A stretch of 64,000 bases of DNA from Vibrio sp. JC009 (GTDB lineage: Bacteria > Pseudomonadota > Gammaproteobacteria > Enterobacterales > Vibrionaceae), in NCBI RefSeq assembly GCF_029016485.1, contig NZ_CP092106.1, forward strand, positions 2,418,001 to 2,482,000. Reading direction: 5' to 3'. Numbering within the stretch: position 1 is the first letter of the stretch; each line of letters opens with the position of its first letter. The notes beneath the pieces were generated by a model that ran no database searches, was not told the DNA's origin, and saw only the letters and a program-made list of their open reading frames with translations. Positions 1-64,000 of the stretch are shown in pieces. The position numbers and the translations under genes were made by a program.

Positions 1-1437
1 ATCTTCCATGGAGACGCCTTTCGCCAACATCATCTTGATGTGAGAATCATCGAAATGTACGGCAGGAAAGCCCATACCAGAACGAATTACATCAACAATC
101 TTGCGTAAATATTTTTGAGGTGACTTATTATTAACACGTGTTGCAAGTGTCGGCTGGTAGACCCGAACATGACGTACCGCATCCATAAGAAGGTAAGTTA
201 GCTCATTGGTTGCATCACGACCTTCACGAGTAACCCCACCAACACACATGTTTACGAATGGCTGATAGCCCGCAAAAAACTTCGACTGACCTTCACTGGT
301 TAACCACATCATCTCTGACATCTTAATCAACATACAGCCCGCCAAATCGAATGCTTCATATTCGTTCATTCGTCCTGATTTAATGTCCGCGATGAAAAGG
401 TCATACATGTATTGGTCAACACGACCAATGGACATACCCGTCTGGTTTTCTTCCACAACCAAAAGAGACTCGATAGTCCAAACCGCCTGGATGGCTTCCC
501 AGAAGGTTTCCGGACGATGAGCCGGAACCTTAGCATTCACTTCAGCAATTCTTTGCAACTCTTGTTTACGGCGAGGGTCTGTTTCGTTCGCAGCAAGCCG
601 GGCAGCGTATTCGGACATACGCCTGGCATAAACCATCACACCTTCTGCTGTCTCAATCACTGACTTGTAGAAGTAGATCTTTTCTACGTCATCCGGGTTT
701 TGATAATCGAGTGCATCCAACTTCTCTTGTGCTTCGCGTTGGATATCTAACATCCCTTTTTTCATGACAATTACGTCATAACCAGGGTTAGAATCACCAC
801 CACCACTGGTTGCATGATAAGAGCAGTCAGAGACATAAGACTCACCAGAGAGCTCCCATAATCCGGCTTCACGATATAAACCTTCACAGTGCTCTTCAAC
901 AGAGCGCTCTTCCCAATAAGGGAAAATGGTTTCAAGCAGCTCTTTTTTATCACCGTCAGATAAATGGAATGGGTCTTGAGGGCGTGTGCCTATTGTTTCC
1001 AGTTCATCACGTAACCAACGCCAGGAAACATCCGGAGAGAAAGAACCTGTACGAGGAGCACCACATGGCGCACCAACAATCAGTTCGTTATCCTGAATAA
1101 CCAGAGGGGCAGTTTCACAGTTACGAAGAAAACTTTTACTACGCAGAAGGGCTGGTGGCATACCCACATTTTCTTTATAAACCTGAGTAATAATACGGGC
1201 TCGGTCAATACTGATAGACGGAACATGTTTTAAGAATTTTTCTTTGAGTTTTACATGTCGTTCTGTAGGGCCATCTGGAATAGTTGTGCCGACTGGCATT
1301 ACTTTTGACTCAGAAGCGGGGTGAGAAAACACTTCTGCTGATACATTTTGGAAAATTTGCTTTAGCGAATTGCGATCGGCTTCTGATAAATTTTTTGTTG
1401 CTTCTTCAAGTTTATTAGCAAAATCCGCAAGATTCAT
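1..1437 (-). CDS. cutC: choline trimethylamine-lyase (glycyl radical enzyme), N-terminal part
   Basis: This is the 5' 479 codons of a glycyl radical enzyme that cleaves choline to trimethylamine and acetaldehyde inside a microcompartment; the gene runs off the left edge. The choline-specific segment [16 protein letters not shown] is present, with Tyr207 and Asp215 spaced as Tyr208/Asp216 of the characterised Desulfovibrio CutC, which contact the trimethylammonium group. Long stretches such as [20 protein letters not shown] also fit CutC rather than pyruvate formate-lyase or diol dehydratase. The close numbering shows it lacks the ~300-residue N-terminal extension I recall for Klebsiella/E. 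coli type II CutC, so it is the short type I-like form. The catalytic Cys and the radical Gly lie outside the window and cannot be checked. The start ATG follows AAAGGTGA at good spacing. It is preceded by the Cys-less aldehyde dehydrogenase gene and probably co-transcribed with it. Confidence 0.93.
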
Positions 1438-1498
1438 AATCTTTCACCTTTATTCCAGGTTATTGTTTAACGTTAATATTTGATCTATTTTTTATATT

Positions 1499-2956
1499 TT
1501 AACTATTTTGTATCGCTCTAAGTGCTTCCTGAATTAATTTTTGGACAGCATCAATAGAACTACCCTCATATTGAGGCTTTGCTTTTTGCTCATGGGGTTC
1601 ACTTATTTTCCTCACCCCATAACCAACCTTTCTTATATAAGTTAAATTAGTCGGAGATATATTGTCCGCCGTAATACCTTGCCCGTAAGTTCTATTCGCA
1701 AGTGATACCGAAGGCGTCAAATTTGTTGTTAATCCAATCCCACCAAAAGAGGCTGGTGTATTAACTAATAATCTTCCCACTGGTTTTCTTAAAGCGAAAA
1801 GTGAAATAACTTCTTCATCGTTAGAATGAATAGTTAGCGTATGAGCATTGCGTTCATGAAGCAGTAATTCGATACATTTTTCGCATGCGTGCATCCAATC
1901 ATCTTCAACATAATAGGCAAGTACCGGGGCTAATAACTCTCTAGAATATGGGTCGTTCTTGGTGACATACTTCCGCTCAGTGACTAAGAGACGAACGTTA
2001 TCAGGAACAATAAAATTAGCTCGATTAGCAAGCTGTTTTGCTGACACACCAATCATCCCTAACCGGTGTTTTCCGCATTCTGCAAATAGAAGGTCCGCTA
2101 ACGCGAGAGACTCTTCCTCCGTCATGAAGTAAGCACCTTGCTCCTGCATAAGTAAGCGGAGCTGAGACTCGATGCATGCATCGACAATAATAGAATGTTC
2201 TGCCGAAGGAGAAATACCGTTATCAAATACTTTACTAGAAACAATATCTTCAACTGCCTGAGAGATATCAGCTGTTCGCTCAATAAAAGCTGGCCCATTT
2301 CCTGTTCCGCTGTATATAACAGGCTTTCCCGAACAGCGCCCTAACTCAGCCATACCGGGAACACCTGAAAGCAAGATTAGTGCGGTCTCAGGGTGGTTTA
2401 ATAACTCTCTGGTTCCTTCTTTTGTCACCGTATCCATATAGGATAGAGCCCCGTTAGGCAGGCCACTTTCTTCTGCCGCCTCAATCATGCAATCAAGCGT
2501 AGCTTTAATACATTTAGCAGCATTTGGATGAGGAGAAAAAACAATACTATTGCCAGATTTTATCGCAATAAGTGCCTTATATATTGTCGTAGATACAGGG
2601 CTGGTTACCGGAGATAGTCCGACTAACACACCAAAAGGTACACCTATATCCAATGTACGTTGTTTCTCATCTTTAGCGATAACACCAACACATCTTAAAG
2701 TGCGTAAATAGGTGAGAACATGCTGAGTTACGAACTGGTTTTTTTTGACTTTGTCTTGCCAGCGTCCATAACCTGTCTCTTCGACAGAAAGCTTCGCCAA
2801 GCTTTCAACTTGCTTTGAAACACTGGCAACCATAGCCTCGACAATGGCATCAAGTTTTTCCTGAGAAAATAAAGATAACTCCAGTTGTGCACTAGCTGCA
2901 TTTTCCATAAGAACTCTTGATTCCTGTATGGAAACTAAGTCTTTATCCATTATCAT
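1499..2956 (-). CDS. aldehyde dehydrogenase paralogue lacking the catalytic Cys, BMC-associated
   Basis: A 485-residue member of the CoA-acylating acetaldehyde dehydrogenase family (PduP/EutE/CutB-CutF type), colinear with the intact enzyme at 9361-10818. Shared landmarks include IVFSPHPNAAKC and FIERTADIS. The catalytic segment, FDNGTICASEQAII in the intact paralogue, reads FDNGISPSAEHSII here, putting Pro250 where the nucleophilic Cys should be. The nucleotide-site motif GVGAGNVP is also changed, to YSGTGNGP. The C-terminus has a charged linker (EPHEQKAKPQ) followed by an amphipathic helix (SIDAVQKLIQEALRAIQN) typical of BMC encapsulation peptides. The frame is intact and full length, so it is probably retained for a non-catalytic role such as core scaffolding or partner of the active subunit; that is inference. 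A second possible start is the ATG at 2950. It is followed by cutC after 61 nt and preceded by a MerR-type promoter. Confidence 0.85.
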   Translation of the reverse strand: MIMDKDLVSIQESRVLMENAASAQLELSLFSQEKLDAIVEAMVASVSKQVESLAKLSVEETGYGRWQDKVKKNQFVTQHVLTYLRTLRCVGVIAKDEKQRTLDIGVPFGVLVGLSPVTSPVSTTIYKALIAIKSGNSIVFSPHPNAAKCIKATLDCMIEAAEESGLPNGALSYMDTVTKEGTRELLNHPETALILLSGVPGMAELGRCSGKPVIYSGTGNGPAFIERTADISQAVEDIVSSKVFDNGISPSAEHSIIVDACIESQLRLLMQEQGAYFMTEEESLALADLLFAECGKHRLGMIGVSAKQLANRANFIVPDNVRLLVTERKYVTKNDPYSRELLAPVLAYYVEDDWMHACEKCIELLLHERNAHTLTIHSNDEEVISLFALRKPVGRLLVNTPASFGGIGLTTNLTPSVSLANRTYGQGITADNISPTNLTYIRKVGYGVRKISEPHEQKAKPQYEGSSIDAVQKLIQEALRAIQNS

Positions 2957-3009
2957 GATTAGTACCGCCCAGTTGCAGATATTCTTTGTATTATCTTGTT
3001 TTAAATAAC

Positions 3010-3040
3010 AGCCTATCTTTTCTCTTTAGGGGAAGGTCAA
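3010..3040 (-). promoter_or_regulatory. MerR-type promoter/operator A (aldehyde dehydrogenase-cutC unit)
   Basis: Read on the minus strand: -35 TTGACC (3040-3035), a 19-nt spacer containing TTCCCCTAAAGAGAAAAG, and -10 TAGGCT (3015-3010). A 19-nt spacer is the mark of MerR-activated promoters, which need DNA distortion by the activator. The spacer is nearly identical to sites at 6415-6445 and 9240-9270. The 5' leader to the start codon at 2956 would be about 47 nt. Confidence 0.8.
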
Positions 3041-3128
3041 TATATTCATCCTTCTAAATAGAGAAAAGTGTTAAGTGAAACAGGTTAATTTATGTTTTTA
3101 TTGCTGTGTCTAAAAATATAATCCCGGC

Positions 3129-3479
3129 TTACATTTGCGTCATGGAAACACAATCATAATTTAACTTTTCAGTAAAATAATTAATCACTTCTTTAATAGC
3201 TGTTTCTACACTTGAAACATCCCCGGTGATCATAAGCGAGCCGTCTGAGCGTTCTAAAAAACCAATATTTACTTCCACTGTTTTAGTTGCAACATCAGCG
3301 GCAATGATTACACCTTCACATGGCGTAATATTCAAAATCCCTATTGCATTCCCTTTTTCTTTGTCTAGCTCCAACACATTGAAAAGTTCAGGCTGTGGAT
3401 TTGAGATAACGTGAGCCAGAGTAATTTGCTTACCCGGCACGTGTTCCTGAATAATCCGTTGTTTCATTTCTTCATACAT
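3129..3479 (-). CDS. BMC shell protein, EutS/PduU-like hexamer
   Basis: A 116-residue single-domain shell protein. The N-terminal RIIQEHVPGKQITLAHVI and later EGVIIAADVATKTVEVNIGFLERSDGSL closely follow EutS and PduU, the circularly permuted BMC-H class whose N-terminal strands form a small barrel over the hexamer pore. It would form facets of the choline compartment shell. It is the last gene of the minus-strand shell/redox unit (tandem shell, pduS, pduT, this gene), 31 nt after pduT. About 170 nt then separate it from the next start, including promoter A. Start chosen at 3479; an internal ATG at Met5 is an alternative. Confidence 0.9.
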   Translation of the reverse strand: MYEEMKQRIIQEHVPGKQITLAHVISNPQPELFNVLELDKEKGNAIGILNITPCEGVIIAADVATKTVEVNIGFLERSDGSLMITGDVSSVETAIKEVINYFTEKLNYDCVSMTQM

Positions 3480-3510
3480 GAAGGTATACCTTTCTGAAGA
3501 TCAGAAGTTA

Positions 3511-4062
3511 TTAAATGATATATTTGTGTAGATCCTGGCTCGGAGATGGAATCACTACATGGCTCAATACCGGCCCGGACTCACCAACACCAGCAACACC
3601 CGCCTCTACTGCTGCCTGAACCGAAGAGACATCTCCTGACAAAATAACGAATGCCTTACCGGCTAACCCGGCAGCAAAACGGATATCTAAGACTTCAACA
3701 TTAGCGGATTTAGCAGCGGCATCAGCAGCTAAGATACAACCTGCACAGGTATAAACTTCGATAACACCAAGGGCTGCCATATCATTCGCTTCAGGGATGC
3801 CCTGAAGAGCAGATGCCACTGAATGATGTATCCGGGGAATGGTGAAGCTATCTACCACCATGGCAGAACCGAGCATACAACCCGACTCCACACTACTTGT
3901 CACTGCAGCAGTATCTCCAGCAACAACTATCAAGTAACGACCAGGGCAGGTTGTTTTAGCCATAACTAAGTCCACATCAGCCGCTTTAATCATAGCGTCG
4001 GCCACCAGAATACCAACCGCCACACTGTTTAATTCAACACAACCGATTGTTTGCAATTGCAT
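3511..4062 (-). CDS. pduT: PduT-like BMC trimeric shell protein with Fe-S cysteine
   Basis: A 183-residue protein with two BMC domains (about residues 5-88 and 97-180). The segment MAKTTCPGRYLIVVAGD matches PduT, in which this Cys (position 38 there, 39 here) binds a [4Fe-4S] cluster at the centre of the pseudohexameric trimer, one Cys per subunit. In the Pdu system PduT is thought to pass electrons across the shell in partnership with PduS. The gene follows pduS by only 12 nt, which supports the same pairing here. The open frame extends to a GTG at 4071, but the ATG at 4062 is preferred because AGGTGA sits just upstream. Confidence 0.92.
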   Translation of the reverse strand: MQLQTIGCVELNSVAVGILVADAMIKAADVDLVMAKTTCPGRYLIVVAGDTAAVTSSVESGCMLGSAMVVDSFTIPRIHHSVASALQGIPEANDMAALGVIEVYTCAGCILAADAAAKSANVEVLDIRFAAGLAGKAFVILSGDVSSVQAAVEAGVAGVGESGPVLSHVVIPSPSQDLHKYII

Positions 4063-4074
4063 AAACTTCACCTA

Positions 4075-5403
4075 TTACTTTCTGATTGTTATTACGTTAT
4101 TTGATATGGACGAAACGACACCGGTGATGCTCGAGTGTATCCTTGCGCTCATGCTGCCTTCCGGGATCTCTCCAATACACTGCCCCTTTTCTACGCAATC
4201 ACCAACATCAACTATGCACCTCGCAGGAGCACCAATGTGTTGAGATAAAGGAATAGATACCTGATCAGGAACGATCTCTCCCCCATAAGATGTACTAACA
4301 TCGTACTTAGCAAGATCAAGGCGCTGGATAAGGCGTTGCGTTGGAATTCGACGACTTTCTCTGAATGGGTGAGCTTCCTGTGGTTCTCCCGTCGTCTCTA
4401 AACGAACACCGCCTTCTCTTAATTTCATCTTGATTTGTGCATTTAGTTCCCTTGGTGAGAGTCCCATAGGGCATGCAAATTTTTCACACACACCGCACTC
4501 TGAACAAAGCAGTGCTTTATGCGCTTCTTTGTTACCCAAAACGTCTTCCGCTCCAATTCTGGTGAGTTTATGCGGTTGTATATCGTGGCCTAACAAGAAA
4601 CGCGGGCAAAGTTCAGTACATAACGTGCATTGGCAGCAGATCGAAGTTGTCAATTTACTGACTTGCCGTGTAGGCATAATTTTTCTAACCACAACCGTGT
4701 GCTCTGGCGGAAGAACTAAAATCCCACTGGTCGTTTTAGTGATTGGGCTGTTCACATCTGACAACACACGCCCCATCATTGGACCGCCATCTACGACAAC
4801 ATAATCATTGATGGTTGCACCGCCGGCATATTCGATAACCTCTGCCGCTGTTGTACCAACCGACGCACGAACGACCATCGGTGTTTTAACCGCACCAAAG
4901 ACTGTAAGGTAACGATCGGTAACCGGTATATTGTTCAGTGCTAACCCAATGTTGTAAAAGGTCTCTACATTACTAACGACAGCACCAACATGAAGTGGTA
5001 ATCCGCCTTGAGGAATTGTTCTACCCAGAACTTCATGTACTAATACATGCTCGTCACCAATAGGATAAAAGTTCTCTAATTCGAATATTTCAATGCGTGA
5101 GTCACCAAACTCTTCAACGACCGTTTTTAAAGATTTCAATGCTGTCTTATGTTTCGCTTTCAGGCACACAATGCCACGACTAGCCTCAGTGGCATTCATC
5201 ATAGCTTCAACGCCTTTCAGCATCTCTGCTCCTGCGGTTTCAATCAAGTAAGGGTCACTCATTAGAAGTGGTTCGCAAGACGCACCATTTACTAATATCG
5301 TGTCCACTTTAGTATCAGCTTTTATATGAGTGGGTAATCCAGCACCACCACTACCGACAATGCCAGCATTTTTTATTATTCTAATTAATTCTTCTTTAAT
5401 CAT
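4075..5403 (-). CDS. pduS: PduS-like flavin/Fe-S electron-transfer protein of the BMC
   Basis: A 442-residue RnfC/NqrF-like protein of the PduS type. It begins with the glycine-rich AGIVGSGGAGLPTHIKA (nucleotide/flavin region) and carries two ferredoxin-like cluster motifs, CQCTLCTELCP (about residues 257-267) and CSECGVCEKFACP (about 299-310). A C-terminal barrel-sandwich segment ends it. PduS in Salmonella is a cobalamin reductase with FMN and two [4Fe-4S] clusters. A choline lyase needs no B12, so here a redox role such as cofactor recycling or electron export through PduT is more likely; that is inference. The frame continues to a TTG at 5418, but the ATG at 5403 is preferred. Confidence 0.9.
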   Translation of the reverse strand: MIKEELIRIIKNAGIVGSGGAGLPTHIKADTKVDTILVNGASCEPLLMSDPYLIETAGAEMLKGVEAMMNATEASRGIVCLKAKHKTALKSLKTVVEEFGDSRIEIFELENFYPIGDEHVLVHEVLGRTIPQGGLPLHVGAVVSNVETFYNIGLALNNIPVTDRYLTVFGAVKTPMVVRASVGTTAAEVIEYAGGATINDYVVVDGGPMMGRVLSDVNSPITKTTSGILVLPPEHTVVVRKIMPTRQVSKLTTSICCQCTLCTELCPRFLLGHDIQPHKLTRIGAEDVLGNKEAHKALLCSECGVCEKFACPMGLSPRELNAQIKMKLREGGVRLETTGEPQEAHPFRESRRIPTQRLIQRLDLAKYDVSTSYGGEIVPDQVSIPLSQHIGAPARCIVDVGDCVEKGQCIGEIPEGSMSARIHSSITGVVSSISNNVITIRK

Positions 5404-5455
5404 GCCTTTTGCTCTCAATACTTAGATAGTCACTGGTAATCATCATTTGTTTTAG

Positions 5456-5600
5456 CTAATTACGACCAGCCTCTAATAATTTTTTAGCAGATCTCTTCAA
5501 GCTTATAAAAAAACTCACAAGATCCATAATTTTCACCTTTAAAACCAGGTTATATTTAGAACAAATATCTAGTTATTTTTATAGTTTTAACTACTTTTTA
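5456..5600 (-). pseudogene. decayed duplicate of the cutC 5' end and its leader
   Basis: This lies in the 319-nt gap between pduS and the tandem shell gene. On the minus strand an ATG at 5527 opens 23 codons (stop at 5456) reading MDLVSFFISLKRSAKKLLEAGRN, against [23 protein letters not shown] of cutC. Ten of 23 residues are identical, and the DNA match improves with a 1-nt gap. The leader is also shared: both have ATAACCTGG, then AAAGGTGAAA, then ATTATG, and further upstream the AGTTAA that ends the aldehyde dehydrogenase gene before cutC. The segment is therefore a remnant of an aldehyde dehydrogenase-cutC junction, left by a duplication or rearrangement. It is too short and frame-broken to encode a functional enzyme. 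Confidence 0.75.
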
Positions 5601-5722
5601 TTATTAAATATGTACTGAAATTTATTCCACACTGGCAGAAGCCCACATTCCACAAAAACATTTTCATAACATATGATTTACATTAGAAGTTTGAAACTTT
5701 TATGTTATGTGTATTTATAAAT

Positions 5723-6352
5723 TTAAGGTAACAAATTATTTATATTGTATAATTGTGTTATTTTCAGTAAGTCTGGGTGTGGCGAAGGAATTACCACTGA
5801 GCTATAAACTTTTGTTCCCATATTTTCAACAGCATATACTCCCGCTTCCACCGCAGCTATACAAGCAGAAACATCTCCCTTTACGAGCACAGAAATATAC
5901 CCGGAAGCAACGTTTTCATATCCAACAAGTTCTACATCAGCTGCTTTAATCATTGCATCAGCAGCTTCTAAAATATATACAATGCCAAAGGTTTCTATAA
6001 ATCCCATTGCTGCTGGGCTTTCATCTAACTCACTTTGTGGCCCCTCTACAGGTAAACCGTGAACGGAAACAATATCTCCGATCGCGTTAATCGGACGCGG
6101 CATTGAATTAGAGGCTGTTAATTCTCCAATACTTTTTGCCGCTACAGAGCCAGCGTCTACTGACGATGTGACTGCTGCTACGTCTCCTTTAACCATAACT
6201 GCAACCAGTGTTGAACCTATATTTTCATACGCTACAAGCTTTACATTTGCAGCTTTTAGCATTGCATCTGCACCGAAAATAGCAGGAACCATTCCCAATG
6301 TTTCAATAAGACCTAACGCTTCCTCGCCCTTGTACCGGATGAATTCTTCCAT
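5723..6352 (-). CDS. tandem-domain BMC shell protein (BMC-T)
   Basis: A 209-residue protein made of two canonical BMC domains: residues about 9-90 (EALGLIETLGMVPAIFGADA...) and 115-200 (AAMGFIETFGIVYILEAADA...). They are joined by a linker rich in Pro and acidic residues. The two halves resemble each other and the PduA-like hexamer at 10852 more than PduB or EutL, so this is a non-permuted pseudohexameric trimer. Such trimers often carry larger, sometimes gated, pores. It heads the minus-strand shell/redox unit and lies 63 nt downstream of the -10 of MerR-type promoter B. GAGGTG lies upstream of the start. No Cys pair for an Fe-S centre is seen. Confidence 0.88.
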   Translation of the reverse strand: MEEFIRYKGEEALGLIETLGMVPAIFGADAMLKAANVKLVAYENIGSTLVAVMVKGDVAAVTSSVDAGSVAAKSIGELTASNSMPRPINAIGDIVSVHGLPVEGPQSELDESPAAMGFIETFGIVYILEAADAMIKAADVELVGYENVASGYISVLVKGDVSACIAAVEAGVYAVENMGTKVYSSVVIPSPHPDLLKITQLYNINNLLP

Positions 6353-6414
6353 TTTTACTGCACCTCAGTTTAATCATTGGTTAATTCGTTAAATGAGTAA
6401 GCTCCAAATACAGC

Positions 6415-6445
6415 ATCCTAATGTTCCCCTTAAGGGTAAGGTCAA
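6415..6445 (-). promoter_or_regulatory. MerR-type promoter/operator B (shell/pduST unit)
   Basis: Minus strand: -35 TTGACC (6445-6440), 19-nt spacer with the palindrome ACCCTTAAGGGG, and -10 TAGGAT (6420-6415). Architecture and sequence match promoters A and C. The target gene starts at 6352. Confidence 0.8.
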
Positions 6446-6934
6446 TATTGTTTTACTAACAGGAACTAAATAATTTGAACTCGCTCATATTACTACCCAC
6501 TATCAAGTATCTCGCATAAATTTGCACATAAAATCACATCGTTATTAAGAGTAATTATCAGCAAATTTAAATTCAGTTAAATAATCAACTTAACCATAAT
6601 ACTAAGATCACTTTTTTTACCCTCTATTCAATAATCATAGTGATAAGCATCACAAAGGAAAAAACCATTAATTAACATCCCGTAAAATGAGTATATCTTC
6701 GCTACGGTTAATATTATTAAGTTCTCCAAAGTTTCACATTCAATGATTGAGCTATTAAACACACTCTCATGTTGCAGTGATGTAAGAGTCTTGTTAAATG
6801 CGCAAGAGTTTGAAAATTTAACACTATTTTATACTAATAAAAAAGCATATTAAAAATGGAGAACATCTTGGCATTTATGCCTACAGCAATAACTAATATT
6901 CCAATAACGTATCTATAAAAAGGGCATTTAACAC
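6446..6934. other. AT-rich divergent intergenic region
   Basis: About 490 nt between the shell/pduST operon (minus) and the transporter gene (plus), without a credible gene. A CRP-like palindrome lies at 6639-6654. A short palindrome, GGCATTTATGCC, lies near 6869-6880 close to the transporter start. No MerR-type 19-nt promoter is seen facing the transporter, so that unit is probably controlled differently from the other three. Confidence 0.5.
6639..6654. promoter_or_regulatory. CRP-like binding site
   Basis: The sequence AGTGA-TAAGCA-TCACA differs from the TGTGA-N6-TCACA consensus at one position. It lies between the two divergent BMC-locus units. This would fit catabolite control of choline use, but occupancy is inferred. 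Confidence 0.5.
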
Positions 6935-8032
6935 ATGGAAAAAACAACATTGTTAGATAGTGCTATTAACATCCCAACTTCCGATAGCGCAGAAAAAAAA
7001 CTAAGGAGTGACTTTCGTAAAAAAGGGGTTTCTACTGCTTTATTTTCAGGGCTTTCATACGGATTTTATACCGCCTTCATGACCCTGGCGATGTCTATGG
7101 GTATATGGAGTGTCTGGTATGGAGAAGGCTCTGGTCTCTCTGTTTTTGCAACAACCTATCTTCTTGCCGCCATTGGGGCTGCTTTAACAGACTCATCTAG
7201 CGCAATATGGGCATTAGGTATTGCTGGGGTGCGGGGCCGTTTGGGGGACTTCACTCGCTCAATAAGAACCAAGCCCGGTGCAATCATGGTAGCATCCGCG
7301 ATTATTGGCGGCCCGTTAGCAAGTACAGCCTATGTGGTCGGGTTGCAGATGGCAGGCTCCATTGTTGTCCCTATCAGTGCCCTGTGCCCGGCTATCGGTG
7401 CCATTCTGGCTCGGATCCTTTTCAAGCAGGAACTAACCGCTCGTATGATGCTAGGTATTGCTATCTGCTTTTTTGCCAGTGTTCTTATTGGCGGAACCGC
7501 TGGCTTGGATGGTGACGCTTCTGAAACCGTGATGCTAGGCATCTTTTTTGGCTTCCTTGCCGCTCTATTTTGGGGCTTCGAAGGCTGCGTAGCTGGTTAC
7601 GGTACTTCTATGATTGATCCGGAAATTGGCATCACTATACGTCAGGTAACTTCGGGGTTAACTAACTTGATTCTTCTGGTTCCTATCTTTGGGCTTATTG
7701 CCGGCGAAAATGGAACCGCGATGATATTTGAAGCATTGGCTGACTCTCAATCCATGCCATATTTCGTTATTGCAGGCTTAGCAGCATATGGAGCATTTAT
7801 GTTCTGGTATAAAGGCAATGCTATGTGCGGGGCTCCATTGGGCATGGCTTGTAACGGCACATTCTCTTTCTGGGGACCATTATGTTGTTGGGTAGTTCTG
7901 GGTATAGCCTTCGGTATTGCCGGTTGGACAATGGCTCCGATTGCCTGGCTTGCAGCGATAATCATGGTTTTTGGTATTTTAGTCATTGCTATGAACCCAA
8001 TGGACCTATTCAAAAAGGATAACAATCAATGA
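6935..8032 (+). CDS. DMT-superfamily (EamA-like) membrane transporter, BMC-associated
   Basis: A 365-residue hydrophobic protein with about ten predicted membrane segments in two similar halves. Glycine-rich helices such as AIIGGPLASTAYVVGLQMAGS and a second-half counterpart fit the drug/metabolite transporter fold. A soluble N-terminal stretch of about 30 residues comes first. Its place in a choline BMC locus suggests movement of choline, trimethylamine or another pathway metabolite; choline-lyase clusters often carry a small multidrug-type transporter, but the substrate cannot be read from sequence. Its stop overlaps the start of the next gene (ATGA). AAGGGC precedes the ATG. Confidence 0.75.
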   Translation: MEKTTLLDSAINIPTSDSAEKKLRSDFRKKGVSTALFSGLSYGFYTAFMTLAMSMGIWSVWYGEGSGLSVFATTYLLAAIGAALTDSSSAIWALGIAGVRGRLGDFTRSIRTKPGAIMVASAIIGGPLASTAYVVGLQMAGSIVVPISALCPAIGAILARILFKQELTARMMLGIAICFFASVLIGGTAGLDGDASETVMLGIFFGFLAALFWGFEGCVAGYGTSMIDPEIGITIRQVTSGLTNLILLVPIFGLIAGENGTAMIFEALADSQSMPYFVIAGLAAYGAFMFWYKGNAMCGAPLGMACNGTFSFWGPLCCWVVLGIAFGIAGWTMAPIAWLAAIIMVFGILVIAMNPMDLFKKDNNQ

Positions 8033-8295
8033 AACCATTAAACTATGCGATATTAAAATATTTCACTACCGTTGAAAAGGCCAGCACAATTGAGGTAATG
8101 GACTCACTTAATCCAATATATGGCTCGTTTAAAGCCTTTACTAAAAACTCTATTTTAGAAGCTTTACTAACTGCAGAAGCTAACGGTTTGCTCGAAAGTG
8201 CCGGAAGCACATTGTCAGAGGATAATGAATTGATTTTGTATTTTAGAGCACATGAGGAAGGTGCTAAAACTATAAATCGCTATATCGTTGATTAA
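8029..8295 (+). CDS. uncharacterised 88-residue protein coupled to the transporter
   Basis: Not recognised. The start codon overlaps the transporter stop by 4 nt (ATGA), so translation is probably coupled. The protein is soluble, with mixed charge and no Cys. The pattern of helices followed by a ...LLESAGSTLSEDNELILYFRA hairpin resembles a small winged-helix domain, which could regulate or bind the transporter. It is followed after 9 nt by a strong terminator, so transporter and partner form a closed two-gene unit. Confidence 0.7.
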   Translation: MKPLNYAILKYFTTVEKASTIEVMDSLNPIYGSFKAFTKNSILEALLTAEANGLLESAGSTLSEDNELILYFRAHEEGAKTINRYIVD

Positions 8296-8304
8296 CCTTA
8301 ATAA

Positions 8305-8338
8305 GTTGAGAGTGTTTTGTGACACTCTCAACTTTTAT
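8305..8338 (+). terminator. rho-independent terminator of the transporter unit
   Basis: A perfect 10-bp stem, GTTGAGAGTG / CACTCTCAAC, with an 8-nt loop and a TTTTAT tail, directly after the 88-residue gene. It separates the transporter unit from the MerR gene. Confidence 0.85.
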
Positions 8339-8365
8339 AATAACAAGTAATTGGAGGATTTTAAG

Positions 8366-9202
8366 TTGAATAAGTATTCAATTAGCGATGCCAGCAAGTT
8401 ATGCAACATCTCAGCTAAAGCACTTCGTTATTATGATAAAATAGGGTTAATTAAACCAAAAAGATTAAACTCTAACAACTATCGTTATTATACAGACGAT
8501 AGCCTTAGCCTCATCCCAATTATAAAATACTATAAACAAATGGGATTTACACTCGATGAAATGAGCCCTCTAATTTCTTGTAGAGATTGTGATATTGACA
8601 ATGTTTTGCAAGAAGTTTTCAAGAGCAAAATGTCCGAGCTTTTTAAAGAAAAAAGAGATTTAGAAGTTAGGTATAACTCAGTAAACGATTGGCATAATCT
8701 CATACTCGAAGCAAGAAGTGTTCAAGAGAACCAAAACACTGACGTTTCGGTGCAATTTTTCTCAGGCGATAATTATCTCTTTTTAAAACAAGACTTTAAC
8801 AAAGATCTTCGAGCTTCAGTTATCAATATTGAGTTTACAGATTATGTCGAGAAGATGAATACTAATATTGTAGGGCCAGTGATGCTGCAGTTCAATTCAC
8901 ATCGGGAACGTATTACTGGAGAAGCAAAAGAAACATGTATTTTACAAAAAACGGCTACTCCCTGCCCATCAGATAAAACCCGTTTTATCGGTGGTAAAAC
9001 CATGGCTAGGTGCTATCACATAGGAAGCCACTCCACTATAAAAGAAACCTATGAAAAAATATCAACGTGGGCAAAATTAAATAACTACTCACTTGAAGAC
9101 AAGTGCTATGAACGATACGTCATAGATTATTGGACAACTAAAGATAGTGATAAATATGTGACTGAAATTATGATACCTGCCACACGGAATATTTCTAGTT
9201 GA
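8366..9202 (+). CDS. MerR-family transcriptional activator, probable BMC regulator
   Basis: A 278-residue regulator. Residues 1-70 form the MerR winged-helix domain (SISDASKLCNISAKALRYYDKIGLI, then NNYRYYTDDSL and MGFTLDEM). A coiled-coil dimerisation helix follows at about 75-115 and a C-terminal effector domain of the GyrI/BmrR type. It is the only regulator in the locus, and three 19-nt-spacer promoters nearby fit its family, so it likely activates the whole compartment in response to choline or a product (inference). Translation most likely begins at TTG 8366, because GGAGG lies 8 nt upstream; the frame itself extends to a TTG at 8351, inside that ribosome site. An upstream terminator implies its own promoter. 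Confidence 0.88.
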   Translation: MNKYSISDASKLCNISAKALRYYDKIGLIKPKRLNSNNYRYYTDDSLSLIPIIKYYKQMGFTLDEMSPLISCRDCDIDNVLQEVFKSKMSELFKEKRDLEVRYNSVNDWHNLILEARSVQENQNTDVSVQFFSGDNYLFLKQDFNKDLRASVINIEFTDYVEKMNTNIVGPVMLQFNSHRERITGEAKETCILQKTATPCPSDKTRFIGGKTMARCYHIGSHSTIKETYEKISTWAKLNNYSLEDKCYERYVIDYWTTKDSDKYVTEIMIPATRNISS

Positions 9203-9239
9203 ATAACCCGACATATTCATAATTATTTTAACGATATTG

Positions 9240-9270
9240 TTGACCTTCCCCTTAAGAGAAAGGATATGCT
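9240..9270 (+). promoter_or_regulatory. MerR-type promoter/operator C (active aldehyde dehydrogenase-hexamer unit)
   Basis: -35 TTGACC (9240-9245), 19-nt spacer beginning TTCCCCTTAAGAGAAAGG, and -10 TATGCT (9265-9270). It matches sites A and B in sequence, spacing and orientation to its target. The predicted leader to the start at 9361 is about 85 nt. Confidence 0.82.
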
Positions 9271-9360
9271 TTGAGTGAAAAGCCTTAAACATGTAAGGCT
9301 TGGGTAAATATTAATTTTAGCGCATTTATTTTAACGCATAATAATTATGAGGCGTAGATA

Positions 9361-10818
9361 ATGGTAGATAAAGATCTATTATCAATTCAAGAAGCAAGAG
9401 CTCTGATTCACTCAGCTCGGACCGCTCAGAATGAATTTGCTCAGCTAACCCAGGAGCGTGTAGATAGTATTGTTAAGGCCATTGCTGAAGCAGCGACTAA
9501 TAAAGCGGGCGAACTCGCACAACTCGCTGTTGAAGAAACCGGGTTTGGTAAAGTAGAAGATAAAACCACTAAAAATATATTAGCGAGCGAAAAACTGTAC
9601 GCAGCCATTAAAGATATGAAAACTATCGGTGTGGTGAACAAGGATATCTCTAAGAAAATCATCGAAATCGCTGTCCCTACCGGGGTTATCGCAGGCATTG
9701 TGCCTTCAACCAACCCAACCTCTACCACCATTTATAAGTCCCTGATTTCTATTAAGTCAGGCAATGCCATCGTATTTACACCACACCCTAGCGCCAGTCA
9801 GTGTATCGGGAAAACCGTTGAACTTATCCGTGACACGCTACGCTCTTGTGGTGTCAGTGAAGACATGGTGAGCGTCATGAATATCCCTACTATTGAAGGT
9901 AGCGGTGAGCTGATGCGCAAGGTTGACCTGATTCTGGCCACTGGTGGCCCGGGCATGGTGAAAGCCGCCTACAGCTCAGGTACCCCTGCGCTTGGTGTGG
10001 GCGCGGGTAATGTACCGGTTTATATTGAACGCACAGCAGATATCAGTGACGCCGTGACCAAAATAATGGCAAGCAAGACCTTCGACAACGGAACAATTTG
10101 TGCTTCTGAACAAGCTATTATTACCGATAAGGTGATTGACGCTCAGGTGAGAGCGACCCTTAAAGCTCAGGGCGGCTATTTCCTTCAAAATACCGAACTT
10201 GAAAACGTGAAAAAAATAATGGAACGCCCGAATGGCGCCATGAACCCAGCAATCGTCGGTAGAGATGCACAGTATATTGCTAATTTAGCCGGAATAACGG
10301 TTCCGTCAGATACTCGTCTTCTTATCGGAGAAGAGGCAGGAGTGGGCCCTTCATACCCATTCTCGAAAGAGAAGCTAACCGCCCTGATGGGATATTACAC
10401 GGTGGAAGACTGGAATGAAGCGTGTGAATTGTCAGTCCAGCTGCTTCACAACGGAGGGGTAGGCCACTCTTTAGCGATCCATTCCAAAGATGAATCTGTT
10501 ATCTGTGCGTTTGGCCTGAAAAAGCCGGTTTCACGAATGTTGGTAAATACACCTTCGACGCACGGAGCTGTGGGTCTTTCAACGAATCTATTCCCTTCCT
10601 TTACATTGGGCTGTGGTGCGGTAGGTGGAAGCTCTACTTCTGACAACGTTACCCCAGAGCACCTGATAGATATTCGTCGTGTAGCCTACGATACGGAGGA
10701 GCTATCTTATAGTCACAATACACCCACCAATGATACTAACGGAACATCTACCGAAGGTTCAGTAGATGTAGAAATGATCACTAAAATGATCGTTAATGAG
10801 CTTAAGAAAATGGCTTGA
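9361..10818 (+). CDS. CoA-acylating acetaldehyde dehydrogenase, BMC enzyme
   Basis: A 485-residue enzyme converting the acetaldehyde made by CutC to acetyl-CoA with NAD+, corresponding to CutB/CutF of choline loci and related to EutE/PduP. The catalytic Cys247 lies in FDNGTICASEQAII, and the nucleotide-site motifs ATGGPGMV and GVGAGNVPVYIERTADIS are intact. The C-terminus has a flexible low-complexity linker (HNTPTNDTNGTSTEG) and then an amphipathic helix (SVDVEMITKMIVNELKKM), the usual layout of a BMC encapsulation peptide. GAGGCG precedes the ATG. It is followed after 33 nt by a shell hexamer gene. The two paralogous dehydrogenases are on opposite strands, each under its own MerR-type promoter. 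Confidence 0.92.
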   Translation: MVDKDLLSIQEARALIHSARTAQNEFAQLTQERVDSIVKAIAEAATNKAGELAQLAVEETGFGKVEDKTTKNILASEKLYAAIKDMKTIGVVNKDISKKIIEIAVPTGVIAGIVPSTNPTSTTIYKSLISIKSGNAIVFTPHPSASQCIGKTVELIRDTLRSCGVSEDMVSVMNIPTIEGSGELMRKVDLILATGGPGMVKAAYSSGTPALGVGAGNVPVYIERTADISDAVTKIMASKTFDNGTICASEQAIITDKVIDAQVRATLKAQGGYFLQNTELENVKKIMERPNGAMNPAIVGRDAQYIANLAGITVPSDTRLLIGEEAGVGPSYPFSKEKLTALMGYYTVEDWNEACELSVQLLHNGGVGHSLAIHSKDESVICAFGLKKPVSRMLVNTPSTHGAVGLSTNLFPSFTLGCGAVGGSSTSDNVTPEHLIDIRRVAYDTEELSYSHNTPTNDTNGTSTEGSVDVEMITKMIVNELKKMA

Positions 10819-10851
10819 TATCAATCAATTAAATAAAGAAGAGAGAATAAC

Positions 10852-11127
10852 ATGTCTTTAAATGCACTTGGAATGGTTGAAACTAAAGGTTTGGTTGGCG
10901 CAATAGAAGCTGCTGACGCAATGGTAAAAGCAGCAAACGTAGAACTTGTTGGACGTGAGCAAGTCGGTAGTGGTTTGGTTACTGTTATGGTACGTGGTGA
11001 TGTTGGTGCTGTAAAAGCAGCCACAGATGCAGGCGCCGCTGCTGCTCAAAATGTAGGCGAGCTAGTAAGTATTCATGTTATCCCTCGCCCACATAGCGAA
11101 GTAGAAACAATCCTGCCTAAAGCCTAA
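10852..11127 (+). CDS. BMC hexameric shell protein, PduA/PduJ-like
   Basis: A 91-residue canonical single BMC domain: [29 protein letters not shown], then [23 protein letters not shown] and the C-terminal IPRPHSEVE. Such hexamers tile the facets and provide the main metabolite pores. It is co-transcribed with the active aldehyde dehydrogenase and ends in a strong terminator. It resembles both halves of the tandem shell protein at 5723-6352. Confidence 0.95.
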
Positions 11128-11191
11128 GTTTCCAAAAATAACGATGCTCAATACATCACTATTATTGTTCTGAACTTGGCTAAGCGAATGA

Positions 11192-11222
11192 GAAGGAGGC
11201 CTGCCACCTCCTTCTTCTTTAT
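11192..11222 (+). terminator. rho-independent terminator after the shell hexamer gene
   Basis: An 8-bp stem, GAAGGAGG / CCTCCTTC, with a 7-nt loop and a T-rich tail (TTCTTTATT). It ends the BMC unit. The insertion sequence to the right starts only 7 nt after it. Confidence 0.75.
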
Positions 11223-11244
11223 TATCTCGTTCTCATCCAGAAAC
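11223..11244. repeat. target-site duplication (TATCTC) and left terminal inverted repeat
   Basis: TATCTC at 11223-11228 is followed at 11229-11244 by GTTCTCATCCAGAAAC, the perfect inverse complement of 12898-12913. The same TATCTC directly follows the right repeat at 12914-12919. Confidence 0.85.
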
Positions 11245-12913
11245 GATAACATATTGAAATATTTGAAAAATGTAGGATAAAAAGAAGGAAAACTCCGATA
11301 AATTTACTATAGTTAATAGTGCTAACTCATTGACTAGATTAAAAAAACCGGAGTTTAGGATGCGTGAAACACACAACCCACAAATCAGTATATTCGAATT
11401 TTACGGTGAGCACGAGACCGGCCAGCAATTAAAAAATATATCTGAGAGATTGGACGCCATTCCCGCGATATTAGATATCGCAACCAATGCTATTTTTACT
11501 TCCGGGGCAAAGCAAACCGGACGCAAAGGGCTGACTGTTGATACCATTGTCAGAGCGGCATTGCTCAAACAAATGATGGGATTAACCTATGACGAACTCA
11601 GCTTCTATTTACAGGACTCATTAAGTTACAGCTCTTTTGCCAGAGTTGATTCATCCATACGTTATTCCGGCTCCTGCTTACAATCCTGTATTAGCAAAAT
11701 TGATGCGGCAAGTTGGGAAGCGATTAATCGTCTGCTGCTTAGTGATGCAGCGGCAAAAGGAATTGAAAAAGGCAGAATGGTCCGAATTGACAGTACGGTA
11801 ACTGAAACTCATATCTCCCCACCCAGCGACAGCAACCTTCTCTGGGACTGTGTTCGTGTCATGGTTCGTCTGCTCCGGAAAATGGCCTCCGTACTGGAGC
11901 TGGGAGCCGTTACATTTTGTGACCGGACCCGGGCAGCTAAACGGCGCATGAAAGCCATCGCCTATTCCAGAGGAAGCAACAGAGTAAAGCAATACAAACG
12001 GTTGATTGCTAATACTAAAGAGACCCGTGACTATTTGTACATGGCACTTAACCCCAAAAGCCAACTACGGGAATCCTTTCAATTTATACAATTGGAAGAA
12101 GAAGCTAAAGCACTCCTGGAGCTCACAGAAAAAGTGATTAGCCAAACCCAAAGAAGGGTGTTTAATGGCGAATCCGTTCCTCATCAGGAGAAGGTACTCA
12201 GCATCTTCGAGCCTCATACCGATATCATCAGAAAAGGCTCCAGAGACATTCAATATGGGCACAAGCTAAACCTGACGACAGGTAAGAGTGGCCTGGTGTT
12301 AGATGTTTATATTGAAGAAGGTAATCCGGCAGATGCCGCGAGATTGTGTCCTATGTTGGAAAGGCAAAAGGAAATATACGGCAGGGCTCCAAGACAGGCT
12401 GCTGCCGATGGCGGGTACGCCAGTCAGGACAATCTTACGAAGGCTAAGGAAATGGGGGTTAAGGATGTCGCCTTCAATAAAAAACGCGGCCTGAAGGTTG
12501 AAGACATGGTGAAAAGCGACTGGGTGTACAAAAAGCTTTATAAGTTTAGGGCAGGTGTTGAAGGAAACATCTCTTGCCTGAAACGTCGCTTCGGACTGTC
12601 GAGGTGCAACTGGAAAGGTCTGGAGAAGTTCAAGGCCTATGTCTGGGCTTCAAGTGTGGCATATAACCTCTTGCAACTCGCGCGGATAGAAACCGCCAAC
12701 TGACCTTATCCTGCCAAAAGGAAATACACGCCAGTCACTACGATGGCAGGGCTTTTAATGTTTGCGTTTTGACTAATTGCCCAATAAGAGCAAAAAATAT
12801 CGTGATCGCACACTTCGTGTGCGCAATCACCATACATTAGGCTTCGGAAAAGTAGCAACCAGAGCTAGATCAATGGAACAAGTGCTTAAAATCTGCTGTT
12901 TCTGGATGAGAAC
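11229..12913 (+). mobile_element. complete insertion sequence, ISNCY-like, 1685 bp
   Basis: Bounded by 16-bp perfect terminal inverted repeats and flanked by a 6-bp direct repeat TATCTC, so the boundaries are clear. It contains one transposase gene and about 190 nt of non-coding sequence at its right end, with a hairpin (CGCACAC / GTGTGCG) near 12804-12820. The perfect repeats and intact frame point to a recent insertion. Family placement rests on the transposase. Confidence 0.85.
11360..12703 (+). CDS. DDE transposase, ISNCY-like
   Basis: A 447-residue transposase. The N-terminal MRETHNPQISIFEFYGEHE and the catalytic-core segments RIDSTVTETHISPPSDSNLLWDCVRV, AAADGGYAS and AGVEGNISCLKRRFGLSRC are characteristic of the ISNCY family. 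The three DDE acids are plausibly the Asp of DST, the Asp of ADGGY and the Glu of GVEGN. The ATG at 11360 is preferred to a TTG at 11330, as the protein then begins with the family-typical MRETH sequence. No frameshift or stop is seen. Confidence 0.88.
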   Translation: MRETHNPQISIFEFYGEHETGQQLKNISERLDAIPAILDIATNAIFTSGAKQTGRKGLTVDTIVRAALLKQMMGLTYDELSFYLQDSLSYSSFARVDSSIRYSGSCLQSCISKIDAASWEAINRLLLSDAAAKGIEKGRMVRIDSTVTETHISPPSDSNLLWDCVRVMVRLLRKMASVLELGAVTFCDRTRAAKRRMKAIAYSRGSNRVKQYKRLIANTKETRDYLYMALNPKSQLRESFQFIQLEEEAKALLELTEKVISQTQRRVFNGESVPHQEKVLSIFEPHTDIIRKGSRDIQYGHKLNLTTGKSGLVLDVYIEEGNPADAARLCPMLERQKEIYGRAPRQAAADGGYASQDNLTKAKEMGVKDVAFNKKRGLKVEDMVKSDWVYKKLYKFRAGVEGNISCLKRRFGLSRCNWKGLEKFKAYVWASSVAYNLLQLARIETAN

Positions 12914-12919
12914 TATCTC
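12898..12919. repeat. right terminal inverted repeat and target-site duplication (TATCTC)
   Basis: GTTTCTGGATGAGAAC at 12898-12913 pairs perfectly with 11229-11244. TATCTC at 12914-12919 repeats the left target copy. Confidence 0.85.
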
Positions 12920-13036
12920 GTAAATTATTCCATAAAAATGCACCCTATAAAACTGTACTTGATTGAAGTATAAGCACTTAGTCGTTGGACGCTTGGTTAA
13001 AAGAAAGAGTTGGTATACAATAATTTTCTGCACAGC

Positions 13037-13112
13037 GTCCCCATAGTTCAACCGGATAGAACAGTCGCCTCCTAAGCGATCGATCCAGGTTCGAGTCCTG
13101 GTGGGGACGCCA
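13037..13112 (+). tRNA. tRNA-Arg (anticodon CCU)
   Basis: A cloverleaf can be folded. The acceptor stem is GTCCCCA / TGGGGAC. The anticodon stem GTCGC / GCGAT encloses the loop CTCCTAA, with anticodon CCT reading AGG. The T arm is CCAGG-TTCGAGT-CCTGG, and the discriminator G and CCA are encoded. It is a single tRNA. tRNA-Arg(CCU) genes are frequent island insertion sites; here one lies between the AT-rich BMC/insertion-sequence segment and core genes. Confidence 0.95.
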
Positions 13113-13227
13113 TTCTCCTAAATCATACCGTCCGGTAAGGCATTTTTTACCTTCTCTGTTTTTCTATTTCCCAGTCGTATGCAATACTATTAAGTATTAA
13201 CAGAACTATCACTCAGTACAGCGATTT

Positions 13228-13734
13228 ATGGGTAGAAGTAACTTAGTCACAAATACCGGACACAGATTCATTTCTAAGGGCAAGACGGCTTTCAAGCTTC
13301 ATATTCACACACCAGAAGACACGATACTGCACCGCTCTGTCGGTTTTGTACGTCTTGGTGAGGAAAAAGCGCTGAAAAAGGCGATCAAGCTAAGAAACGA
13401 ACTTGGCTCCGAAATGTGGGGAAAACACTGGAGAAGGCTGCTGAAAGACCCGTATCTGATGACACGGTTGCCGCATGATCTGGAACCTAAAATCATCTAT
13501 AAGGCCAGAACCAAGAAATCAGCTCCGGATGACAAAGAGCCCTACTACATCGCCAAATGGATCGAGTACACAGACGATGGCGAGCACAAATACCGCAGCA
13601 AACTCTGCTCCATTAAGAAGCACGGCAAACTGGCAGCTTACTCAATAACAAAGCGCGCGCTGCTGGAAGCGCATAAGAAAAATATCCCGATACTCATGTT
13701 TATGGGCCGCCTGAACAGCATAGACCTAAAATAA
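13228..13734 (+). CDS. small basic protein with two AP2-like repeats
   Basis: A 168-residue Lys/Arg-rich protein of unknown function. Two segments share a strand-strand-helix pattern: about residues 22-65 (KLHIHTPEDTILHRSVGFVR then a Lys-rich helix) and 112-155 (AKWIEYTDDGEHKYRSKLCS then another). This resembles AP2/integrase-N-like DNA-binding domains found singly in phage and Vibrio proteins. That reading is tentative. The gene lies alone between the tRNA-Arg and gltX and ends in a strong terminator. It may be a leftover of a mobile element. Confidence 0.6.
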   Translation: MGRSNLVTNTGHRFISKGKTAFKLHIHTPEDTILHRSVGFVRLGEEKALKKAIKLRNELGSEMWGKHWRRLLKDPYLMTRLPHDLEPKIIYKARTKKSAPDDKEPYYIAKWIEYTDDGEHKYRSKLCSIKKHGKLAAYSITKRALLEAHKKNIPILMFMGRLNSIDLK

Positions 13735-13747
13735 CACGCAAAAAAAT

Positions 13748-13777
13748 AAAACCCGTTGGGAAATACCAACGGGTTTT
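13748..13777. terminator. bidirectional terminator between the AP2-like gene and gltX
   Basis: A 12-bp stem, AAAACCCGTTGG / CCAACGGGTTTT, with a 6-nt loop. T tracts on both strands serve these convergent genes. Confidence 0.88.
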
Positions 13778-13795
13778 ACATTTGTACACCAGTTT

Positions 13796-13819
13796 ACCTG
13801 TAACCTGTAACCTGTAACC
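13796..13819. repeat. short tandem repeat
   Basis: Three copies of the 7-mer ACCTGTA plus ACC, immediately before the gltX stop codon. Such a microrepeat can vary in copy number by slippage; no function is evident. Confidence 0.7.
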
Positions 13820-13821
13820 AA

Positions 13822-15249
13822 TTATTGCGCGTTAGCTTCACGCTCAGCAATAAACTCAAGAGCCATCTTAATACGGGCAACAACACGCTCCTGACCAATC
13901 AGCTGCATTACTGCATCAACTGAAGGAGACTGGCCGCCACCGGTTACTGCAACACGCAGTGGCATACCGATTTTACCCATACCGATTTCAAGCTCTTCAC
14001 ACACTTCTTTGATTACGTTGTGAAGATTTTCTGTTGTCCACTCGCTCAGAGCTTCAACTTTGCTTAGTGCAAGTTCCAGCGGACCTTTTGCAACACCACG
14101 CAGATGTTTCTTAGCAGCACCGGCTTCAAACTCAGAGAAATCTTCATAGAAGTAGCGAGACTGCTGAGCCAGTTCCACCAGCGTGTTACAACGCTCACCA
14201 ACCAGCTTGATCACTTCTGTTACCGCAGGGCCGTTTTCTTTGTTAATGCCCTGATTATCAAGGTGCCACTGAAGGTGCTCAGCCACATACTCAGGCTCAG
14301 ACGTTTTGATGTAGTGGTTGTTCAGCCAAAGCAGCTTATCAGTGTTAAACGCAGATGCAGACTTGCTGATTGCATCCAGACTGAATAGTTTAACCATCTC
14401 TTCAGGTGTGAAGATTTCCTGATCACCATGAGACCAGCCAAGGCGAACAAGGTAGTTGTTCAGTGCGTTTGGCAGGTAGCCTTCATCGCGGTACTGCATA
14501 ACAGATACAGCGCCGTGACGCTTAGAAAGTTTCGCGCCGTCATCACCCAGAATCATTGCACAGTGAGCAAAGGTCGGAACCGGAGCGCCCAGTGCTTCGT
14601 AGATGTTGATCTGACGAGGTGTATTGTTGATATGGTCTTCACCACGAACAACGTGAGTAATGCCCATATCCCAGTCATCAACTACTACGCAGAAGTTGTA
14701 AGTCGGAGAACCGTCAGTACGGCGGATAATCAGGTCATCCAGCTGGTCGTTGCCGATTTCAATGCGGCCACGGATTTCGTCTTCAAATACTACCGTGCCT
14801 TCTTTTGGGTTACGGAAACGAATTACGCAAGGGTCACCCTCTTTTGCCGCTTCGTTAGCTGCTTTGATTTTAGGGTGGTTTGCATCGTAGCGAGGCATCT
14901 CTTTGTTGCCTTCCTGCTCAGCACGAACTTCGTCAAGCAGCTCTTTAGACGCGTAGCACTTGTATGCTTTGTCTTCAGCAAGCAACTTATCAACCATTTC
15001 GTTGTAACGGTCAAAACGTTTTGTCTGGAAGTACGGGCCTTCATCCCACTCCAGTCCCATCCAGCTCATGCCTTCAAGAATGGCATCAACCGCTTCCTGT
15101 GTAGAGCGTTCAAGGTCTGTGTCTTCAATACGCAGTACGAATTCACCGCCCTGGTTCTTAGCGTAAAGCCATGAATAAAGTGCTGTACGAGCACCACCTA
15201 CGTGAAGATAGCCAGTCGGGCTAGGAGCAAAACGAGTTTTAACCGTCAT
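13822..15249 (-). CDS. gltX: glutamate-tRNA ligase
   Basis: A 475-residue class I aminoacyl-tRNA synthetase that charges tRNA-Glu. It has the HIGH-type signature [11 protein letters not shown] (residues 10-20), the RIEDTD Glu-binding segment (around 42-47) and KLSKRHG, the KMSKS loop, near residue 240. The C-terminal anticodon-binding helical region is complete. The length is normal. The gene stands alone and is convergent with the AP2-like gene. Confidence 0.97.
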
Positions 15250-15647
15250 TAGTGTTACCTTGGATTGGAATGAGTCTATTTAAGGCATGGGCCTGAAAAT
15301 GTGGCGGTATTTTACCACCCTACTGTAAATCTACAACTTACGTTTATGTTTAAGACCGGCTTTTTATTCCCGAAATAGATTTAACAGCTTTGAGGTTACC
15401 ATGATCTTTTCGAACATAATGGTATATATGCATTTCACTGACGCTTTGATATCGGTGGGCTTCAGGCGGAGGTGAGGTATCGAACACAGACACGCTGCAA
15501 GTACATCCATGTAGCTCGAACTCGCCATCCATGGCGAGGACGGTCTGCTTATCGATACCCCACCTCCACCTGATGTTACTGAGGAGATCTCGTTCCACGC
15601 TCCTGCGTGGGAGCGAGGAATATAAGTATGCAAAGTCGAAACATATG
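15250..15647. other. intergenic region with clustered palindromes
   Basis: About 400 nt without a convincing gene. Three palindromes lie close together: TACAT-CC-ATGTA (15502-15513), CTCGCCAT-CC-ATGGCGAG (15521-15538), and a copy of the dispersed CTCGTTCC...GAGCGAG repeat (15589-15617). Short open frames here run across these repeats and look non-coding. The region resembles a decayed miniature repeat element. Confidence 0.5.
15589..15617. repeat. dispersed palindromic repeat, copy 1 (diverged)
   Basis: CTCGTTCCACGCTC-CT-GCGTGGGAGCGAG forms a hairpin and belongs to the family seen at 32374, 32497, 43741 and 45224. Confidence 0.65.
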
Positions 15648-15678
15648 TTGACCTTGACCTTGCGGTAAGGTTTATCTT
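15648..15678 (+). promoter_or_regulatory. CueR-type copA promoter
   Basis: -35 TTGACC (15648-15653), 19-nt spacer containing the inverted repeat ACCTTGC-G-GTAAGGT, and -10 TATCTT (15673-15678). This is very close to the E. coli copA promoter, which is activated by the copper sensor CueR. No cueR gene is in the window. Confidence 0.85.
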
Positions 15679-15706
15679 TAGGTTATCTGGATAATTTGTG
15701 GTGTAA

Positions 15707-18400
15707 GTGATGGGTGAATATCAAATACCGTTGAGCGGGCTAAGCTGTTGTAAATGCGTTAAAAAACTGGAAGGCGCGTTAAGTGAACTGGACGGTACTG
15801 AAATTCAGTCCATCTCTAAAGAGAGTGTAACCCTTACCTCGGTTCAGTCGGTTGAAACGCTGTTTAACACAATCTCATCTCTTAATTATCAGCCGGGAAA
15901 TACTGTTGAGCTTTCACTTTCCGGCCTTGGCTGTGGTAAGTGCGTTGCTAAGGTTAACGCTGCTTTTTCAGAGCGGGATAACGTTGTCCGGCTTGAGGTC
16001 TCTAAAGAACACCTTAGCCTTTACGGTTTAATCAGCAAGCAGCAGGCGATAGACATTGTTGAAGGGCTTGGCTATCAGGCTAAAGATGCTACTGAGGCTG
16101 AGACCCCGTCCAAACCTGAAGAAGAGCCAGAACAAAAAATTAAAGAACAGCAAAACAGTTCTTCGCAGCAGGTTTCGGTCAACCTGTTGCTGGAAGGAAT
16201 GACCTGCGCCAGTTGTGTTGCCTCGGTTGAAAAGGCTTGCCTGGCTTCTGAAGGTGTTGCCCGGGCTCAGGTTAATCTGGCAGAGCAAAGCGCCGTGGTT
16301 TCACTCACTTCTGACAAGCCGGATATTGTTGAGGGTCTGATTCAGTCTGTTCAGGATGCAGGATATAAAGCCAGAATTCTTGATGATGCAAGCGATCAGC
16401 AATCTGAGTTACAGCAGCAGATTGAACAGCAGCAAAAGGCGTACAAACAGAGCGCAATTGCCGCTATCGCTGTGGGCGGCGCTTTGATGCTCTGGGGACT
16501 GCTTGGCGGCAATATGATGATAAAAAGTCCGTCGGATCAGTTTGCCTGGGGAATTGTCGGCCTTGTCTGTCTGGTTCTTCTGGCTACGGCTGGACGCTCA
16601 TTTTATACAAACGCCTGGCAGTCTCTGCTGCACCGTCGTGCGACCATGGATACGCTGGTTGCTCTGGGTACGGGTTCAGCCTGGATCTACTCTGCTCTGG
16701 TCGTACTGGCTCCGGACTGGTTCCCTGAGTCATCAAGGCATGTCTATTTTGAAGCCAGCGCTATGATTATCGGTCTGATCTCTCTGGGTCACTTTATTGA
16801 GACTAAAGCCAAGCTAAAGACCACTCAGTCCCTGCAGGCGCTTATCGGGCTTCAGCCACGCTCTGCCACATTGGTAGAAGAAGGAAGTGAAAAAGATATC
16901 GCCATAGAAAATGTGCAGAAAGGCATGTTGCTGAGAATCAAACCGGGTGAAAAAGTGCCGGTAGATGGTCTGGTCACGGAAGGCGAATCCTATGTTGATG
17001 AAAGCATGCTTACCGGGGAACCTATCCCTAAACATAAAACACCCGGACAACAGGTAGCGGCGGGCACCATCAACAGTGACGGCAGCCTGCTGATCACAGC
17101 CACCGGCGTTGGCAGCCATACTATGCTGGCGCGGATTATCAATATGGTCAGACAGGCGCAAAGCAGCAAACCTGCCATTGCCAGACTGGCTGATTCGGTA
17201 TCAGCGCTCTTTGTGCCGGTTGTGGTTCTGATTGCACTGTTTGCTGCAACGATCTGGTTCTTTGTCGGGCCGGAGCCGAAAGTCAGTTATATGCTGGTTG
17301 TCTCCACCACTGTGCTGGTTATCGCCTGCCCCTGCGCCCTGGGGCTTGCCACTCCACTTTCAGTAACAGCGGGAGTCGGTAAAGCCGCAGAGCTTGGTAT
17401 TCTGATAAGAGACGCCGATGTACTGCAAAGTGCCAGCAAGATAGATACGGTTGTTTTTGATAAAACCGGTACTCTGACGCAGGGAAAACCTATGGTTCAG
17501 AATATCAGCCTCTGCTCAGACATGAGCGAGAGCGAGCTGCTTAAATACGCTATATCGCTGGAAAGCCACTCAGAGCACCCTTTAGCTAAAGCTATTTGTG
17601 ATTATGGAAAAGAGAAGCAACTCAGCGCGCAAAAAGTAGTCCAATTCCAAAATCAGCGAGGAAAAGGCATCTCAGGTCTGATTGATGGCAGGCAGATTCA
17701 TATTGGTTCGGTTAACTTTATAGGTCAGCTTGGAGGTGAAATCACTTCAGATATGCTGCAAAAACCCCTGGAAAATGCGTGGACACCTGTAGTCGTTCAG
17801 ATAGAGGGGGAGATTGCCGGTATTATTTCCATTGCCGATCCGCTTAAACCAGAAGCGAAAGAAGCGGTTACAAAGCTCACTAAACAGGGCATAGAGGTTA
17901 TTCTGCTCACCGGTGATAACCATGTGGTTGCCCAGAAAATCGCAGCACAGGCCGGAATAACAAAAGTGATTTCAGAAGTACTTCCCGATGAAAAAGCACA
18001 GCATATCCAGGAGCTTCAGGCCTGGGGTAAAAATGTGGCTATGGTAGGAGACGGCATCAATGATGCGCCCGCTCTTGCACAGGCAAATATTGGTATTGCC
18101 ATGGGTAGCGGCTCGGATGTGGCCATTGAGAGTGCGCAGATGACCCTGCTTAACTCGTCACCGGTTGCCGTTGACAGTGCGATTCAGCTGTCAAAAGCCA
18201 CGGTCAGAAATATGAAAGAGAACCTGTTCGGCGCATTTATCTATAACTCACTGGGCATTCCGCTTGCCGCCGGTGCGCTCTATCCGCTTACCGGCTTTTT
18301 GCTCAGCCCGGTTGTCGCCGGTGCCGCTATGGCGCTCTCTTCCATTACCGTTGTGACTAACGCTAACAGGCTGAGATCGTTTAAGATAAAAGATATCTAA
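15707..18400 (+). CDS. copA: Cu+-exporting P1B-type ATPase
   Basis: An 897-residue copper exporter of the inner membrane. Three N-terminal heavy-metal domains are present: GLSCCKC (residues 11-17, an unusual double Cys), GLGCGKC and GMTCASC. Then come paired membrane helices, the actuator motif TGEP, the CPC ion-path motif (541-543), the phosphorylation loop DKTGTLT (Asp585) and GDGINDAPA. Three metal-binding domains is one more than E. coli CopA. Translation starts at GTG 15707 or ATG 15710; the adjacent codons make the choice trivial. Control by copper is indicated by the CueR-type promoter 29 nt upstream. Confidence 0.96.
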   Translation: MMGEYQIPLSGLSCCKCVKKLEGALSELDGTEIQSISKESVTLTSVQSVETLFNTISSLNYQPGNTVELSLSGLGCGKCVAKVNAAFSERDNVVRLEVSKEHLSLYGLISKQQAIDIVEGLGYQAKDATEAETPSKPEEEPEQKIKEQQNSSSQQVSVNLLLEGMTCASCVASVEKACLASEGVARAQVNLAEQSAVVSLTSDKPDIVEGLIQSVQDAGYKARILDDASDQQSELQQQIEQQQKAYKQSAIAAIAVGGALMLWGLLGGNMMIKSPSDQFAWGIVGLVCLVLLATAGRSFYTNAWQSLLHRRATMDTLVALGTGSAWIYSALVVLAPDWFPESSRHVYFEASAMIIGLISLGHFIETKAKLKTTQSLQALIGLQPRSATLVEEGSEKDIAIENVQKGMLLRIKPGEKVPVDGLVTEGESYVDESMLTGEPIPKHKTPGQQVAAGTINSDGSLLITATGVGSHTMLARIINMVRQAQSSKPAIARLADSVSALFVPVVVLIALFAATIWFFVGPEPKVSYMLVVSTTVLVIACPCALGLATPLSVTAGVGKAAELGILIRDADVLQSASKIDTVVFDKTGTLTQGKPMVQNISLCSDMSESELLKYAISLESHSEHPLAKAICDYGKEKQLSAQKVVQFQNQRGKGISGLIDGRQIHIGSVNFIGQLGGEITSDMLQKPLENAWTPVVVQIEGEIAGIISIADPLKPEAKEAVTKLTKQGIEVILLTGDNHVVAQKIAAQAGITKVISEVLPDEKAQHIQELQAWGKNVAMVGDGINDAPALAQANIGIAMGSGSDVAIESAQMTLLNSSPVAVDSAIQLSKATVRNMKENLFGAFIYNSLGIPLAAGALYPLTGFLLSPVVAGAAMALSSITVVTNANRLRSFKIKDI

Positions 18401-18418
18401 TCATCTTCGGAAAAATTT

Positions 18419-19279
18419 ATGTTGCGTAAACTGACCACATCCTTTGCTCTGAGTACACTGCTGCTATGCTCCTTTGCCAGTGCTGAACCGCTGTACTGGA
18501 AAGCAACTAAAGGTGGAAAAGAGCTGATGATTCTGGGTTCGATACACCTGGGAAAACCGGATATGTATCCGCTTCCGCAGCCTGTACTGCAGTTTCTGGA
18601 CAAAAGTGACGCCGTCATACTGGAAATTGATATGGACAGCGCCCCTACGCTTCCTGCCGGGAAGCAGGAAATCACAGGAGAATACCTGAGCGCAATCCAG
18701 AAACAGAAGCTTTCCCGTATTAGTAAAGAGATAGGGCTTTCCGATAAAGTATTACTAAGCCAACCAACCTGGCAGGCAGCACTCTGGATGCAACTTAGCT
18801 ACTTTAATCAGCTCGGTTATCAGGATCAGTGGGGAGTAGACACTTACCTGTCTAATCAGGCAAAGCAAAAAGGTATCCCTCTGATGGGGCTGGAAAGTGT
18901 TGATTTTCAGCTCTCACTCTTTACCAACCGTGAAGTGGGAAGGGAACTGATTAACGATATCCTGGATAACTGGGAAGAGAATAAACAGGTTAGCCGGTGT
19001 ATGAAAGATAACTGGCTATCCGGAGATAAAGTCAGTCTTAACAAGCTGGCAGAAGAAAGTGTTCTCAGCAACGAACTGGCAGACTCCTTTCTCTATAGCC
19101 GCAATCTGAACTGGGCCAACAGACTGGATAATCACCGTTTTTTACCAAAGCAGGGTAAGTTTCTGGTGGTAGTCGGTACTTTGCACCTTATCGGAAAACA
19201 GAGCCTGATTGAGCTGCTTGAACAACGTGGATTTTCGCTTGAGCAGTTATCTGAATCAGAAATATCGGATTGCCGCTAA
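18419..19279 (+). CDS. TraB/GumN (Tiki-like) family protein, exported
   Basis: A 286-residue protein with a signal peptide (LTTSFALSTLLLCSFASA). It has the two conserved motifs of the TraB/GumN family, LGSIHLG near the start and VVGTLHLIG near the end, which supply the metal-binding His residues of a predicted metalloprotease. The natural substrate is unknown. It follows copA by 18 nt and may be read through from it, but the terminator after it is shared with the convergent gene. Confidence 0.85.
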   Translation: MLRKLTTSFALSTLLLCSFASAEPLYWKATKGGKELMILGSIHLGKPDMYPLPQPVLQFLDKSDAVILEIDMDSAPTLPAGKQEITGEYLSAIQKQKLSRISKEIGLSDKVLLSQPTWQAALWMQLSYFNQLGYQDQWGVDTYLSNQAKQKGIPLMGLESVDFQLSLFTNREVGRELINDILDNWEENKQVSRCMKDNWLSGDKVSLNKLAEESVLSNELADSFLYSRNLNWANRLDNHRFLPKQGKFLVVVGTLHLIGKQSLIELLEQRGFSLEQLSESEISDCR

Positions 19280-19300
19280 TGCCATAAAAACGTAACGCAT

Positions 19301-19330
19301 AAAAAATGCCGACTGATGTCGGCATTTTTT
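19301..19330. terminator. bidirectional terminator
   Basis: A perfect 13-bp stem, AAAAAATGCCGAC / GTCGGCATTTTTT, with loop TGAT, between convergent genes. The stop codon of the minus-strand gene overlaps its right arm. Confidence 0.9.
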
Positions 19331-19616
19331 ATTTATGACATTCCAGGGTAGATGCTATCTCGTTCTGGCGGTCAATCACCCACTGACTGTCAAAAGGCCC
19401 CCAGTCAGACAACTGGTAGTAACCGTCATTGTGGCGTTTTCCATCCTGAACAAACATCAGCTCTATACCGATTCCCGGCAAAGCTTTTAATACATCCTGA
19501 ATTGTGCGTCTTGGCCAGCCCGTTTTTTCAATCAACTTTGGTACATTCGGCCTGTCCAGGCTCTCAACCAAAAGAGCTAAATACAAACGCCTGGCAAATA
19601 CAGGACTTAATTCCAT
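19329..19616 (-). CDS. small winged helix-turn-helix protein
   Basis: A 95-residue protein: MELSPVFARRLYLALLVESL, then PKLIEKTGWPRRTIQDVLKALPGIG, a clear helix-turn-helix, and a C-terminal wing rich in aromatics (GYYQLSDWGPFDSQWV). It resembles a conserved small transcription factor of Vibrio and relatives; targets are unknown. The frame extends upstream to a TTG at 19628, but ATG 19616 is chosen because GGGAGGTG precedes it. Confidence 0.75.
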   Translation of the reverse strand: MELSPVFARRLYLALLVESLDRPNVPKLIEKTGWPRRTIQDVLKALPGIGIELMFVQDGKRHNDGYYQLSDWGPFDSQWVIDRQNEIASTLECHK

Positions 19617-19832
19617 GACACCTCCCAATTTTGTCTATGCACATTATTTCTCACTTTCTAAGAACAAATTTGCGCTTGATCAAAAGAGACCCATTCACTA
19701 AGCAACAGGTTTGCAAAGATATATTTCATAAGAATGATAAACCGCAGACAGAAGCCTCAGTAAATGAACACTTTGTCACTATCCCCCGTTCCTGTTAGGA
19801 TTCAGAGATTCAATCTGAGAATGAGAGTAATT

Positions 19833-20183
19833 ATGACTGTTACCATGTACGGCATTCCAAACTGCGACACCATCAAAAAGGCCAAAAAATGGCTTCAGGC
19901 AGCGGAAATCGAATTTGAGTTTCATGACTACCGTAAGCAGGGTGTAGACGAAGCACTGGTAAAAACTTTTTGTGATCAACTCGGATGGGAGCAGGTGCTG
20001 AACAAACGGGGCACCACCTACAGGCAGCTGACTCAGGAGCAGAAAGACACTCTTGATGAAAACAGTGCAATCAAATTGCTTGTGGAGTTCCCGGCTATGA
20101 TAAAAAGGCCTATTCTTTCTATAGATGGCTCATATCATATCGGTTTTAAAGCAGAGCAATATAGCGCTGTATTTAGTAAATAA
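19833..20183 (+). CDS. ArsC/Spx-family protein (YffB-like)
   Basis: A 116-residue thioredoxin-fold protein beginning [17 protein letters not shown], with a single redox Cys in PNCDT and a conserved RPIL-S segment. E. coli YffB is the closest recalled relative; it also sits directly before dapE and is thought to act as a glutathione-dependent thiol reductase rather than an arsenate reductase. An extended frame reaches 19764, but the ATG at 19833 gives the family-typical N-terminus. dapE follows by 29 nt. Confidence 0.88.
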
Positions 20184-20212
20184 ACGAATTAAAAAAATAC
20201 AAGGAAGACAGG

Positions 20213-21349
20213 ATGAGCGACAGCCCAGTACTGGCATTAGCAAAAGATTTAATCAGCCGTCAATCGATTACACCTGAAGATGCGGGTTGTCAGGATGTCA
20301 TGATAGAAAGATTAAAAGCGTTAGGATTTGAGATCGAAGTGATGGTGTTTGAAGACACCACCAACTTCTGGGCTCGCAGAGGCACCGAAGCACCGCTATT
20401 TGCCTTTGCCGGACATACTGATGTGGTTCCGGCCGGATCTTTAGATCAGTGGCACACCCCTCCTTTTGAACCAACAGTCATTGACGGTCACCTGCATGGC
20501 CGTGGCGCTGCGGATATGAAGGGGTCACTTGCCTGTATGGTTGTGGCTGTGGAGCGTTTTATTGCCAGTAATCCTGACCACAAAGGTTCCATCGGTTTTC
20601 TGATCACCTCGGATGAAGAAGGGCCGTTTATTAACGGTACTGTAAGAGTGGTTGAAACTCTGATGGAGCGCGGTGAAAACATCGATATGTGCATCGTGGG
20701 CGAACCTTCAAGCACAAACGAAACCGGCGACGTTATTAAAAACGGCCGTCGCGGCTCAATTACCGGTGATATTAAAGTAAAAGGCACTCAGGGCCACGTT
20801 GCTTACCCGCATCTGGCAAATAACCCTGTACATCAGGCTCTGCCTGCGCTGGCTGAACTTGCAACCACTAAGTGGGATGACGGCAACGAATTCTTCCCGC
20901 CGACCAGCTTCCAGATCCCTAACATTCATGCCGGAACGGGCGCATCAAACGTGATTCCGGGCGAGCTGAATGTTCAGTTTAATATGCGTTTCAGCACTGA
21001 GCTGTGCAACGATGAGATTGTACGCCGCGTTCACTCAACACTGGATTCCTACGGCCTTGACTATGAGCTGGACTGGACCTTTAACGGCGACCCATTCCTG
21101 ACTGACCACGGCGAACTGCTGGATGCAGTTGTTGAAGCGGTGGAAGAAATCAACCATAAGAAACCAGAGTTGCTGACCACCGGCGGTACATCCGACGGCC
21201 GCTTTATCGCGAGAATGGGCGGTCAGGTAATTGAGCTGGGCCCGCTAAATGCGACCATTCACAAGGTAAATGAGTGTGTAAATATCGCGGATCTGGAAAA
21301 GCTCACCGATATGTACGTAAGAACCATGGAAAAGCTGCTTAGCCGATAA
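20213..21349 (+). CDS. dapE: succinyl-diaminopimelate desuccinylase
   Basis: A 378-residue M20-family zinc hydrolase of the lysine/diaminopimelate pathway. Metal ligands and catalytic acids are seen in AGHTDVVP (His68, Asp70), [16 protein letters not shown] and the C-terminal TSDGRFIA...ATIHKVNE. The length fits the family. GGAAGA lies before the ATG. It is co-oriented with the ArsC-like gene upstream and the peptidase downstream. Confidence 0.97.
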
Positions 21350-21359
21350 GGAATGGCAA

Positions 21360-22037
21360 ATGACGCCTCAGGAACTGACCGGACAGACAAACACCCATCT
21401 GGAAGAGGTGGAAACCCACTTCCAGACACTGCTTGTTCACAGGCAGGTTTCTGAGGATCTGATAGCCCTGGTATCGGCCGCAAAAGGCGCCGGTTTTGAG
21501 ATGATGATTGCCAGCGGATTCCGCGACTACGCCCGCCAGCAGATTATCTGGAACCGCAAATTCACCGGTGATACCCCTGTTCTTGATCACGATAGCCAGC
21601 CACTGGTCACTGAAACCCTTTCAGACGATGAAAAGATCTCGGCCATTCTCCGCTGGTCAGCCCTGCCCGGTGCAAGCCGTCACCACTGGGGTACCGACTT
21701 TGATGTCTATGCGTTAAACGAGTTGCCGGAAGATACCAGGCTAGCGTTAGAGCCCTGGGAATATCATAGCGGTCATCAGGCCCGTTTCTTTGTCTGGCTA
21801 AAGCAAAACCTGCGTAAATTTGGTTTTTTCTTCCCCTATGCAAAAGACTTAGGCGGTGTTGCACCTGAACCCTGGCATATCAGTCATAGTTCTGTCTCAC
21901 AGGCATGTCTGCAACAGTTTTGTGTCAGCGATCTGGACAAGGCACTGCAAAACGCGCCTATACTTGGTATTAACAGTGTGCGTCAGAATCTGGATACCAT
22001 TATCGTTAATTACGTAATCAATATCTGTCCGGAGTAA
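21360..22037 (+). CDS. M15-family D-alanyl-D-alanine carboxypeptidase (VanY-like)
   Basis: A 225-residue zinc peptidase acting on cell-wall peptides. It has ASGFRDYARQQ, the zinc ligands in SRHHWGTDFDVY (His and Asp), and the distal EPWHISH containing the base Glu and third ligand. No signal peptide is visible, so it is probably cytoplasmic, perhaps in muropeptide recycling. It starts 10 nt after dapE, so it is likely in the same operon. Confidence 0.85.
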   Translation: MTPQELTGQTNTHLEEVETHFQTLLVHRQVSEDLIALVSAAKGAGFEMMIASGFRDYARQQIIWNRKFTGDTPVLDHDSQPLVTETLSDDEKISAILRWSALPGASRHHWGTDFDVYALNELPEDTRLALEPWEYHSGHQARFFVWLKQNLRKFGFFFPYAKDLGGVAPEPWHISHSSVSQACLQQFCVSDLDKALQNAPILGINSVRQNLDTIIVNYVINICPE

Positions 22038-22040
22038 GTT

Positions 22041-22250
22041 ATGGTCGAATTTTTAACTAATCCCTGGGTGATCATTCTTCTGGTTGTCGGTGTCGTCGGA
22101 GGGAATATTGCAGCTCTTAAATACACCGCAAAGGTAAAATTCGGACCTATGGGCGGACCTCAGAGCCAAAAGAGTGATCTGGACAGGCTCAATGAACTGG
22201 ACAAAGCAGCCCACCCGGAAAAACATCAGGATACAAAAAAGGATGCTTAG
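22041..22250 (+). CDS. DUF2897 small membrane protein
   Basis: A 69-residue protein with one membrane helix (NPWVIILLVVGVVGGNIAAL) and a charged C-terminal tail (Asp/Lys/His-rich). It matches the DUF2897 family common in Vibrio. The function is unknown. It lies 3 nt after the VanY-like gene and its stop codon falls in the loop of the terminator. Confidence 0.8.
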   Translation: MVEFLTNPWVIILLVVGVVGGNIAALKYTAKVKFGPMGGPQSQKSDLDRLNELDKAAHPEKHQDTKKDA

Positions 22251-22263
22251 CGCATCCTTTTTT
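22235..22263 (+). terminator. terminator of the dapE unit
   Basis: GGATGC-TTAGC-GCATCC flanked by an A run on the left and a T run on the right; it overlaps the end of the DUF2897 gene. Confidence 0.85.
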
Positions 22264-22282
22264 CATTTTAATTTAGTGATTA

Positions 22283-23302
22283 TTACTCTTCACCAATAAC
22301 CGAAACCAGCGCAGGAACGATAGATTCCAGCACTTCTTCAGTGACCGGCTTTCCTGATGAGTCAGAAATTGAGATTGACGTACGGTTACCTAAGTCACCC
22401 AGCGAGAAAGTATATTTACTTCCGGCCAGTTCGAAAGGCTTAGTGCCGACTTTTTCCCAGAACTCATCATCCGGCTCTGAGTATTTGGTTTTGATATAAC
22501 CCTGAGAGCGGTTTCTCTCTTCAAGTTCAAAGCCAATCTTAGGTAGAATATCCACTGCGCGTTCCCAGAACACATTGTACTGAGCCCTTGCAATAATTAC
22601 CGGCAGGCCACTTCTGTCTTTCCCCATCATCACAGGGATGTTTTTAACCAGCTCCTGCGCCTTACGGAATGCTTCTTCACGCAGATCCTGATCGTAACGG
22701 GAGGTAACCAGATTGGTCATAAAGATGTTGTAGCGCTCAAGGTTGGTTTTGCTTACCTCTTTCACCACACCGTCTTCACGCCATTCCAGCATTGAAACTT
22801 TAAAGCCGTAGCGGTTATTCGCTTCAAAACGGTTTAGAGCATAACGGGCTTCAAGGTGGCTGTCTTCATCTTCAGACTCCCATGCAACCCAGTCAGTTTC
22901 AACGTAATCGTCGCTGTTTTCTCTTAGTGCAATGCCCTGCTCCGCCGCCATATTCAGCGCCGTTTGCCAGATACTTTCTACTTCATTTTCGCGGATCAGC
23001 CACATGGTTACTTCACCACCCTGCTGCTCATAGCGCGCCCCCGGAATCAGCTCCAGGATCTGCTGAGGCGGACGAATATCTACGTCACGTCCAATCGGTC
23101 CCTCAAAGTTACCTGCGGGAATATCGTAGTTCGGATAGAACTGAGGGTCGGAATCTTCCGGCATTACCCATGTTGAAAAAGGCTCAGTTTTCAGATAGTC
23201 AAAATCATCTTTCGCCTGACGTCGCTCTTTCGGGCTGCCAGAACACGCACTTAAAACAACAACAGCCAGTGAACTCACCACCAGCTGACGAGAAAACTTC
23301 AT
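22283..23302 (-). CDS. bamC: outer membrane assembly lipoprotein BamC
   Basis: A 339-residue lipoprotein of the BAM complex that inserts beta-barrels into the outer membrane. The signal peptide ends in the lipobox LSAC, lipidated Cys20. The N-terminal unstructured region (ACSGSPKERRQAKDDFDYLKT) that binds BamD is present, followed by two helix-grip domains. It lies directly downstream of dapA, as in E. coli. Confidence 0.93.
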   Translation of the reverse strand: MKFSRQLVVSSLAVVVLSACSGSPKERRQAKDDFDYLKTEPFSTWVMPEDSDPQFYPNYDIPAGNFEGPIGRDVDIRPPQQILELIPGARYEQQGGEVTMWLIRENEVESIWQTALNMAAEQGIALRENSDDYVETDWVAWESEDEDSHLEARYALNRFEANNRYGFKVSMLEWREDGVVKEVSKTNLERYNIFMTNLVTSRYDQDLREEAFRKAQELVKNIPVMMGKDRSGLPVIIARAQYNVFWERAVDILPKIGFELEERNRSQGYIKTKYSEPDDEFWEKVGTKPFELAGSKYTFSLGDLGNRTSISISDSSGKPVTEEVLESIVPALVSVIGEE

Positions 23303-23376
23303 TGGTACTCCTAAAAATAAAAAATCGAGACCAGATAGGCTGGTCCCGAGTAATACTGCCTAAAATCCGGTGCGGA

Positions 23377-24255
23377 TTATAGAAGACCTGCGTCTTCCAA
23401 TGCCTTTTGCACTACAGGCTGAGCCTCTTCTGACAGCTCAGTCATCGGCAATCTAAGATGGCCATCTTCAATCAAACCAAGCTTATGAGCCGCCCATTTA
23501 ACAGGGATCGGGCTGGATTCGATAAACAGATTCTTATGCAGAGTCTGCAAGCGCTCATCAATCTGAGCGGCTTCTTCATATTCACCATTCAGTGCCAGCT
23601 TAAACATATCTGCCATATCTTTAGCAGCAATGTTATTGGTTACCGAAATCACGCCCTGACCACCTAAACGGACAAATTCCAGACCGGTTGCATCATCGCC
23701 ACTTAGTAAGACGAAATTTTCTCCACAAAGTTCACGGTGAATTGCAACTCTTTCAAGATCGCCTGTTGCATCCTTCAGTGCCACAATCTTGTCCAGTTTT
23801 GCCAGACGTGCAACGGTTTCAGGTTTCAGGTCAACCGCTGTACGGCCTGGAACGTTGTAAAGAACCACCGGAACTTCACTCACTTCAGCAATCGCTTTGT
23901 AATGCTGGTAAAGGCCTTCCTGAGTCGGCTTGTTGTAGTATGGCGTTACACTCAGTACGCCATCGATACCAGAATCATTCAGCAGACGGCTGAATGTCAT
24001 CGCTTCGTGTGTCGCGTTTGCGCCTGTACCGGCAATAACAGGAACCCGGCCTGCAACAAACTCAACCACTTTATTCACTACTTTGACATGTTCTTCCACA
24101 GTCAACGTCGCTGACTCACCGGTTGTGCCCACGGCAACAATTCCGTCAGTACCCGCTTCAATATGGTAGTCCACCAGTTTCTTCAGGCTGTCAAAATCGA
24201 CTTCGCCATCACTTGAAAACGGTGTTACCAATGCAACTAAACTTCCTGAAAACAT
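23377..24255 (-). CDS. dapA: 4-hydroxy-tetrahydrodipicolinate synthase
   Basis: A 292-residue enzyme condensing pyruvate and aspartate semialdehyde in lysine/diaminopimelate synthesis. The Schiff-base Lys161 is in [10 protein letters not shown], matching E. coli numbering, with [11 protein letters not shown] and GTTGESATL also present. The frame reaches 24312, but ATG 24255 with AGGGAG upstream gives the family start [13 protein letters not shown]. Divergent from gcvR. Confidence 0.97.
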
Positions 24256-24450
24256 GTCTATCTCCCTTAATTTCTTCTTATGGCATAGTAATGCAAGGAA
24301 CTCAGTAAACACAAGGGATTAAACCGCCTTGTTCGCCACAAATTAACGATAAGTTGAACTTATCTCACTTCCCGATGCATAAACTGGAATATTTATCTTC
24401 CTTTTAACTGTGCTAGTATGCAGAAAAAGCGTTTGATAGAGAGTTTACCT

Positions 24451-24993
24451 ATGACTCAACATCTTGTTATTACAGCGGTTGGATCCGACCGCCCTGGTAT
24501 AGTGAATAAAATTGTTCACCTTGTAACCAAAGCCGGCTGCAATATTGTCGACAGCCGCATTGCACTGTTCGGAAATGAATTCACCCTGATTATGCTTTTA
24601 AACGGCAGTAACAACAGCATAACCCGGGTTGAAACCTCTCTGCCGGTTCTCTGTCAGGAACATGACCTGATCACTATTATGAAGAGAACCTCACCGCATC
24701 AGGATATGGTTGACACTTACACGGTCGAAATATTCGTGGAATCGGATGATAAGCCGGGCCTCACCGAACAGTTCACTCAGTTCTTCGCCGACCGGAATAT
24801 TGGCCTCGCTTCTCTCTCAGCACAGACCATAGAAAAAGAAAAGATTCATCAGGATAGCGACAAGTTCCAGCTGTCCATGACGGCAACCGTAGATTCAGAG
24901 TGTAATCTGATGCAGTTGCTGGAAGAGTTTAATGAACTGTGCGACAAGCTAAGCGTATCAGGCACACTTAATTTTATAAAAAGCGGACAATAA
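24451..24993 (+). CDS. gcvR: glycine cleavage system transcriptional repressor GcvR
   Basis: A 180-residue protein with two ACT domains (about 5-80 and 92-175), opening with HLVITAVGSDRPGIVNKIVHLV. In E. coli GcvR binds GcvA to repress gcvTHP. The open frame begins at 24418, but ATG 24451 fits the family start. The order dapA/gcvR-bcp is conserved with E. coli. Confidence 0.92.
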   Translation: MTQHLVITAVGSDRPGIVNKIVHLVTKAGCNIVDSRIALFGNEFTLIMLLNGSNNSITRVETSLPVLCQEHDLITIMKRTSPHQDMVDTYTVEIFVESDDKPGLTEQFTQFFADRNIGLASLSAQTIEKEKIHQDSDKFQLSMTATVDSECNLMQLLEEFNELCDKLSVSGTLNFIKSGQ

Positions 24994-25042
24994 TCCGCAC
25001 CATTGCTCAACAAACAGGGCCAGCCCTGAAGGAAATAAAAAT

Positions 25043-25504
25043 ATGCCAGAAATTGGAAAACCCGCTCCAGCCTTTACTCTGCTGGACCAGAATGAACAAC
25101 AGGTTTCACTTAGTGATTTTGCCGGTAAAAAGGTGCTTCTGTACTTTTACCCGAGAGCTTCCACACCGGGTTGTACCGTGCAGGCATGCGCGCTGAGAGA
25201 CTCTAAAGCTGAACTGGAAAAACTGAACGTGGTTATTCTTGGTGTCAGCCCGGATACACCAAAGAAACTGACCAACTTTACCAATAAGCAGGAACTGAAT
25301 TTTACGCTATTGGCAGACCCGGAACACACAACCTGCGAAGATTACGGTGTCTGGCAACTTAAGAAATTTATGGGCCGGGAGAATATGGGCGTGGTCAGAA
25401 CCTCATTTCTGATTGATGAGCAGGGCAACCTCGAACATATCTTCAATAAGTTTAAGACCAAGGATCACCACGAAGTGGTTCTGGACTATTTAACCAACAA
25501 GTAG
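25043..25504 (+). CDS. bcp: thioredoxin-dependent thiol peroxidase (BCP)
   Basis: A 153-residue peroxiredoxin. The peroxidatic Cys44 and resolving Cys49 are in STPGCTVQACALRD, and the active-site Arg is in VVRTSFLID. It reduces peroxides in the cytoplasm using thioredoxin. GAAGGA precedes the ATG. It lies 49 nt after gcvR. Confidence 0.95.
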   Translation: MPEIGKPAPAFTLLDQNEQQVSLSDFAGKKVLLYFYPRASTPGCTVQACALRDSKAELEKLNVVILGVSPDTPKKLTNFTNKQELNFTLLADPEHTTCEDYGVWQLKKFMGRENMGVVRTSFLIDEQGNLEHIFNKFKTKDHHEVVLDYLTNK

Positions 25505-25514
25505 ATCTCTGATA

Positions 25515-25540
25515 AATAAGGCACCGTCTGGTGCCTTATT
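25515..25540. terminator. bidirectional terminator after bcp
   Basis: A 10-bp stem, AATAAGGCAC / GTGCCTTATT, with a 6-nt loop between convergent bcp and the LacI-family gene. The LacI stop codon lies in the right arm. Confidence 0.85.
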
Positions 25541-26546
25541 TCGCTTTCAAAGATTGTCTGTCCACCAGCTGAGCCGGGATCATCAGCTTCACCAGACTGT
25601 CATCCTGCTCATGGATCTGGTTCACCACAATCTTCACCGCCTCGCGGGCCAGACGGCCATAATCCTGCTTGAAAGAAGAGAGCTGATAGCTTTTCCAGTT
25701 GGCCTGCGGGAGGTTATCAAAACCCAGCACCTGAAGATCGCCCGGGATCGACAATCCCAAATCATAGCGAGCCACGTCCATTGCTGACATAGCAATAATA
25801 TCGGTAGCACAAAAAATGGCGTCCGGCCTGTCATCCTGAGTCAGTAACTCACGAATTTTATCCTGTGCAGCTTCGTAGCCATAGTAGGCTTCAAGATAAA
25901 CGGGATCATTTCCGAGCAAATCTTTCGCAGCATCAGTAAAACCGGAAAAGCGTTCAGCATTCGTTACCGTCGGTATCTCACCTGTGATATAAGCAAGGCG
26001 TTTTGCACCACGCTCAATAAATTCATTGGCCGCTATCTGACCGGCGCTGTAGTTATCACTGATGGCATAACTGCATTTTGTTCCCTGCTCCACACGGGCA
26101 AACTGAACAATAGGGATATTGAAGTCCCGACACTCCTCATATAAAGCCGTATTAAACTGCGCAGAAGCGGCAATCACTCCGTCAACTTTATACTGGAAAA
26201 TATTGGGGATGGTGTGGTGACTCTGGTCGTCCAGAACCCAGGGAATCAATACGGCTGAATAGCCATTTCTCTGCAATTCCGAGCTGATCAGTTGCAAGGT
26301 TTCCATATGGATCGGGTAGTCCGCGTCAGGAAACACCAGACCTATCAGCTTTGATTCTTTGGTGGTCAGGCTGCGGGCAAATGCATTGGGCCGGTAATTC
26401 AGAGTCTTTGCTGCCTCTAATACTTTGGCGCGGGTTTTCTCTGATGCCGAGCTACCGTCCATAAATACACGCGAAACCGTTGACTGAGAAACGCCAGCCA
26501 GTTTTGCCACATCTTTAGAGGTTACGTTTGCATTCTTTTCTGTCAT
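25536..26546 (-). CDS. LacI-family transcriptional regulator
   Basis: A 336-residue repressor with the N-terminal helix-turn-helix and hinge (VTSKDVAKLAGVSQSTVSRVF, then NYRPNAFARSL) and a periplasmic-binding-like sugar domain. It is placed downstream of a SnoaL-like gene and an MFS transporter gene, and probably controls them. The ligand is unknown. The frame extends to 26591, but ATG 26546 gives the usual start a few residues before the helix-turn-helix. A TATAAT box lies just upstream at about 26580. Confidence 0.9.
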   Translation of the reverse strand: MTEKNANVTSKDVAKLAGVSQSTVSRVFMDGSSASEKTRAKVLEAAKTLNYRPNAFARSLTTKESKLIGLVFPDADYPIHMETLQLISSELQRNGYSAVLIPWVLDDQSHHTIPNIFQYKVDGVIAASAQFNTALYEECRDFNIPIVQFARVEQGTKCSYAISDNYSAGQIAANEFIERGAKRLAYITGEIPTVTNAERFSGFTDAAKDLLGNDPVYLEAYYGYEAAQDKIRELLTQDDRPDAIFCATDIIAMSAMDVARYDLGLSIPGDLQVLGFDNLPQANWKSYQLSSFKQDYGRLAREAVKIVVNQIHEQDDSLVKLMIPAQLVDRQSLKAK

Positions 26547-26591
26547 CACATTTAGCCGATAAATACTGAAACCGTCGGAATTATATACCAA

Positions 26592-26613
26592 AATACCCTC
26601 TTACGAGGGTATT
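26592..26613. terminator. hairpin between the SnoaL-like and LacI genes
   Basis: A perfect 9-bp inverted repeat, AATACCCTC-TTAC-GAGGGTATT. On the minus strand it is followed by TTTTGG, so it can end the upstream gene. It overlaps the likely lacI-family promoter, so it could also be that regulator's own operator; similar GGGTATT/AATACCC pieces recur before the MFS gene. Confidence 0.55.
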
Positions 26614-26651
26614 AATTACACTCCCATCATTAAGGGAACGACAACTGCTGA

Positions 26652-27665
26652 TTACAGCTCAGGGTTCATGATCTGCTGAGTACGTTCAAATACATCCAGA
26701 CCCTGCTGCTTCAGCCAGTAAGGGATATCGATAAGAACCCAGTTTTCAGACAGTTTGTCATCCTTACGGTAGTAAACGTCCACAACCTGCATATCTGCGC
26801 GAATTTCACCGCCAGGCAACCCAAGGAAGCCACCGATAGGCGTGTTAGACAGGTTCGGCCAGCCGAAGAAACAGGCAAAGTTACCTTCTGCAAAACGACA
26901 AACGTGACCGTTGAACTTCTTATCTTTCAGGTTATTACGGAAAGGAAGCTGATGCTGCTGCTGGTAACGAGGAATGGTGTAAGACGCACCGATACCACAA
27001 GGGCCGTACCAGATCATGTCTTTAGACCAGCTCTTCTCAAGCACTTCAGGAGGACAGCCCATAGCGCCGCTGTCGTTCAGAGCACTCAGGTCATCAACCA
27101 TCTTGTTAACCAGTGCCAGTGTCGCTACACCTTCTTCTTCAGGTGCATCTTCAAACAGCAGACCGTTGTGGTCACGCGGACCAGGGTAAACAAAGTGACG
27201 ACCGGTTGATGGTGGTAGCGGGTAGCAACCAGCCTGATCCATCACACCCAGCAGGTCCATAAACAGGCCGGTTTTGGTGATCTTGCCATTTTCTACACAG
27301 GTAAATTCAGCATAACGGATGCTCATCATTTTCCCGGTTGCGCGAATACCTAGCCAATCTGCGTCGAAAAGCCCCATGAAGTGGCCCATGCTCATTACCC
27401 ACTGCTCACCGCTGATTTCATTGGTACCACCGATAAAGATATCCTGACGACGCTGCATGCGAGTCATAGATCTCTTCAGTGGTGCCCAGAAAACCTCAGC
27501 AGTCGCATCAGCACCCTGCTGTTCACGGAATGGGTAAACTCCACGCCATAGGTAATCTTCGCTTACATAATCCTTTAGCACAGCTGCAACGGATTCCGGT
27601 GTTGCGCTTTCCATCGCATCAAAGTACTCACGAACGATGCGTTTGGTTTCTTGATATTTGCTCAT
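26652..27665 (-). CDS. tandem SnoaL/NTF2-like domain protein
   Basis: A 337-residue cytoplasmic protein with two NTF2-like (SnoaL polyketide cyclase-type) domains, about residues 5-150 and 185-325. Recognisable pieces are GVYPFREQQGADATAEVFW in the first and MIWYGPCGIGASYTIPRYQQQHQLPF in the second. The fold is used by isomerases, cyclases and dehydratases on small organic substrates; the reaction here is unknown. It lies 85 nt downstream of the MFS gene and upstream of the LacI gene, which suggests a small catabolic unit. Confidence 0.75.
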   Translation of the reverse strand: MSKYQETKRIVREYFDAMESATPESVAAVLKDYVSEDYLWRGVYPFREQQGADATAEVFWAPLKRSMTRMQRRQDIFIGGTNEISGEQWVMSMGHFMGLFDADWLGIRATGKMMSIRYAEFTCVENGKITKTGLFMDLLGVMDQAGCYPLPPSTGRHFVYPGPRDHNGLLFEDAPEEEGVATLALVNKMVDDLSALNDSGAMGCPPEVLEKSWSKDMIWYGPCGIGASYTIPRYQQQHQLPFRNNLKDKKFNGHVCRFAEGNFACFFGWPNLSNTPIGGFLGLPGGEIRADMQVVDVYYRKDDKLSENWVLIDIPYWLKQQGLDVFERTQQIMNPEL

Positions 27666-27750
27666 TATGCAATCCTGTTATTGTCTTCTTTATATTGGCT
27701 TACTCAGGAACAGGTATCTCCCTGAGTAAGCTTTTGACGTTGTTTAAAAT

Positions 27751-29049
27751 TTAGTTAGTTACTGGTTCACCAGCTCTTTTGTTTTTGTAGAAGATCCCGC
27801 CTTTCAGAGTCTCTGGTAGTGAGAACCAAAGCAGACCGGCAGCAATCCATACGATTGGCGAGCCCCACATTGCGGTAGTAAGGTCGGTACGGTCTTTGAT
27901 GAATACAAGAACCATAGGCGCCCACATACCAATAATACGACCACCGTGGAACAGTGCAGCACCAAAGCTACGCAGATGAGCCGGGAAGAGTTCTGAGAAG
28001 TAACCACCCCATACTGCACTTGAAGAAAGACCAAAGTTGTAGATAAGACCAAGCAGAGCCAGAAGGTTCAGGCTACCGATTGTTACATCACTTGGCGCAA
28101 CGAAGAAGATAGATGCCATGACGCCCGCAAGGATAAAGCCGAATGCGTTTACCTTACGACCGTACTTATCAGCAATCGCACCCCAAACCCATGCACCGAA
28201 CAGGCTGCCGAATGCAGAGATTGAGAAGATGATACCAACAGTCGCACCGTCAAACATGCGTACTTCTTTCAGGTAAGTGGTTACGAAGCCACCGAAGAAC
28301 TGATAACCGTAGAAGTTCAGGCCAGCCAGAAGCAAACAGGAGATAGTGATCTTGCGGTTTTGCGCATTGAACATTTCACCCCATGAACCTTTTTTCGAAG
28401 GAGCGCTGTCAGTAGCGGATTGCTCCTGCTCTTCTTCACCGTAAGCAATCACTTTCTTGTCAGAAGGAAGAATAAATACCATTACTACAGCAGCAGCCAG
28501 AGGAGGAATACCACCAACCCACATAATGCTTTGCCATGGTGCATCAATGCTTGAAATAAATGCTGCATACGCACCCATTACCATCAGTGCCAGTGAGAAC
28601 ATACTTGATGCAAAAGCCGTCAGTTTACCGCGCACGCTTGGCTTAAACAGGCCAATCATGGTTGATACCGCTACGGTGAAATAACCACCCAGAGAGATAC
28701 CGATAATAAAGCGCATCAGAGCCCAGGTAGTGTAGTCAGTGAACATCATATTGATGATGGTTGCACCACCGTTCAGTGCTGTGATCGCGATAAGAGTAGA
28801 TTTTTTACCAAGGTTTGTTGCGAACCACGCACAGCTTAATGCACCGATAAGTGCACCAACTGACTGCCAGGTATAGAACTGCGCTGTATCAGCAAGTGTA
28901 ATGCCATCGTAAGCTTCAACGATATATGGGCGAACATAGTCAACAATTACAAAGTTGTAGCAGTAAAAAAAGTAGCCAACCAGTATTGCAAGGTAAGCTG
29001 CGATTCTCTGCACTAATGGAACTTCGTTCATGTGTATTTTAGAAGTCAT
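27751..29049 (-). CDS. MFS transporter (sugar/organic acid type)
   Basis: A 432-residue major facilitator protein with 12 predicted helices. The loop 2-3 motif appears as WFATNLGKKSTL and its second-half copy as GAIADKYGRKVNAFGF. A charged central loop (GEEEQEQSATDSAPSKKGS) separates the halves. It resembles the AAHS and sialate-type proton symporters, but the substrate cannot be read. It is first gene of the unit with the SnoaL-like gene and is divergent from the Na+ symporter gene. Confidence 0.85.
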   Translation of the reverse strand: MTSKIHMNEVPLVQRIAAYLAILVGYFFYCYNFVIVDYVRPYIVEAYDGITLADTAQFYTWQSVGALIGALSCAWFATNLGKKSTLIAITALNGGATIINMMFTDYTTWALMRFIIGISLGGYFTVAVSTMIGLFKPSVRGKLTAFASSMFSLALMVMGAYAAFISSIDAPWQSIMWVGGIPPLAAAVVMVFILPSDKKVIAYGEEEQEQSATDSAPSKKGSWGEMFNAQNRKITISCLLLAGLNFYGYQFFGGFVTTYLKEVRMFDGATVGIIFSISAFGSLFGAWVWGAIADKYGRKVNAFGFILAGVMASIFFVAPSDVTIGSLNLLALLGLIYNFGLSSSAVWGGYFSELFPAHLRSFGAALFHGGRIIGMWAPMVLVFIKDRTDLTTAMWGSPIVWIAAGLLWFSLPETLKGGIFYKNKRAGEPVTN

Positions 29050-29102
29050 GAGCGATTAATCCTCTGTCTGGGTATTAAGTTTTAGTCTCTGTTTATCTGT
29101 TT

Positions 29103-29126
29103 GGCTAAATCGGAACAGAATTAGCC
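29103..29126. promoter_or_regulatory. inverted repeat upstream of the MFS gene, possible operator
   Basis: GGCTAAAT and AATTAGCC flank an 8-nt centre, between the MFS start and the divergent symporter gene. A GGCTAAAT also occurs near the LacI-family start. It could be the LacI-family operator, though the spacing is atypical. Confidence 0.3.
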
Positions 29127-29273
29127 GACGGAGGAATATTACCCAGAATACCCACACCCTAACTGTGACAATGATCAAATTAGAAATGAATACGTACCCA
29201 AAATAATAAAATGCGTGATCCAGATCTACTGAGCGGACAATTATGTAACCGTGATGTTAAACCCAGGTATAAA

Positions 29274-29289
29274 GGTGATAAAAATCACA
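29274..29289 (+). promoter_or_regulatory. CRP-like site upstream of the symporter-sdaA operon
   Basis: GGTGA-TAAAAA-TCACA matches TGTGA-N6-TCACA at all but the first base. It lies 100 nt before the symporter start, a common activating position. This fits catabolite-controlled amino-acid use. Confidence 0.6.
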
Positions 29290-29388
29290 TTTACAAGCCT
29301 GTTTGCGTATAAAACTTATCCGCAAATTCCGTTTTATGAGTAAAATAGGCGCCACGAATAAAACTGGTACGAATAAGGCAAAAACAAA

Positions 29389-30945
29389 ATGGTTACGTAT
29401 TCAAGCTTTGCAATCATGGGGTTTTATGCTGCTGCTACTTTATTAATCAGCTATATAGTGAACCGAAAAAGTGCTGCGAGAGGGGATTTTTCCACCGGAG
29501 GAAAGCAGTTTGGCTGGTTTACAGCCGGGGTATCCATCCTGGCCACTTACATCAGCACCATGACTTTTCTCGGCCAGCCGGGCTGGGTTTACAACACAGG
29601 GATGCAGGCATTTGCCATTCATCTTAACTACCCTATCGTGATCTTTTTTGCGGTGGTGTTTTTTATCCCTGTCTTCTATAAGCTGGGGCTGACCTCCATT
29701 TATGAGTATCTGGAGCACAGATTCGGCATTGTTGCCCGCACCATCAATTCGCTGGTGTTTATCCTGGTACAGTGCATTTCGGCAGGTGTTATTTTATACG
29801 CCGTTTCTCTTATCCTTGTTCAAATCCTGCCGGTCTCAATACAAGAAGCCATTATCTATATCACCCTGTTTACCGCGCTCTATACCTATTCAGGCGGGAT
29901 TTCCACGGTAATCTGGACTGATATGCTTCAGTCCGTTGTACTCTTTACCGGCTGCGCCTCTATTTTCGCTATTTTGTTGTTTAATCTTCAGGATGGCGCT
30001 GGTGCCTCACAGCTGGCCGAGCTGACTGAAAAGGCCACCATTGTTAATCTGGATTTTGATCTGGGTGTGGATACCACCCTGTGGGCAGGGGTTGTCGCCG
30101 TTGCCTTTCTGCACCTGAGCGTTTACGGCTCCAATCAGCTTATTATCCAGAGAACGCTGGCAACAAAAAATGTTGAAACCGCACAGAAATCTATGCTGGT
30201 TTGCGGGTTCGGCGCTTTCTTTATCTATCTGTTCTTTAGTGTGATTGGCGTTCTGCTCTACCTTTTCTATCAGGGGCAGAGCTTTGAAAACAGCAACAAT
30301 ATTATTCTGGACTTTGTGTTCAATCACACCAATCCGGTTGTGGTCGGTCTGATTATGTCAGCGCTTGCCGCGGCGGCTATGTCCACTCTGGATTCCACCT
30401 ATAACTCCATCGCAACCGTGGCAACCTTTGATATCTACAAGCGCTTTATTAATAAAGACAGAGCAGACCACCATTACGAAGGTATCGCCCGTAAACTTAG
30501 TCTGGTTACCGCAGCTATCGTGGTGATCCCGGCGCTGTTTGCGATTTCCAATGAATCGGTTCTGAAAACCATCGCCAGCCTGACCTCGGTTTTTGTCGGC
30601 ATCCGTCTGGGCTCTTTTGTGCTGGGGCTGGCCTTTGATAAAGCGAATGAGAAGGGAGTCATCGTTGGCAGTATTCTCAGCATTATTGCTATCGCTATCT
30701 GCCGCAATATGGATGTTTCCTGGCCCTGGTTTGCCCCTGTTGGTACCGCTGTATTTCTGATCTCCGGCCTTTTCACCAGTTATTTCTGGGGAAGCAATAC
30801 AGAAGATCAGCTAAGCTTTATTCAAAAACAGAAACTTCTGTACCGTAAACCTACTACCAGCCAGCTATCCTTGCTACTATTTGCGGCAATTACAGTTGGC
30901 TTATGCTTTTATATACCTGACTGGCTGCTGGCAGCCCTGTCCTAG
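29389..30945 (+). CDS. sodium:solute symporter (SSS family)
   Basis: A 518-residue membrane protein with about 13 helices. Family landmarks are STGGKQFGWFTAGVSILATYIST near the start and the Na+-site helix ALAAAAMSTLDSTYNSIATVATFDIYK. It is followed after 12 nt by L-serine dehydratase, so it may import serine or a serine-yielding compound; that is inferred from the pairing only. Confidence 0.88.
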   Translation: MVTYSSFAIMGFYAAATLLISYIVNRKSAARGDFSTGGKQFGWFTAGVSILATYISTMTFLGQPGWVYNTGMQAFAIHLNYPIVIFFAVVFFIPVFYKLGLTSIYEYLEHRFGIVARTINSLVFILVQCISAGVILYAVSLILVQILPVSIQEAIIYITLFTALYTYSGGISTVIWTDMLQSVVLFTGCASIFAILLFNLQDGAGASQLAELTEKATIVNLDFDLGVDTTLWAGVVAVAFLHLSVYGSNQLIIQRTLATKNVETAQKSMLVCGFGAFFIYLFFSVIGVLLYLFYQGQSFENSNNIILDFVFNHTNPVVVGLIMSALAAAAMSTLDSTYNSIATVATFDIYKRFINKDRADHHYEGIARKLSLVTAAIVVIPALFAISNESVLKTIASLTSVFVGIRLGSFVLGLAFDKANEKGVIVGSILSIIAIAICRNMDVSWPWFAPVGTAVFLISGLFTSYFWGSNTEDQLSFIQKQKLLYRKPTTSQLSLLLFAAITVGLCFYIPDWLLAALS

Positions 30946-30957
30946 TGAGTAAGTTCC

Positions 30958-32331
30958 ATGCTATCTATCTTTGATATCTACAAAATCGGAGTTGGTCCAT
31001 CCAGCTCCCATACTAACGGCCCGATGATTGCCGGATACCAGTTTGCAAACAAGCTGGATTCCAGGCTGGATCAGGTATCCAGAGTTCAGGTTGACCTGTA
31101 CGGCTCTTTGTCTCTGACCGGTATCGGTCACCACACTGACAGAGCCACGATTCTGGGCCTACTGGGCAATAAGCCTGACGCGATTGATATTGCTGCAGCA
31201 AATAAACTGATGGCAGACAGTATCAAAGCCGGTGAGCTGCCTTTACTCGGAAAGCGCACCGTAAAATTTGATCGTGATGGCGATATTCTGTTTCATACAG
31301 ATAACCTGCCGCTTCATGAAAACGGCATGAGTATTTCTGCATTTGATGCAGAGGGTCAGTTGGTTGAGAAAGAAATTTACTACTCAATTGGCGGGGGCTT
31401 TATTGCCACTGCTGATGAACTGCAGCAAGGCAACAGCGGCGGCTCAGAAACCGAAGTGGAGTTTCCGTTTCATTCAGCCGAAGAGCTGTTGCAGCAGGCC
31501 GAAGATAACGGTTTCTGCCTTGGCGGGCTGGTCATGCGCAATGAGCTGGCTTTCAGAACTGATGAAGAGATTAACCAGATGACAGATAAGATCTGGAAAG
31601 TGATGTCTTCATGTGTCACAACAGGCCTGGAAACCGAAGGAATTCTGGAGGGCGGCCTGAATGTCACCCGCCGTGCACCGGCCCTGCTGAAAAAGCTGGA
31701 AGCTAACCGCGCTCTGACCAACGACCCAATGGAAATCATGGACTGGATTAATGCTTACGCCTTTGCCGCCAGTGAGCAAAATGCCTCCGGCGGACAGGTG
31801 ATCACCTCTCCGACCAACGGCGCTTCCGGCGTTATCCCGGCCGTACTCATGTACTACAACCAGTTTATCCGCCCTCTTGATACTAAAGCCCTGCGCGACT
31901 TTATTGCCGTTTCCGGTGCCATCGGCATTCTGTATAAAACCAATGCGTCCATTTCCGGTGCTGAAGTAGGCTGTCAGGGTGAAGTGGGCGTCTCTTCTTC
32001 TATGGCAGCAGCGGGCCTGACGGCCCTTAGAGGTGGCAGCAACGAGCAGATCTGTATCGCCGCTGAAATCGCCATGGAGCATTCACTGGGAATGACTTGT
32101 GACCCTATCGGTGGTCTGGTTCAGGTTCCTTGTATTGAACGTAATGCCATGGGCGCAATTAAAGCAATTAACGCATCACGTATGGCGCTTAAGCGCACCA
32201 GTAAGTGTCTGATCTCTCTGGATAAGGTGATTGATACTATGTATCAGACGGGTAAAGATATGAATAAGAAGTACCGCGAGACCTCGCTTGGCGGGCTTGC
32301 CGTAATTCATATGGCCCCGCCGTGTGAGTGA
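30958..32331 (+). CDS. sdaA: L-serine ammonia-lyase (Fe-S type)
   Basis: A 457-residue [4Fe-4S] enzyme converting L-serine to pyruvate and ammonia. It starts SIFDIYKIGVGPSSSHTNGPM, carries SPTNGASGVIPAVL, and has the cluster Cys residues near CDPIGGLVQVPCIERN and in the CLGG/CQGE regions. Both the beta and alpha parts are in one chain, as in E. coli SdaA. It is the second gene of the symporter operon. Confidence 0.95.
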   Translation: MLSIFDIYKIGVGPSSSHTNGPMIAGYQFANKLDSRLDQVSRVQVDLYGSLSLTGIGHHTDRATILGLLGNKPDAIDIAAANKLMADSIKAGELPLLGKRTVKFDRDGDILFHTDNLPLHENGMSISAFDAEGQLVEKEIYYSIGGGFIATADELQQGNSGGSETEVEFPFHSAEELLQQAEDNGFCLGGLVMRNELAFRTDEEINQMTDKIWKVMSSCVTTGLETEGILEGGLNVTRRAPALLKKLEANRALTNDPMEIMDWINAYAFAASEQNASGGQVITSPTNGASGVIPAVLMYYNQFIRPLDTKALRDFIAVSGAIGILYKTNASISGAEVGCQGEVGVSSSMAAAGLTALRGGSNEQICIAAEIAMEHSLGMTCDPIGGLVQVPCIERNAMGAIKAINASRMALKRTSKCLISLDKVIDTMYQTGKDMNKKYRETSLGGLAVIHMAPPCE

Positions 32332-32373
32332 AGACTGGCTTTATCTCCCCTCACCTAAAAGCTCCCGAAATCC

Positions 32374-32526
32374 CTCGTTCCCACGCTCCAACGTGGGAAT
32401 GCATATCTGACTAAACAAACCCAACATAATCAACTTGTTACGCCATTCACAAAAGCGTAAAAAAGAAGACTATACCGCTCTCCTCTGGCCTCGGTCTGCA
32501 TTCCCACGCTGGAGCATGGGAACGAG
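32374..32526. repeat. dispersed palindromic repeats, copies 2 and 3, as an inverted pair
   Basis: Copy 2 (32374-32406) reads CTCGTTCCCACGCTCC then AACGTGGGAATGCATAT. Copy 3 (32497-32526) is the inverse form, TGCATTCCCACGCTGG then AGCATGGGAACGAG. They enclose about 90 nt, so the whole ~153-bp block looks like a miniature inverted-repeat element between sdaA and the sensor kinase gene. No gene is present. Confidence 0.7.
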
Positions 32527-32541
32527 AAAATGCTAGTAATT

Positions 32542-35500
32542 TCAGAGTTCTAGCTTACCAATCAAATCCTTCAGACTCTGCTCTGCGCCATCAAAGTCAT
32601 AACCCTCAATCGCATCCACAATTTTTCCTGCATCCTGCGCTAACGGCGAACTGCTTAGCTGCTGCTCCAGTTTCTGAGCCACAACCCGCGCTTCAGTATC
32701 GTACTCTTCTATCAGAGCCTCTAAAGCGGCAATCGTCTCTTTTACCTCACCCTTGTTACAGCTGGTTTCTACCGCTTGCTTCTGCACTCCCGAATAGAAG
32801 GCTTCCAGAGCTGAAACGATAGGGGTAAGTTTGGCAGTCAGCTCCTGCAACACCTGATCAGCCTGTTCCGACTTCTCGTTACATGCCTGCTCCAGTTGCT
32901 CCGCCAGTTGCTGAATTTCACCGGCTCCGATTGTACCGGCCGTGCTTTTCAGAGTATGCGCCTCACGTTCTGCACTATCCCAGTCCTGTTCCCTGACGTA
33001 AACATCAAACCTTTCCGGCAAACCTGCATTATTGTTGGCAAATAACTTCAACAGCTTATTGTATAAAGACTTGTTGTTTTGCGTCCGTTTAAGACCTTCT
33101 TTCTGATCAATGGAATCCAGCAGCGGAATATCCTGCACTTCTTCAGATGACTCGTTTACAACCGGCTCTTTTCTGGACGGATTAGGTTTTATCCATTTCG
33201 CCATAGTGACAAACATATCTTCAACATCTATCGGCTTGGCAATATGGTCATTCATGCCCGCTGCCAGCACTTTTTCTCTGTCTCCCACCATAGCGTTTGC
33301 TGTCATCGCGATAATAGGCAGAGCGGCGTACTTCTCTTTTTCACGGATATGCCTTGTGGCAGCGTAACCATCCATCACCGGCATCTGACAGTCCATAAGC
33401 ACGCCATCAAACTCTTGTCCAGCAACCTTCTCCAGTGCTTCTGCGCCGTTATTTGCAACCGTCACCTTAATTTCGGCTTTTCGCAGCAGTTCCATAGCCA
33501 GTTCCTGGTTCACCTCGTTATCTTCTACCAGAAGAATGTGCGCGCCACGCAATTTATCCTGAGCCTCATTCAGAAGCTGAGGCTTATCTGCCGACCTGTG
33601 CTCAAAGACCACCTCTTTACCAAGCGCAATCAGAATGGAATCGAGCATACTCGATGGCGTGATCGGCTTATTCAGAATACCGTTCACGCCCAGATTTTCC
33701 GCAGATTCGGACAGTTGCTCCTTGCCATAAGGTGCCATCAGAATCGCTTTCGGTTTATTGATGATATTCGGATTGTTTTCGATTGTTCGTACCGTATCCA
33801 ACCCGCTAAGTACCGGCAAATCCCAATCAATTAGCAATACATCAAACGGATTGGGCTGATCAACAATTTCCAGTCGTGATATCGCCGTTGCCGGGCAGTC
33901 TTCAGTTACAACATCAAAATCCAGTCCGGTTAGTTGCTGTGCGTAGATGGCCCGCGAAGTGGCGTTGCTAGCAACTACTAAAACACGCAGCTGACCTACC
34001 TTGTCCGATACCTCTTTGCGGAAATCCAGCTGACGTTTCTGCTTACCCAGTTTGGCAGTAAAGAAGAAAGTAGAGCCAACACCAGCCTCACTCTCAACCC
34101 AAATTTCCCCGCCCATTAGGTTAACAAAGCGCTTGGAAATGGTCAGGCCAAGCCCTGTGCCTCCATATTTCCGGGTTGTAGAAGAATCCGCCTGGGTGAA
34201 TGACTGGAACAGCTTGCTCTGTTGCTCAGACGTCATGCCAATACCATTGTCCTGAACAGCAAACTTAAGAGTAACCTCATCTGCTGACTCCTCCGCCACA
34301 GAGAGCTTAACCAGAATCTCCCCCCCGTTATCGGTAAACTTAACGGCGTTGTTCCCCAGGTTGGTCAGTACCTGGCCCAGACGAAGTGAGTCACCGATAA
34401 GTGCCGTTGGCAGTCTCGGTTCAATATCGAAGTTAAACTCCAGATTTTTTTCCTGTGCCCTTAGTCCAACCAGGTTACCAAAGTTTTCGATAACCTCTTC
34501 CAGCCGGAACTCGGCACGCTCAATATCCATTTTCCCGGCTTCAATTTTAGAAAAATCCAGGATGTCATTGATAATGCCTAAAAGGGATTCTGCACTGCTG
34601 CTCAGTCTTTCAACATATCCGCGCTGCTGCTGGCTCAGTTCCGTATCCAGCGCCAGGTTAGCCATACCAATAATGGCATTCATCGGAGTACGGATTTCAT
34701 GGCTCATATTGGCAAGAAAGTCTGATTTCGAACGATTGGCAGCCTCTGCTTCCAGTTTGGACTGATGCAACTCATCTTCATGCAGCTTTCGCTGGGTAAT
34801 ATCACGGGCAATCCCAAGATATCCCTGACTCTCGCCATCATCATCCACCATAGGCGCAAGCATGAGATCCAGAAGCATCTGCTGATTAGTAGACTTATCC
34901 TCAACCCACTGCTCATAGTTCTTCATCGTACACTCTTCACGGATCAGACAGTCTGTTGCCTGAATCTTCTGCGCCAGCTCCGGCGCATAATCATAAACCT
35001 CGGTATCTCTGCTGCCGACAATCTGCTCTTTGGTTTTTCCTGTAATTTTCGCGAAGGTCGGATTCACATCGGTGTAAACACCATCGTTATCTTTCACAAA
35101 CAGGGCGTCAGGAATATTGTTAAACAGAGTGACCAGAGTTCTGCGTTTCTCTTCGGACTCTTCATTGGCCTTTTTAAGATTATCCGCAAGAGTTTTCATT
35201 TTTGACTGCGCTTTACGGATATCCATCATCAGCAACAGAAGAGTGACAGCAAACACCACGGCCACAATAAAGATAAAGTCGGTTTTCTTGCGTGACGACT
35301 CCATTGTTGCGCTGGATATTTCCTTGTACGCAAGCAGCATATCACTGGCATTGACCACCGAAACCGTCATGATGCTGGTATCATCAGAGTTCGCCATATC
35401 CAGCTCAACCACCTCTTTAAAAAAGGTCATATACTGGTTCACGTAAGAGATGAAAGTTTCTACCCCTTGTCTTTGCTCCTGATCGTTAATTTCTGAAGCG

Positions 35501-36600
35501 AGCTCCGATGCACCTGATACCAGATGGCCCAACTTTTCCGCAACCGTTCGGGCATACATAGCCTGCGTACGAGATGAGTCCAGTTGAGAAAAATCCTTCT
35601 CCATCTGGATAGATTCATTCAGATCTTTTAGCAATTCATCAACTTCGCTATATATCCAGACGCTCCTGCCAAGCTCACCCTGCTTTTCCGCCAGCTCCAG
35701 ACGTTTACCGGTCAGCACTCTGTCCTGATTGGCTTTCAGATCAAGCGTATAGCTGACAAGCTCACTTAACAGACGATTCATGGATTTGTATTCAGCGCTG
35801 CCGGTTACAGCCTGATCTTTTGATGTTGCATATTCATTTCTGACACTTCCCAGCACACGCATATAAGACTCATAAGTTGCACTAAGATCGCCGACAAGCT
35901 CCAGACTCTGACTGTTTTTTACTGTGTACATCAGGCCTGAAATCGTCTTCGACATCGCCTGACTCTCGGTCAGCATATATTCCAGATCATCCTTGCGGTG
36001 AGAATTGGCAAAGCGGGTTTCATAAACCTGAGTACGGTCGGCCAGCACAATGATATCCGTGACGCCTTCGGTATTTCCGGAGATCACATTTATCCGCTCA
36101 GTCAGAGCTTTAATATCAAGACGTTGCTGTTCTGCCGTTTTCTGCGCACTGATTTTCTGCTCTTTAATCAAATGAAGCGCTTTGGTGGCAAAATCTGAAA
36201 CGGCGCTTCTCAGCTCTCCTGCAGCGCGGCGCTGGCTAACGAAATTAGAAAAGTGATCCCGGTAGCTATTCAGTTCATCGATAAAGATCTTTACTTCTTT
36301 ACTCAGCCCTTCCAGCTCTTCTTCTATCTCATTGTCATAACGGTTAAGAATACTAAAAATTTCATCAATGGAATCAAGGGTTTTCTGAGCTTCTGAATCC
36401 AGGTTATCTCGGGTATAGGAAAGTTCATGCAATCTGGCAGTGTTCAGGTGATATACCAGCTCATCGGTCAGGGCATAGCGCTCTACTGCTGAAAAATATT
36501 TATCAGACCAGTAAAAGATTCCGGCAATAAAGATAACTACCGTAACGGTGACAAGCGAAACCAGATAATGGCCTCGCTTGAAGATATTTTCGTTAACCAA
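32542..36600 (-). CDS. hybrid sensor histidine kinase with two receiver domains and HPt
   Basis: A 1352-residue inner-membrane phosphorelay protein. A membrane helix lies near residues 10-30, then about 400 residues of long helical periplasmic sensor, then a second membrane helix near 445. These are followed by a PAS domain ([22 protein letters not shown]), HisKA with His634 in [14 protein letters not shown], HATPase ([21 protein letters not shown]), receiver 1 (LLIDWDLP), receiver 2 ([20 protein letters not shown]) and a C-terminal HPt ([12 protein letters not shown]). The layout recalls TorS/BarA types; the signal is unknown. The gene 48 nt upstream, in the same orientation, encodes an HD-GYP response regulator, the likely partner. 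Confidence 0.93.
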
Positions 36601-36647
36601 GGTCGTCTCCTCAGAGAAAGGGATAGCTTTCGGTTTACAGGGAAAGT

Positions 36648-37673
36648 TTAATGATCAGCGTATTGCTGCATGATCTCAATAATATCCGGCACACATTCTA
36701 TAAACAACGGTACCAGAGAAGGGTCAAAATGTTCACCCGCTTCTTCCTGAATTAAGTTTAACGCATCTTCCACAGACCAGGCCTTTTTATAAGGACGTTC
36801 ACTGGTCAATGCATCAAACACATCCGCTATGGCAATAATCCGGGCAGTTAATGGAATTGCTTCCCCGGATAAACCATAAGGATAGCCCTTACCATTCCAT
36901 TTTTCATGGTGATAAAGCGCCACTTCACGAGCCATATGAAGCAGAGGAGAAGCATGCTCGCCAATGATCTCTGCACCGTATTCCGCATGCTTTTGCATCG
37001 TTGCCCACTCATCAGCATCCAGCTTTCCCGGCTTTAACAAAACACCGTCCGGGATGCCAATTTTACCAATATCATGCATGGGAGCTGCGTTGTACAGAAG
37101 ATCAATCCAGGCTTCATCATCAGACAGTTTACGGGCAAGAAGCTGAGTATATTTGCTCATGCGGACGACATGCAGCCCGGTTTCATTGTCTTTGTATTCA
37201 GCAGCACGACCAAGCCGGCGGATAACCTCAAGCCGGGTATCATTTAGCTCAGAGGTTCTGACACGGACCAGTTTTTCCAGGTGGCGGGACTGATCATACA
37301 AACTCAGTTGGGTTCTGACACGGGAAAGGACTATAGGCGCACTAATTGGCTTGGTAATGTAGTCCGCAGCACCAACAGAAAAGCCGTACTCTTCATCTTC
37401 AGTTGCCGTCTTTGCAGTGACAAAGATAACCGGAATCTTGCAGGTATCAGGGTCTTGTTTGAGCTTTTTACAAACCTCATAGCCATCAATCTCAGGCATC
37501 ATAACATCAAGAAGGATAATATCGGGGCGAGGCGTAGCTTTGGCAATCTTCAGTGCAATTTTGCCATTAAGTGCTGCTTTTACCCGATATTGCTCCTTCA
37601 GTACTTCGCTCAGTACATCAATGTTTTCCGGCGTATCATCAACGACCAGTACCGTTGCTTTCTCTTTTGCCAT
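36648..37673 (-). CDS. response regulator with HD-GYP domain (cyclic-di-GMP phosphodiesterase)
   Basis: A 341-residue protein with an N-terminal receiver ([14 protein letters not shown], phospho-Asp in [13 protein letters not shown]) and a C-terminal HD-GYP domain. The metal-site residues are in [10 protein letters not shown] and [11 protein letters not shown], the GYP being in the latter. Such proteins hydrolyse cyclic-di-GMP when phosphorylated. It is first in an apparent operon with the large hybrid kinase. Confidence 0.93.
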
Positions 37674-37747
37674 GGTTTCAATCCCCGTATTGATACGATC
37701 AATTGTAAACCATGCAGCATATAAGAGCTATATATGAAAATAGTTAT

Positions 37748-38821
37748 TTACTGCTCAGCGACAGCGGTGTCGTCATCCTGACTCTTAATCGCATTCCAGA
37801 CCGCTTTTACAAGCGTTGCCAGAGGGATAGCAAAGAAAACCCCCCAGAACCCCCAAAGCCCGCCAAACACCAGTACTGAAACAATAATCATCACCGGGTG
37901 AAGGTTTACCGCCTCGGAGAAAAGCACCGGCACCAGCACATTACCGTCCAGAGCCTGAATAACGGCATACGCAGCCAGAAGCCAGTAAAACTGCGGAACC
38001 ACGCCCCACTGGAACAGACCTACGATAGCCACCGGCACGGTAACAGCCGCAGCACCAATATATGGAATAAGAACCGACAAGCCCACAGCCACACCAAGCA
38101 ATACCGAGTAACGCAGGTCAAGCAGAGCAAAGGTAATATAACTGACGCTGCCCACAATCAGGATCTCCAGCACCTTACCGCGAATATAGTTGGAGATTTG
38201 CAGGTTCATCTCCTTCCACACTTTGGTAGCCAGTCTGCGGTTTTGTGGCAGGAAACTGCTCAGCATATTCAGCATCTGCTCTTTATCTTTCAGCAGGAAG
38301 AAAATCAGCAGCGGAACCAGAATAAGGTAGACGACAACAGTCGCAAGGCTGACCAGAGAAGCAAGAGAGCCTTTAACAACTGTCTCACCCAAGCCAATCA
38401 TCTGGTTTTTCGCGTTTTCAAACGCAGATTCTACGATTTGCAGGTTGGCCAGTTCCGGATACTCTTCCGGCAACTTGGCAACAAACTCCTGAAGCCCGAT
38501 ATACATGCTCGGAATATCATTCACCAGATTTCCAACCTGATGCCAGATGGTCGGAACCAGACCAAAAAAGGCAATCAGCATAATACTGATAAATACAATC
38601 AGCACGACGATAACAGCAATGGTTCTGGGTACACCCACCTTAATCAGCTTCATCACCGGCCATTCAAGCAGATACGCCAGGACAATAGCCACCAGCAGTG
38701 GAGCCAGAAGATGGCCAAAGAAATATATGGTTATAAATCCAGAAAAAAGTATAACGACCAAACTGACCGCATGAGGATCTGAAAAGCGACGTTTATACCA
38801 GCGATTTAGCATTTCCAGCAT
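37748..38821 (-). CDS. perM: AI-2E family permease PerM
   Basis: A 357-residue membrane protein with seven to eight helices and the family's central amphipathic region; DGNVLVPVLFSEAVNLHPVMIIVSVLVFGGLWGFWGVFFAIPLATL is its conserved end. It is divergent from bepA, as E. coli perM neighbours bepA. The transported substrate is uncertain. Confidence 0.88.
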   Translation of the reverse strand: MLEMLNRWYKRRFSDPHAVSLVVILFSGFITIYFFGHLLAPLLVAIVLAYLLEWPVMKLIKVGVPRTIAVIVVLIVFISIMLIAFFGLVPTIWHQVGNLVNDIPSMYIGLQEFVAKLPEEYPELANLQIVESAFENAKNQMIGLGETVVKGSLASLVSLATVVVYLILVPLLIFFLLKDKEQMLNMLSSFLPQNRRLATKVWKEMNLQISNYIRGKVLEILIVGSVSYITFALLDLRYSVLLGVAVGLSVLIPYIGAAAVTVPVAIVGLFQWGVVPQFYWLLAAYAVIQALDGNVLVPVLFSEAVNLHPVMIIVSVLVFGGLWGFWGVFFAIPLATLVKAVWNAIKSQDDDTAVAEQ

Positions 38822-39057
38822 TAGATGTGATTCTCTTTTTCGTTATGGTTCAAGCAGGTATTCCAAATACGGGCTTTCATTCTGCTTCCCTTTGCTTATT
38901 ATAGGAAACCTATACTCTAAGTCTTTTAAGACTATGTTAAAGGTTTTTTTCCTTCAGTGGGATACTTTCCCCCATATTTAAAGCAATATAAAGAAACCAA
39001 GCGACAACTTTGATGTCATATAAACGTAGTTATTTCATCCGGAGCAAAAAAACTTTT

Positions 39058-40512
39058 ATGTTAAAAAAAGTAAGTGCAACCATTGCCTTATGTGTTTCAG
39101 CCGCCATCTGCGCGCCTTCGGTATCTCTGGCAAACAATCTGGAACTACCTGATATAGGTACCGCTGCGGCCGGCACTCTGACTATTGATCAGGAACTGAT
39201 CTATGGTGACGCCTATATGCGCATGATTCGTTCCGGTCAGCCGGTCATTAATGACCCTGTTCTGAACCAATATATCTCAAACCTTGGGCACAAGCTTGTC
39301 GCCAATGCATCCGATGTAAAAACACCCTTTCACTTTTTTATGATCCGTAACCGGGCAATCAACGCATACGCCTTCTTTGGCGGATATGTTGCACTGCATT
39401 CCGGACTTTTCCTGCATGCCAAATCAGAAAGTGAGCTGGCATCTGTGATGGCTCACGAAATAGCCCACGTCACTCAAAGACACCTGGCCCGGAGCATGGA
39501 AGAGCAGGCGCGGCGCTCTCCGGCAACTATCGCCGCTCTTGCAGGATCGCTGCTTCTGGCTATTGCAGCTCCTGAAGCAGGTATAGCAGCGATAACAGCG
39601 ACCACAGCGGGACAGATGCAAAGCTCAATAAACTACACCCGCAGTAACGAAAAAGAGGCAGACCGTTTTGGCATCAGCACGCTGGCTAAAGCCGGCTTTG
39701 ATGTCAATGCAATGCCGGCCTTCTTCAGCCGGCTGGCCGATGAATACCGTTACGCAAGCACACCACCACCTATGCTGCTGACTCACCCGTTGCCGGAAGA
39801 TCGTATTACCGACTCACGGGCAAGGGCGCAAAGCTATCCGCCAATGAGAGTACAGCCTTCTCTTGAGTACCACCTGGCAAAATCACGAGTTGTAGCCCGT
39901 TACGCTAACATCAAACCTGAAGCCGCACACGACTGGTTTGACAGAAAGCTAAAAAAAGCGTCAGAAGAGCTGAAAGTTGCATATGAATACGGCAAAGCTC
40001 TGGTTTACCTGGATAACAAGCAGCTGGATCTGGCTGAGCCAATTTTGAAAAAGCTGCTTAAACAGGATGCTGTAAACGAGTTCTATCTGGATGCGCTAAG
40101 CGACTTTTATATCTATAAAAAGTCACCGGAAACTTCGGTAAACATGCTGAAGAAGGCGCTGACACTGAAGCCAAATAACCCGGTGCTTATGCTAAACCTT
40201 GCCAATGCTGAGCAGGAGGCGGGCAACAACCAGGCTGCTATCACCCTGCTACAGAAATATACCCATGATAACCCAAGCGATACCAATGGCTGGCAACTGC
40301 TGGCAAAGGCCAATAACAGCCTGGGTATCACCGACGAAGAGCTGGCTGCACGGGCAGAGATCTTTGCATTAAGGGCAAACTGGAACAAAGCACTGATGAA
40401 CTATACTCAGGCAAGCCAGATTGCGGAACTGGGCAGCTTAAAGCAGGCAAGGTACGACGCCCGGATTGATCAGCTCATGGTTCAGCGGGACAGATTTTTA
40501 TCCCTACAATAA
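39058..40512 (+). CDS. bepA: periplasmic metalloprotease/chaperone BepA
   Basis: A 484-residue M48 protease that degrades or helps fold LptD and other outer-membrane proteins. It has a signal peptide (KKVSATIALCVSAAICAPSVSLA), the zinc motif HEIAH near residue 133, the third ligand in NEKEADRFG, and C-terminal TPR repeats from about 300. The frame also opens at TTG 39010 and ATG 39013, but the signal peptide begins at ATG 39058. arsC follows in the same operon. Confidence 0.93.
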   Translation: MLKKVSATIALCVSAAICAPSVSLANNLELPDIGTAAAGTLTIDQELIYGDAYMRMIRSGQPVINDPVLNQYISNLGHKLVANASDVKTPFHFFMIRNRAINAYAFFGGYVALHSGLFLHAKSESELASVMAHEIAHVTQRHLARSMEEQARRSPATIAALAGSLLLAIAAPEAGIAAITATTAGQMQSSINYTRSNEKEADRFGISTLAKAGFDVNAMPAFFSRLADEYRYASTPPPMLLTHPLPEDRITDSRARAQSYPPMRVQPSLEYHLAKSRVVARYANIKPEAAHDWFDRKLKKASEELKVAYEYGKALVYLDNKQLDLAEPILKKLLKQDAVNEFYLDALSDFYIYKKSPETSVNMLKKALTLKPNNPVLMLNLANAEQEAGNNQAAITLLQKYTHDNPSDTNGWQLLAKANNSLGITDEELAARAEIFALRANWNKALMNYTQASQIAELGSLKQARYDARIDQLMVQRDRFLSLQ

Positions 40513-40532
40513 CTAAATCTTAAGGAAAGCTT

Positions 40533-40883
40533 ATGTCAGTCGTGATTTATCACAACCCAAGATGCTCAAAAAGCCGTCAGACACTGGCGCTGTTAGAAGA
40601 AAATGGCGTCACACCTGAAGTGGTAAAATATCTGGAAGATGTACCTTCTGCTGAGGATTTAAAAGCGTTGTTTCAGCAACTGGAGTTAGCTGAAGTCAGA
40701 AAGATGATGAGAACCAAAGAGGCGGTTTATAAAGAGCTGAATCTGGGCAATCCGGAGCTAAGCGATGAGCAACTGTTTCAGGCTATGGCAGAAAACCCTA
40801 AGCTGATTGAAAGGCCTATTGTGTTGGCGAAAGGAAAAGCCAGACTTGGCCGACCGCCGGAGCAGGTATTAGAGATACTGTAA
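40533..40883 (+). CDS. arsC: glutaredoxin-dependent arsenate reductase family protein (YfgD-like)
   Basis: A 116-residue ArsC-type protein: IYHNPRCSKSRQTLALLEENG with the catalytic Cys11, and the RPIVL and GRPPEQVL segments with the arginines that bind arsenate. It lies 20 nt after bepA, as yfgD does in E. coli. There is no arsR or arsB nearby, so a role in arsenic resistance is not shown by context. Confidence 0.9.
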   Translation: MSVVIYHNPRCSKSRQTLALLEENGVTPEVVKYLEDVPSAEDLKALFQQLELAEVRKMMRTKEAVYKELNLGNPELSDEQLFQAMAENPKLIERPIVLAKGKARLGRPPEQVLEIL

Positions 40884-40890
40884 AAGAAAA

Positions 40891-40921
40891 AAGCCGGACA
40901 AGCTCAACGACTGTCCGGCTT
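40891..40921. terminator. terminator between arsC and the DUF2066 gene
   Basis: A 10-bp stem, AAGCCGGACA / TGTCCGGCTT, with an 11-nt loop. The minus-strand side has a long T run, so it mainly serves the DUF2066 gene. Confidence 0.8.
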
Positions 40922-40944
40922 ACTTAAAGCTAACCCACTTCAAA

Positions 40945-42135
40945 TTATCTTAGCCACTCATATATCAGACTATTTTCTGATATTCCTGAGAGTTCACTGC
41001 CAGAAGAAAGGTCTGATTTCTCTTCTGCTGAAACAGTATTGGCTTCAGAGCTTCCCTCATAAGGCGTTATTCCGGTTTCCACATTGTCGGAAGGAACCAC
41101 ATCCAGCTGCGGAACGGCTTCGGTAAACTCACGGTCAATTTTTTTGATATCGCTGTTCTGAATCAGTTCATTTTCAAACTCAGCATCAGAAGCCAGCAGA
41201 TTCACTCTGAAGGTAACACGCTGACCAACTACCTGAACCACTTCTACAAATGCAACACTCTGCATCTGCTTTAACTGCTTTTCTAAAACAAAGAAACTGT
41301 TGGCACTGCTGATACCGATAAAGTCAGCAAGGACAGATTCTGAAGACTCTCCCGTTCTTTTCACTGCACTTTTCTGAGCGTAGTAATTAGTGACCTCATC
41401 AATCACTTTTTCAAGCGCCTGAGCCGTCTGGCCCACTTGTGTTCCACTAACAGGCTGCAGTGATAACGAGGTCAGCATTTCAGGCTTTGAGTCGTAAAGC
41501 GACCAGCGTATACCATCTTTTGAACCCATTTTATGAACACGCAACACAAGCACGGCGTCAACCGGATAGCGTTTGGTGACATTACTAAGAGGTTCTAAGA
41601 AACCTCCCCAGAGATCCGTTGGCGCAATACCGGTCACATCTTCAAAGTCTCCAACGGGCACGGTAACCGGTAATCCACGCAGTGCGGCATAGTAACGAAG
41701 CTGATTGATAAACGGACTTTCAGACTGTTCCCAAAGAATCTCACGTCCGCGGCGGTTTTCTTCAACAACCCAGACGGCTAGATTTGCCCTTTCATCTGAC
41801 CAGTATGGCAATTGCGCCTGAGTCAGTAGCGACTGAATCTGTGGCGGGTTAAAAACCATTTTCAGCGTAGGATTTCCTGATTGCTCACCATAGCCGATCT
41901 GTGAAAGATACTTTGAACTGCTTCTTAATGCTTTTTTAATTATCGCATTATCCGCCACATTTTTTTCGCCAGAGGCCCTGACAATGACATTTTTCAGACC
42001 CTCTGAACGAGCTTTGGTTTCGGCTTCAGCGTCGTTGGTATCCAGCATGACTTCCACGCTAAAAACATTTACTTTCGTAGTCGCCTGAACAGGAAAAACA
42101 AATAATCCCATTAACAATAAAGTGAAAAAGCGCAT
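40945..42135 (-). CDS. DUF2066 exported protein
   Basis: A 396-residue protein with a signal peptide (RFFTLLLMGLFVFPVQA) and the DUF2066 core (VNVFSVEVMLDTNDAEAETKARSEGLKNVIVRASG). The function is unknown; it is conserved in Vibrio next to uraA. A longer frame begins at 42252, but ATG 42135 gives a good signal peptide with AGGGGC before it. The C-terminus is Ser/Glu-rich and low in complexity. Confidence 0.8.
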   Translation of the reverse strand: MRFFTLLLMGLFVFPVQATTKVNVFSVEVMLDTNDAEAETKARSEGLKNVIVRASGEKNVADNAIIKKALRSSSKYLSQIGYGEQSGNPTLKMVFNPPQIQSLLTQAQLPYWSDERANLAVWVVEENRRGREILWEQSESPFINQLRYYAALRGLPVTVPVGDFEDVTGIAPTDLWGGFLEPLSNVTKRYPVDAVLVLRVHKMGSKDGIRWSLYDSKPEMLTSLSLQPVSGTQVGQTAQALEKVIDEVTNYYAQKSAVKRTGESSESVLADFIGISSANSFFVLEKQLKQMQSVAFVEVVQVVGQRVTFRVNLLASDAEFENELIQNSDIKKIDREFTEAVPQLDVVPSDNVETGITPYEGSSEANTVSAEEKSDLSSGSELSGISENSLIYEWLR

Positions 42136-42309
42136 AGTGCCCCTAAAACTGTAAGTAGTCTGATAACTGTAACTCCTTAAATGGTAAACAACTCTGCATA
42201 GAGGGGCAAGGTAATTACCTTTGTCAGAGGAGAGAATTTGGCCTGAGTTCAATCTGTCTTATTTATGTTTTTGATAACTTTATCACAGTTTTTTTGATCT
42301 GAACCCCTA

Positions 42310-42325
42310 AAGCAAACGTTTGCTA
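42310..42325. promoter_or_regulatory. PurR operator upstream of uraA
   Basis: AAGCAAACGTTTGCTA is a near-perfect 16-bp PurR box, about 36 nt before uraA, so repression by PurR in the presence of purines is likely. Confidence 0.8.
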
Positions 42326-42360
42326 AGTGATAGAATCCCGCGAATTTTGTTTAACACACA

Positions 42361-43620
42361 ATGGAAACCATCATGACAAACGTAATTCAAGGCGCTCAAA
42401 TGCTCTTCGTCGCATTTGGTGCATTGGTTCTTGTTCCTCTTCTTACAGGTCTTGATCCAAACGTTGCACTTTTCGGAGCCGGTGTCGGTACTCTTTTATT
42501 CCAATTTATCACCCGCCGCTCTGTTCCTATCTTTCTCGCTTCATCCTTCGCCTTTATTGCTCCTATTATGTACGGTGTCCAGACCTGGGGTATCGCAGGT
42601 ACTATGGGTGGCCTGATGGCAGCTGGTGCGGTTTACGTGCTTATGGGTGCCGTTATTAAAGCGAAAGGTGTGGAGGTTATTCATAAACTTCTGCCACCGG
42701 TTGTTGTGGGTCCGGTTATCATTGTTATCGGCCTGGGTCTGGCTCCTGTCGCAGTTAATATGGCGCTGGGCAAAACCGGTGACGGTGCAGTTCAGCTTGT
42801 GGATGCGGACCTTGCTCTATGGATCTCCTGTGCATCACTGCTGACAGTAATCGCGATCAGCGTATTTGCTAAAGGTTTCCTTAAACTGCTTCCAATCGTT
42901 GGCGGTATCGCTGTTGGTTACACCATCAGCCTTGTTATGGGTATTGTGGACTTCACACCGGTTGCTCAGGCTTCATGGCTGGCTCTACCAAACTTCACCA
43001 TGCCTGAATTTAACATCAACGCTATCCTGTTTATGATTCCGGTGGCGATTGCTCCGGCAGTTGAGCACGTTGGCGATATGCTGGCAATCTCTCAGGTAAC
43101 GGGTAAAGACTACCTGAAGAAGCCTGGCCTGCACCGCACTATTATGGGTGACGGCGTGGCAACTATGGCTGCTTCTATGGTTGGTGCTCCGCCAAACACA
43201 ACCTACAGTGAAGTAACAGGTGCGGTTATGCTGACAAAAGCATTTAACCCGGTAATCATGACCTGGGCAGCTGTCACAGCCATCGTTCTGGCTCTTGTTG
43301 GTAAGCTTGGCGCGATTCTTCAGACTATTCCGGTTCCGGTAATGGGCGGCATCATGATTCTGCTGTTCGGTTCTATCGCAACTGTTGGTCTGAACACACT
43401 AATCAAAAACAATGTCGACCTGCACAAGTCACGCAACCTGGCAATTGTTGCGGTAACTCTGGTATTTGGTATCGGTGGTATGGCTTTCGGTATCGGCGAA
43501 TTCAGCCTTCAGGGTGTCAGCCTTTGCGGTATCGTAGCTATCCTGCTTAACCTTATCCTTCCGCATGATCTTGGCGAATCTCATGTTGTAGATAACGCTC
43601 AGATGGAAGAAGATGCGTAA
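42361..43620 (+). CDS. uraA: uracil-xanthine permease family transporter (uracil permease)
   Basis: A 419-residue nucleobase/cation symporter-2 protein with 14 helices. The motif TTYSEVTGAVMLTKAFNP and the IAPAVEHVGDMLAIS helix carry the substrate- and proton-binding Glu/His residues. A PurR box upstream supports a role in nucleobase uptake. Start at ATG 42361; a second ATG at 42373 is preceded by GGAA and is a fair alternative. Confidence 0.9.
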   Translation: METIMTNVIQGAQMLFVAFGALVLVPLLTGLDPNVALFGAGVGTLLFQFITRRSVPIFLASSFAFIAPIMYGVQTWGIAGTMGGLMAAGAVYVLMGAVIKAKGVEVIHKLLPPVVVGPVIIVIGLGLAPVAVNMALGKTGDGAVQLVDADLALWISCASLLTVIAISVFAKGFLKLLPIVGGIAVGYTISLVMGIVDFTPVAQASWLALPNFTMPEFNINAILFMIPVAIAPAVEHVGDMLAISQVTGKDYLKKPGLHRTIMGDGVATMAASMVGAPPNTTYSEVTGAVMLTKAFNPVIMTWAAVTAIVLALVGKLGAILQTIPVPVMGGIMILLFGSIATVGLNTLIKNNVDLHKSRNLAIVAVTLVFGIGGMAFGIGEFSLQGVSLCGIVAILLNLILPHDLGESHVVDNAQMEEDA

Positions 43621-43645
43621 TTCGCTTCTTTTGATATAAGTTTCT

Positions 43646-43676
43646 AACGCGAGTCTATTAAGGCTCGCGTTTTTTA
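43646..43676 (+). terminator. uraA terminator
   Basis: AACGCGAG / CTCGCGTT stem with a 10-nt loop and a TTTTTTAT tail, 26 nt after the stop codon. Confidence 0.88.
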
Positions 43677-43740
43677 TTTGCTGTCACCGTAAACTATTGC
43701 TTGAAGCATTAGATCAAAACTCGAATAGTTATGCAGAAGC

Positions 43741-43772
43741 CTCGTTCCCATGGTCCTCCGTGGGAATGTATA
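43741..43772. repeat. dispersed palindromic repeat, copy 4
   Basis: CTCGTTCCCATGGTCC then TCCGTGGGAATGTATA; same family as copies at 32374 and 45224. It lies to the left of the IS110-family element. Confidence 0.7.
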
Positions 43773-43844
43773 TGGACTCCCCCTGTAACACAAGTGGTTT
43801 AAGATAATAAGAGTTTATGCAAGTGCACGTATATTCGGTTTCAT

Positions 43845-43955
43845 CATGGGGCGCTACCCCGAACCTTTATGGCTAAATCCACTAACAAGGCTTCTAATCG
43901 CAGTCCAGGCATTTATTGCCTCATTCCCACACAGAGTTTGCCTTGTGTGCTGTGC
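43845..43955 (-). ncRNA. structured non-coding region, candidate IS110/IS1111 bridge RNA
   Basis: It lies downstream of the transposase, on the side where IS1111-group elements encode their bridge RNA. Several hairpins can be drawn in about 110 nt: GGGG-CGCTA-CCCC (43848-43860), AGGC-ATTTATT-GCCT (43907-43921) and CACACA...TTGTGTG (43928-43949). No open frame covers it. This is a structural and positional argument only. Confidence 0.35.
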
Positions 43956-44029
43956 TAACACTTTATCTTAATTACTTGCTATTACGCTGGTTTGTCGTTT
44001 GCTCCAAATTCAGCTTTACCTTATTTCAG

Positions 44030-45052
44030 TTAAGCTAACTTAAGCTGGTAAGGCTGTTTTGATTTCAATATGGCACACGCCATCCTGACTATCTTATTCG
44101 CTAGAGCAATAACGACTTTATTCACATGGTTTCTCTCTAACAGAGAGCGTATCCACTGACTAAGTGGATCAGTTTTATCTTTGACATGACTAACTACAGC
44201 TCGGGCACCATGAACGACAAGAGCTCTGAGATAACGATCTCCTCGCTTAGTAATGCCAAGGTTGATATTTCTACCTCCACTTCCTGTATGAGCAGGCACT
44301 AATCCAATGCTTGCGCTTGCATCCCTACCACACTTATAAGCCGATGCATTTCCTAACCTGGCATACAAAGCACTGCCTGAAATCCATGAAATACCCGGTA
44401 ACGAGGCTAAAAGCTTACAATCTTCATTTTGTTTTGCCTGATTGGTAAGAGCTTGAGTGGCATCATCAATTTGGGTATCAAGCGCGAGCAACTGTTCTTT
44501 AAGATTATTTAGAATAAACCGAGCAGCATGGGTTAATTCATTTTCAGCATTTTCCAACTCAAACGGTAGCTGTTTTCTGAGCGAATTGATTCCTATGGGA
44601 AATTTGATGCCATATTCCATCGCAAGCCCCCGGATACGGTTAGCAAGCTGTGTTCGTTGCTTAATATAACCTTCCCGCAGTCTTAGTAAGCAGGCAAGAT
44701 CTTGCTGTTCAACAGTTTTAACCGGAACGAAATGAATATCTGTCCGCTGACTGGCTTCATAAATAGCCAAAGCATCATTGGGATCATTTTTATTTCCCGA
44801 GCGATACTTAGCGGCGATCTGAGCAGGCACGAGTAAGACTTGATGTCCTGCCTGCTGGAACTTTCGACCCCAATAATGAGCCGTTGCACAAGCTTCCATA
44901 CAAATAACAGCTTTGGGGTGCTTAGCCACCATTGAAATTAACTTTGATTGAGATACTTTTTGATTAGATGAAAGCTTTCCGTGCTTATTAATTATCGCAA
45001 CTTGAATAACAGTCTTAGCAAGGTCGATAGAAATAGTGATATTCTTGTTCAT
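44030..45052 (-). CDS. IS110-family (IS1111-like) transposase
   Basis: A 340-residue recombinase with an N-terminal DEDD RuvC-like domain: Asp10 (SIDLAKT), Glu53 (CMEACATAHYWG), Asp90 and Asp93 (KNDPNDA). The C-terminal transposase_20 domain carries LLASLPGISWISGSAL and the Ser-containing GRDASASIGLVP. It is full length and apparently intact. A 72-nt imperfect hairpin begins at its start codon. Confidence 0.93.
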   Translation of the reverse strand: MNKNITISIDLAKTVIQVAIINKHGKLSSNQKVSQSKLISMVAKHPKAVICMEACATAHYWGRKFQQAGHQVLLVPAQIAAKYRSGNKNDPNDALAIYEASQRTDIHFVPVKTVEQQDLACLLRLREGYIKQRTQLANRIRGLAMEYGIKFPIGINSLRKQLPFELENAENELTHAARFILNNLKEQLLALDTQIDDATQALTNQAKQNEDCKLLASLPGISWISGSALYARLGNASAYKCGRDASASIGLVPAHTGSGGRNINLGITKRGDRYLRALVVHGARAVVSHVKDKTDPLSQWIRSLLERNHVNKVVIALANKIVRMACAILKSKQPYQLKLA

Positions 45053-45124
45053 GGCATGGGCTCCTTTTTAGTTGACACTCTTACCTTAGCCGATATTTTC
45101 GACGAAGGTGAGGGAGTCCATGCC
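45053..45124. repeat. long imperfect hairpin directly upstream of the IS110 transposase
   Basis: GGCATGGGCTCC (45053-45064) pairs with GGAGTCCATGCC (45113-45124), 11 of 12 positions. Inside, CTTACCTTAGCCGA pairs with TCGACGAAGGTGAG, 11 of 14. The whole 72 nt could fold as one rod abutting the start codon, so it may regulate transposase translation or be an end-recognition structure. Confidence 0.6.
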
Positions 45125-45223
45125 ATTGCATATCAGGCTCAAAGTTACCAGCCTGGGTACAAACTGTCACCAAACTGATTTTCTTTACTTTTTAGTGTGT
45201 TACGTGGAAATCTCAGCCGAAGT

Positions 45224-45254
45224 ATGCATTCCCACGCTGGAGCATGGGAACGAG
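45224..45254. repeat. dispersed palindromic repeat, copy 5
   Basis: ATGCATTCCCACGCTGG then AGCATGGGAACGAG, identical over this core to copy 3 at 32497-32526 and inverted relative to copy 4 at 43741. Confidence 0.75.
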
Positions 45255-45451
45255 GGTTTGGTGAGTGATTTGACGTTATTATTGCATAAAGAAAGCATGC
45301 TATTTCAAATGGCAACGCTCGCTTCCCGCCTGACTCAGGCCTGACAAACTTTCAGAAAAATAACAAATCTCCTTTTGCATTTTCCTCACCATTTCAAGAG
45401 GATACCAGCCTTATTTTTGTTACTTCAGTGCTGTGACTATGGAGATAATCT

Positions 45452-46573
45452 ATGTGTTTTAAGTCCCTGTTCGGAATTCTCGGACTTGCCCTTCTTCCAT
45501 CAATATCAATCGCCAGTGACGCCCGAAGTACCGGGATGGGAAAAGCGGGGGTGGCAAGTGCAGACTATACTGTCGCCTCTTTCTATAACCCGGCCCTTTT
45601 GGCTACGCCAGACCAGTTACATGGATTTGGTGCTGTCATTGCCGCCAGTTATGCCTACAGACAAAACAAAGAGAACGCCAATAAAGTAAAGGGGATAGAG
45701 CAGTTCGATGACCTGTACTCACTCTCGCCGGAAAACATCTCTTCTGAACTGATTGAACTGACAAACAACAACCTGAGCTCACTGGATGGAAAAGCCATCG
45801 ATATGAGTAATATGGAAGCGGCATATGCTTTCGCTATTCCAAATGCCGTCCTGCCAATAAGTTTTTTTATCCAGGGAGAGAGCACAAGAGTTGATAGTGT
45901 TCATTCAGCCGACTATAAAACCGGTTCAGTGGAAAGCACCAAAGATCGTATCGAAAACTCAACACACGATAAGTACCACTTTTTTGTTGCAAACTATGGT
46001 GTGACCTTTGCGCAGTTACTGAATATCCGCGGAGAAACGATTTCACTGGGAATCTCTCCCAAGTATCAGAAAATGAGTACCCGAACCTCCCAGGATACAT
46101 CCGGCGTTGACGATGCAGAGGTAAAAAACTATGGCAGCGGAGTGAACTTTGACCTGGGTGCTCTCTGGTACAGAGGACCCTGGCGCATGGCTCTGTCAGT
46201 CAGAGATATTATCGGACAAGAAGTAGATGTTGATGAAAGCAGCCACTATGAATTAAACCCATATGCCACATTAGGAGGCGCATATACCGGCTATAACTAT
46301 GTGCTCACCGCGGACATTGATCTGAATAAACAAGAGCACTTCTCTCATCTGGATGATGAAACACAATTTGTCCGTTTCGGTGCGGAAATGGGAACATCCG
46401 GCTGGATCCAGTTCAGGGTTGGCTATGAAGCAGATCTGGAAGATACAGTGGACAACTTACTCACCATGGGGATTGGTCTTAGCCCATGGCAAGTCGTTCA
46501 CCTTGATCTTGCCTACAGCTATCGCAAAGAGAGCTCAATTGGTTTTATGATGAACCTTAAGGTAACTTTGTAA
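45452..46573 (+). CDS. outer-membrane protein of the TraF_2/conjugal-TraF-like family
   Basis: A 373-residue exported protein. A signal peptide (LFGILGLALLPSISIASDA) leads into ARSTGMGKAGVASADYTVASFYNPALL, a start shared with FadL-like and TraF_2 barrels. The rest alternates in beta-strand fashion and ends in a strong aromatic/hydrophobic strand (SSIGFMMNLKVTL). No conjugation genes are near, so the plasmid-transfer label is only the family name. It is probably a beta-barrel of unknown role. Confidence 0.75.
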   Translation: MCFKSLFGILGLALLPSISIASDARSTGMGKAGVASADYTVASFYNPALLATPDQLHGFGAVIAASYAYRQNKENANKVKGIEQFDDLYSLSPENISSELIELTNNNLSSLDGKAIDMSNMEAAYAFAIPNAVLPISFFIQGESTRVDSVHSADYKTGSVESTKDRIENSTHDKYHFFVANYGVTFAQLLNIRGETISLGISPKYQKMSTRTSQDTSGVDDAEVKNYGSGVNFDLGALWYRGPWRMALSVRDIIGQEVDVDESSHYELNPYATLGGAYTGYNYVLTADIDLNKQEHFSHLDDETQFVRFGAEMGTSGWIQFRVGYEADLEDTVDNLLTMGIGLSPWQVVHLDLAYSYRKESSIGFMMNLKVTL

Positions 46574-46603
46574 ATTAAACGAATGAATAAGCCACAAAAT
46601 CAC

Positions 46604-47599
46604 TTAGTGAAACATCTCCCGGTAATTCCCCGGCGATATCCCTTTCCAGGAGCTGTAAGCGCGGATAAATGAATTTGATTCACTAAATCCCAGCAGAAAA
46701 GAGATCTCCCCCAGCGACATGCTGGATTTTTCCAGGTAATGGTCCGCTAATTCAGCACGGACAGATTGCAAAACTGACTGATACGTCTCCGCTTCAGCTG
46801 TCAGTTTACGCTGTAGTGTGCGCTTACTCATGGCCAGTTTTTCAGCCACGTGTTCTATGGTGCTTTGTCCGCCGGGCAGCGCTTCCAGTAAAACAGCCCG
46901 CACCCTGTCCACCGTATTAGCACTGGATGTCATATCCGCCAGCTTCTGATTAAGTTTACTTTCAAAGAACTCCCACATAGCGGCATTCTGAGTCATAAAG
47001 GGTTTACGGGCATCTTCTGCACTGAAGCGTATTGCAACCTGCTTACCCGGTTCTAACTTGCAGCCGAAATAAGATTCAAACTCTTCGGTGTTCTCCGGCA
47101 GTTCTGGTAACTCCACCGCCAGAGGAGTAATAGGTTCACGGGTGGCTAAACGGGCAAGCTGAGTAAAAAATACCATTTCGCTTAAACTCAGTGAGGCAGG
47201 AAGCGGCCCCTGATGACCATAACAGCTTATTTCAAGTCTGGTCTCTTTTTCTGTCTCTTCTATGTCCAGAATCATAGGCCCGATAAGAGGTTTGTACTCT
47301 CTCAGCCGTGATACGGCGGTATTAAGGTCCTGGCTGCAAATTGACGCAAATATCGGTGCATCGAATGACTCCACCGTCATATGCCTTGCCAGAAGAAGCG
47401 GGAGCTGTCGCTCTCCCGCCGCTTTATCAATTCCATACCAGAGCTGAAAATATTCCACAGGTGAAAGAGTGGGATTTGGCCGGTTAAACAAGTCTGCCGG
47501 AAGCCTGGCATTGGCCAGTACCGCATTGATATCTATCTGCATATCACTTAGCAGCAATTTCCATGTGGGAGAGATAACAAACTTATTTGCCCTTTTCAT
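46604..47599 (-). CDS. AraC-family transcriptional regulator
   Basis: A 331-residue regulator with an N-terminal arabinose-binding-like domain (LLLSDMQIDINAVLANARLPADLF) and a C-terminal double helix-turn-helix (STIEHVAEKLAMSKRTLQRKL, then MSLGEISFLLGFSESNSFIRAYSSWKG). The frame opens at GTG 47617, immediately after the upstream SDR stop, but ATG 47599 with GGGTGTG upstream is preferred. It is likely co-transcribed with that SDR gene. Confidence 0.88.
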   Translation of the reverse strand: MKRANKFVISPTWKLLLSDMQIDINAVLANARLPADLFNRPNPTLSPVEYFQLWYGIDKAAGERQLPLLLARHMTVESFDAPIFASICSQDLNTAVSRLREYKPLIGPMILDIEETEKETRLEISCYGHQGPLPASLSLSEMVFFTQLARLATREPITPLAVELPELPENTEEFESYFGCKLEPGKQVAIRFSAEDARKPFMTQNAAMWEFFESKLNQKLADMTSSANTVDRVRAVLLEALPGGQSTIEHVAEKLAMSKRTLQRKLTAEAETYQSVLQSVRAELADHYLEKSSMSLGEISFLLGFSESNSFIRAYSSWKGISPGNYREMFH

Positions 47600-47617
47600 T
47601 TCACACCCTTTTTTCAC

Positions 47618-48403
47618 TTAAGCTGATTTTTCCATTGCCTGACGAGAGGTTTTCAATACCATTTTTCTTGGCAGGAACGGAATAATCCAGTCCAGCATAA
47701 AGCGTAGTTTACCTTCATTAAAGGCCACCAGCTCACCCTTTTCCATAGCAGAGTAACCGCACTTGGCAACAGAGGCCGGTGTTTTTGCATTTTTCCAGAT
47801 ATCGATGCCCTGAAGATCGCCTGCCGCAACAAAGCCTGTAGCCACCGCACCCGGACACAGAGCGGTAGCAGTAACATTGTACTCGCGTACCTCTTCAGCA
47901 ACCGCCTGAGTAAACGAAGTGACGTACGCTTTAGTTGCATAGTACACCGCTTGTAGTGGTCCTGGTATAAACGAAGCCGTGGAGGAGACATTCAGAACAC
48001 GGCCATTGTTACGCGCCACCATACCTTTCAGGTAATAGTGAGTCAGGTTGGTCAGAGTCACCATATTTACCTGCATCATTGCCTGATCAGCCGCCAGCTC
48101 ACGTTCGTGGAACAGACCGTGGCCACCAAAACCGGCATTGTTAATCAGGGTATCAATCTGCAAACCAAGCGCTTCTGTCTGCTTAAAAATACGCTCTGCC
48201 GAATCGGCCTGTGACAGATCTTCCGCCAGCACTGTCACACTGACTTTATACTGGCTTTCCAGCTCAGCTTTAAGCTGGTTCAGTTTATCTTCCGAACGGG
48301 CAACCAGTACCAGGTCACCACATTTTTGCGCATGAATTCGCGCCAGTTCTAAACCAATGCCACCCGATGCGCCTGTAATCAGTGCTGTATTTGAAGTTGT
48401 CAT
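47618..48403 (-). CDS. short-chain dehydrogenase/reductase
   Basis: A 261-residue SDR enzyme: cofactor motif TGASGGIGLELARIHA (residues 10-25), NNAGFGGHG, catalytic Ser in NVSSTASF and YYATKAYV with the Tyr and Lys. The Arg at VARSEDK suggests NADP(H). The substrate is unknown. It is directly followed by the AraC-family gene. Confidence 0.9.
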   Translation of the reverse strand: MTTSNTALITGASGGIGLELARIHAQKCGDLVLVARSEDKLNQLKAELESQYKVSVTVLAEDLSQADSAERIFKQTEALGLQIDTLINNAGFGGHGLFHERELAADQAMMQVNMVTLTNLTHYYLKGMVARNNGRVLNVSSTASFIPGPLQAVYYATKAYVTSFTQAVAEEVREYNVTATALCPGAVATGFVAAGDLQGIDIWKNAKTPASVAKCGYSAMEKGELVAFNEGKLRFMLDWIIPFLPRKMVLKTSRQAMEKSA

Positions 48404-48518
48404 CTTTGTTCCTCACGTATTGAATTGATGACGCTATTTTAAGCAATCCGATTACGCCACGCACTGGCAGATGGTGACACCATGCTAGCAAAATATGCCA
48501 ATCTAGATTTAGGGATAA

Positions 48519-48542
48519 AAAAAGGACGCCTCTCTGGCGTCC
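48519..48542 (-). terminator. upp terminator
   Basis: GGACGCC / GGCGTCC stem with a 5-nt loop. On the minus strand it is followed by a T run, after the upp stop codon. Confidence 0.85.
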
Positions 48543-48575
48543 CTCTCTGACAGTTGATAGCTACAAGCTGACAGC

Positions 48576-49202
48576 TTATTTAGTACCGAAGATCTTATCA
48601 CCCGCATCACCAAGACCAGGTACGATGTAGCCTTTATCGTTCAGCTTCTCATCGATAGCTGCTGTGTACAGCTCCACATCCGGGTGCGCTTTTTCCAGAG
48701 CTTCAATACCTTCTGGCGCAGAAACCAGAACAAGTACTTTAATTGCTTTACAACCTTTCTCTTTTAGCAGATCGATTGTCGCAATCATTGAACCACCTGT
48801 TGCCAGCATTGGGTCAACAACCAGAGCAATACGCTCATCGATGTTAGATGCCAGCTTGTTGAAGTAAGGGATTGGCTCCAGTGTCTCTTCATCACGGTAG
48901 ATACCAACCACACTGATACGTGCACTTGGTACGTGCTCAAGAACACCATCCATCATGCCAAGACCTGCACGCAGGATAGGCACTACCGTTACTTTCTTAC
49001 CTTTGATTTGATCGACTTCTACCGGACCATTCCAGCCTTCGATGGTCACTTTTTCAGTTTCAAAGTCTGATGTTGCTTCGTAAGTCAGAAGGCTACCAAC
49101 CTCTGTAGCTAACTCACGAAAACGCTTTGTGCTGATGTCTCCTTCACGCATTAAACCTACTTTGTGTTTAACTAACGGATGTTTCACTTCAACAACTTTC
49201 AT
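48576..49202 (-). CDS. upp: uracil phosphoribosyltransferase
   Basis: A 208-residue salvage enzyme making UMP from uracil and PRPP. The PRPP loop is [12 protein letters not shown] and the uracil-binding end is [17 protein letters not shown]. The frame extends to 49220, but ATG 49202 with CCGGAG upstream gives the family start [14 protein letters not shown]. It is divergent from purM across a region with two PurR-like boxes; in many relatives upp neighbours uraA, here it does not. Confidence 0.97.
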
Positions 49203-49277
49203 TTTCTTCTCCGGTAACATGAGTTTTTCAATTTAAACCGCGCGATTATACAGGTTTTCAATATAAAACTCTCAAAT

Positions 49278-49323
49278 ATTTTTTCTGGCGCAAACGATTA
49301 TCTTTTCTTACGCAAACGTTTTC
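49278..49323. promoter_or_regulatory. two PurR-like boxes between upp and purM
   Basis: GGCGCAAACGATTATC (about 49278-49293) and TACGCAAACGTTTTCC (about 49309-49324) both contain the GCAAACG core of the PurR operator. This is the expected position for control of purMN and possibly upp. Confidence 0.7.
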
Positions 49324-49390
49324 CTTTTTGCTCTAACTCAGTTAGAATTGCGCCGTTTTCCCCATCCAACTTACATGACGAGGACATCCC

Positions 49391-50431
49391 GTGAGTGGTA
49401 ATAACTCTTCTCTTAGCTATAAAGACGCTGGTGTTGATATTGATGCAGGTAATGCTCTGGTAGACAGAATTAAAGGTGTTGTTAAACGCACCCGTCGCCC
49501 TGAAGTAATGGGCGGTATTGGTGGTTTTGGCGCGCTGTGCGAACTGCCAACCAAATATAAAGAGCCTGTTCTGGTTTCAGGTACCGATGGCGTGGGAACT
49601 AAACTTCGTCTTGCTCTGGACATGAAAAAGCACGACACCATTGGTATCGACCTTGTGGCTATGTGTGTTAACGACCTGATTGTTCAGGGCGCAGAACCAC
49701 TGTTCTTCCTTGACTACTACGCGACCGGCAAACTGGATGTAGACACAGCAGCTGACGTGGTAAGCGGTATCGGCGAAGGCTGTATTCAGTCTGGTTGTGC
49801 ACTTATCGGTGGCGAAACGGCAGAAATGCCGGGAATGTACGAAGGCGAAGATTACGACGTTGCAGGCTTCTGTGTTGGTGTTGTAGAAAAGTCTGAAGTA
49901 ATTGACGGCACGAAAGTGACAGCCGGTGATGCACTGATTGCTGTTGGCTCAAGCGGCCCTCACTCTAACGGTTACTCACTAATCCGTAAGATTATTGAAG
50001 TATCAGGCGCTGATTTAACAGAAGAGCTAAACGGCCACTCTATCGGTGAACAACTGCTGGAACCGACTAAGATTTATATCAAGTCAGCACTGAAAATGAT
50101 TGCTGAACATGATATCCACGCTATCTCTCATATTACCGGTGGCGGCTTTTGGGAAAACATCCCGCGCGTTCTGCCTGAAGGTACAAAAGCGGTTGTTGAT
50201 GGCTCAAGCTGGGAATGGCCTGCTATCTTTAACTGGCTACAGGAAAAAGGTAACGTTGAGACCTTCGAAATGTACCGTACCTTCAACTGTGGTGTTGGCC
50301 TTGTTGTTGCACTTCCTAAGGATCAGGCTGATGCGGCAGTGGAACTACTGAAAGCTGAAGGCGAAAACGCCTGGGTAATTGGTGAGATTGCTCAAGCGAA
50401 AGATGGCGAAGAGCAGGTAGAAATTAACTAA
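49391..50431 (+). CDS. purM: phosphoribosylformylglycinamidine cyclo-ligase
   Basis: A 346-residue AIR synthetase of de novo purine synthesis: [16 protein letters not shown] at the start, [18 protein letters not shown] and the [11 protein letters not shown] segment. It starts with GTG, preceded by GAGGA. purN follows after 3 nt, the usual purMN operon. Confidence 0.97.
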
Positions 50432-50434
50432 CTC

Positions 50435-51070
50435 ATGCAAAACATTGTTGTTCTTATCTCAGGAAACGGAACCAACCTGCAGGCTGTGATTGATGCCTGC
50501 GGGTCTTTGATCACTAAAGGACAAGTGTCGGCAGTATTTTCAGATAAAGCCGGTGCATACGGACTGGAAAGAGCAAAAAATGCAGGTATCGATGCCATCG
50601 TTCTGGATCCGAAAGCTTATCAATCCCGTGAGCTTTTTGACCAGGCTCTGATGACAGAGATCGATACTTATAAGCCTGATCTAATCGTTCTGGCCGGATA
50701 TATGCGCATACTCAGCGATGAGTTTGTCCGCCATTATCTGGGCAGAATGATCAATGTTCACCCCTCCCTTTTACCTAAATATACCGGTCTGAATACTCAT
50801 CAGAGAGCTATTGATGCCGGCGACACTGTTCACGGCACATCCGTACACTTTGTAACTGAAGAGCTGGATGGCGGCCCTGTTATTTTACAAGCTGAAGTCC
50901 CGGTCTTTGAGGATGACACAGCCGAAATCCTGAATGAAAGAATTCAGTCTCAGGAACATAGAATCTACCCGATGACCATTCAGTGGTTTGTTGAAGGCAG
51001 GCTGGAGATGAAACAAGGTAAAGCCTGGCTAGACGGACAAGAGCTGGGGCCAAAGGGTTACGCCCCATAG
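50435..51070 (+). CDS. purN: phosphoribosylglycinamide formyltransferase
   Basis: A 211-residue GAR transformylase using 10-formyl-THF: VLISGNGTNLQAVID, YMRILSDEFV, INVHPSLLPKYTG and HGTSVHFV with the catalytic Asn/His/Asp set. It is tightly linked to purM. Confidence 0.96.
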   Translation: MQNIVVLISGNGTNLQAVIDACGSLITKGQVSAVFSDKAGAYGLERAKNAGIDAIVLDPKAYQSRELFDQALMTEIDTYKPDLIVLAGYMRILSDEFVRHYLGRMINVHPSLLPKYTGLNTHQRAIDAGDTVHGTSVHFVTEELDGGPVILQAEVPVFEDDTAEILNERIQSQEHRIYPMTIQWFVEGRLEMKQGKAWLDGQELGPKGYAP

Positions 51071-51082
51071 CCCCATAGCCTA

Positions 51083-51916
51083 TTACGATGGCGCCTGATT
51101 CCCCGGCTTAGGCGCAGCAAACGCCACATCCTTCAACTGCTCAGCATTGCCCGACAACAACTCCCCAAACCGAAACAGATTAAACTCCCCCGGCTTCATT
51201 CTCTGCCAGGTTTCATTTTCCGTTAATGGCTGAGTGGCAATAACAGTAACCACATCATTAGGAGTCGTCTCTTCCTGAAAGTTCACCGTTATATCTTCAT
51301 CAATAAGCACCGCCTTGCCAAACGGTGCTCTGCGGGTAATCCAGTACAGATGATTGGTGCAGTAGGTCATCACATACTCACCGTCGCTGAGAAGCATATT
51401 AAACACACCAAGCTCTTTCAGAGAGTCGCAACACTCCGCCACATAGCGGAACATTTCTGTCATATCTTCCGGTGGCTCTGGGTATCTGGTTTGCAGTTTA
51501 TTCAGAAGCCAGCAGAAGGAAAGTTCGCTGTCTGTGGCTCCAACCGGACTGAAACGGCCGGTTTGCAGATGGCTGTAATCTGTCAGTTGCCCGTTATGGG
51601 CAAAGGTCCAGTAGCGTCCCCAGAGTTCACGGGTGAAAGGATGGGTATTTTCAAGACTGACCCCACCCCGGTTTGCCTGCCTGATATGGCTGACGACCGC
51701 ACAACTTTTTATGGGATAATTCTGAACCAGTTCGGCAATTTTTGAACTATAACTTGGCTCGGGATCTTTAAAGGTACGAAAGCCTTTACCTTCGTAAAAA
51801 GTGATCCCCCAGCCATCACGATGGGGGCCGGTATTGCCCCCACGCTGCATCAGACCGGAAAAGCTAAAACAGATATCCGTAGGTACATTGGCACTCATGC
51901 CAAGAAGTTCACACAT
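51083..51916 (-). CDS. class II glutamine amidotransferase-like protein (YafJ-like)
   Basis: A 277-residue Ntn-hydrolase-type protein. The nucleophile is Cys2 (MCELLGM), followed by GPHRDGWGI, SHIRQANRG and FAHNGQL, as in glutaminase domains. No synthase domain is attached and the acceptor is unknown. It follows gmhA after 12 nt, the same pairing as lpcA-yafJ in E. coli. Confidence 0.9.
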   Translation of the reverse strand: MCELLGMSANVPTDICFSFSGLMQRGGNTGPHRDGWGITFYEGKGFRTFKDPEPSYSSKIAELVQNYPIKSCAVVSHIRQANRGGVSLENTHPFTRELWGRYWTFAHNGQLTDYSHLQTGRFSPVGATDSELSFCWLLNKLQTRYPEPPEDMTEMFRYVAECCDSLKELGVFNMLLSDGEYVMTYCTNHLYWITRRAPFGKAVLIDEDITVNFQEETTPNDVVTVIATQPLTENETWQRMKPGEFNLFRFGELLSGNAEQLKDVAFAAPKPGNQAPS

Positions 51917-51928
51917 CTCTGCTGAGCC

Positions 51929-52507
51929 TTACGCCGCCATCTCTTTTTCAATTAGCTGGATCAGGATATGGATAATCTTGATATGAACTTCCTGAATACG
52001 GTCAGCATAGCCAAAGTGTGGGACACGAATTTCGATATCTGCCGTTCCTGCCATCTTACCGCCATCTTTACCGGTCAGAGCGATGGTTTTCATTCCCTTC
52101 TCTTTTGCCGCTTCGATAGCGATAAGAATATTGCCGGAATTACCCGAAGTAGAGATACCCAACAACACATCACCGGACGCGCCCACAGCTTCTACATAGC
52201 GGGAAAAGACATAATCATAACCAAAGTCATTACTTACACATGACAGATGGCTTGGATCAGAAATCGCAATACCCGGATAACCAGGACGGTTTTCACGATA
52301 ACGTCCGGTCAGCTCTTCAGCAAAATGCATCGCATCACAGTGGGAGCCACCGTTACCACAGGAAAGCACCTTGCCTCCCTGTTTGAATGAGTCTGCAATC
52401 ATTTTTGCAGCAGCTTCAATCTGCTGAATGTTTGCATCATCGCTTAAAAATTTATTAAGGACTTCTGCAGCTTCTGTCAGTTCTGAACGAATTAGATCTT
52501 GATACAT
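51929..52507 (-). CDS. gmhA: sedoheptulose-7-phosphate isomerase
   Basis: A 192-residue SIS-domain enzyme, the first step of ADP-heptose synthesis for lipopolysaccharide core. It has [32 protein letters not shown] and the C-terminal helix [14 protein letters not shown]. Confidence 0.95.
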
Positions 52508-52642
52508 GAGGATTCTCTTCTATTAGTATTAACCCCGGCTGGTATTGGTATTATTTTGTTCCAGGATCGCCGATAATTCAGCCGGGTAATGTCAGCGTTT
52601 TAGAAAATGTAGCAGCGTAGATGATTCAATAACAAGTTTTTT

Positions 52643-53899
52643 TTAAGATTTTGGCGGAGCATTAAGTTGCATTTCTGGTACAGCCACTTTTCTTATCCTA
52701 AGTTTACTGAACAGGAACCAGCCAATTAAGCCAAGCAGTATCACTACCAGGTTGCCGATAAGAATAATAAGCATGCCGTCGATACGGGCTTCTTCCCTGT
52801 CACGCTGAATCCGCTCCAGTTCAAGCTGGCGCTTTTTCTCTTCCTGATGTTTAAGGAAGGCTTGGGTCTGTTTTTCAACATCCAGCTTTTCCATAATACT
52901 AAAACCAGCACCGGGCAGGTCGATGACCAGCTCTCGCTGGAATGCGCCTTCTGTGGCATAGGCTGTACCCTTCCAGGTATGCTTACCCGGAGTCTCATCA
53001 TAAGGCAGGGCAAACTCCATAGAGAACGAATCCTCTGCTACCGAGCTTTGAGTAACAATCTTGCTGTTATTCGGTCCCGCCTGTTCAATATGTACCGCCA
53101 GCGTACCCGGCAGAATCAGACCCTGCTCACCGGACACTAGCATGCTATGGTCAACACCCTCTTCTCTGGACTGAACAAAGGTCGCCGAAACCGGAGAAGG
53201 ATAAACAAGCACTGTATCTTCAACCGCTCTCATAAACACGCCGTTGCCAGAAGTAATTCTTGCCCGGTATTTACCAGGATCAACCGTAATTGGAATCTCT
53301 ACGGTAAATACGCCATCTCCGGCGATTTCATCCAGCCCCTCACCGCTGTCATAAAATGAGGCAATTTCGACGGATTTTGGCTTCTCTTCAGCTTTAAGCA
53401 ATTCTTCATCTTTCAGATACGGGGTGAACTCGACTCTTAAGGTCACGCGATCCAGAAACTCTTTCAGCTTTAGCGGCTTATCCTCATAGGTCAGCCTGGC
53501 CGTAAATTTGATTTTTTCACTCTGATAAAGTCGCGAGGGGAAGTCATCCACATCCAGTTTAACGTCTGACAGCAGGGTAATGTTGTTTTTAGGGGTGATC
53601 TTACCAATCGCCTGCCACGGGCCCGGCATGGGTTTTACCACAGAGATGATATCCATGCTCTTGTCCGAGAACCATGAGACGTTCTCAGGGTGTTTCCAGG
53701 CGTAGTACTTAGTACCGTCGGGTCTGACAAGAATGGAGGAGCGGGAAGGCACTTCACGGTAAATCACAAAGGAGACCTGATCGATTTTTGGATCGATCCG
53801 GAAGCGGTTATCCAGAATTGAAAATGTTGCTTCTTCTGCCTGTGACCAGACTTGAACGCTAAACAGCAATCCAATAATAGTGAACAGAATTCGCAACAT
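52643..53899 (-). CDS. TIGR03503-type membrane-anchored protein
   Basis: A 418-residue protein with a signal peptide (LRILFTIIGLLFSVQVWSQA), beta-rich repeats over about 330 residues, a charged helix (QEEKKRQLELERIQRDREEA) and a C-terminal membrane helix (MLIILIGNLVVILLGLIGWFLF). It matches a family known by the name TIGR03503 in Vibrio and Shewanella; the role is unknown. It is 12 nt downstream of dnaQ. Confidence 0.8.
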   Translation of the reverse strand: MLRILFTIIGLLFSVQVWSQAEEATFSILDNRFRIDPKIDQVSFVIYREVPSRSSILVRPDGTKYYAWKHPENVSWFSDKSMDIISVVKPMPGPWQAIGKITPKNNITLLSDVKLDVDDFPSRLYQSEKIKFTARLTYEDKPLKLKEFLDRVTLRVEFTPYLKDEELLKAEEKPKSVEIASFYDSGEGLDEIAGDGVFTVEIPITVDPGKYRARITSGNGVFMRAVEDTVLVYPSPVSATFVQSREEGVDHSMLVSGEQGLILPGTLAVHIEQAGPNNSKIVTQSSVAEDSFSMEFALPYDETPGKHTWKGTAYATEGAFQRELVIDLPGAGFSIMEKLDVEKQTQAFLKHQEEKKRQLELERIQRDREEARIDGMLIILIGNLVVILLGLIGWFLFSKLRIRKVAVPEMQLNAPPKS

Positions 53900-53911
53900 A
53901 GTTTCCTCTTC

Positions 53912-54655
53912 TTAATTACGCCACAAGCAGCTACCGCTTTTTTCCACAATATCCAATCGCTTACTGTGCTCTTCTAGTTCATCGGCAGAGGCACGTAAAA
54001 CCTTTAGCGCTTTTCTGCCACTCACTGCGCGTTTTATGCTTTCTGAACCGGCGTCACCTTCTGACTGCTGTCCCGCGCTGAACTGTAATGAGGTCTGACC
54101 GCCTGTCATTAACAGGTAAACATCAGCCAGGATCTCGGCATCGAGCAATGCCCCGTGCAGTGTACGGTGCGAGTTATCTATACCATAGCGTTCACACAAG
54201 ACATCAAGGTTGTTTCTTTTGCCCGGGAAGATCTTCTTCGCCATGGCCAGTGTATCGGTAACCTTGCAGTACTGTTCTGTCTTACCGATGGACGGATCCA
54301 GCATACCGAATTCATGATCCATAAAGCCGGTATCGAAGGGCGCGTTGTGCGCAACCAGTTCGGCTCCGTCGATAAACTCAAGAAACTCTTTATGAACATC
54401 AGCATAAACCGGCTTGTCTCTGAGGAACTCATCGGTAATACCGTGAACCTCTACCGCATCCGGCTGGATCTCTCTGTCCGGCTTGATATAACAGTGAAAG
54501 TGCCTGCCCGTCAGCTTGCGGTTGACTATCTCCACGGCACCGATCTCAATGATGCGGTGATTTAAATAGTGAGGCCCGCTTTCCCGGTTCATACCTGTGG
54601 TTTCGGTATCGAGAACTATGATGCGGTCATGTTGTGAATTGTTACTGCTGCTCAT
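53912..54655 (-). CDS. dnaQ: DNA polymerase III epsilon subunit (proofreading exonuclease)
   Basis: A 247-residue DEDDh exonuclease. Exo I is VLDTETTGMN, Exo II is LVAHNAPFDTGFMDHE, and Exo III is HGALLDAEILADVY. The C-terminal tail would bind the alpha subunit. It is divergent from rnhA, the conserved arrangement. Confidence 0.96.
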   Translation of the reverse strand: MSSSNNSQHDRIIVLDTETTGMNRESGPHYLNHRIIEIGAVEIVNRKLTGRHFHCYIKPDREIQPDAVEVHGITDEFLRDKPVYADVHKEFLEFIDGAELVAHNAPFDTGFMDHEFGMLDPSIGKTEQYCKVTDTLAMAKKIFPGKRNNLDVLCERYGIDNSHRTLHGALLDAEILADVYLLMTGGQTSLQFSAGQQSEGDAGSESIKRAVSGRKALKVLRASADELEEHSKRLDIVEKSGSCLWRN

Positions 54656-54701
54656 ATGTGTAAGACTATGTCGATTGTGTTTTATTAAATGATATCAAAT
54701 C

Positions 54702-55163
54702 ATGACAAAACTAGTTGAAGTTTTCACTGACGGCTCTTGCCTGGGAAATCCCGGCCCCGGCGGATATGGCATAGTACTCAGATATAAGCAGACTGAAAAG
54801 CAGATTGCGAAGGGATTCAGACTGACTACCAATAACAGAATGGAGATGATGGCGGCTGTTATCGCCCTCAGGACGCTAAAAGAGCCCTGCCATGTGGTTC
54901 TGACCACGGATAGCCAGTATGTTCGTCAGGGAATCACCCAGTGGATTCATAACTGGAAAAAGCGTGACTGGAAAACCGCGGATAAAAAGCCGGTTAAAAA
55001 TGCGGATCTGTGGAAAGAGCTGGATGCAGAAACCACACGCCATCAGATTGAGTGGAAATGGGTTAAAGGTCACGCCGGACACCGTGAAAACGAAATCTGT
55101 GATGAAATAGCCAGAGCTGCGGCTGAATCCCCTACTGAAGAGGATACGGGTTATCAAGGCTAA
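54702..55163 (+). CDS. rnhA: ribonuclease HI
   Basis: A 153-residue RNA/DNA-hybrid nuclease. The acidic set includes Asp10 ([12 protein letters not shown]), the Glu in NNRMEMMA, the Asp in TTDSQYV and the Asp in NEICDEIAR, with the handle region [18 protein letters not shown] intact. Confidence 0.97.
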
Positions 55164-55215
55164 CCAATCTCTAGCAGCCTAACTTTTATACACAAGTCTA
55201 ATTGAACAGAGAGAA

Positions 55216-55404
55216 GTTCCTCCCCTTAGACACGAAAGGCCGGATTTTAGAAGAAGTTACATCCAAGGGGAGGTTAGGAGGGGTTGTTGCTTAGAGGTTT
55301 AAGGTTCTACGAATTAGTTAACTTTTTGTATAACCAACCCCCTCTAACTCCCCCTTCTATTAGCTTTATCAACCAATTAGGCTTTATTGCTCAAGGGGGA
55401 GAAC
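55216..55404 (+). repeat. MITE-like repeat, copy 1 (about 189 bp)
   Basis: The ends GTTCCTCCCCTTAG and CAAGGGGGAGAAC are imperfect inverse complements. Inside are GTTACATCCAAGGGGAGGTT and AACCCCCTCTAACTCCCCCTT. The inverse complement of 60202-60383 matches this through both end modules, with a less conserved centre. No gene is present. Confidence 0.8.
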
Positions 55405-55445
55405 CATTCTCTGCCCACTGACCTCATCAAACTTCTCTCAACAGA

Positions 55446-56174
55446 CTAGGACTGGTCACTGTTAACCCTGTAATTCAGCCCAACAGGTGACAATCTCCGC
55501 TTTAGTCTCCAGTGTGGCTTTATCGGTTTTAACGGATAGGTTCGCTTTCTTGCCACGATAAAATAGAGAGTTCCGAAGTTTCCGGACCAGTCTCCCAGGC
55601 TGTTCTCCAGCCAGGTCCAGAACGGGTGTTTCATGGGGAAGACCGCATACTTATCACAGTGAATCACTTCATAGTTAAGCAATCCCAGCCAGTCTCTTGT
55701 GCGGGTCGGGGTAAACATCCGGCCACTCCAGGGAAGGTTGTTTTTCCTCCAGGGCATCATACTGGCTAATCCGGTAAAGCTGAGCGGGTTAAAACCGGTA
55801 AGCACCAGATAACCGTCGTCCACCATTACCCGGTCAACTTCACGTAACAGACGGTGGGGATCATTGCAGTATTCAAGCTGATGGGCCAGCAATACCACAT
55901 CAATGCTTTTTTCTAAAAAAGGCAAATCGTAGGGATCGGCGACCACGTTCCGGAGCGGATTCATAGTATCAAGGTGAACTTGGTGTTGAATATTGCACAT
56001 ACTACTGGCAAGCTCACAACTTAAACCACCAAGTTTAAGCATATGATAGCCAAACAACTTCGGGCACCACTCGTCAATACGGGTCTGGATTGATTCAGAA
56101 ATCCATGCACCGTTTTTCATCTGCTGCCATGAATGAGGCTGTTTAATTTTACGTGATGTACGCGCTGGCTTCAT
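55446..56174 (-). CDS. SAM-dependent methyltransferase (YafS-like)
   Basis: A 242-residue class I methyltransferase-like protein. The acidic/loop motif DPYDLPFLEKSIDVVLLAHQLEYCNDPHRLLREVDRV is clear, followed by GYLVLTGFNP. The substrate is unknown. It is divergent from gloB and near rnhA/dnaQ, as E. coli yafS is. Confidence 0.88.
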   Translation of the reverse strand: MKPARTSRKIKQPHSWQQMKNGAWISESIQTRIDEWCPKLFGYHMLKLGGLSCELASSMCNIQHQVHLDTMNPLRNVVADPYDLPFLEKSIDVVLLAHQLEYCNDPHRLLREVDRVMVDDGYLVLTGFNPLSFTGLASMMPWRKNNLPWSGRMFTPTRTRDWLGLLNYEVIHCDKYAVFPMKHPFWTWLENSLGDWSGNFGTLYFIVARKRTYPLKPIKPHWRLKRRLSPVGLNYRVNSDQS

Positions 56175-56209
56175 CAGTACCCCAATATTAGTTGCCGGAG
56201 AGAAACTAT

Positions 56210-56968
56210 ATGTTGACTATCAAAAGCATACCTGCATTTAACGACAATTACATCTGGCTGATTCAAAATAACAGCAATGGGTGTGCGGTTGTTGATCCGG
56301 GTGATGCGACTCCTGTCATCAATTATCTGCAAGAGAACGGACTTGAGCTGGAAGCAATTCTGATCACCCATCACCATAATGACCATACCGGCGGCATTTC
56401 CGCCCTGTCCAGGCACTACCCGAATGTCATCGTTGCCGGACCAAAAGAGTCCATAACGCCGGGTGTAACACTTGAACTATCCGAAGGCGATCAAATCTCA
56501 CTGTTTGATACCACTTTCCAGATTATGGAACTGCCCGGCCACACCAATGACCATATTGGTTACTTTGGCGATGAAAAGCTGTTTTGCGGCGATGTGCTCT
56601 TTTCCGCAGGCTGTGGACGCATCTTTGAAGGCAGCGCCGAACAGATGTATCACTCACTGATGAAACTGGCTAACCTGCCGGACGAAACCCAGGTGTATTG
56701 CGCCCACGAATACACAGCTTCAAATATCATTTTTGCCCTGGCTGTGGAGCCGGACAATCAGGATTTGCTGGCCTACAGAGATAAGACCCAGCAGCTTCGT
56801 TCACAGGGCCAGTCAACACTGCCAAGTACCCTGGAGCAGGAAAAACGGATCAATCCATTTCTCCGCCTTAATGAGGAAAGTGTCATCTGTTCGGTGTCAA
56901 ATCGGACAACAGGTACCACCCCTTGTGAGATCTTCACAGCATTACGGCAGTGGAAAAACGAATTTTAA
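56210..56968 (+). CDS. gloB: hydroxyacylglutathione hydrolase (glyoxalase II)
   Basis: A 252-residue binuclear metallo-beta-lactamase-fold enzyme that releases D-lactate from S-lactoylglutathione. It has [10 protein letters not shown], the metal ligands in [11 protein letters not shown] and [14 protein letters not shown], and [10 protein letters not shown] 56210 with GGAGAG upstream is chosen over 56192. Confidence 0.96.
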
Positions 56969-57041
56969 CTGTTAGTTACTTGTCTCTCAGTAGTACGGCA
57001 AGTATTATCATCAGCTATTTTCTAGCAAAGGTGAGATATTA

Positions 57042-58658
57042 ATGAGAACGGTGTTTAGTTGGGTTCTGTTGTTATTTCTGGTTGGTTGCCAGACGACTCA
57101 ACAAAATGACTCTGCCGCGCAGGATACCAATGCGTCAACAGATGAGGCTACTCTGGCTGAAAGCCAGCCAGAATCATCTGATGCAACGGATCAGCCATCC
57201 GAAACTGCGCAGTCTAATCAGGTTACAACCAAACCGGAAGATGTGACTCAGGAAGAGCCAAAGCAAACACCATGGAATCAGGAAGACGTTTGGCAACGCA
57301 TTGCAATGCAGCTGAAGATGCCTATTCCGGATCAGAAAAAAGTTGAATATTACCGTAACTGGTATATTACTCACCCTAAGCATCTGGAAGCGGTATCCCG
57401 GAGGGCGACGCCTTTTCTTTATCTAATTGTTGAAGAGATAGAAAAGCGCCAGCTTCCTCTGGAGCTTGCGCTTCTTCCGATAGTAGAAAGCTCCTTTGAT
57501 CCCTTTGCCTACTCCCACGGCAGCGCAGCCGGTCTTTGGCAGTTTGTACCGGGCACAGGAAAGATGTATGGCCTGAAGCAGGGCTACTGGTACGACGGAA
57601 GACGCGATGTTGTTGCAGCGACAGATGCCGCCCTTAAATACCTTGAAAGCCTGAATCAGCGCTTTGACGGCAACTGGAATCATGCAATTGCAGCCTACAA
57701 CAGTGGCGGCGGCCGCGTTTCAAGAGCGATCAAGAAAAACAAGAAGGCCGGTAAAGCGATTGATTTCTTCTCGCTTGATCTGCCAAAAGAGACCAGCGGC
57801 TATGTGCCAAAACTGCTGGCTCTGGCTGACATTGTCGCAAACCAGGAAAAGTACGACATAAAAATCCCGGCAATTGCAAACAAACCGGTTCTGAAAATGG
57901 TTGATCCGGGAGAGCAGCTGGATATCGCTCTGGCAGCGCAGTATGCTGGGATGAAAGTCGGCGATCTGCAAAAACTAAATCCGGCCTACAACCAGTGGGC
58001 AACACCACCTGAAGGTCCGCACCGCTTCCTGCTGCCAATTGAGAACGTGGGTAACTTTACTGAACTGGCAGAGAAAAACCGTGGTAAAGGCATTAAAGTG
58101 GTTCGCTACAAGGTGAAATCCGGTGATGTTATCAGTCTGATTGCCCGCAAGCACAACACCACAACCGAGACGATAAAAACCGTAAACAACCTGAGCGGCA
58201 ATATGATCCGTGTCGGTCAGTATCTGATGATACCTACCTCCAGCCAGAAGGGAGCCGCCTACACCTTAAGCGCTCAAAACCGCCTGAAGAAAACTCAGTC
58301 CGTGGCGCGTGGCAAATACAAGGTAACTCACACGGTTGCTAAGGGTGACAGTTTCTGGACTATCGCCCGTAAACACAAGGTATCTCACACCTCGCTGGCT
58401 AAATGGAACGGCATGGGTCCAAGGGACACCCTGCGCATCGGCCAGAAACTGGTTATCTGGAAGAACAGCAGCGATGGTGCCATTATCCGTACTGTTCACT
58501 ATAAAGTTCGCTCCGGTGACACCATCAGCGCCATTGCCAGCAGATTCAGAGTTAAGTCCGCTGATATCCTGAAATGGAACAATCTGAATAAGAATAAGTA
58601 CATCAAGCCTGGTCAGAAAATTAAGCTTTACGTTGATGTCACTAAGGTGAGCGTATGA
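57042..58658 (+). CDS. mltD: membrane-bound lytic murein transglycosylase D
   Basis: A 538-residue outer-membrane lipoprotein. The lipobox LVGC places the lipidated Cys at residue 16. A Ser/Thr/Gln/Glu-rich linker follows, then the SLT domain with catalytic Glu149 in PIVESSFDP, AAGLWQFVPGTG and AAYNSGGGRV, and three LysM repeats (about 350-390, 425-470, 490-530). Three LysM units help it bind peptidoglycan. The next gene overlaps its stop (ATGA). Confidence 0.95.
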   Translation: MRTVFSWVLLLFLVGCQTTQQNDSAAQDTNASTDEATLAESQPESSDATDQPSETAQSNQVTTKPEDVTQEEPKQTPWNQEDVWQRIAMQLKMPIPDQKKVEYYRNWYITHPKHLEAVSRRATPFLYLIVEEIEKRQLPLELALLPIVESSFDPFAYSHGSAAGLWQFVPGTGKMYGLKQGYWYDGRRDVVAATDAALKYLESLNQRFDGNWNHAIAAYNSGGGRVSRAIKKNKKAGKAIDFFSLDLPKETSGYVPKLLALADIVANQEKYDIKIPAIANKPVLKMVDPGEQLDIALAAQYAGMKVGDLQKLNPAYNQWATPPEGPHRFLLPIENVGNFTELAEKNRGKGIKVVRYKVKSGDVISLIARKHNTTTETIKTVNNLSGNMIRVGQYLMIPTSSQKGAAYTLSAQNRLKKTQSVARGKYKVTHTVAKGDSFWTIARKHKVSHTSLAKWNGMGPRDTLRIGQKLVIWKNSSDGAIIRTVHYKVRSGDTISAIASRFRVKSADILKWNNLNKNKYIKPGQKIKLYVDVTKVSV

Positions 58659-59347
58659 TTGTAGAACCGTCCCGTAATCCATTAGTTCTGCTTCTGGATA
58701 TTTTTCGCTCGCCAACTTCCTGCTTTGCTGCGCTTTATCAGCGCGGCATGTGGGGCTGGTTTCTGTTTATTATCCTTTTGCTGAGCCCGTTTGTCTTTTG
58801 GGGCTCTTACTTTGATATCGTTGATTTCAACTGGCTGAAGTCCAATTTGATTCCCCAGTTGACGGCTGTTGCCCCTGATCAGATAGCCTTGCTGGATAAA
58901 AATACCCTGATGGCCAGCGAAATCATGGGTGATATCTTTAACCGCATTGTGGGTATCGCGCTGCTTGCATTCTGGTTTCTTGTGGCCACTAAACCAAGCC
59001 AGTATCAGTTCGGTTACTGGAAATGGTGCGCTGCCAGCTGTGTTGTTATGTTTCCGGCAATACTGGGCGATTTCGCCAGCTATGTTTCAGTACTGATTAA
59101 GCACGGCCAGGTGATGTACTATGCAGCGGACTTAAACAGCCTGAATGGCCTGTTAAAGCTGCCTCTGACCAGCGAATGGTCTGCTTTTGCCAGCTCATTA
59201 CCTCTGCTTCTGCCCTGGTATATTGTTCTTAGCTACTCAGCCATCGGGGCCTGGACTGAATTTAATAAAACTCAGGCGCTTAAGATTGCGATTCTGCCTT
59301 GGGTCGGTTTCTATCTGGTCTGGGCTTTGCAGATACTGCTATTCTAA
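58655..59347 (+). CDS. Yip1-domain membrane protein
   Basis: A 230-residue protein with five predicted membrane helices and the Yip1 family pattern (DIFRSPTSCFAALYQRGMWGWFLFI at the start). The function is unknown. Its start overlaps the mltD stop by 4 nt, so it is translationally coupled. Its last 9 nt overlap the convergent YafD-like gene. Confidence 0.78.
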   Translation: MIVEPSRNPLVLLLDIFRSPTSCFAALYQRGMWGWFLFIILLLSPFVFWGSYFDIVDFNWLKSNLIPQLTAVAPDQIALLDKNTLMASEIMGDIFNRIVGIALLAFWFLVATKPSQYQFGYWKWCAASCVVMFPAILGDFASYVSVLIKHGQVMYYAADLNSLNGLLKLPLTSEWSAFASSLPLLLPWYIVLSYSAIGAWTEFNKTQALKIAILPWVGFYLVWALQILLF

Positions 59348-60184
59348 AAGCTCAAAACCAGCCAGCAACGGGTTATGATCAGAAGCGTCCGATTCGGGCG
59401 CTTTTGCGTTTATAAGCTTCAGGTTTTTGTAGTAAATATGATCCAGAGGAAGGCCTGTGACAAATTGCTTTCGGTTGTCCGGGTCAAATGGGACAGCGGC
59501 AAGTCCTAAGCTATCCGCAACACGGCTAAGCTCTTTCATCCGGCTTTCACTCCAGCTATTAAAATCACCTGCCAGAAGAAGCGGTCCCCTATGATTATCA
59601 ACCACTCTCTGCAACTGCTTAAGCTGCTTCTCGTAGTCTTCGGTGCCAAGGGTGAAATTGATGGCGTGAACATTAATAGCCGCCAATTGCTGCCCATTGC
59701 TTAGCGGATAGCGTGTATAAAGTGCAGACTTAGGCAGTCTCAGCCAGGGCTCAATGCTGGTATAAGCACAAGCTTTAGCCGGAAAAGAGTGAGACAGGCT
59801 GATCACCCCGGCACTGGTATCAAAGGCATCAAAGGCTTTTACCATCTGGCTGTCGAGATTCTCCGAAACCATCCAGCTCTTAAAGCTGTCCGTCAGGCTG
59901 GCCTCCTGCAACAGCATCAGCTGTGCATCAGCGGAAAAGCGGCTCAGGCTCTTCTGCCAGCTGGCACGGTTTTGTTTGTAGATATTCCAGACCAGCAGGT
60001 TAATTTTGCCGTCTTTATCGAGTATTTGAGCGTCAGGGTTTTGGTAGCAGTGAGTGGACTCCTGCCAGTTTTGCTCTGTAGCAGAGACAAGTGTGGGTTG
60101 CCCGGGGATATCAAAAACTAGTTGATAGACTAGATAAGGAGAAGAAAATAACAGCAGAGTTGCTACAGTGAGTTTCTTTTTCAT
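59339..60184 (-). CDS. endonuclease/exonuclease/phosphatase-family protein (YafD-like)
   Basis: A 281-residue protein with an N-terminal signal/anchor (KKKLTVATLLLFSSPYLVYQLVF) and the EEP fold: NLLVWNIYKQN, MLLQEASL, NVHAINF, LLAGDFNSWS and DASDHNPLLAGF with the metal and catalytic residues. The frame continues upstream through the MITE at 60202-60383 to 60400, but that stretch is repeat sequence, so ATG 60184 is the start. E. coli yafD is in the same neighbourhood. Confidence 0.85.
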   Translation of the reverse strand: MKKKLTVATLLLFSSPYLVYQLVFDIPGQPTLVSATEQNWQESTHCYQNPDAQILDKDGKINLLVWNIYKQNRASWQKSLSRFSADAQLMLLQEASLTDSFKSWMVSENLDSQMVKAFDAFDTSAGVISLSHSFPAKACAYTSIEPWLRLPKSALYTRYPLSNGQQLAAINVHAINFTLGTEDYEKQLKQLQRVVDNHRGPLLLAGDFNSWSESRMKELSRVADSLGLAAVPFDPDNRKQFVTGLPLDHIYYKNLKLINAKAPESDASDHNPLLAGFELLE

Positions 60185-60201
60185 ACAGGCACCACCGTAC
60201 G

Positions 60202-60383
60202 GTTCTCCCCCTTGAACGAAAAAGTAAAGAGATCGATGGAGTAAACAGAAGGGGGAGTTAGAGGGGGTTGAACACGCATTAGTATAATCGGTAACTGATA
60301 CTTCAATTAAGCAACCCCACCCAACCTCCCCTTGGAAGTAACTTTTTCGAAAACCCAACCTTTCCAGGCTAAGGGGAGGAGCT
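60202..60383 (-). repeat. MITE-like repeat, copy 2 (inverted relative to copy 1)
   Basis: About 182 bp reading, on the minus strand, from CTCCTCCCCTTAG through CCAAGGGGAGGTTGGG and AACCCCCTCTAACTCCCCCTT to AAGGGGGAGAACC. Its ends match copy 1 at 55216-55404. It lies just upstream of the YafD-like gene. Confidence 0.8.
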
Positions 60384-60418
60384 GTTCTTTGCCCCTCCAA
60401 CCATAGGCAGGCTACTAA

Positions 60419-60766
<348 letters not shown>

Positions 60767-60842
60767 TTAAATTGTAACTTTGGCATTATTATTACTGATA
60801 ACAGCAAAATAGCCAATGGATAAGCCACAGTTAACTAATAAT

Positions 60843-61154
60843 TCATTTCAGGCTGGAGTAGTAAGCAGCCAGGTTCTCAATATCCTGATCACTAAGAATA
60901 GCGGCTTGCGGCTGCATTAATGCTGATTGTCCGCCACTTCTCTGTTTTGATTTGTAAGCTTTCAGCGCATTGACCAGGTATTTCTCATTCTGACCTTTCA
61001 GGCTCGGGTAGCCGTCAATGGATGATACACCGTTTGAACCGTGGCAAGCCCCGCAAATCATAGACTTAGATTTCCCGGCAGCAGGATCACCGGCAAGGGC
61101 TGATCCGCTGAAAACAGTCACTCCGATAAGAGCTCCCAGTGCTAATGCTTTCAT
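60843..61154 (-). CDS. periplasmic class I cytochrome c (c5/c553-like)
   Basis: A 103-residue protein with a signal peptide ([18 protein letters not shown]) and one haem motif, C34-GA-CH38. A Met in [10 protein letters not shown] is the likely sixth ligand. It is a small soluble electron carrier; the partner is unknown. It lies downstream of tilS by 23 nt. Confidence 0.92.
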
Positions 61155-61177
61155 AACTTCCTTCCTTTTATCGTGAT

Positions 61178-62491
61178 TTATAGTGTTTTATCCCATACTA
61201 AATCACAATCACGCCCACTGAAAGCCTGATCAACAAATAACCCCGGCACTGCCACAACTCTGTTATCCAGCATCAGAATCGGTGTACGCCTCCTCAGCCA
61301 GCTGGGCACGCCATATTCCTGGAACAGCTTCTTCATGTTTCGGCTGTGATTGCGCTCCAGAGGATGAGCGGTCAGGCCTTCCGGATTAAAGCTGACCCGC
61401 AATGCTTCTTCGCAACTAAAAGCTCTGAGTGAACCGTGCAAGCACCCTGGTTTTAACTGCAATGAGCCCAGCCCGTCAGGCAGCAGAACCTTTTCTCCCG
61501 CTTTAACCGGAGCACTCCAGTTACTGATATCCTGATACTTCCCGGTAACAAACAGCTCGCCGCGAAAGCGCCTGATTTCACCGGATGTCAGTACCAGCTT
61601 TGGATTGGCATCTTCTCTGGCATTTGCCACTTCATCCCAAATCATGGAAAGCTGTTTTTGTGACGGCATAAGGCAGCCACGCCCGGATAACCAGAGCCTG
61701 ATTAACTGATTGCGGGCTAATGCACTCTGTCTCGCCAGCTTCTCTACAGAGAGTCCCCCTAAGTCAGATACCATCTCCACAAGCCTGTCAGATAAAAGCT
61801 CATTGAGCAGCATTTCCTGTTCAGCACAGATTCTGGCACTTCTGCTGACCGACTCTTCAAAGTGAGGCCAGCGGGATTTCAGAGCCGGAACCACTTCCTG
61901 CCTGAGGAAGTTGCGATCAAATTTGGTATTCTGATTGCTTTCGTCCTCCACCCAGCTTAGAGCGTTAGACTCAGCATAGTCACAAATGGCCTGCTGGCTT
62001 ACCGTCAACAGCGGCCTGATAATCTGACCTTCAGAAAAAGTCATCCTTTCCGGCATAGAAGATAAGCCTTTAGGCCCGCTTCCCCGCTTAAGAGCCAGCA
62101 GGAAGGTCTCCGTCTGGTCACTCAGATGCTGGCCTGTTATCAGGGTGTCATCCGCTTCAACAAAACGGGAAAGCACTTCATAGCGCTTATCACGCGCTTC
62201 CTGCTCAATACTGGTCTGGGCATCAATTTCCAGTTTAACCCGCTCCACAACCAGATTTATCCCGCACTCATGGCAGCACTGGTGACAAAACTCTGCCCAC
62301 TCGTCTGCATTTTCACTCAAACCATGGTGAATATGTACCGCTGTATATCTGTTTTCCGGATGGCGGGACTTATATTCAGATAAAAGATGCAGCAGAACCA
62401 CAGAGTCAATACCACCGCTGAGCGCAAGAACAAGGGTCCCGCCCTTCGGGTGATACTTATCAAGAATGGAAGAAAAGCCTGGTAGCAACAA
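61178..62491 (-). CDS. tilS: tRNA(Ile)-lysidine synthetase
   Basis: A 437-residue ATP-dependent enzyme that modifies C34 of the CAU-anticodon tRNA-Ile. The PP-loop is SGGIDS at residues 25-30, followed by the VHIHHGL and [21 protein letters not shown] segments and the two C-terminal tRNA-binding domains. Its position downstream of accA is conserved, although a terminator intervenes. Confidence 0.95.
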
Positions 62492-62507
62492 AATAACCTC
62501 AATAAAA

Positions 62508-62533
62508 AAGCGAGCCCTGATATGACTCGCTTT
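62508..62533 (-). terminator. accA terminator
   Basis: AAAGCGAG / CTCGCTTT stem with an 11-nt loop. The minus-strand side continues into a T run, before tilS. Confidence 0.8.
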
Positions 62534-62555
62534 ATTCTATCTGTTTAAGCTGCGA

Positions 62556-63515
62556 TTAACAGTAGCCGTAGTTCATCAGCCTACGGTAACGGCGCTCAAG
62601 AATGATATCTGTATCGAACTGATCCAGATCTTCCAGTTGCTGCACAAGAATGTTTTTCAGGTTTACCGCCATTTTCACCGGATCGCGGTGAGCACCACCA
62701 AGAGGCTCTTCAATAATCTCATCGATCAGACCAAGCTCTTTCAGTCTTGGCGCGGTCAGGCCCATTGCTTCCGCAGCCTGTGGGGCTTTGTCTGAGTCAC
62801 GCCAAAGAATAGAGGCACAACCTTCAGGAGAAATAACAGAGTACGTAGAGTACTGAAGCATGTTCACATAATCACCAACACCAATTGCCAGTGCGCCACC
62901 AGAACCGCCTTCACCCACAACATTGACAATCACCGGCACCTTAAGACCTGCCATCACTTTCAGGTTCTTAGCAATCGCTTCGGACTGTCCGCGCTCTTCT
63001 GCGCCCACACCAGGGTAAGCACCCGCAGTGTCAATAAAAGTAATCACCGGCATTTTAAAACGCTCTGCCATTTCCATCAGACGAAGGGCCTTACGGTACC
63101 CTTCCGGCTTTGGCATACCAAAGTTACGTATTACTTTTTCTTTAGTCTCACGACCCTTCTGATGGCCGATAACCATGACAGGACGGCCGTACAGACGAGC
63201 CATACCGCCAACAATCGCTTTATCATCAGCGTATGCGCGGTCACCCGCCAGTTCATCAAATTCTGTAAAAATATTATCAATATAATCCAGCGTGTACGGA
63301 CGCTGCGGGTGACGGGCCAGCTGAGCAACCTGCCATGCACCTAAGTCACCAAAGATTTTTTTCTTGAGTTCCAGACTCTTCTCTTCTAATTGCTGAATCT
63401 CTTTATCCAGATCAACGGAAGCATCACCACCATGACGTGAAACATCTCTCAGTGCTTCAATCTTTGCTTCCAGCTCTGCGATAGGCTTTTCAAATTCTAG
63501 AAAGTTTAAGCTCAT
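62556..63515 (-). CDS. accA: acetyl-CoA carboxylase carboxyltransferase alpha subunit
   Basis: A 319-residue subunit that transfers the carboxyl group from biotin to acetyl-CoA in fatty-acid synthesis. It has [40 protein letters not shown] and [11 protein letters not shown]. It lies directly downstream of dnaE, the conserved order. Confidence 0.97.
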
Positions 63516-63561
63516 CTATGAGTCCTTAGTTATACAGTCGCTACATCTGAGCAACTGGATT

Positions 63562-64000
63562 TTAGTTAAATTCGAGTTCTACCTGATTTTTGCCAAGTAA
63601 CTGTTTTAAATCATCCAGCAGTGCATCATCCGGGGTTACGCGCCATTCTGTTCCCAAAACAATTTTAGCACGCGCATCCTGACGCTGATAATACACATTT
63701 ACCGGTACAGTTCCCGCTCTGTACGGCTCCAGTGCCTTACTGAAGCGCTCAAAAAACTGTTCGTCTATCTGTGACTGCTCTACGGATACCGACAAACTGC
63801 GCACGTATTTTTCACGGGCTTCGCTGATATCCAGAACTTCGCGGGCGGACATTTTAAGCCCACCATTGAAGTCATCAAAGCTGACCTGTCCGGAAACGAG
63901 CAAAATTTTGTCTTTTTCCAGCAATTCAGCGTAGCGATCCAGCACATCGGAGAACATCATCACCTCCATACGGCCGGATCTGTCATCCAGTGTCATGATA
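63562..64000 (-). CDS. dnaE: DNA polymerase III alpha subunit, C-terminal part
   Basis: The last ~145 codons of DnaE; the gene continues beyond the right edge. [21 protein letters not shown] is the OB-fold domain, and the C-terminal segment binds tau. The order dnaE-accA fits. The polymerase core is not in the window. Confidence 0.93.

Follow-up and report, generated by a model that had tools for sequence, protein, structure and literature searches.

The gene at positions 1499 to 2956 (minus strand) of the 64-kb window, the whole stretch of DNA analysed here and part of a 5.2-Mb genome in three contigs, encodes a homologue of acetylating aldehyde dehydrogenases (ALDHs) that has lost its catalytic cysteine and lies next to cutC, the choline trimethylamine (TMA)-lyase gene of a GRM1 choline microcompartment. 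The lineage of this protein, hereafter the dead AldDH, is the sister group of CutF, the dehydrogenase of GRM2 choline loci. On the basis of sequence comparisons we consider it somewhat probable that the dead AldDH acts as a core-assembly partner, or scaffold, of CutC.

Proteins of this kind have been described. According to the accessible text of Axen (2014; PMC4207490), all GRM1 choline loci with two AldDHs have one with Ser or Pro in place of Cys, for which a scaffold or regulator role was suggested, and the dead copies were removed from the published tree; the available part of Sutter (2021) calls the second AldDH of GRM1A and GRM1B loci putatively inactive. The protein studied here is of the same kind. 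The preliminary description is confirmed, and the gene encodes a real, conserved dead dehydrogenase of a type known since 2014; the scaffold idea, being already in print in that text, is not new. Compared with the published copies, ours comes from a member of the Vibrionaceae that also encodes PduS-like, PduT-like and EutS-like proteins and an ALDH-phosphotransacylase (PTAC) fusion. Our analysis adds the breadth of the survey, the finding of Thr and Ala at the Cys position, the placement of the dead copies in a tree and their sister group, a second widely shared loss (an Asn), and shared MerR-type boxes. The literature that we searched, which included few subscription papers, gave no test, binding, localisation or deletion result for the dead copy.

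Sequence and predicted structure of the dead dehydrogenase

The open reading frame of the dead AldDH spans 485 aa with no internal stop, as first described, and the reported exchange of the catalytic Cys for Pro is real. From the translation and the comparison with orthologues, Pro250 (codon 2207 to 2209, minus strand) occupies the Cys position, and residues 247 to 254 read GISPSAEH against the intact GTICASEQ of the second, active-type acetylating ALDH of the locus (9361 to 10818, plus strand). Both proteins have TIGR02518 (acetylating acetaldehyde dehydrogenase) as their best NCBIfam match, with 667.8 bits for the intact ALDH and 509.5 bits for the dead AldDH, against a curated cut-off of 620.1; the latter thus departs from the family both in score and in the catalytic Cys. 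Its predicted structure agrees with the ALDH fold. The AlphaFold2 model (mean pLDDT 87.6) shows this fold followed by a low-confidence linker (residues 457-465) and a C-terminal helix (467-484), and its top Foldseek match is PDB 3K9D (TM 0.89/0.95, 46% identity). The structures 3K9D and 5J78/5J7I share the fold at 39-46% identity but keep both the Cys and the Asn discussed below.

Residue conservation was compared between 28 dead copies and 45 Cys-bearing ALDHs over the 92 columns that are at least 97% conserved in the latter, omitting L132 and the AdhE rows besides those left out of the careful tree (see below). The usual residue is kept in at least 90% of the dead copies in 58 of these columns and is in the minority in 12, among them Cys247, Asn118 and Ser249; Asn118 is replaced by Ser in 27 of the 28 copies, and Ser249 by Ala or Gly. 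Others among the 12 are not known to be catalytic. In the dead AldDH, Ser119 (codon 2600 to 2602, minus strand) stands where the TNPTST motif has the conserved Asn. By motif and spacing, Asn118 would be the putative oxyanion Asn (N138 in Cphy1178) and His369 the putative base (H387). In the accessible text on Cphy1178 (PMC4762007), C269A and H387A each abolish activity with the fold essentially unchanged, and the nucleophile-less C269A protein (PDB 5DBV), with a wild-type fold, was solved with CoA bound; unlike the dead AldDH, it is a laboratory mutant of a propionaldehyde enzyme, and the two are 28% identical. Since both the nucleophilic Cys and the putative oxyanion Asn are missing, the dead AldDH should not oxidise acetaldehyde, and it is almost certainly devoid of dehydrogenase activity.

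Outside the 92 columns the dead clade is marked by Tyr215, where other ALDHs have Gly or Ser, and by Val199, where they have Gly and rarely Ser, in loops taken to bind the cofactor; the Tyr is present in all 28 dead copies compared. To this extent the altered nucleotide motif of the preliminary description stands. Its other part, however, cannot serve as a sign of inactivity and was rejected as proof of it, because Gly216 and Gly221 are common to the dead AldDH and the Cys-bearing GRM2 CutF and GNGP also occurs in 3K9D.

The residues that are retained bear on another activity or ligand-binding task for the protein, for example as a lumenal binder of NAD, CoA or acetaldehyde or, in the copies with Ser, as a Ser-dependent hydrolase. 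The conserved Glu is mostly kept, the likely base His is found in 25 of 31 dead copies, and Ser or Thr fills the Cys position in 38 of 60 loci; the Glu and the His would be needless in a pure scaffold and count against that role as well. On the other side, the position holds Pro or Ala in 22 of the 60, this gene included, so that the dead copies have no common nucleophile, and the invariant Tyr takes the place of Gly or Ser in the presumed cofactor loop. We therefore regard such an activity as improbable.

The encapsulation-type helix noted at the C-terminus was borne out. Residues 467-484 (1505 to 1558, minus strand) are predicted to form an amphipathic, encapsulation-peptide-like helix whose hydrophobic moment exceeds that of all 500 shuffles, and a terminal amphipathic helix after a flexible linker, as modelled here, is a feature of the luminal cargo of bacterial microcompartments (BMCs). 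Through this tail the dead AldDH may be encapsulated. Of the 31 dead copies, 25 have a significantly amphipathic C-terminal tail (p<=0.05).

Distribution, linkage to cutC and selection

The second dehydrogenases of other choline loci were aligned as the preliminary description had proposed. None of 31 full-length ALDHs adjacent to cutC (the window, L007-L024 and L102-L113) has the Cys, the position being Pro in 16, Ser in 11, Thr in three and Ala in one; three Photobacterium records, with 87-88% identity to the dead AldDH, carry the same Pro. A survey led by CutC (at least 74% identity; L088-L100 and L158-L190, with the earlier-found G283, G284 and G286 left out), centred taxonomically on genomes already found by way of the ALDH, covered 46 GRM1-type loci. 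In 45 of them an ALDH lies on the stretch beside cutC, always without Cys (Ser 30, Pro 13, Ala 2); the other locus, L100 (extended as L114), has cutCD alone, and neither an ALDH nor a shell gene was found on its 19.9 kb. One CutC search yielded 46 places: 30 were read as loci, two lie in genomes covered separately (G284 and G476), and the survey does not include the other 14, of which 11 have at least 74% identity. When all surveys are pooled, the Cys is absent from 60 of 60 distinct readable loci (Ser 35, Pro 19, Thr 3, Ala 3), which include Bacillota, Thermodesulfobacteriota and Pseudomonadota; the number is 60 and not 64 because L186-L189 are the same as L010, L015, L014 and L013, and it leaves out the partial L034 and L087, whose Cys column is unreadable.

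The active ALDH of GRM1 loci sits elsewhere in the locus, away from the cutC stretch. Among GRM2-type stretches, 13 (L070-L082) have no ALDH within 1.5 kb on each side of the CutC match, and in five (L116-L120) the ALDH lies beyond an alcohol dehydrogenase gene and a BMC-P gene, with Cys in all five. The organism studied belongs to a family that includes Photobacterium, since locus L068 of the same-family genome G219 matches the named contig of P. alginatilyticum (L008) in its cutC coordinates, and its genus is probably Vibrio. Within this range, the dead AldDH was found in its own genome only among 99 sampled genomes of the genus (its own included), the next best match having 45% identity, and GRM1-type CutC in three of 247 sampled genomes of the family.

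Some loci depart from the common arrangement. In L018, L019 and L022, all with Thr for Cys, the dead AldDH and cutC are separated by a gene for an alcohol dehydrogenase. L108 has its dead AldDH at the usual place (6039-7469), only 26-28% identical and with nearly all ALDH motifs gone; its end branch of 5.5 in the quick tree reflects fast change after the loss of catalysis. Six genomes with GRM1 CutC (G283, G1388, G1410, G1426, G1148 and G1151) encode a second CutC-like enzyme of 57-60% identity, the match of which lacks the first 57-59 residues (L115:7436-9850; L191, L192 and L193). The L115 copy scores above the CutC cut-off and lies beside the PduS/PduT genes of the same locus, and the L193 copy has an internal TGA.

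The ratio dN/dS of the dead AldDH against P. proteolyticum was 0.066-0.098 by three methods, a range somewhat higher than for the active solo ALDH (0.056-0.064) and cutC (0.028-0.033), similar to that of pduS (0.064-0.084) and lower than for the MerR gene (0.114-0.158); the values come from one species pair and are rough given a dS of 0.72-0.98. A ratio below 0.1 supports retention under selection, and the comparison as a whole suggests that the dead copies are not genes in decay but conserved structural parts of long standing. Decay or a sequencing error could be invoked for the lost Cys itself and for the fast-changing L108, and nothing else speaks for them. The frame is intact, the constraint and the same loss in every readable locus, in several phyla, refute a decaying pseudogene, and the shared Pro in the three Photobacterium records together with the lack of Cys in every orthologue read rules out a sequencing error, so that we give this explanation practically no weight.

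Origin of the dead lineage

The phylogeny was examined with a quick tree of 72 rows and a careful tree of 76 proteins, 28 of them dead copies, which omits L009, the dead copy of L108, both L112 rows, nine ALDHs that were either distant or near-identical, and two AdhE loci that yielded no motif. A single change divides the Cys from the non-Cys proteins in the quick tree, and the 28 dead copies form one clade in the careful tree (support 100/100), sister to GRM2 CutF (100/96). Seven residues are common to the dead and CutF clades alone, against none in three control groupings of less closely related sets. The CutF clade includes L121, a Cys-bearing ALDH from a genome of the same genus whose 14-kb stretch showed no cut gene. 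The dead clade has a long stem (0.85), which leaves some room for long-branch attraction. Published trees that include the inactive copies (PMC8217296, Fig. 5) or CutB (PMC6620236, supplement) may already show the sister relationship to CutF.

The retention of an inactive paralogue, as the preliminary description put it, holds for the loss of Cys and for the retention; in the sense of a paralogue it does not, as the protein belongs to an old lineage sister to a Cys-bearing one. Grouping the dead copies with either of two sets of GRM1 active ALDHs (16 and 7 rows) was rejected by the AU test (p 9e-42 and 1e-7), p values that refer to sets taken from the tree and not to groups named beforehand. 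A single clade of all 23 GRM1 active ALDHs was also rejected (AU p 1.4e-9); these enzymes fall in at least two clades. The dead copy is hence no duplicate of its active neighbour, which rejects a recent duplication, and the GRM1 active ALDH has more than one origin.

This result also bears on the possibility that the dead AldDH is a regulatory pseudoenzyme that enters mixed tetramers with the active enzyme and adjusts either the activity of the latter or its balance with the alcohol dehydrogenase. A regulator is named beside scaffolding in the accessible text of Axen (2014; PMC4207490), the predicted fold is the same as that of the active enzyme, similar MerR-type boxes precede the two genes, and the 58 retained near-invariant columns fit such a role. 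Against it, the spread of the active ALDHs over more than one clade makes one fixed partner surface less likely, and the mean identity of the dead copies to them is 40%. In addition, residues 443, 445 and 448 match GRM2 CutF and differ from most other Cys-bearing ALDHs; they lie in a C-terminal strand which, by analogy, would be the oligomerisation strand. Regulation through mixed tetramers is, in our judgement, rather unlikely.

The choline locus and its MerR-type boxes

The window holds the 5' part of cutC (1 to 1437, minus strand; whole gene L037:16900-19437), whose product of 845 aa scores 1605 bits against TIGR04394. The long N-terminal extension is absent from this CutC, which places the locus in GRM1 (type I cut); in the same family, GRM2-type CutC frames have 1137-1160 aa (13 places). 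The locus also encodes CutD (480 bits), EutN and BMC domain proteins, an Fe-type alcohol dehydrogenase, a PTAC fused to an ALDH, and the second ALDH with its Cys replaced, perhaps the CutB of PMC6620236. With GRM1b, in which PduS and PduT are present and GrpU is usually absent, it was compared by the first two alone, and PduS-like and PduT-like genes are both seen.

On the minus strand the order is: tandem BMC, PduS-like, PduT-like, EutS-like BMC, dead AldDH, cutC, cutD, a BMC-H with a tail, the ALDH-PduL fusion, a 200-aa protein, a EutN-type BMC-P, a tandem BMC, a 113-aa protein, a BMC-H and the alcohol dehydrogenase. Domain searches identify the first tandem BMC shell protein of the operon (5723 to 6352, minus strand) and, with profiles, the PduS-like (RnfC-like) iron-sulphur protein (4075 to 5418, minus strand). 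The next gene (3511 to 4071, minus strand) encodes a tandem BMC shell protein with two BMC stretches, which we take to be PduT-like from its place beside pduS; the EutS-like shell protein (3129 to 3479, minus strand) has a BMC domain and 95 bits against NF012012, below the cut-off of 123. The plus strand carries an EamA-like transporter (6935 to 8032; 21.9 bits, below the cut-off of 28.2), putatively for choline, with homologues in many related cut loci, a MerR-family regulator with a GyrI-like domain (8351 to 9202), the active-type ALDH and a BMC-H shell protein (10852 to 11127), the last and the regulator identified by domain search.

Several features of the cluster were observed in passing. 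The ALDH and the PduL-type PTAC are fused in frame into a 671-aa protein with Aldedh and PTAC domains (L037:13299-15314, minus strand, outside the window), as also in P. proteolyticum (L007:15677-17680), and are separate ORFs in the 20 further cut loci where both were seen in the sequence examined; a direct passage of acetyl-CoA between the two sites is plausible. Between the tandem BMC gene and pduS lies a relic of the cutC 5' end and leader (window 5445-5601, minus strand), with a 23-codon encapsulation-peptide-like stub; its local alignment score is 111, against 38 for the best of 200 shuffles and 28 for the gap at the same place in L007. Two nearly identical BMC-H genes stand at the ends of the locus, that at 10852-11127 beside the active ALDH and one at L037:11172-11447 beside the alcohol dehydrogenase. 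At the right end (window 11330-13112) are a DDE transposase gene and a tRNA-Arg(CCT), and the G+C content is 0.38-0.45 inside the locus and 0.45-0.50 beyond it; from these features the locus may be a mobile island.

The MerR-type promoter claimed for the dead AldDH is supported as a sequence element, the box TTGACC-N19-TAGGCT (3007 to 3040, minus strand). The search pattern (TTGACNTTNCC, a 19-bp spacer, then TA or TT) was modelled on sites already known; it has three matches in the window against a mean of 0.17 and a largest count of one in 30 simulated windows. The other two precede the tandem-BMC/pduS operon (6412 to 6445, minus strand) and the active ALDH (9240 to 9273, plus strand). A looser 15-base search gave five matches against 1.62 expected, a count reached in two of 100 shuffles. 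The same box precedes the dead AldDH in the three Photobacterium records (L007, L008 and L009). In nine further loci (L012, L013, L015, L016, L017, L023, L109, L110 and L113) it stands in front of the tandem BMC gene that immediately precedes the dead AldDH, and in L010 the box and the predicted start of this BMC gene overlap; the pattern is absent from five of the 20 related loci scanned (L011, L020, L024, L104 and L105). Because cutC starts at 1437, just 61 bases downstream of the dead AldDH, a common transcript of the two genes is likely. One MerR-type control probably governs the dead AldDH, the shell operon and the active ALDH alike. According to the accessible part of a transcript study, the transcript of an AldDH beside the choline lyase of C. 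ljungdahlii, by its position a possible dead copy, rises by log2 7.2 with choline (PMC12016505).

A candidate core-assembly partner of CutC

The best lead for the role of the dead AldDH is, by analogy, the parallel with GRM2 CutF. In the accessible text of Kalnins (2020; PMC6971018), GRM2 CutC mediates encapsulation, and CutF, which has a C-terminal encapsulation-like extension, shifts full-length CutC, but not N-truncated CutC, to larger aggregates and is proposed as a multivalent cross-linker. The CutF proteins (Klebsiella, E. coli, Proteus, Photobacterium) are like the dead AldDH in the features of sister lineages given above and unlike it in keeping the Cys, as the five same-family rows do. 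The two systems also differ in the lyase: GRM2 CutC has a long N-terminal extension that is missing here, and in the Photobacterium-group protein this extension is itself a distant copy of part of the CutC body (23% identity, E 7e-20).

In the mechanism that we propose, the dead AldDH would keep the predicted ALDH fold and so probably form a tetramer, which as a multivalent block would bind CutC and, via its tails, the shell; the lyase would thereby be gathered into the core next to the active dehydrogenase. GRM2 CutF seems to do this gathering as well as catalysis. Counting for a scaffold are the loss of both Cys and Asn, the low dN/dS, the linkage to cutC, the sisterhood to CutF and the tails found in most copies. 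Counting against it, besides the retained Glu and His, are the dependence of the co-migration of CutF with CutC on an N-terminal extension that the CutC of this locus lacks, the six of 31 tails that are not significantly amphipathic, the divergent L108, the presence of L121 in the CutF clade, and the long stem. The distances between dead AldDHs correlate with those between CutCs (r 0.72 over 19 loci, against 0.64 for the active ALDH), figures too close to each other for an argument, which was dropped; such a correlation, like the linkage to cutC, also follows from simple co-inheritance.

A further reading, which we put forward only tentatively, is that the dead AldDH of GRM1 and CutF of GRM2 form one lineage of CutC-core cross-linkers in which the dead half is on opposite sides. 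If so, the GRM2 protein would both catalyse and cross-link, its dead partner being the partial, radical-less CutC copy fused to CutC, while in GRM1 that partner would be the dehydrogenase, relieved of its catalytic duty. In GRM1 the active ALDH would then have become an interchangeable module, recruited more than once, and both choline organelles would retain the same lyase-dehydrogenase contact.

These findings bear on how a microcompartment core assembles around its signature enzyme, in compartments that produce trimethylamine. The presence of a dead dehydrogenase next to the lyase in 45 of 46 CutC-led loci marks a candidate part for this assembly, and the link to CutF makes the 2014 suggestion of a scaffold or regulator directly testable, as a scaffold of this kind would be expected to bind CutC in the way that CutF does.
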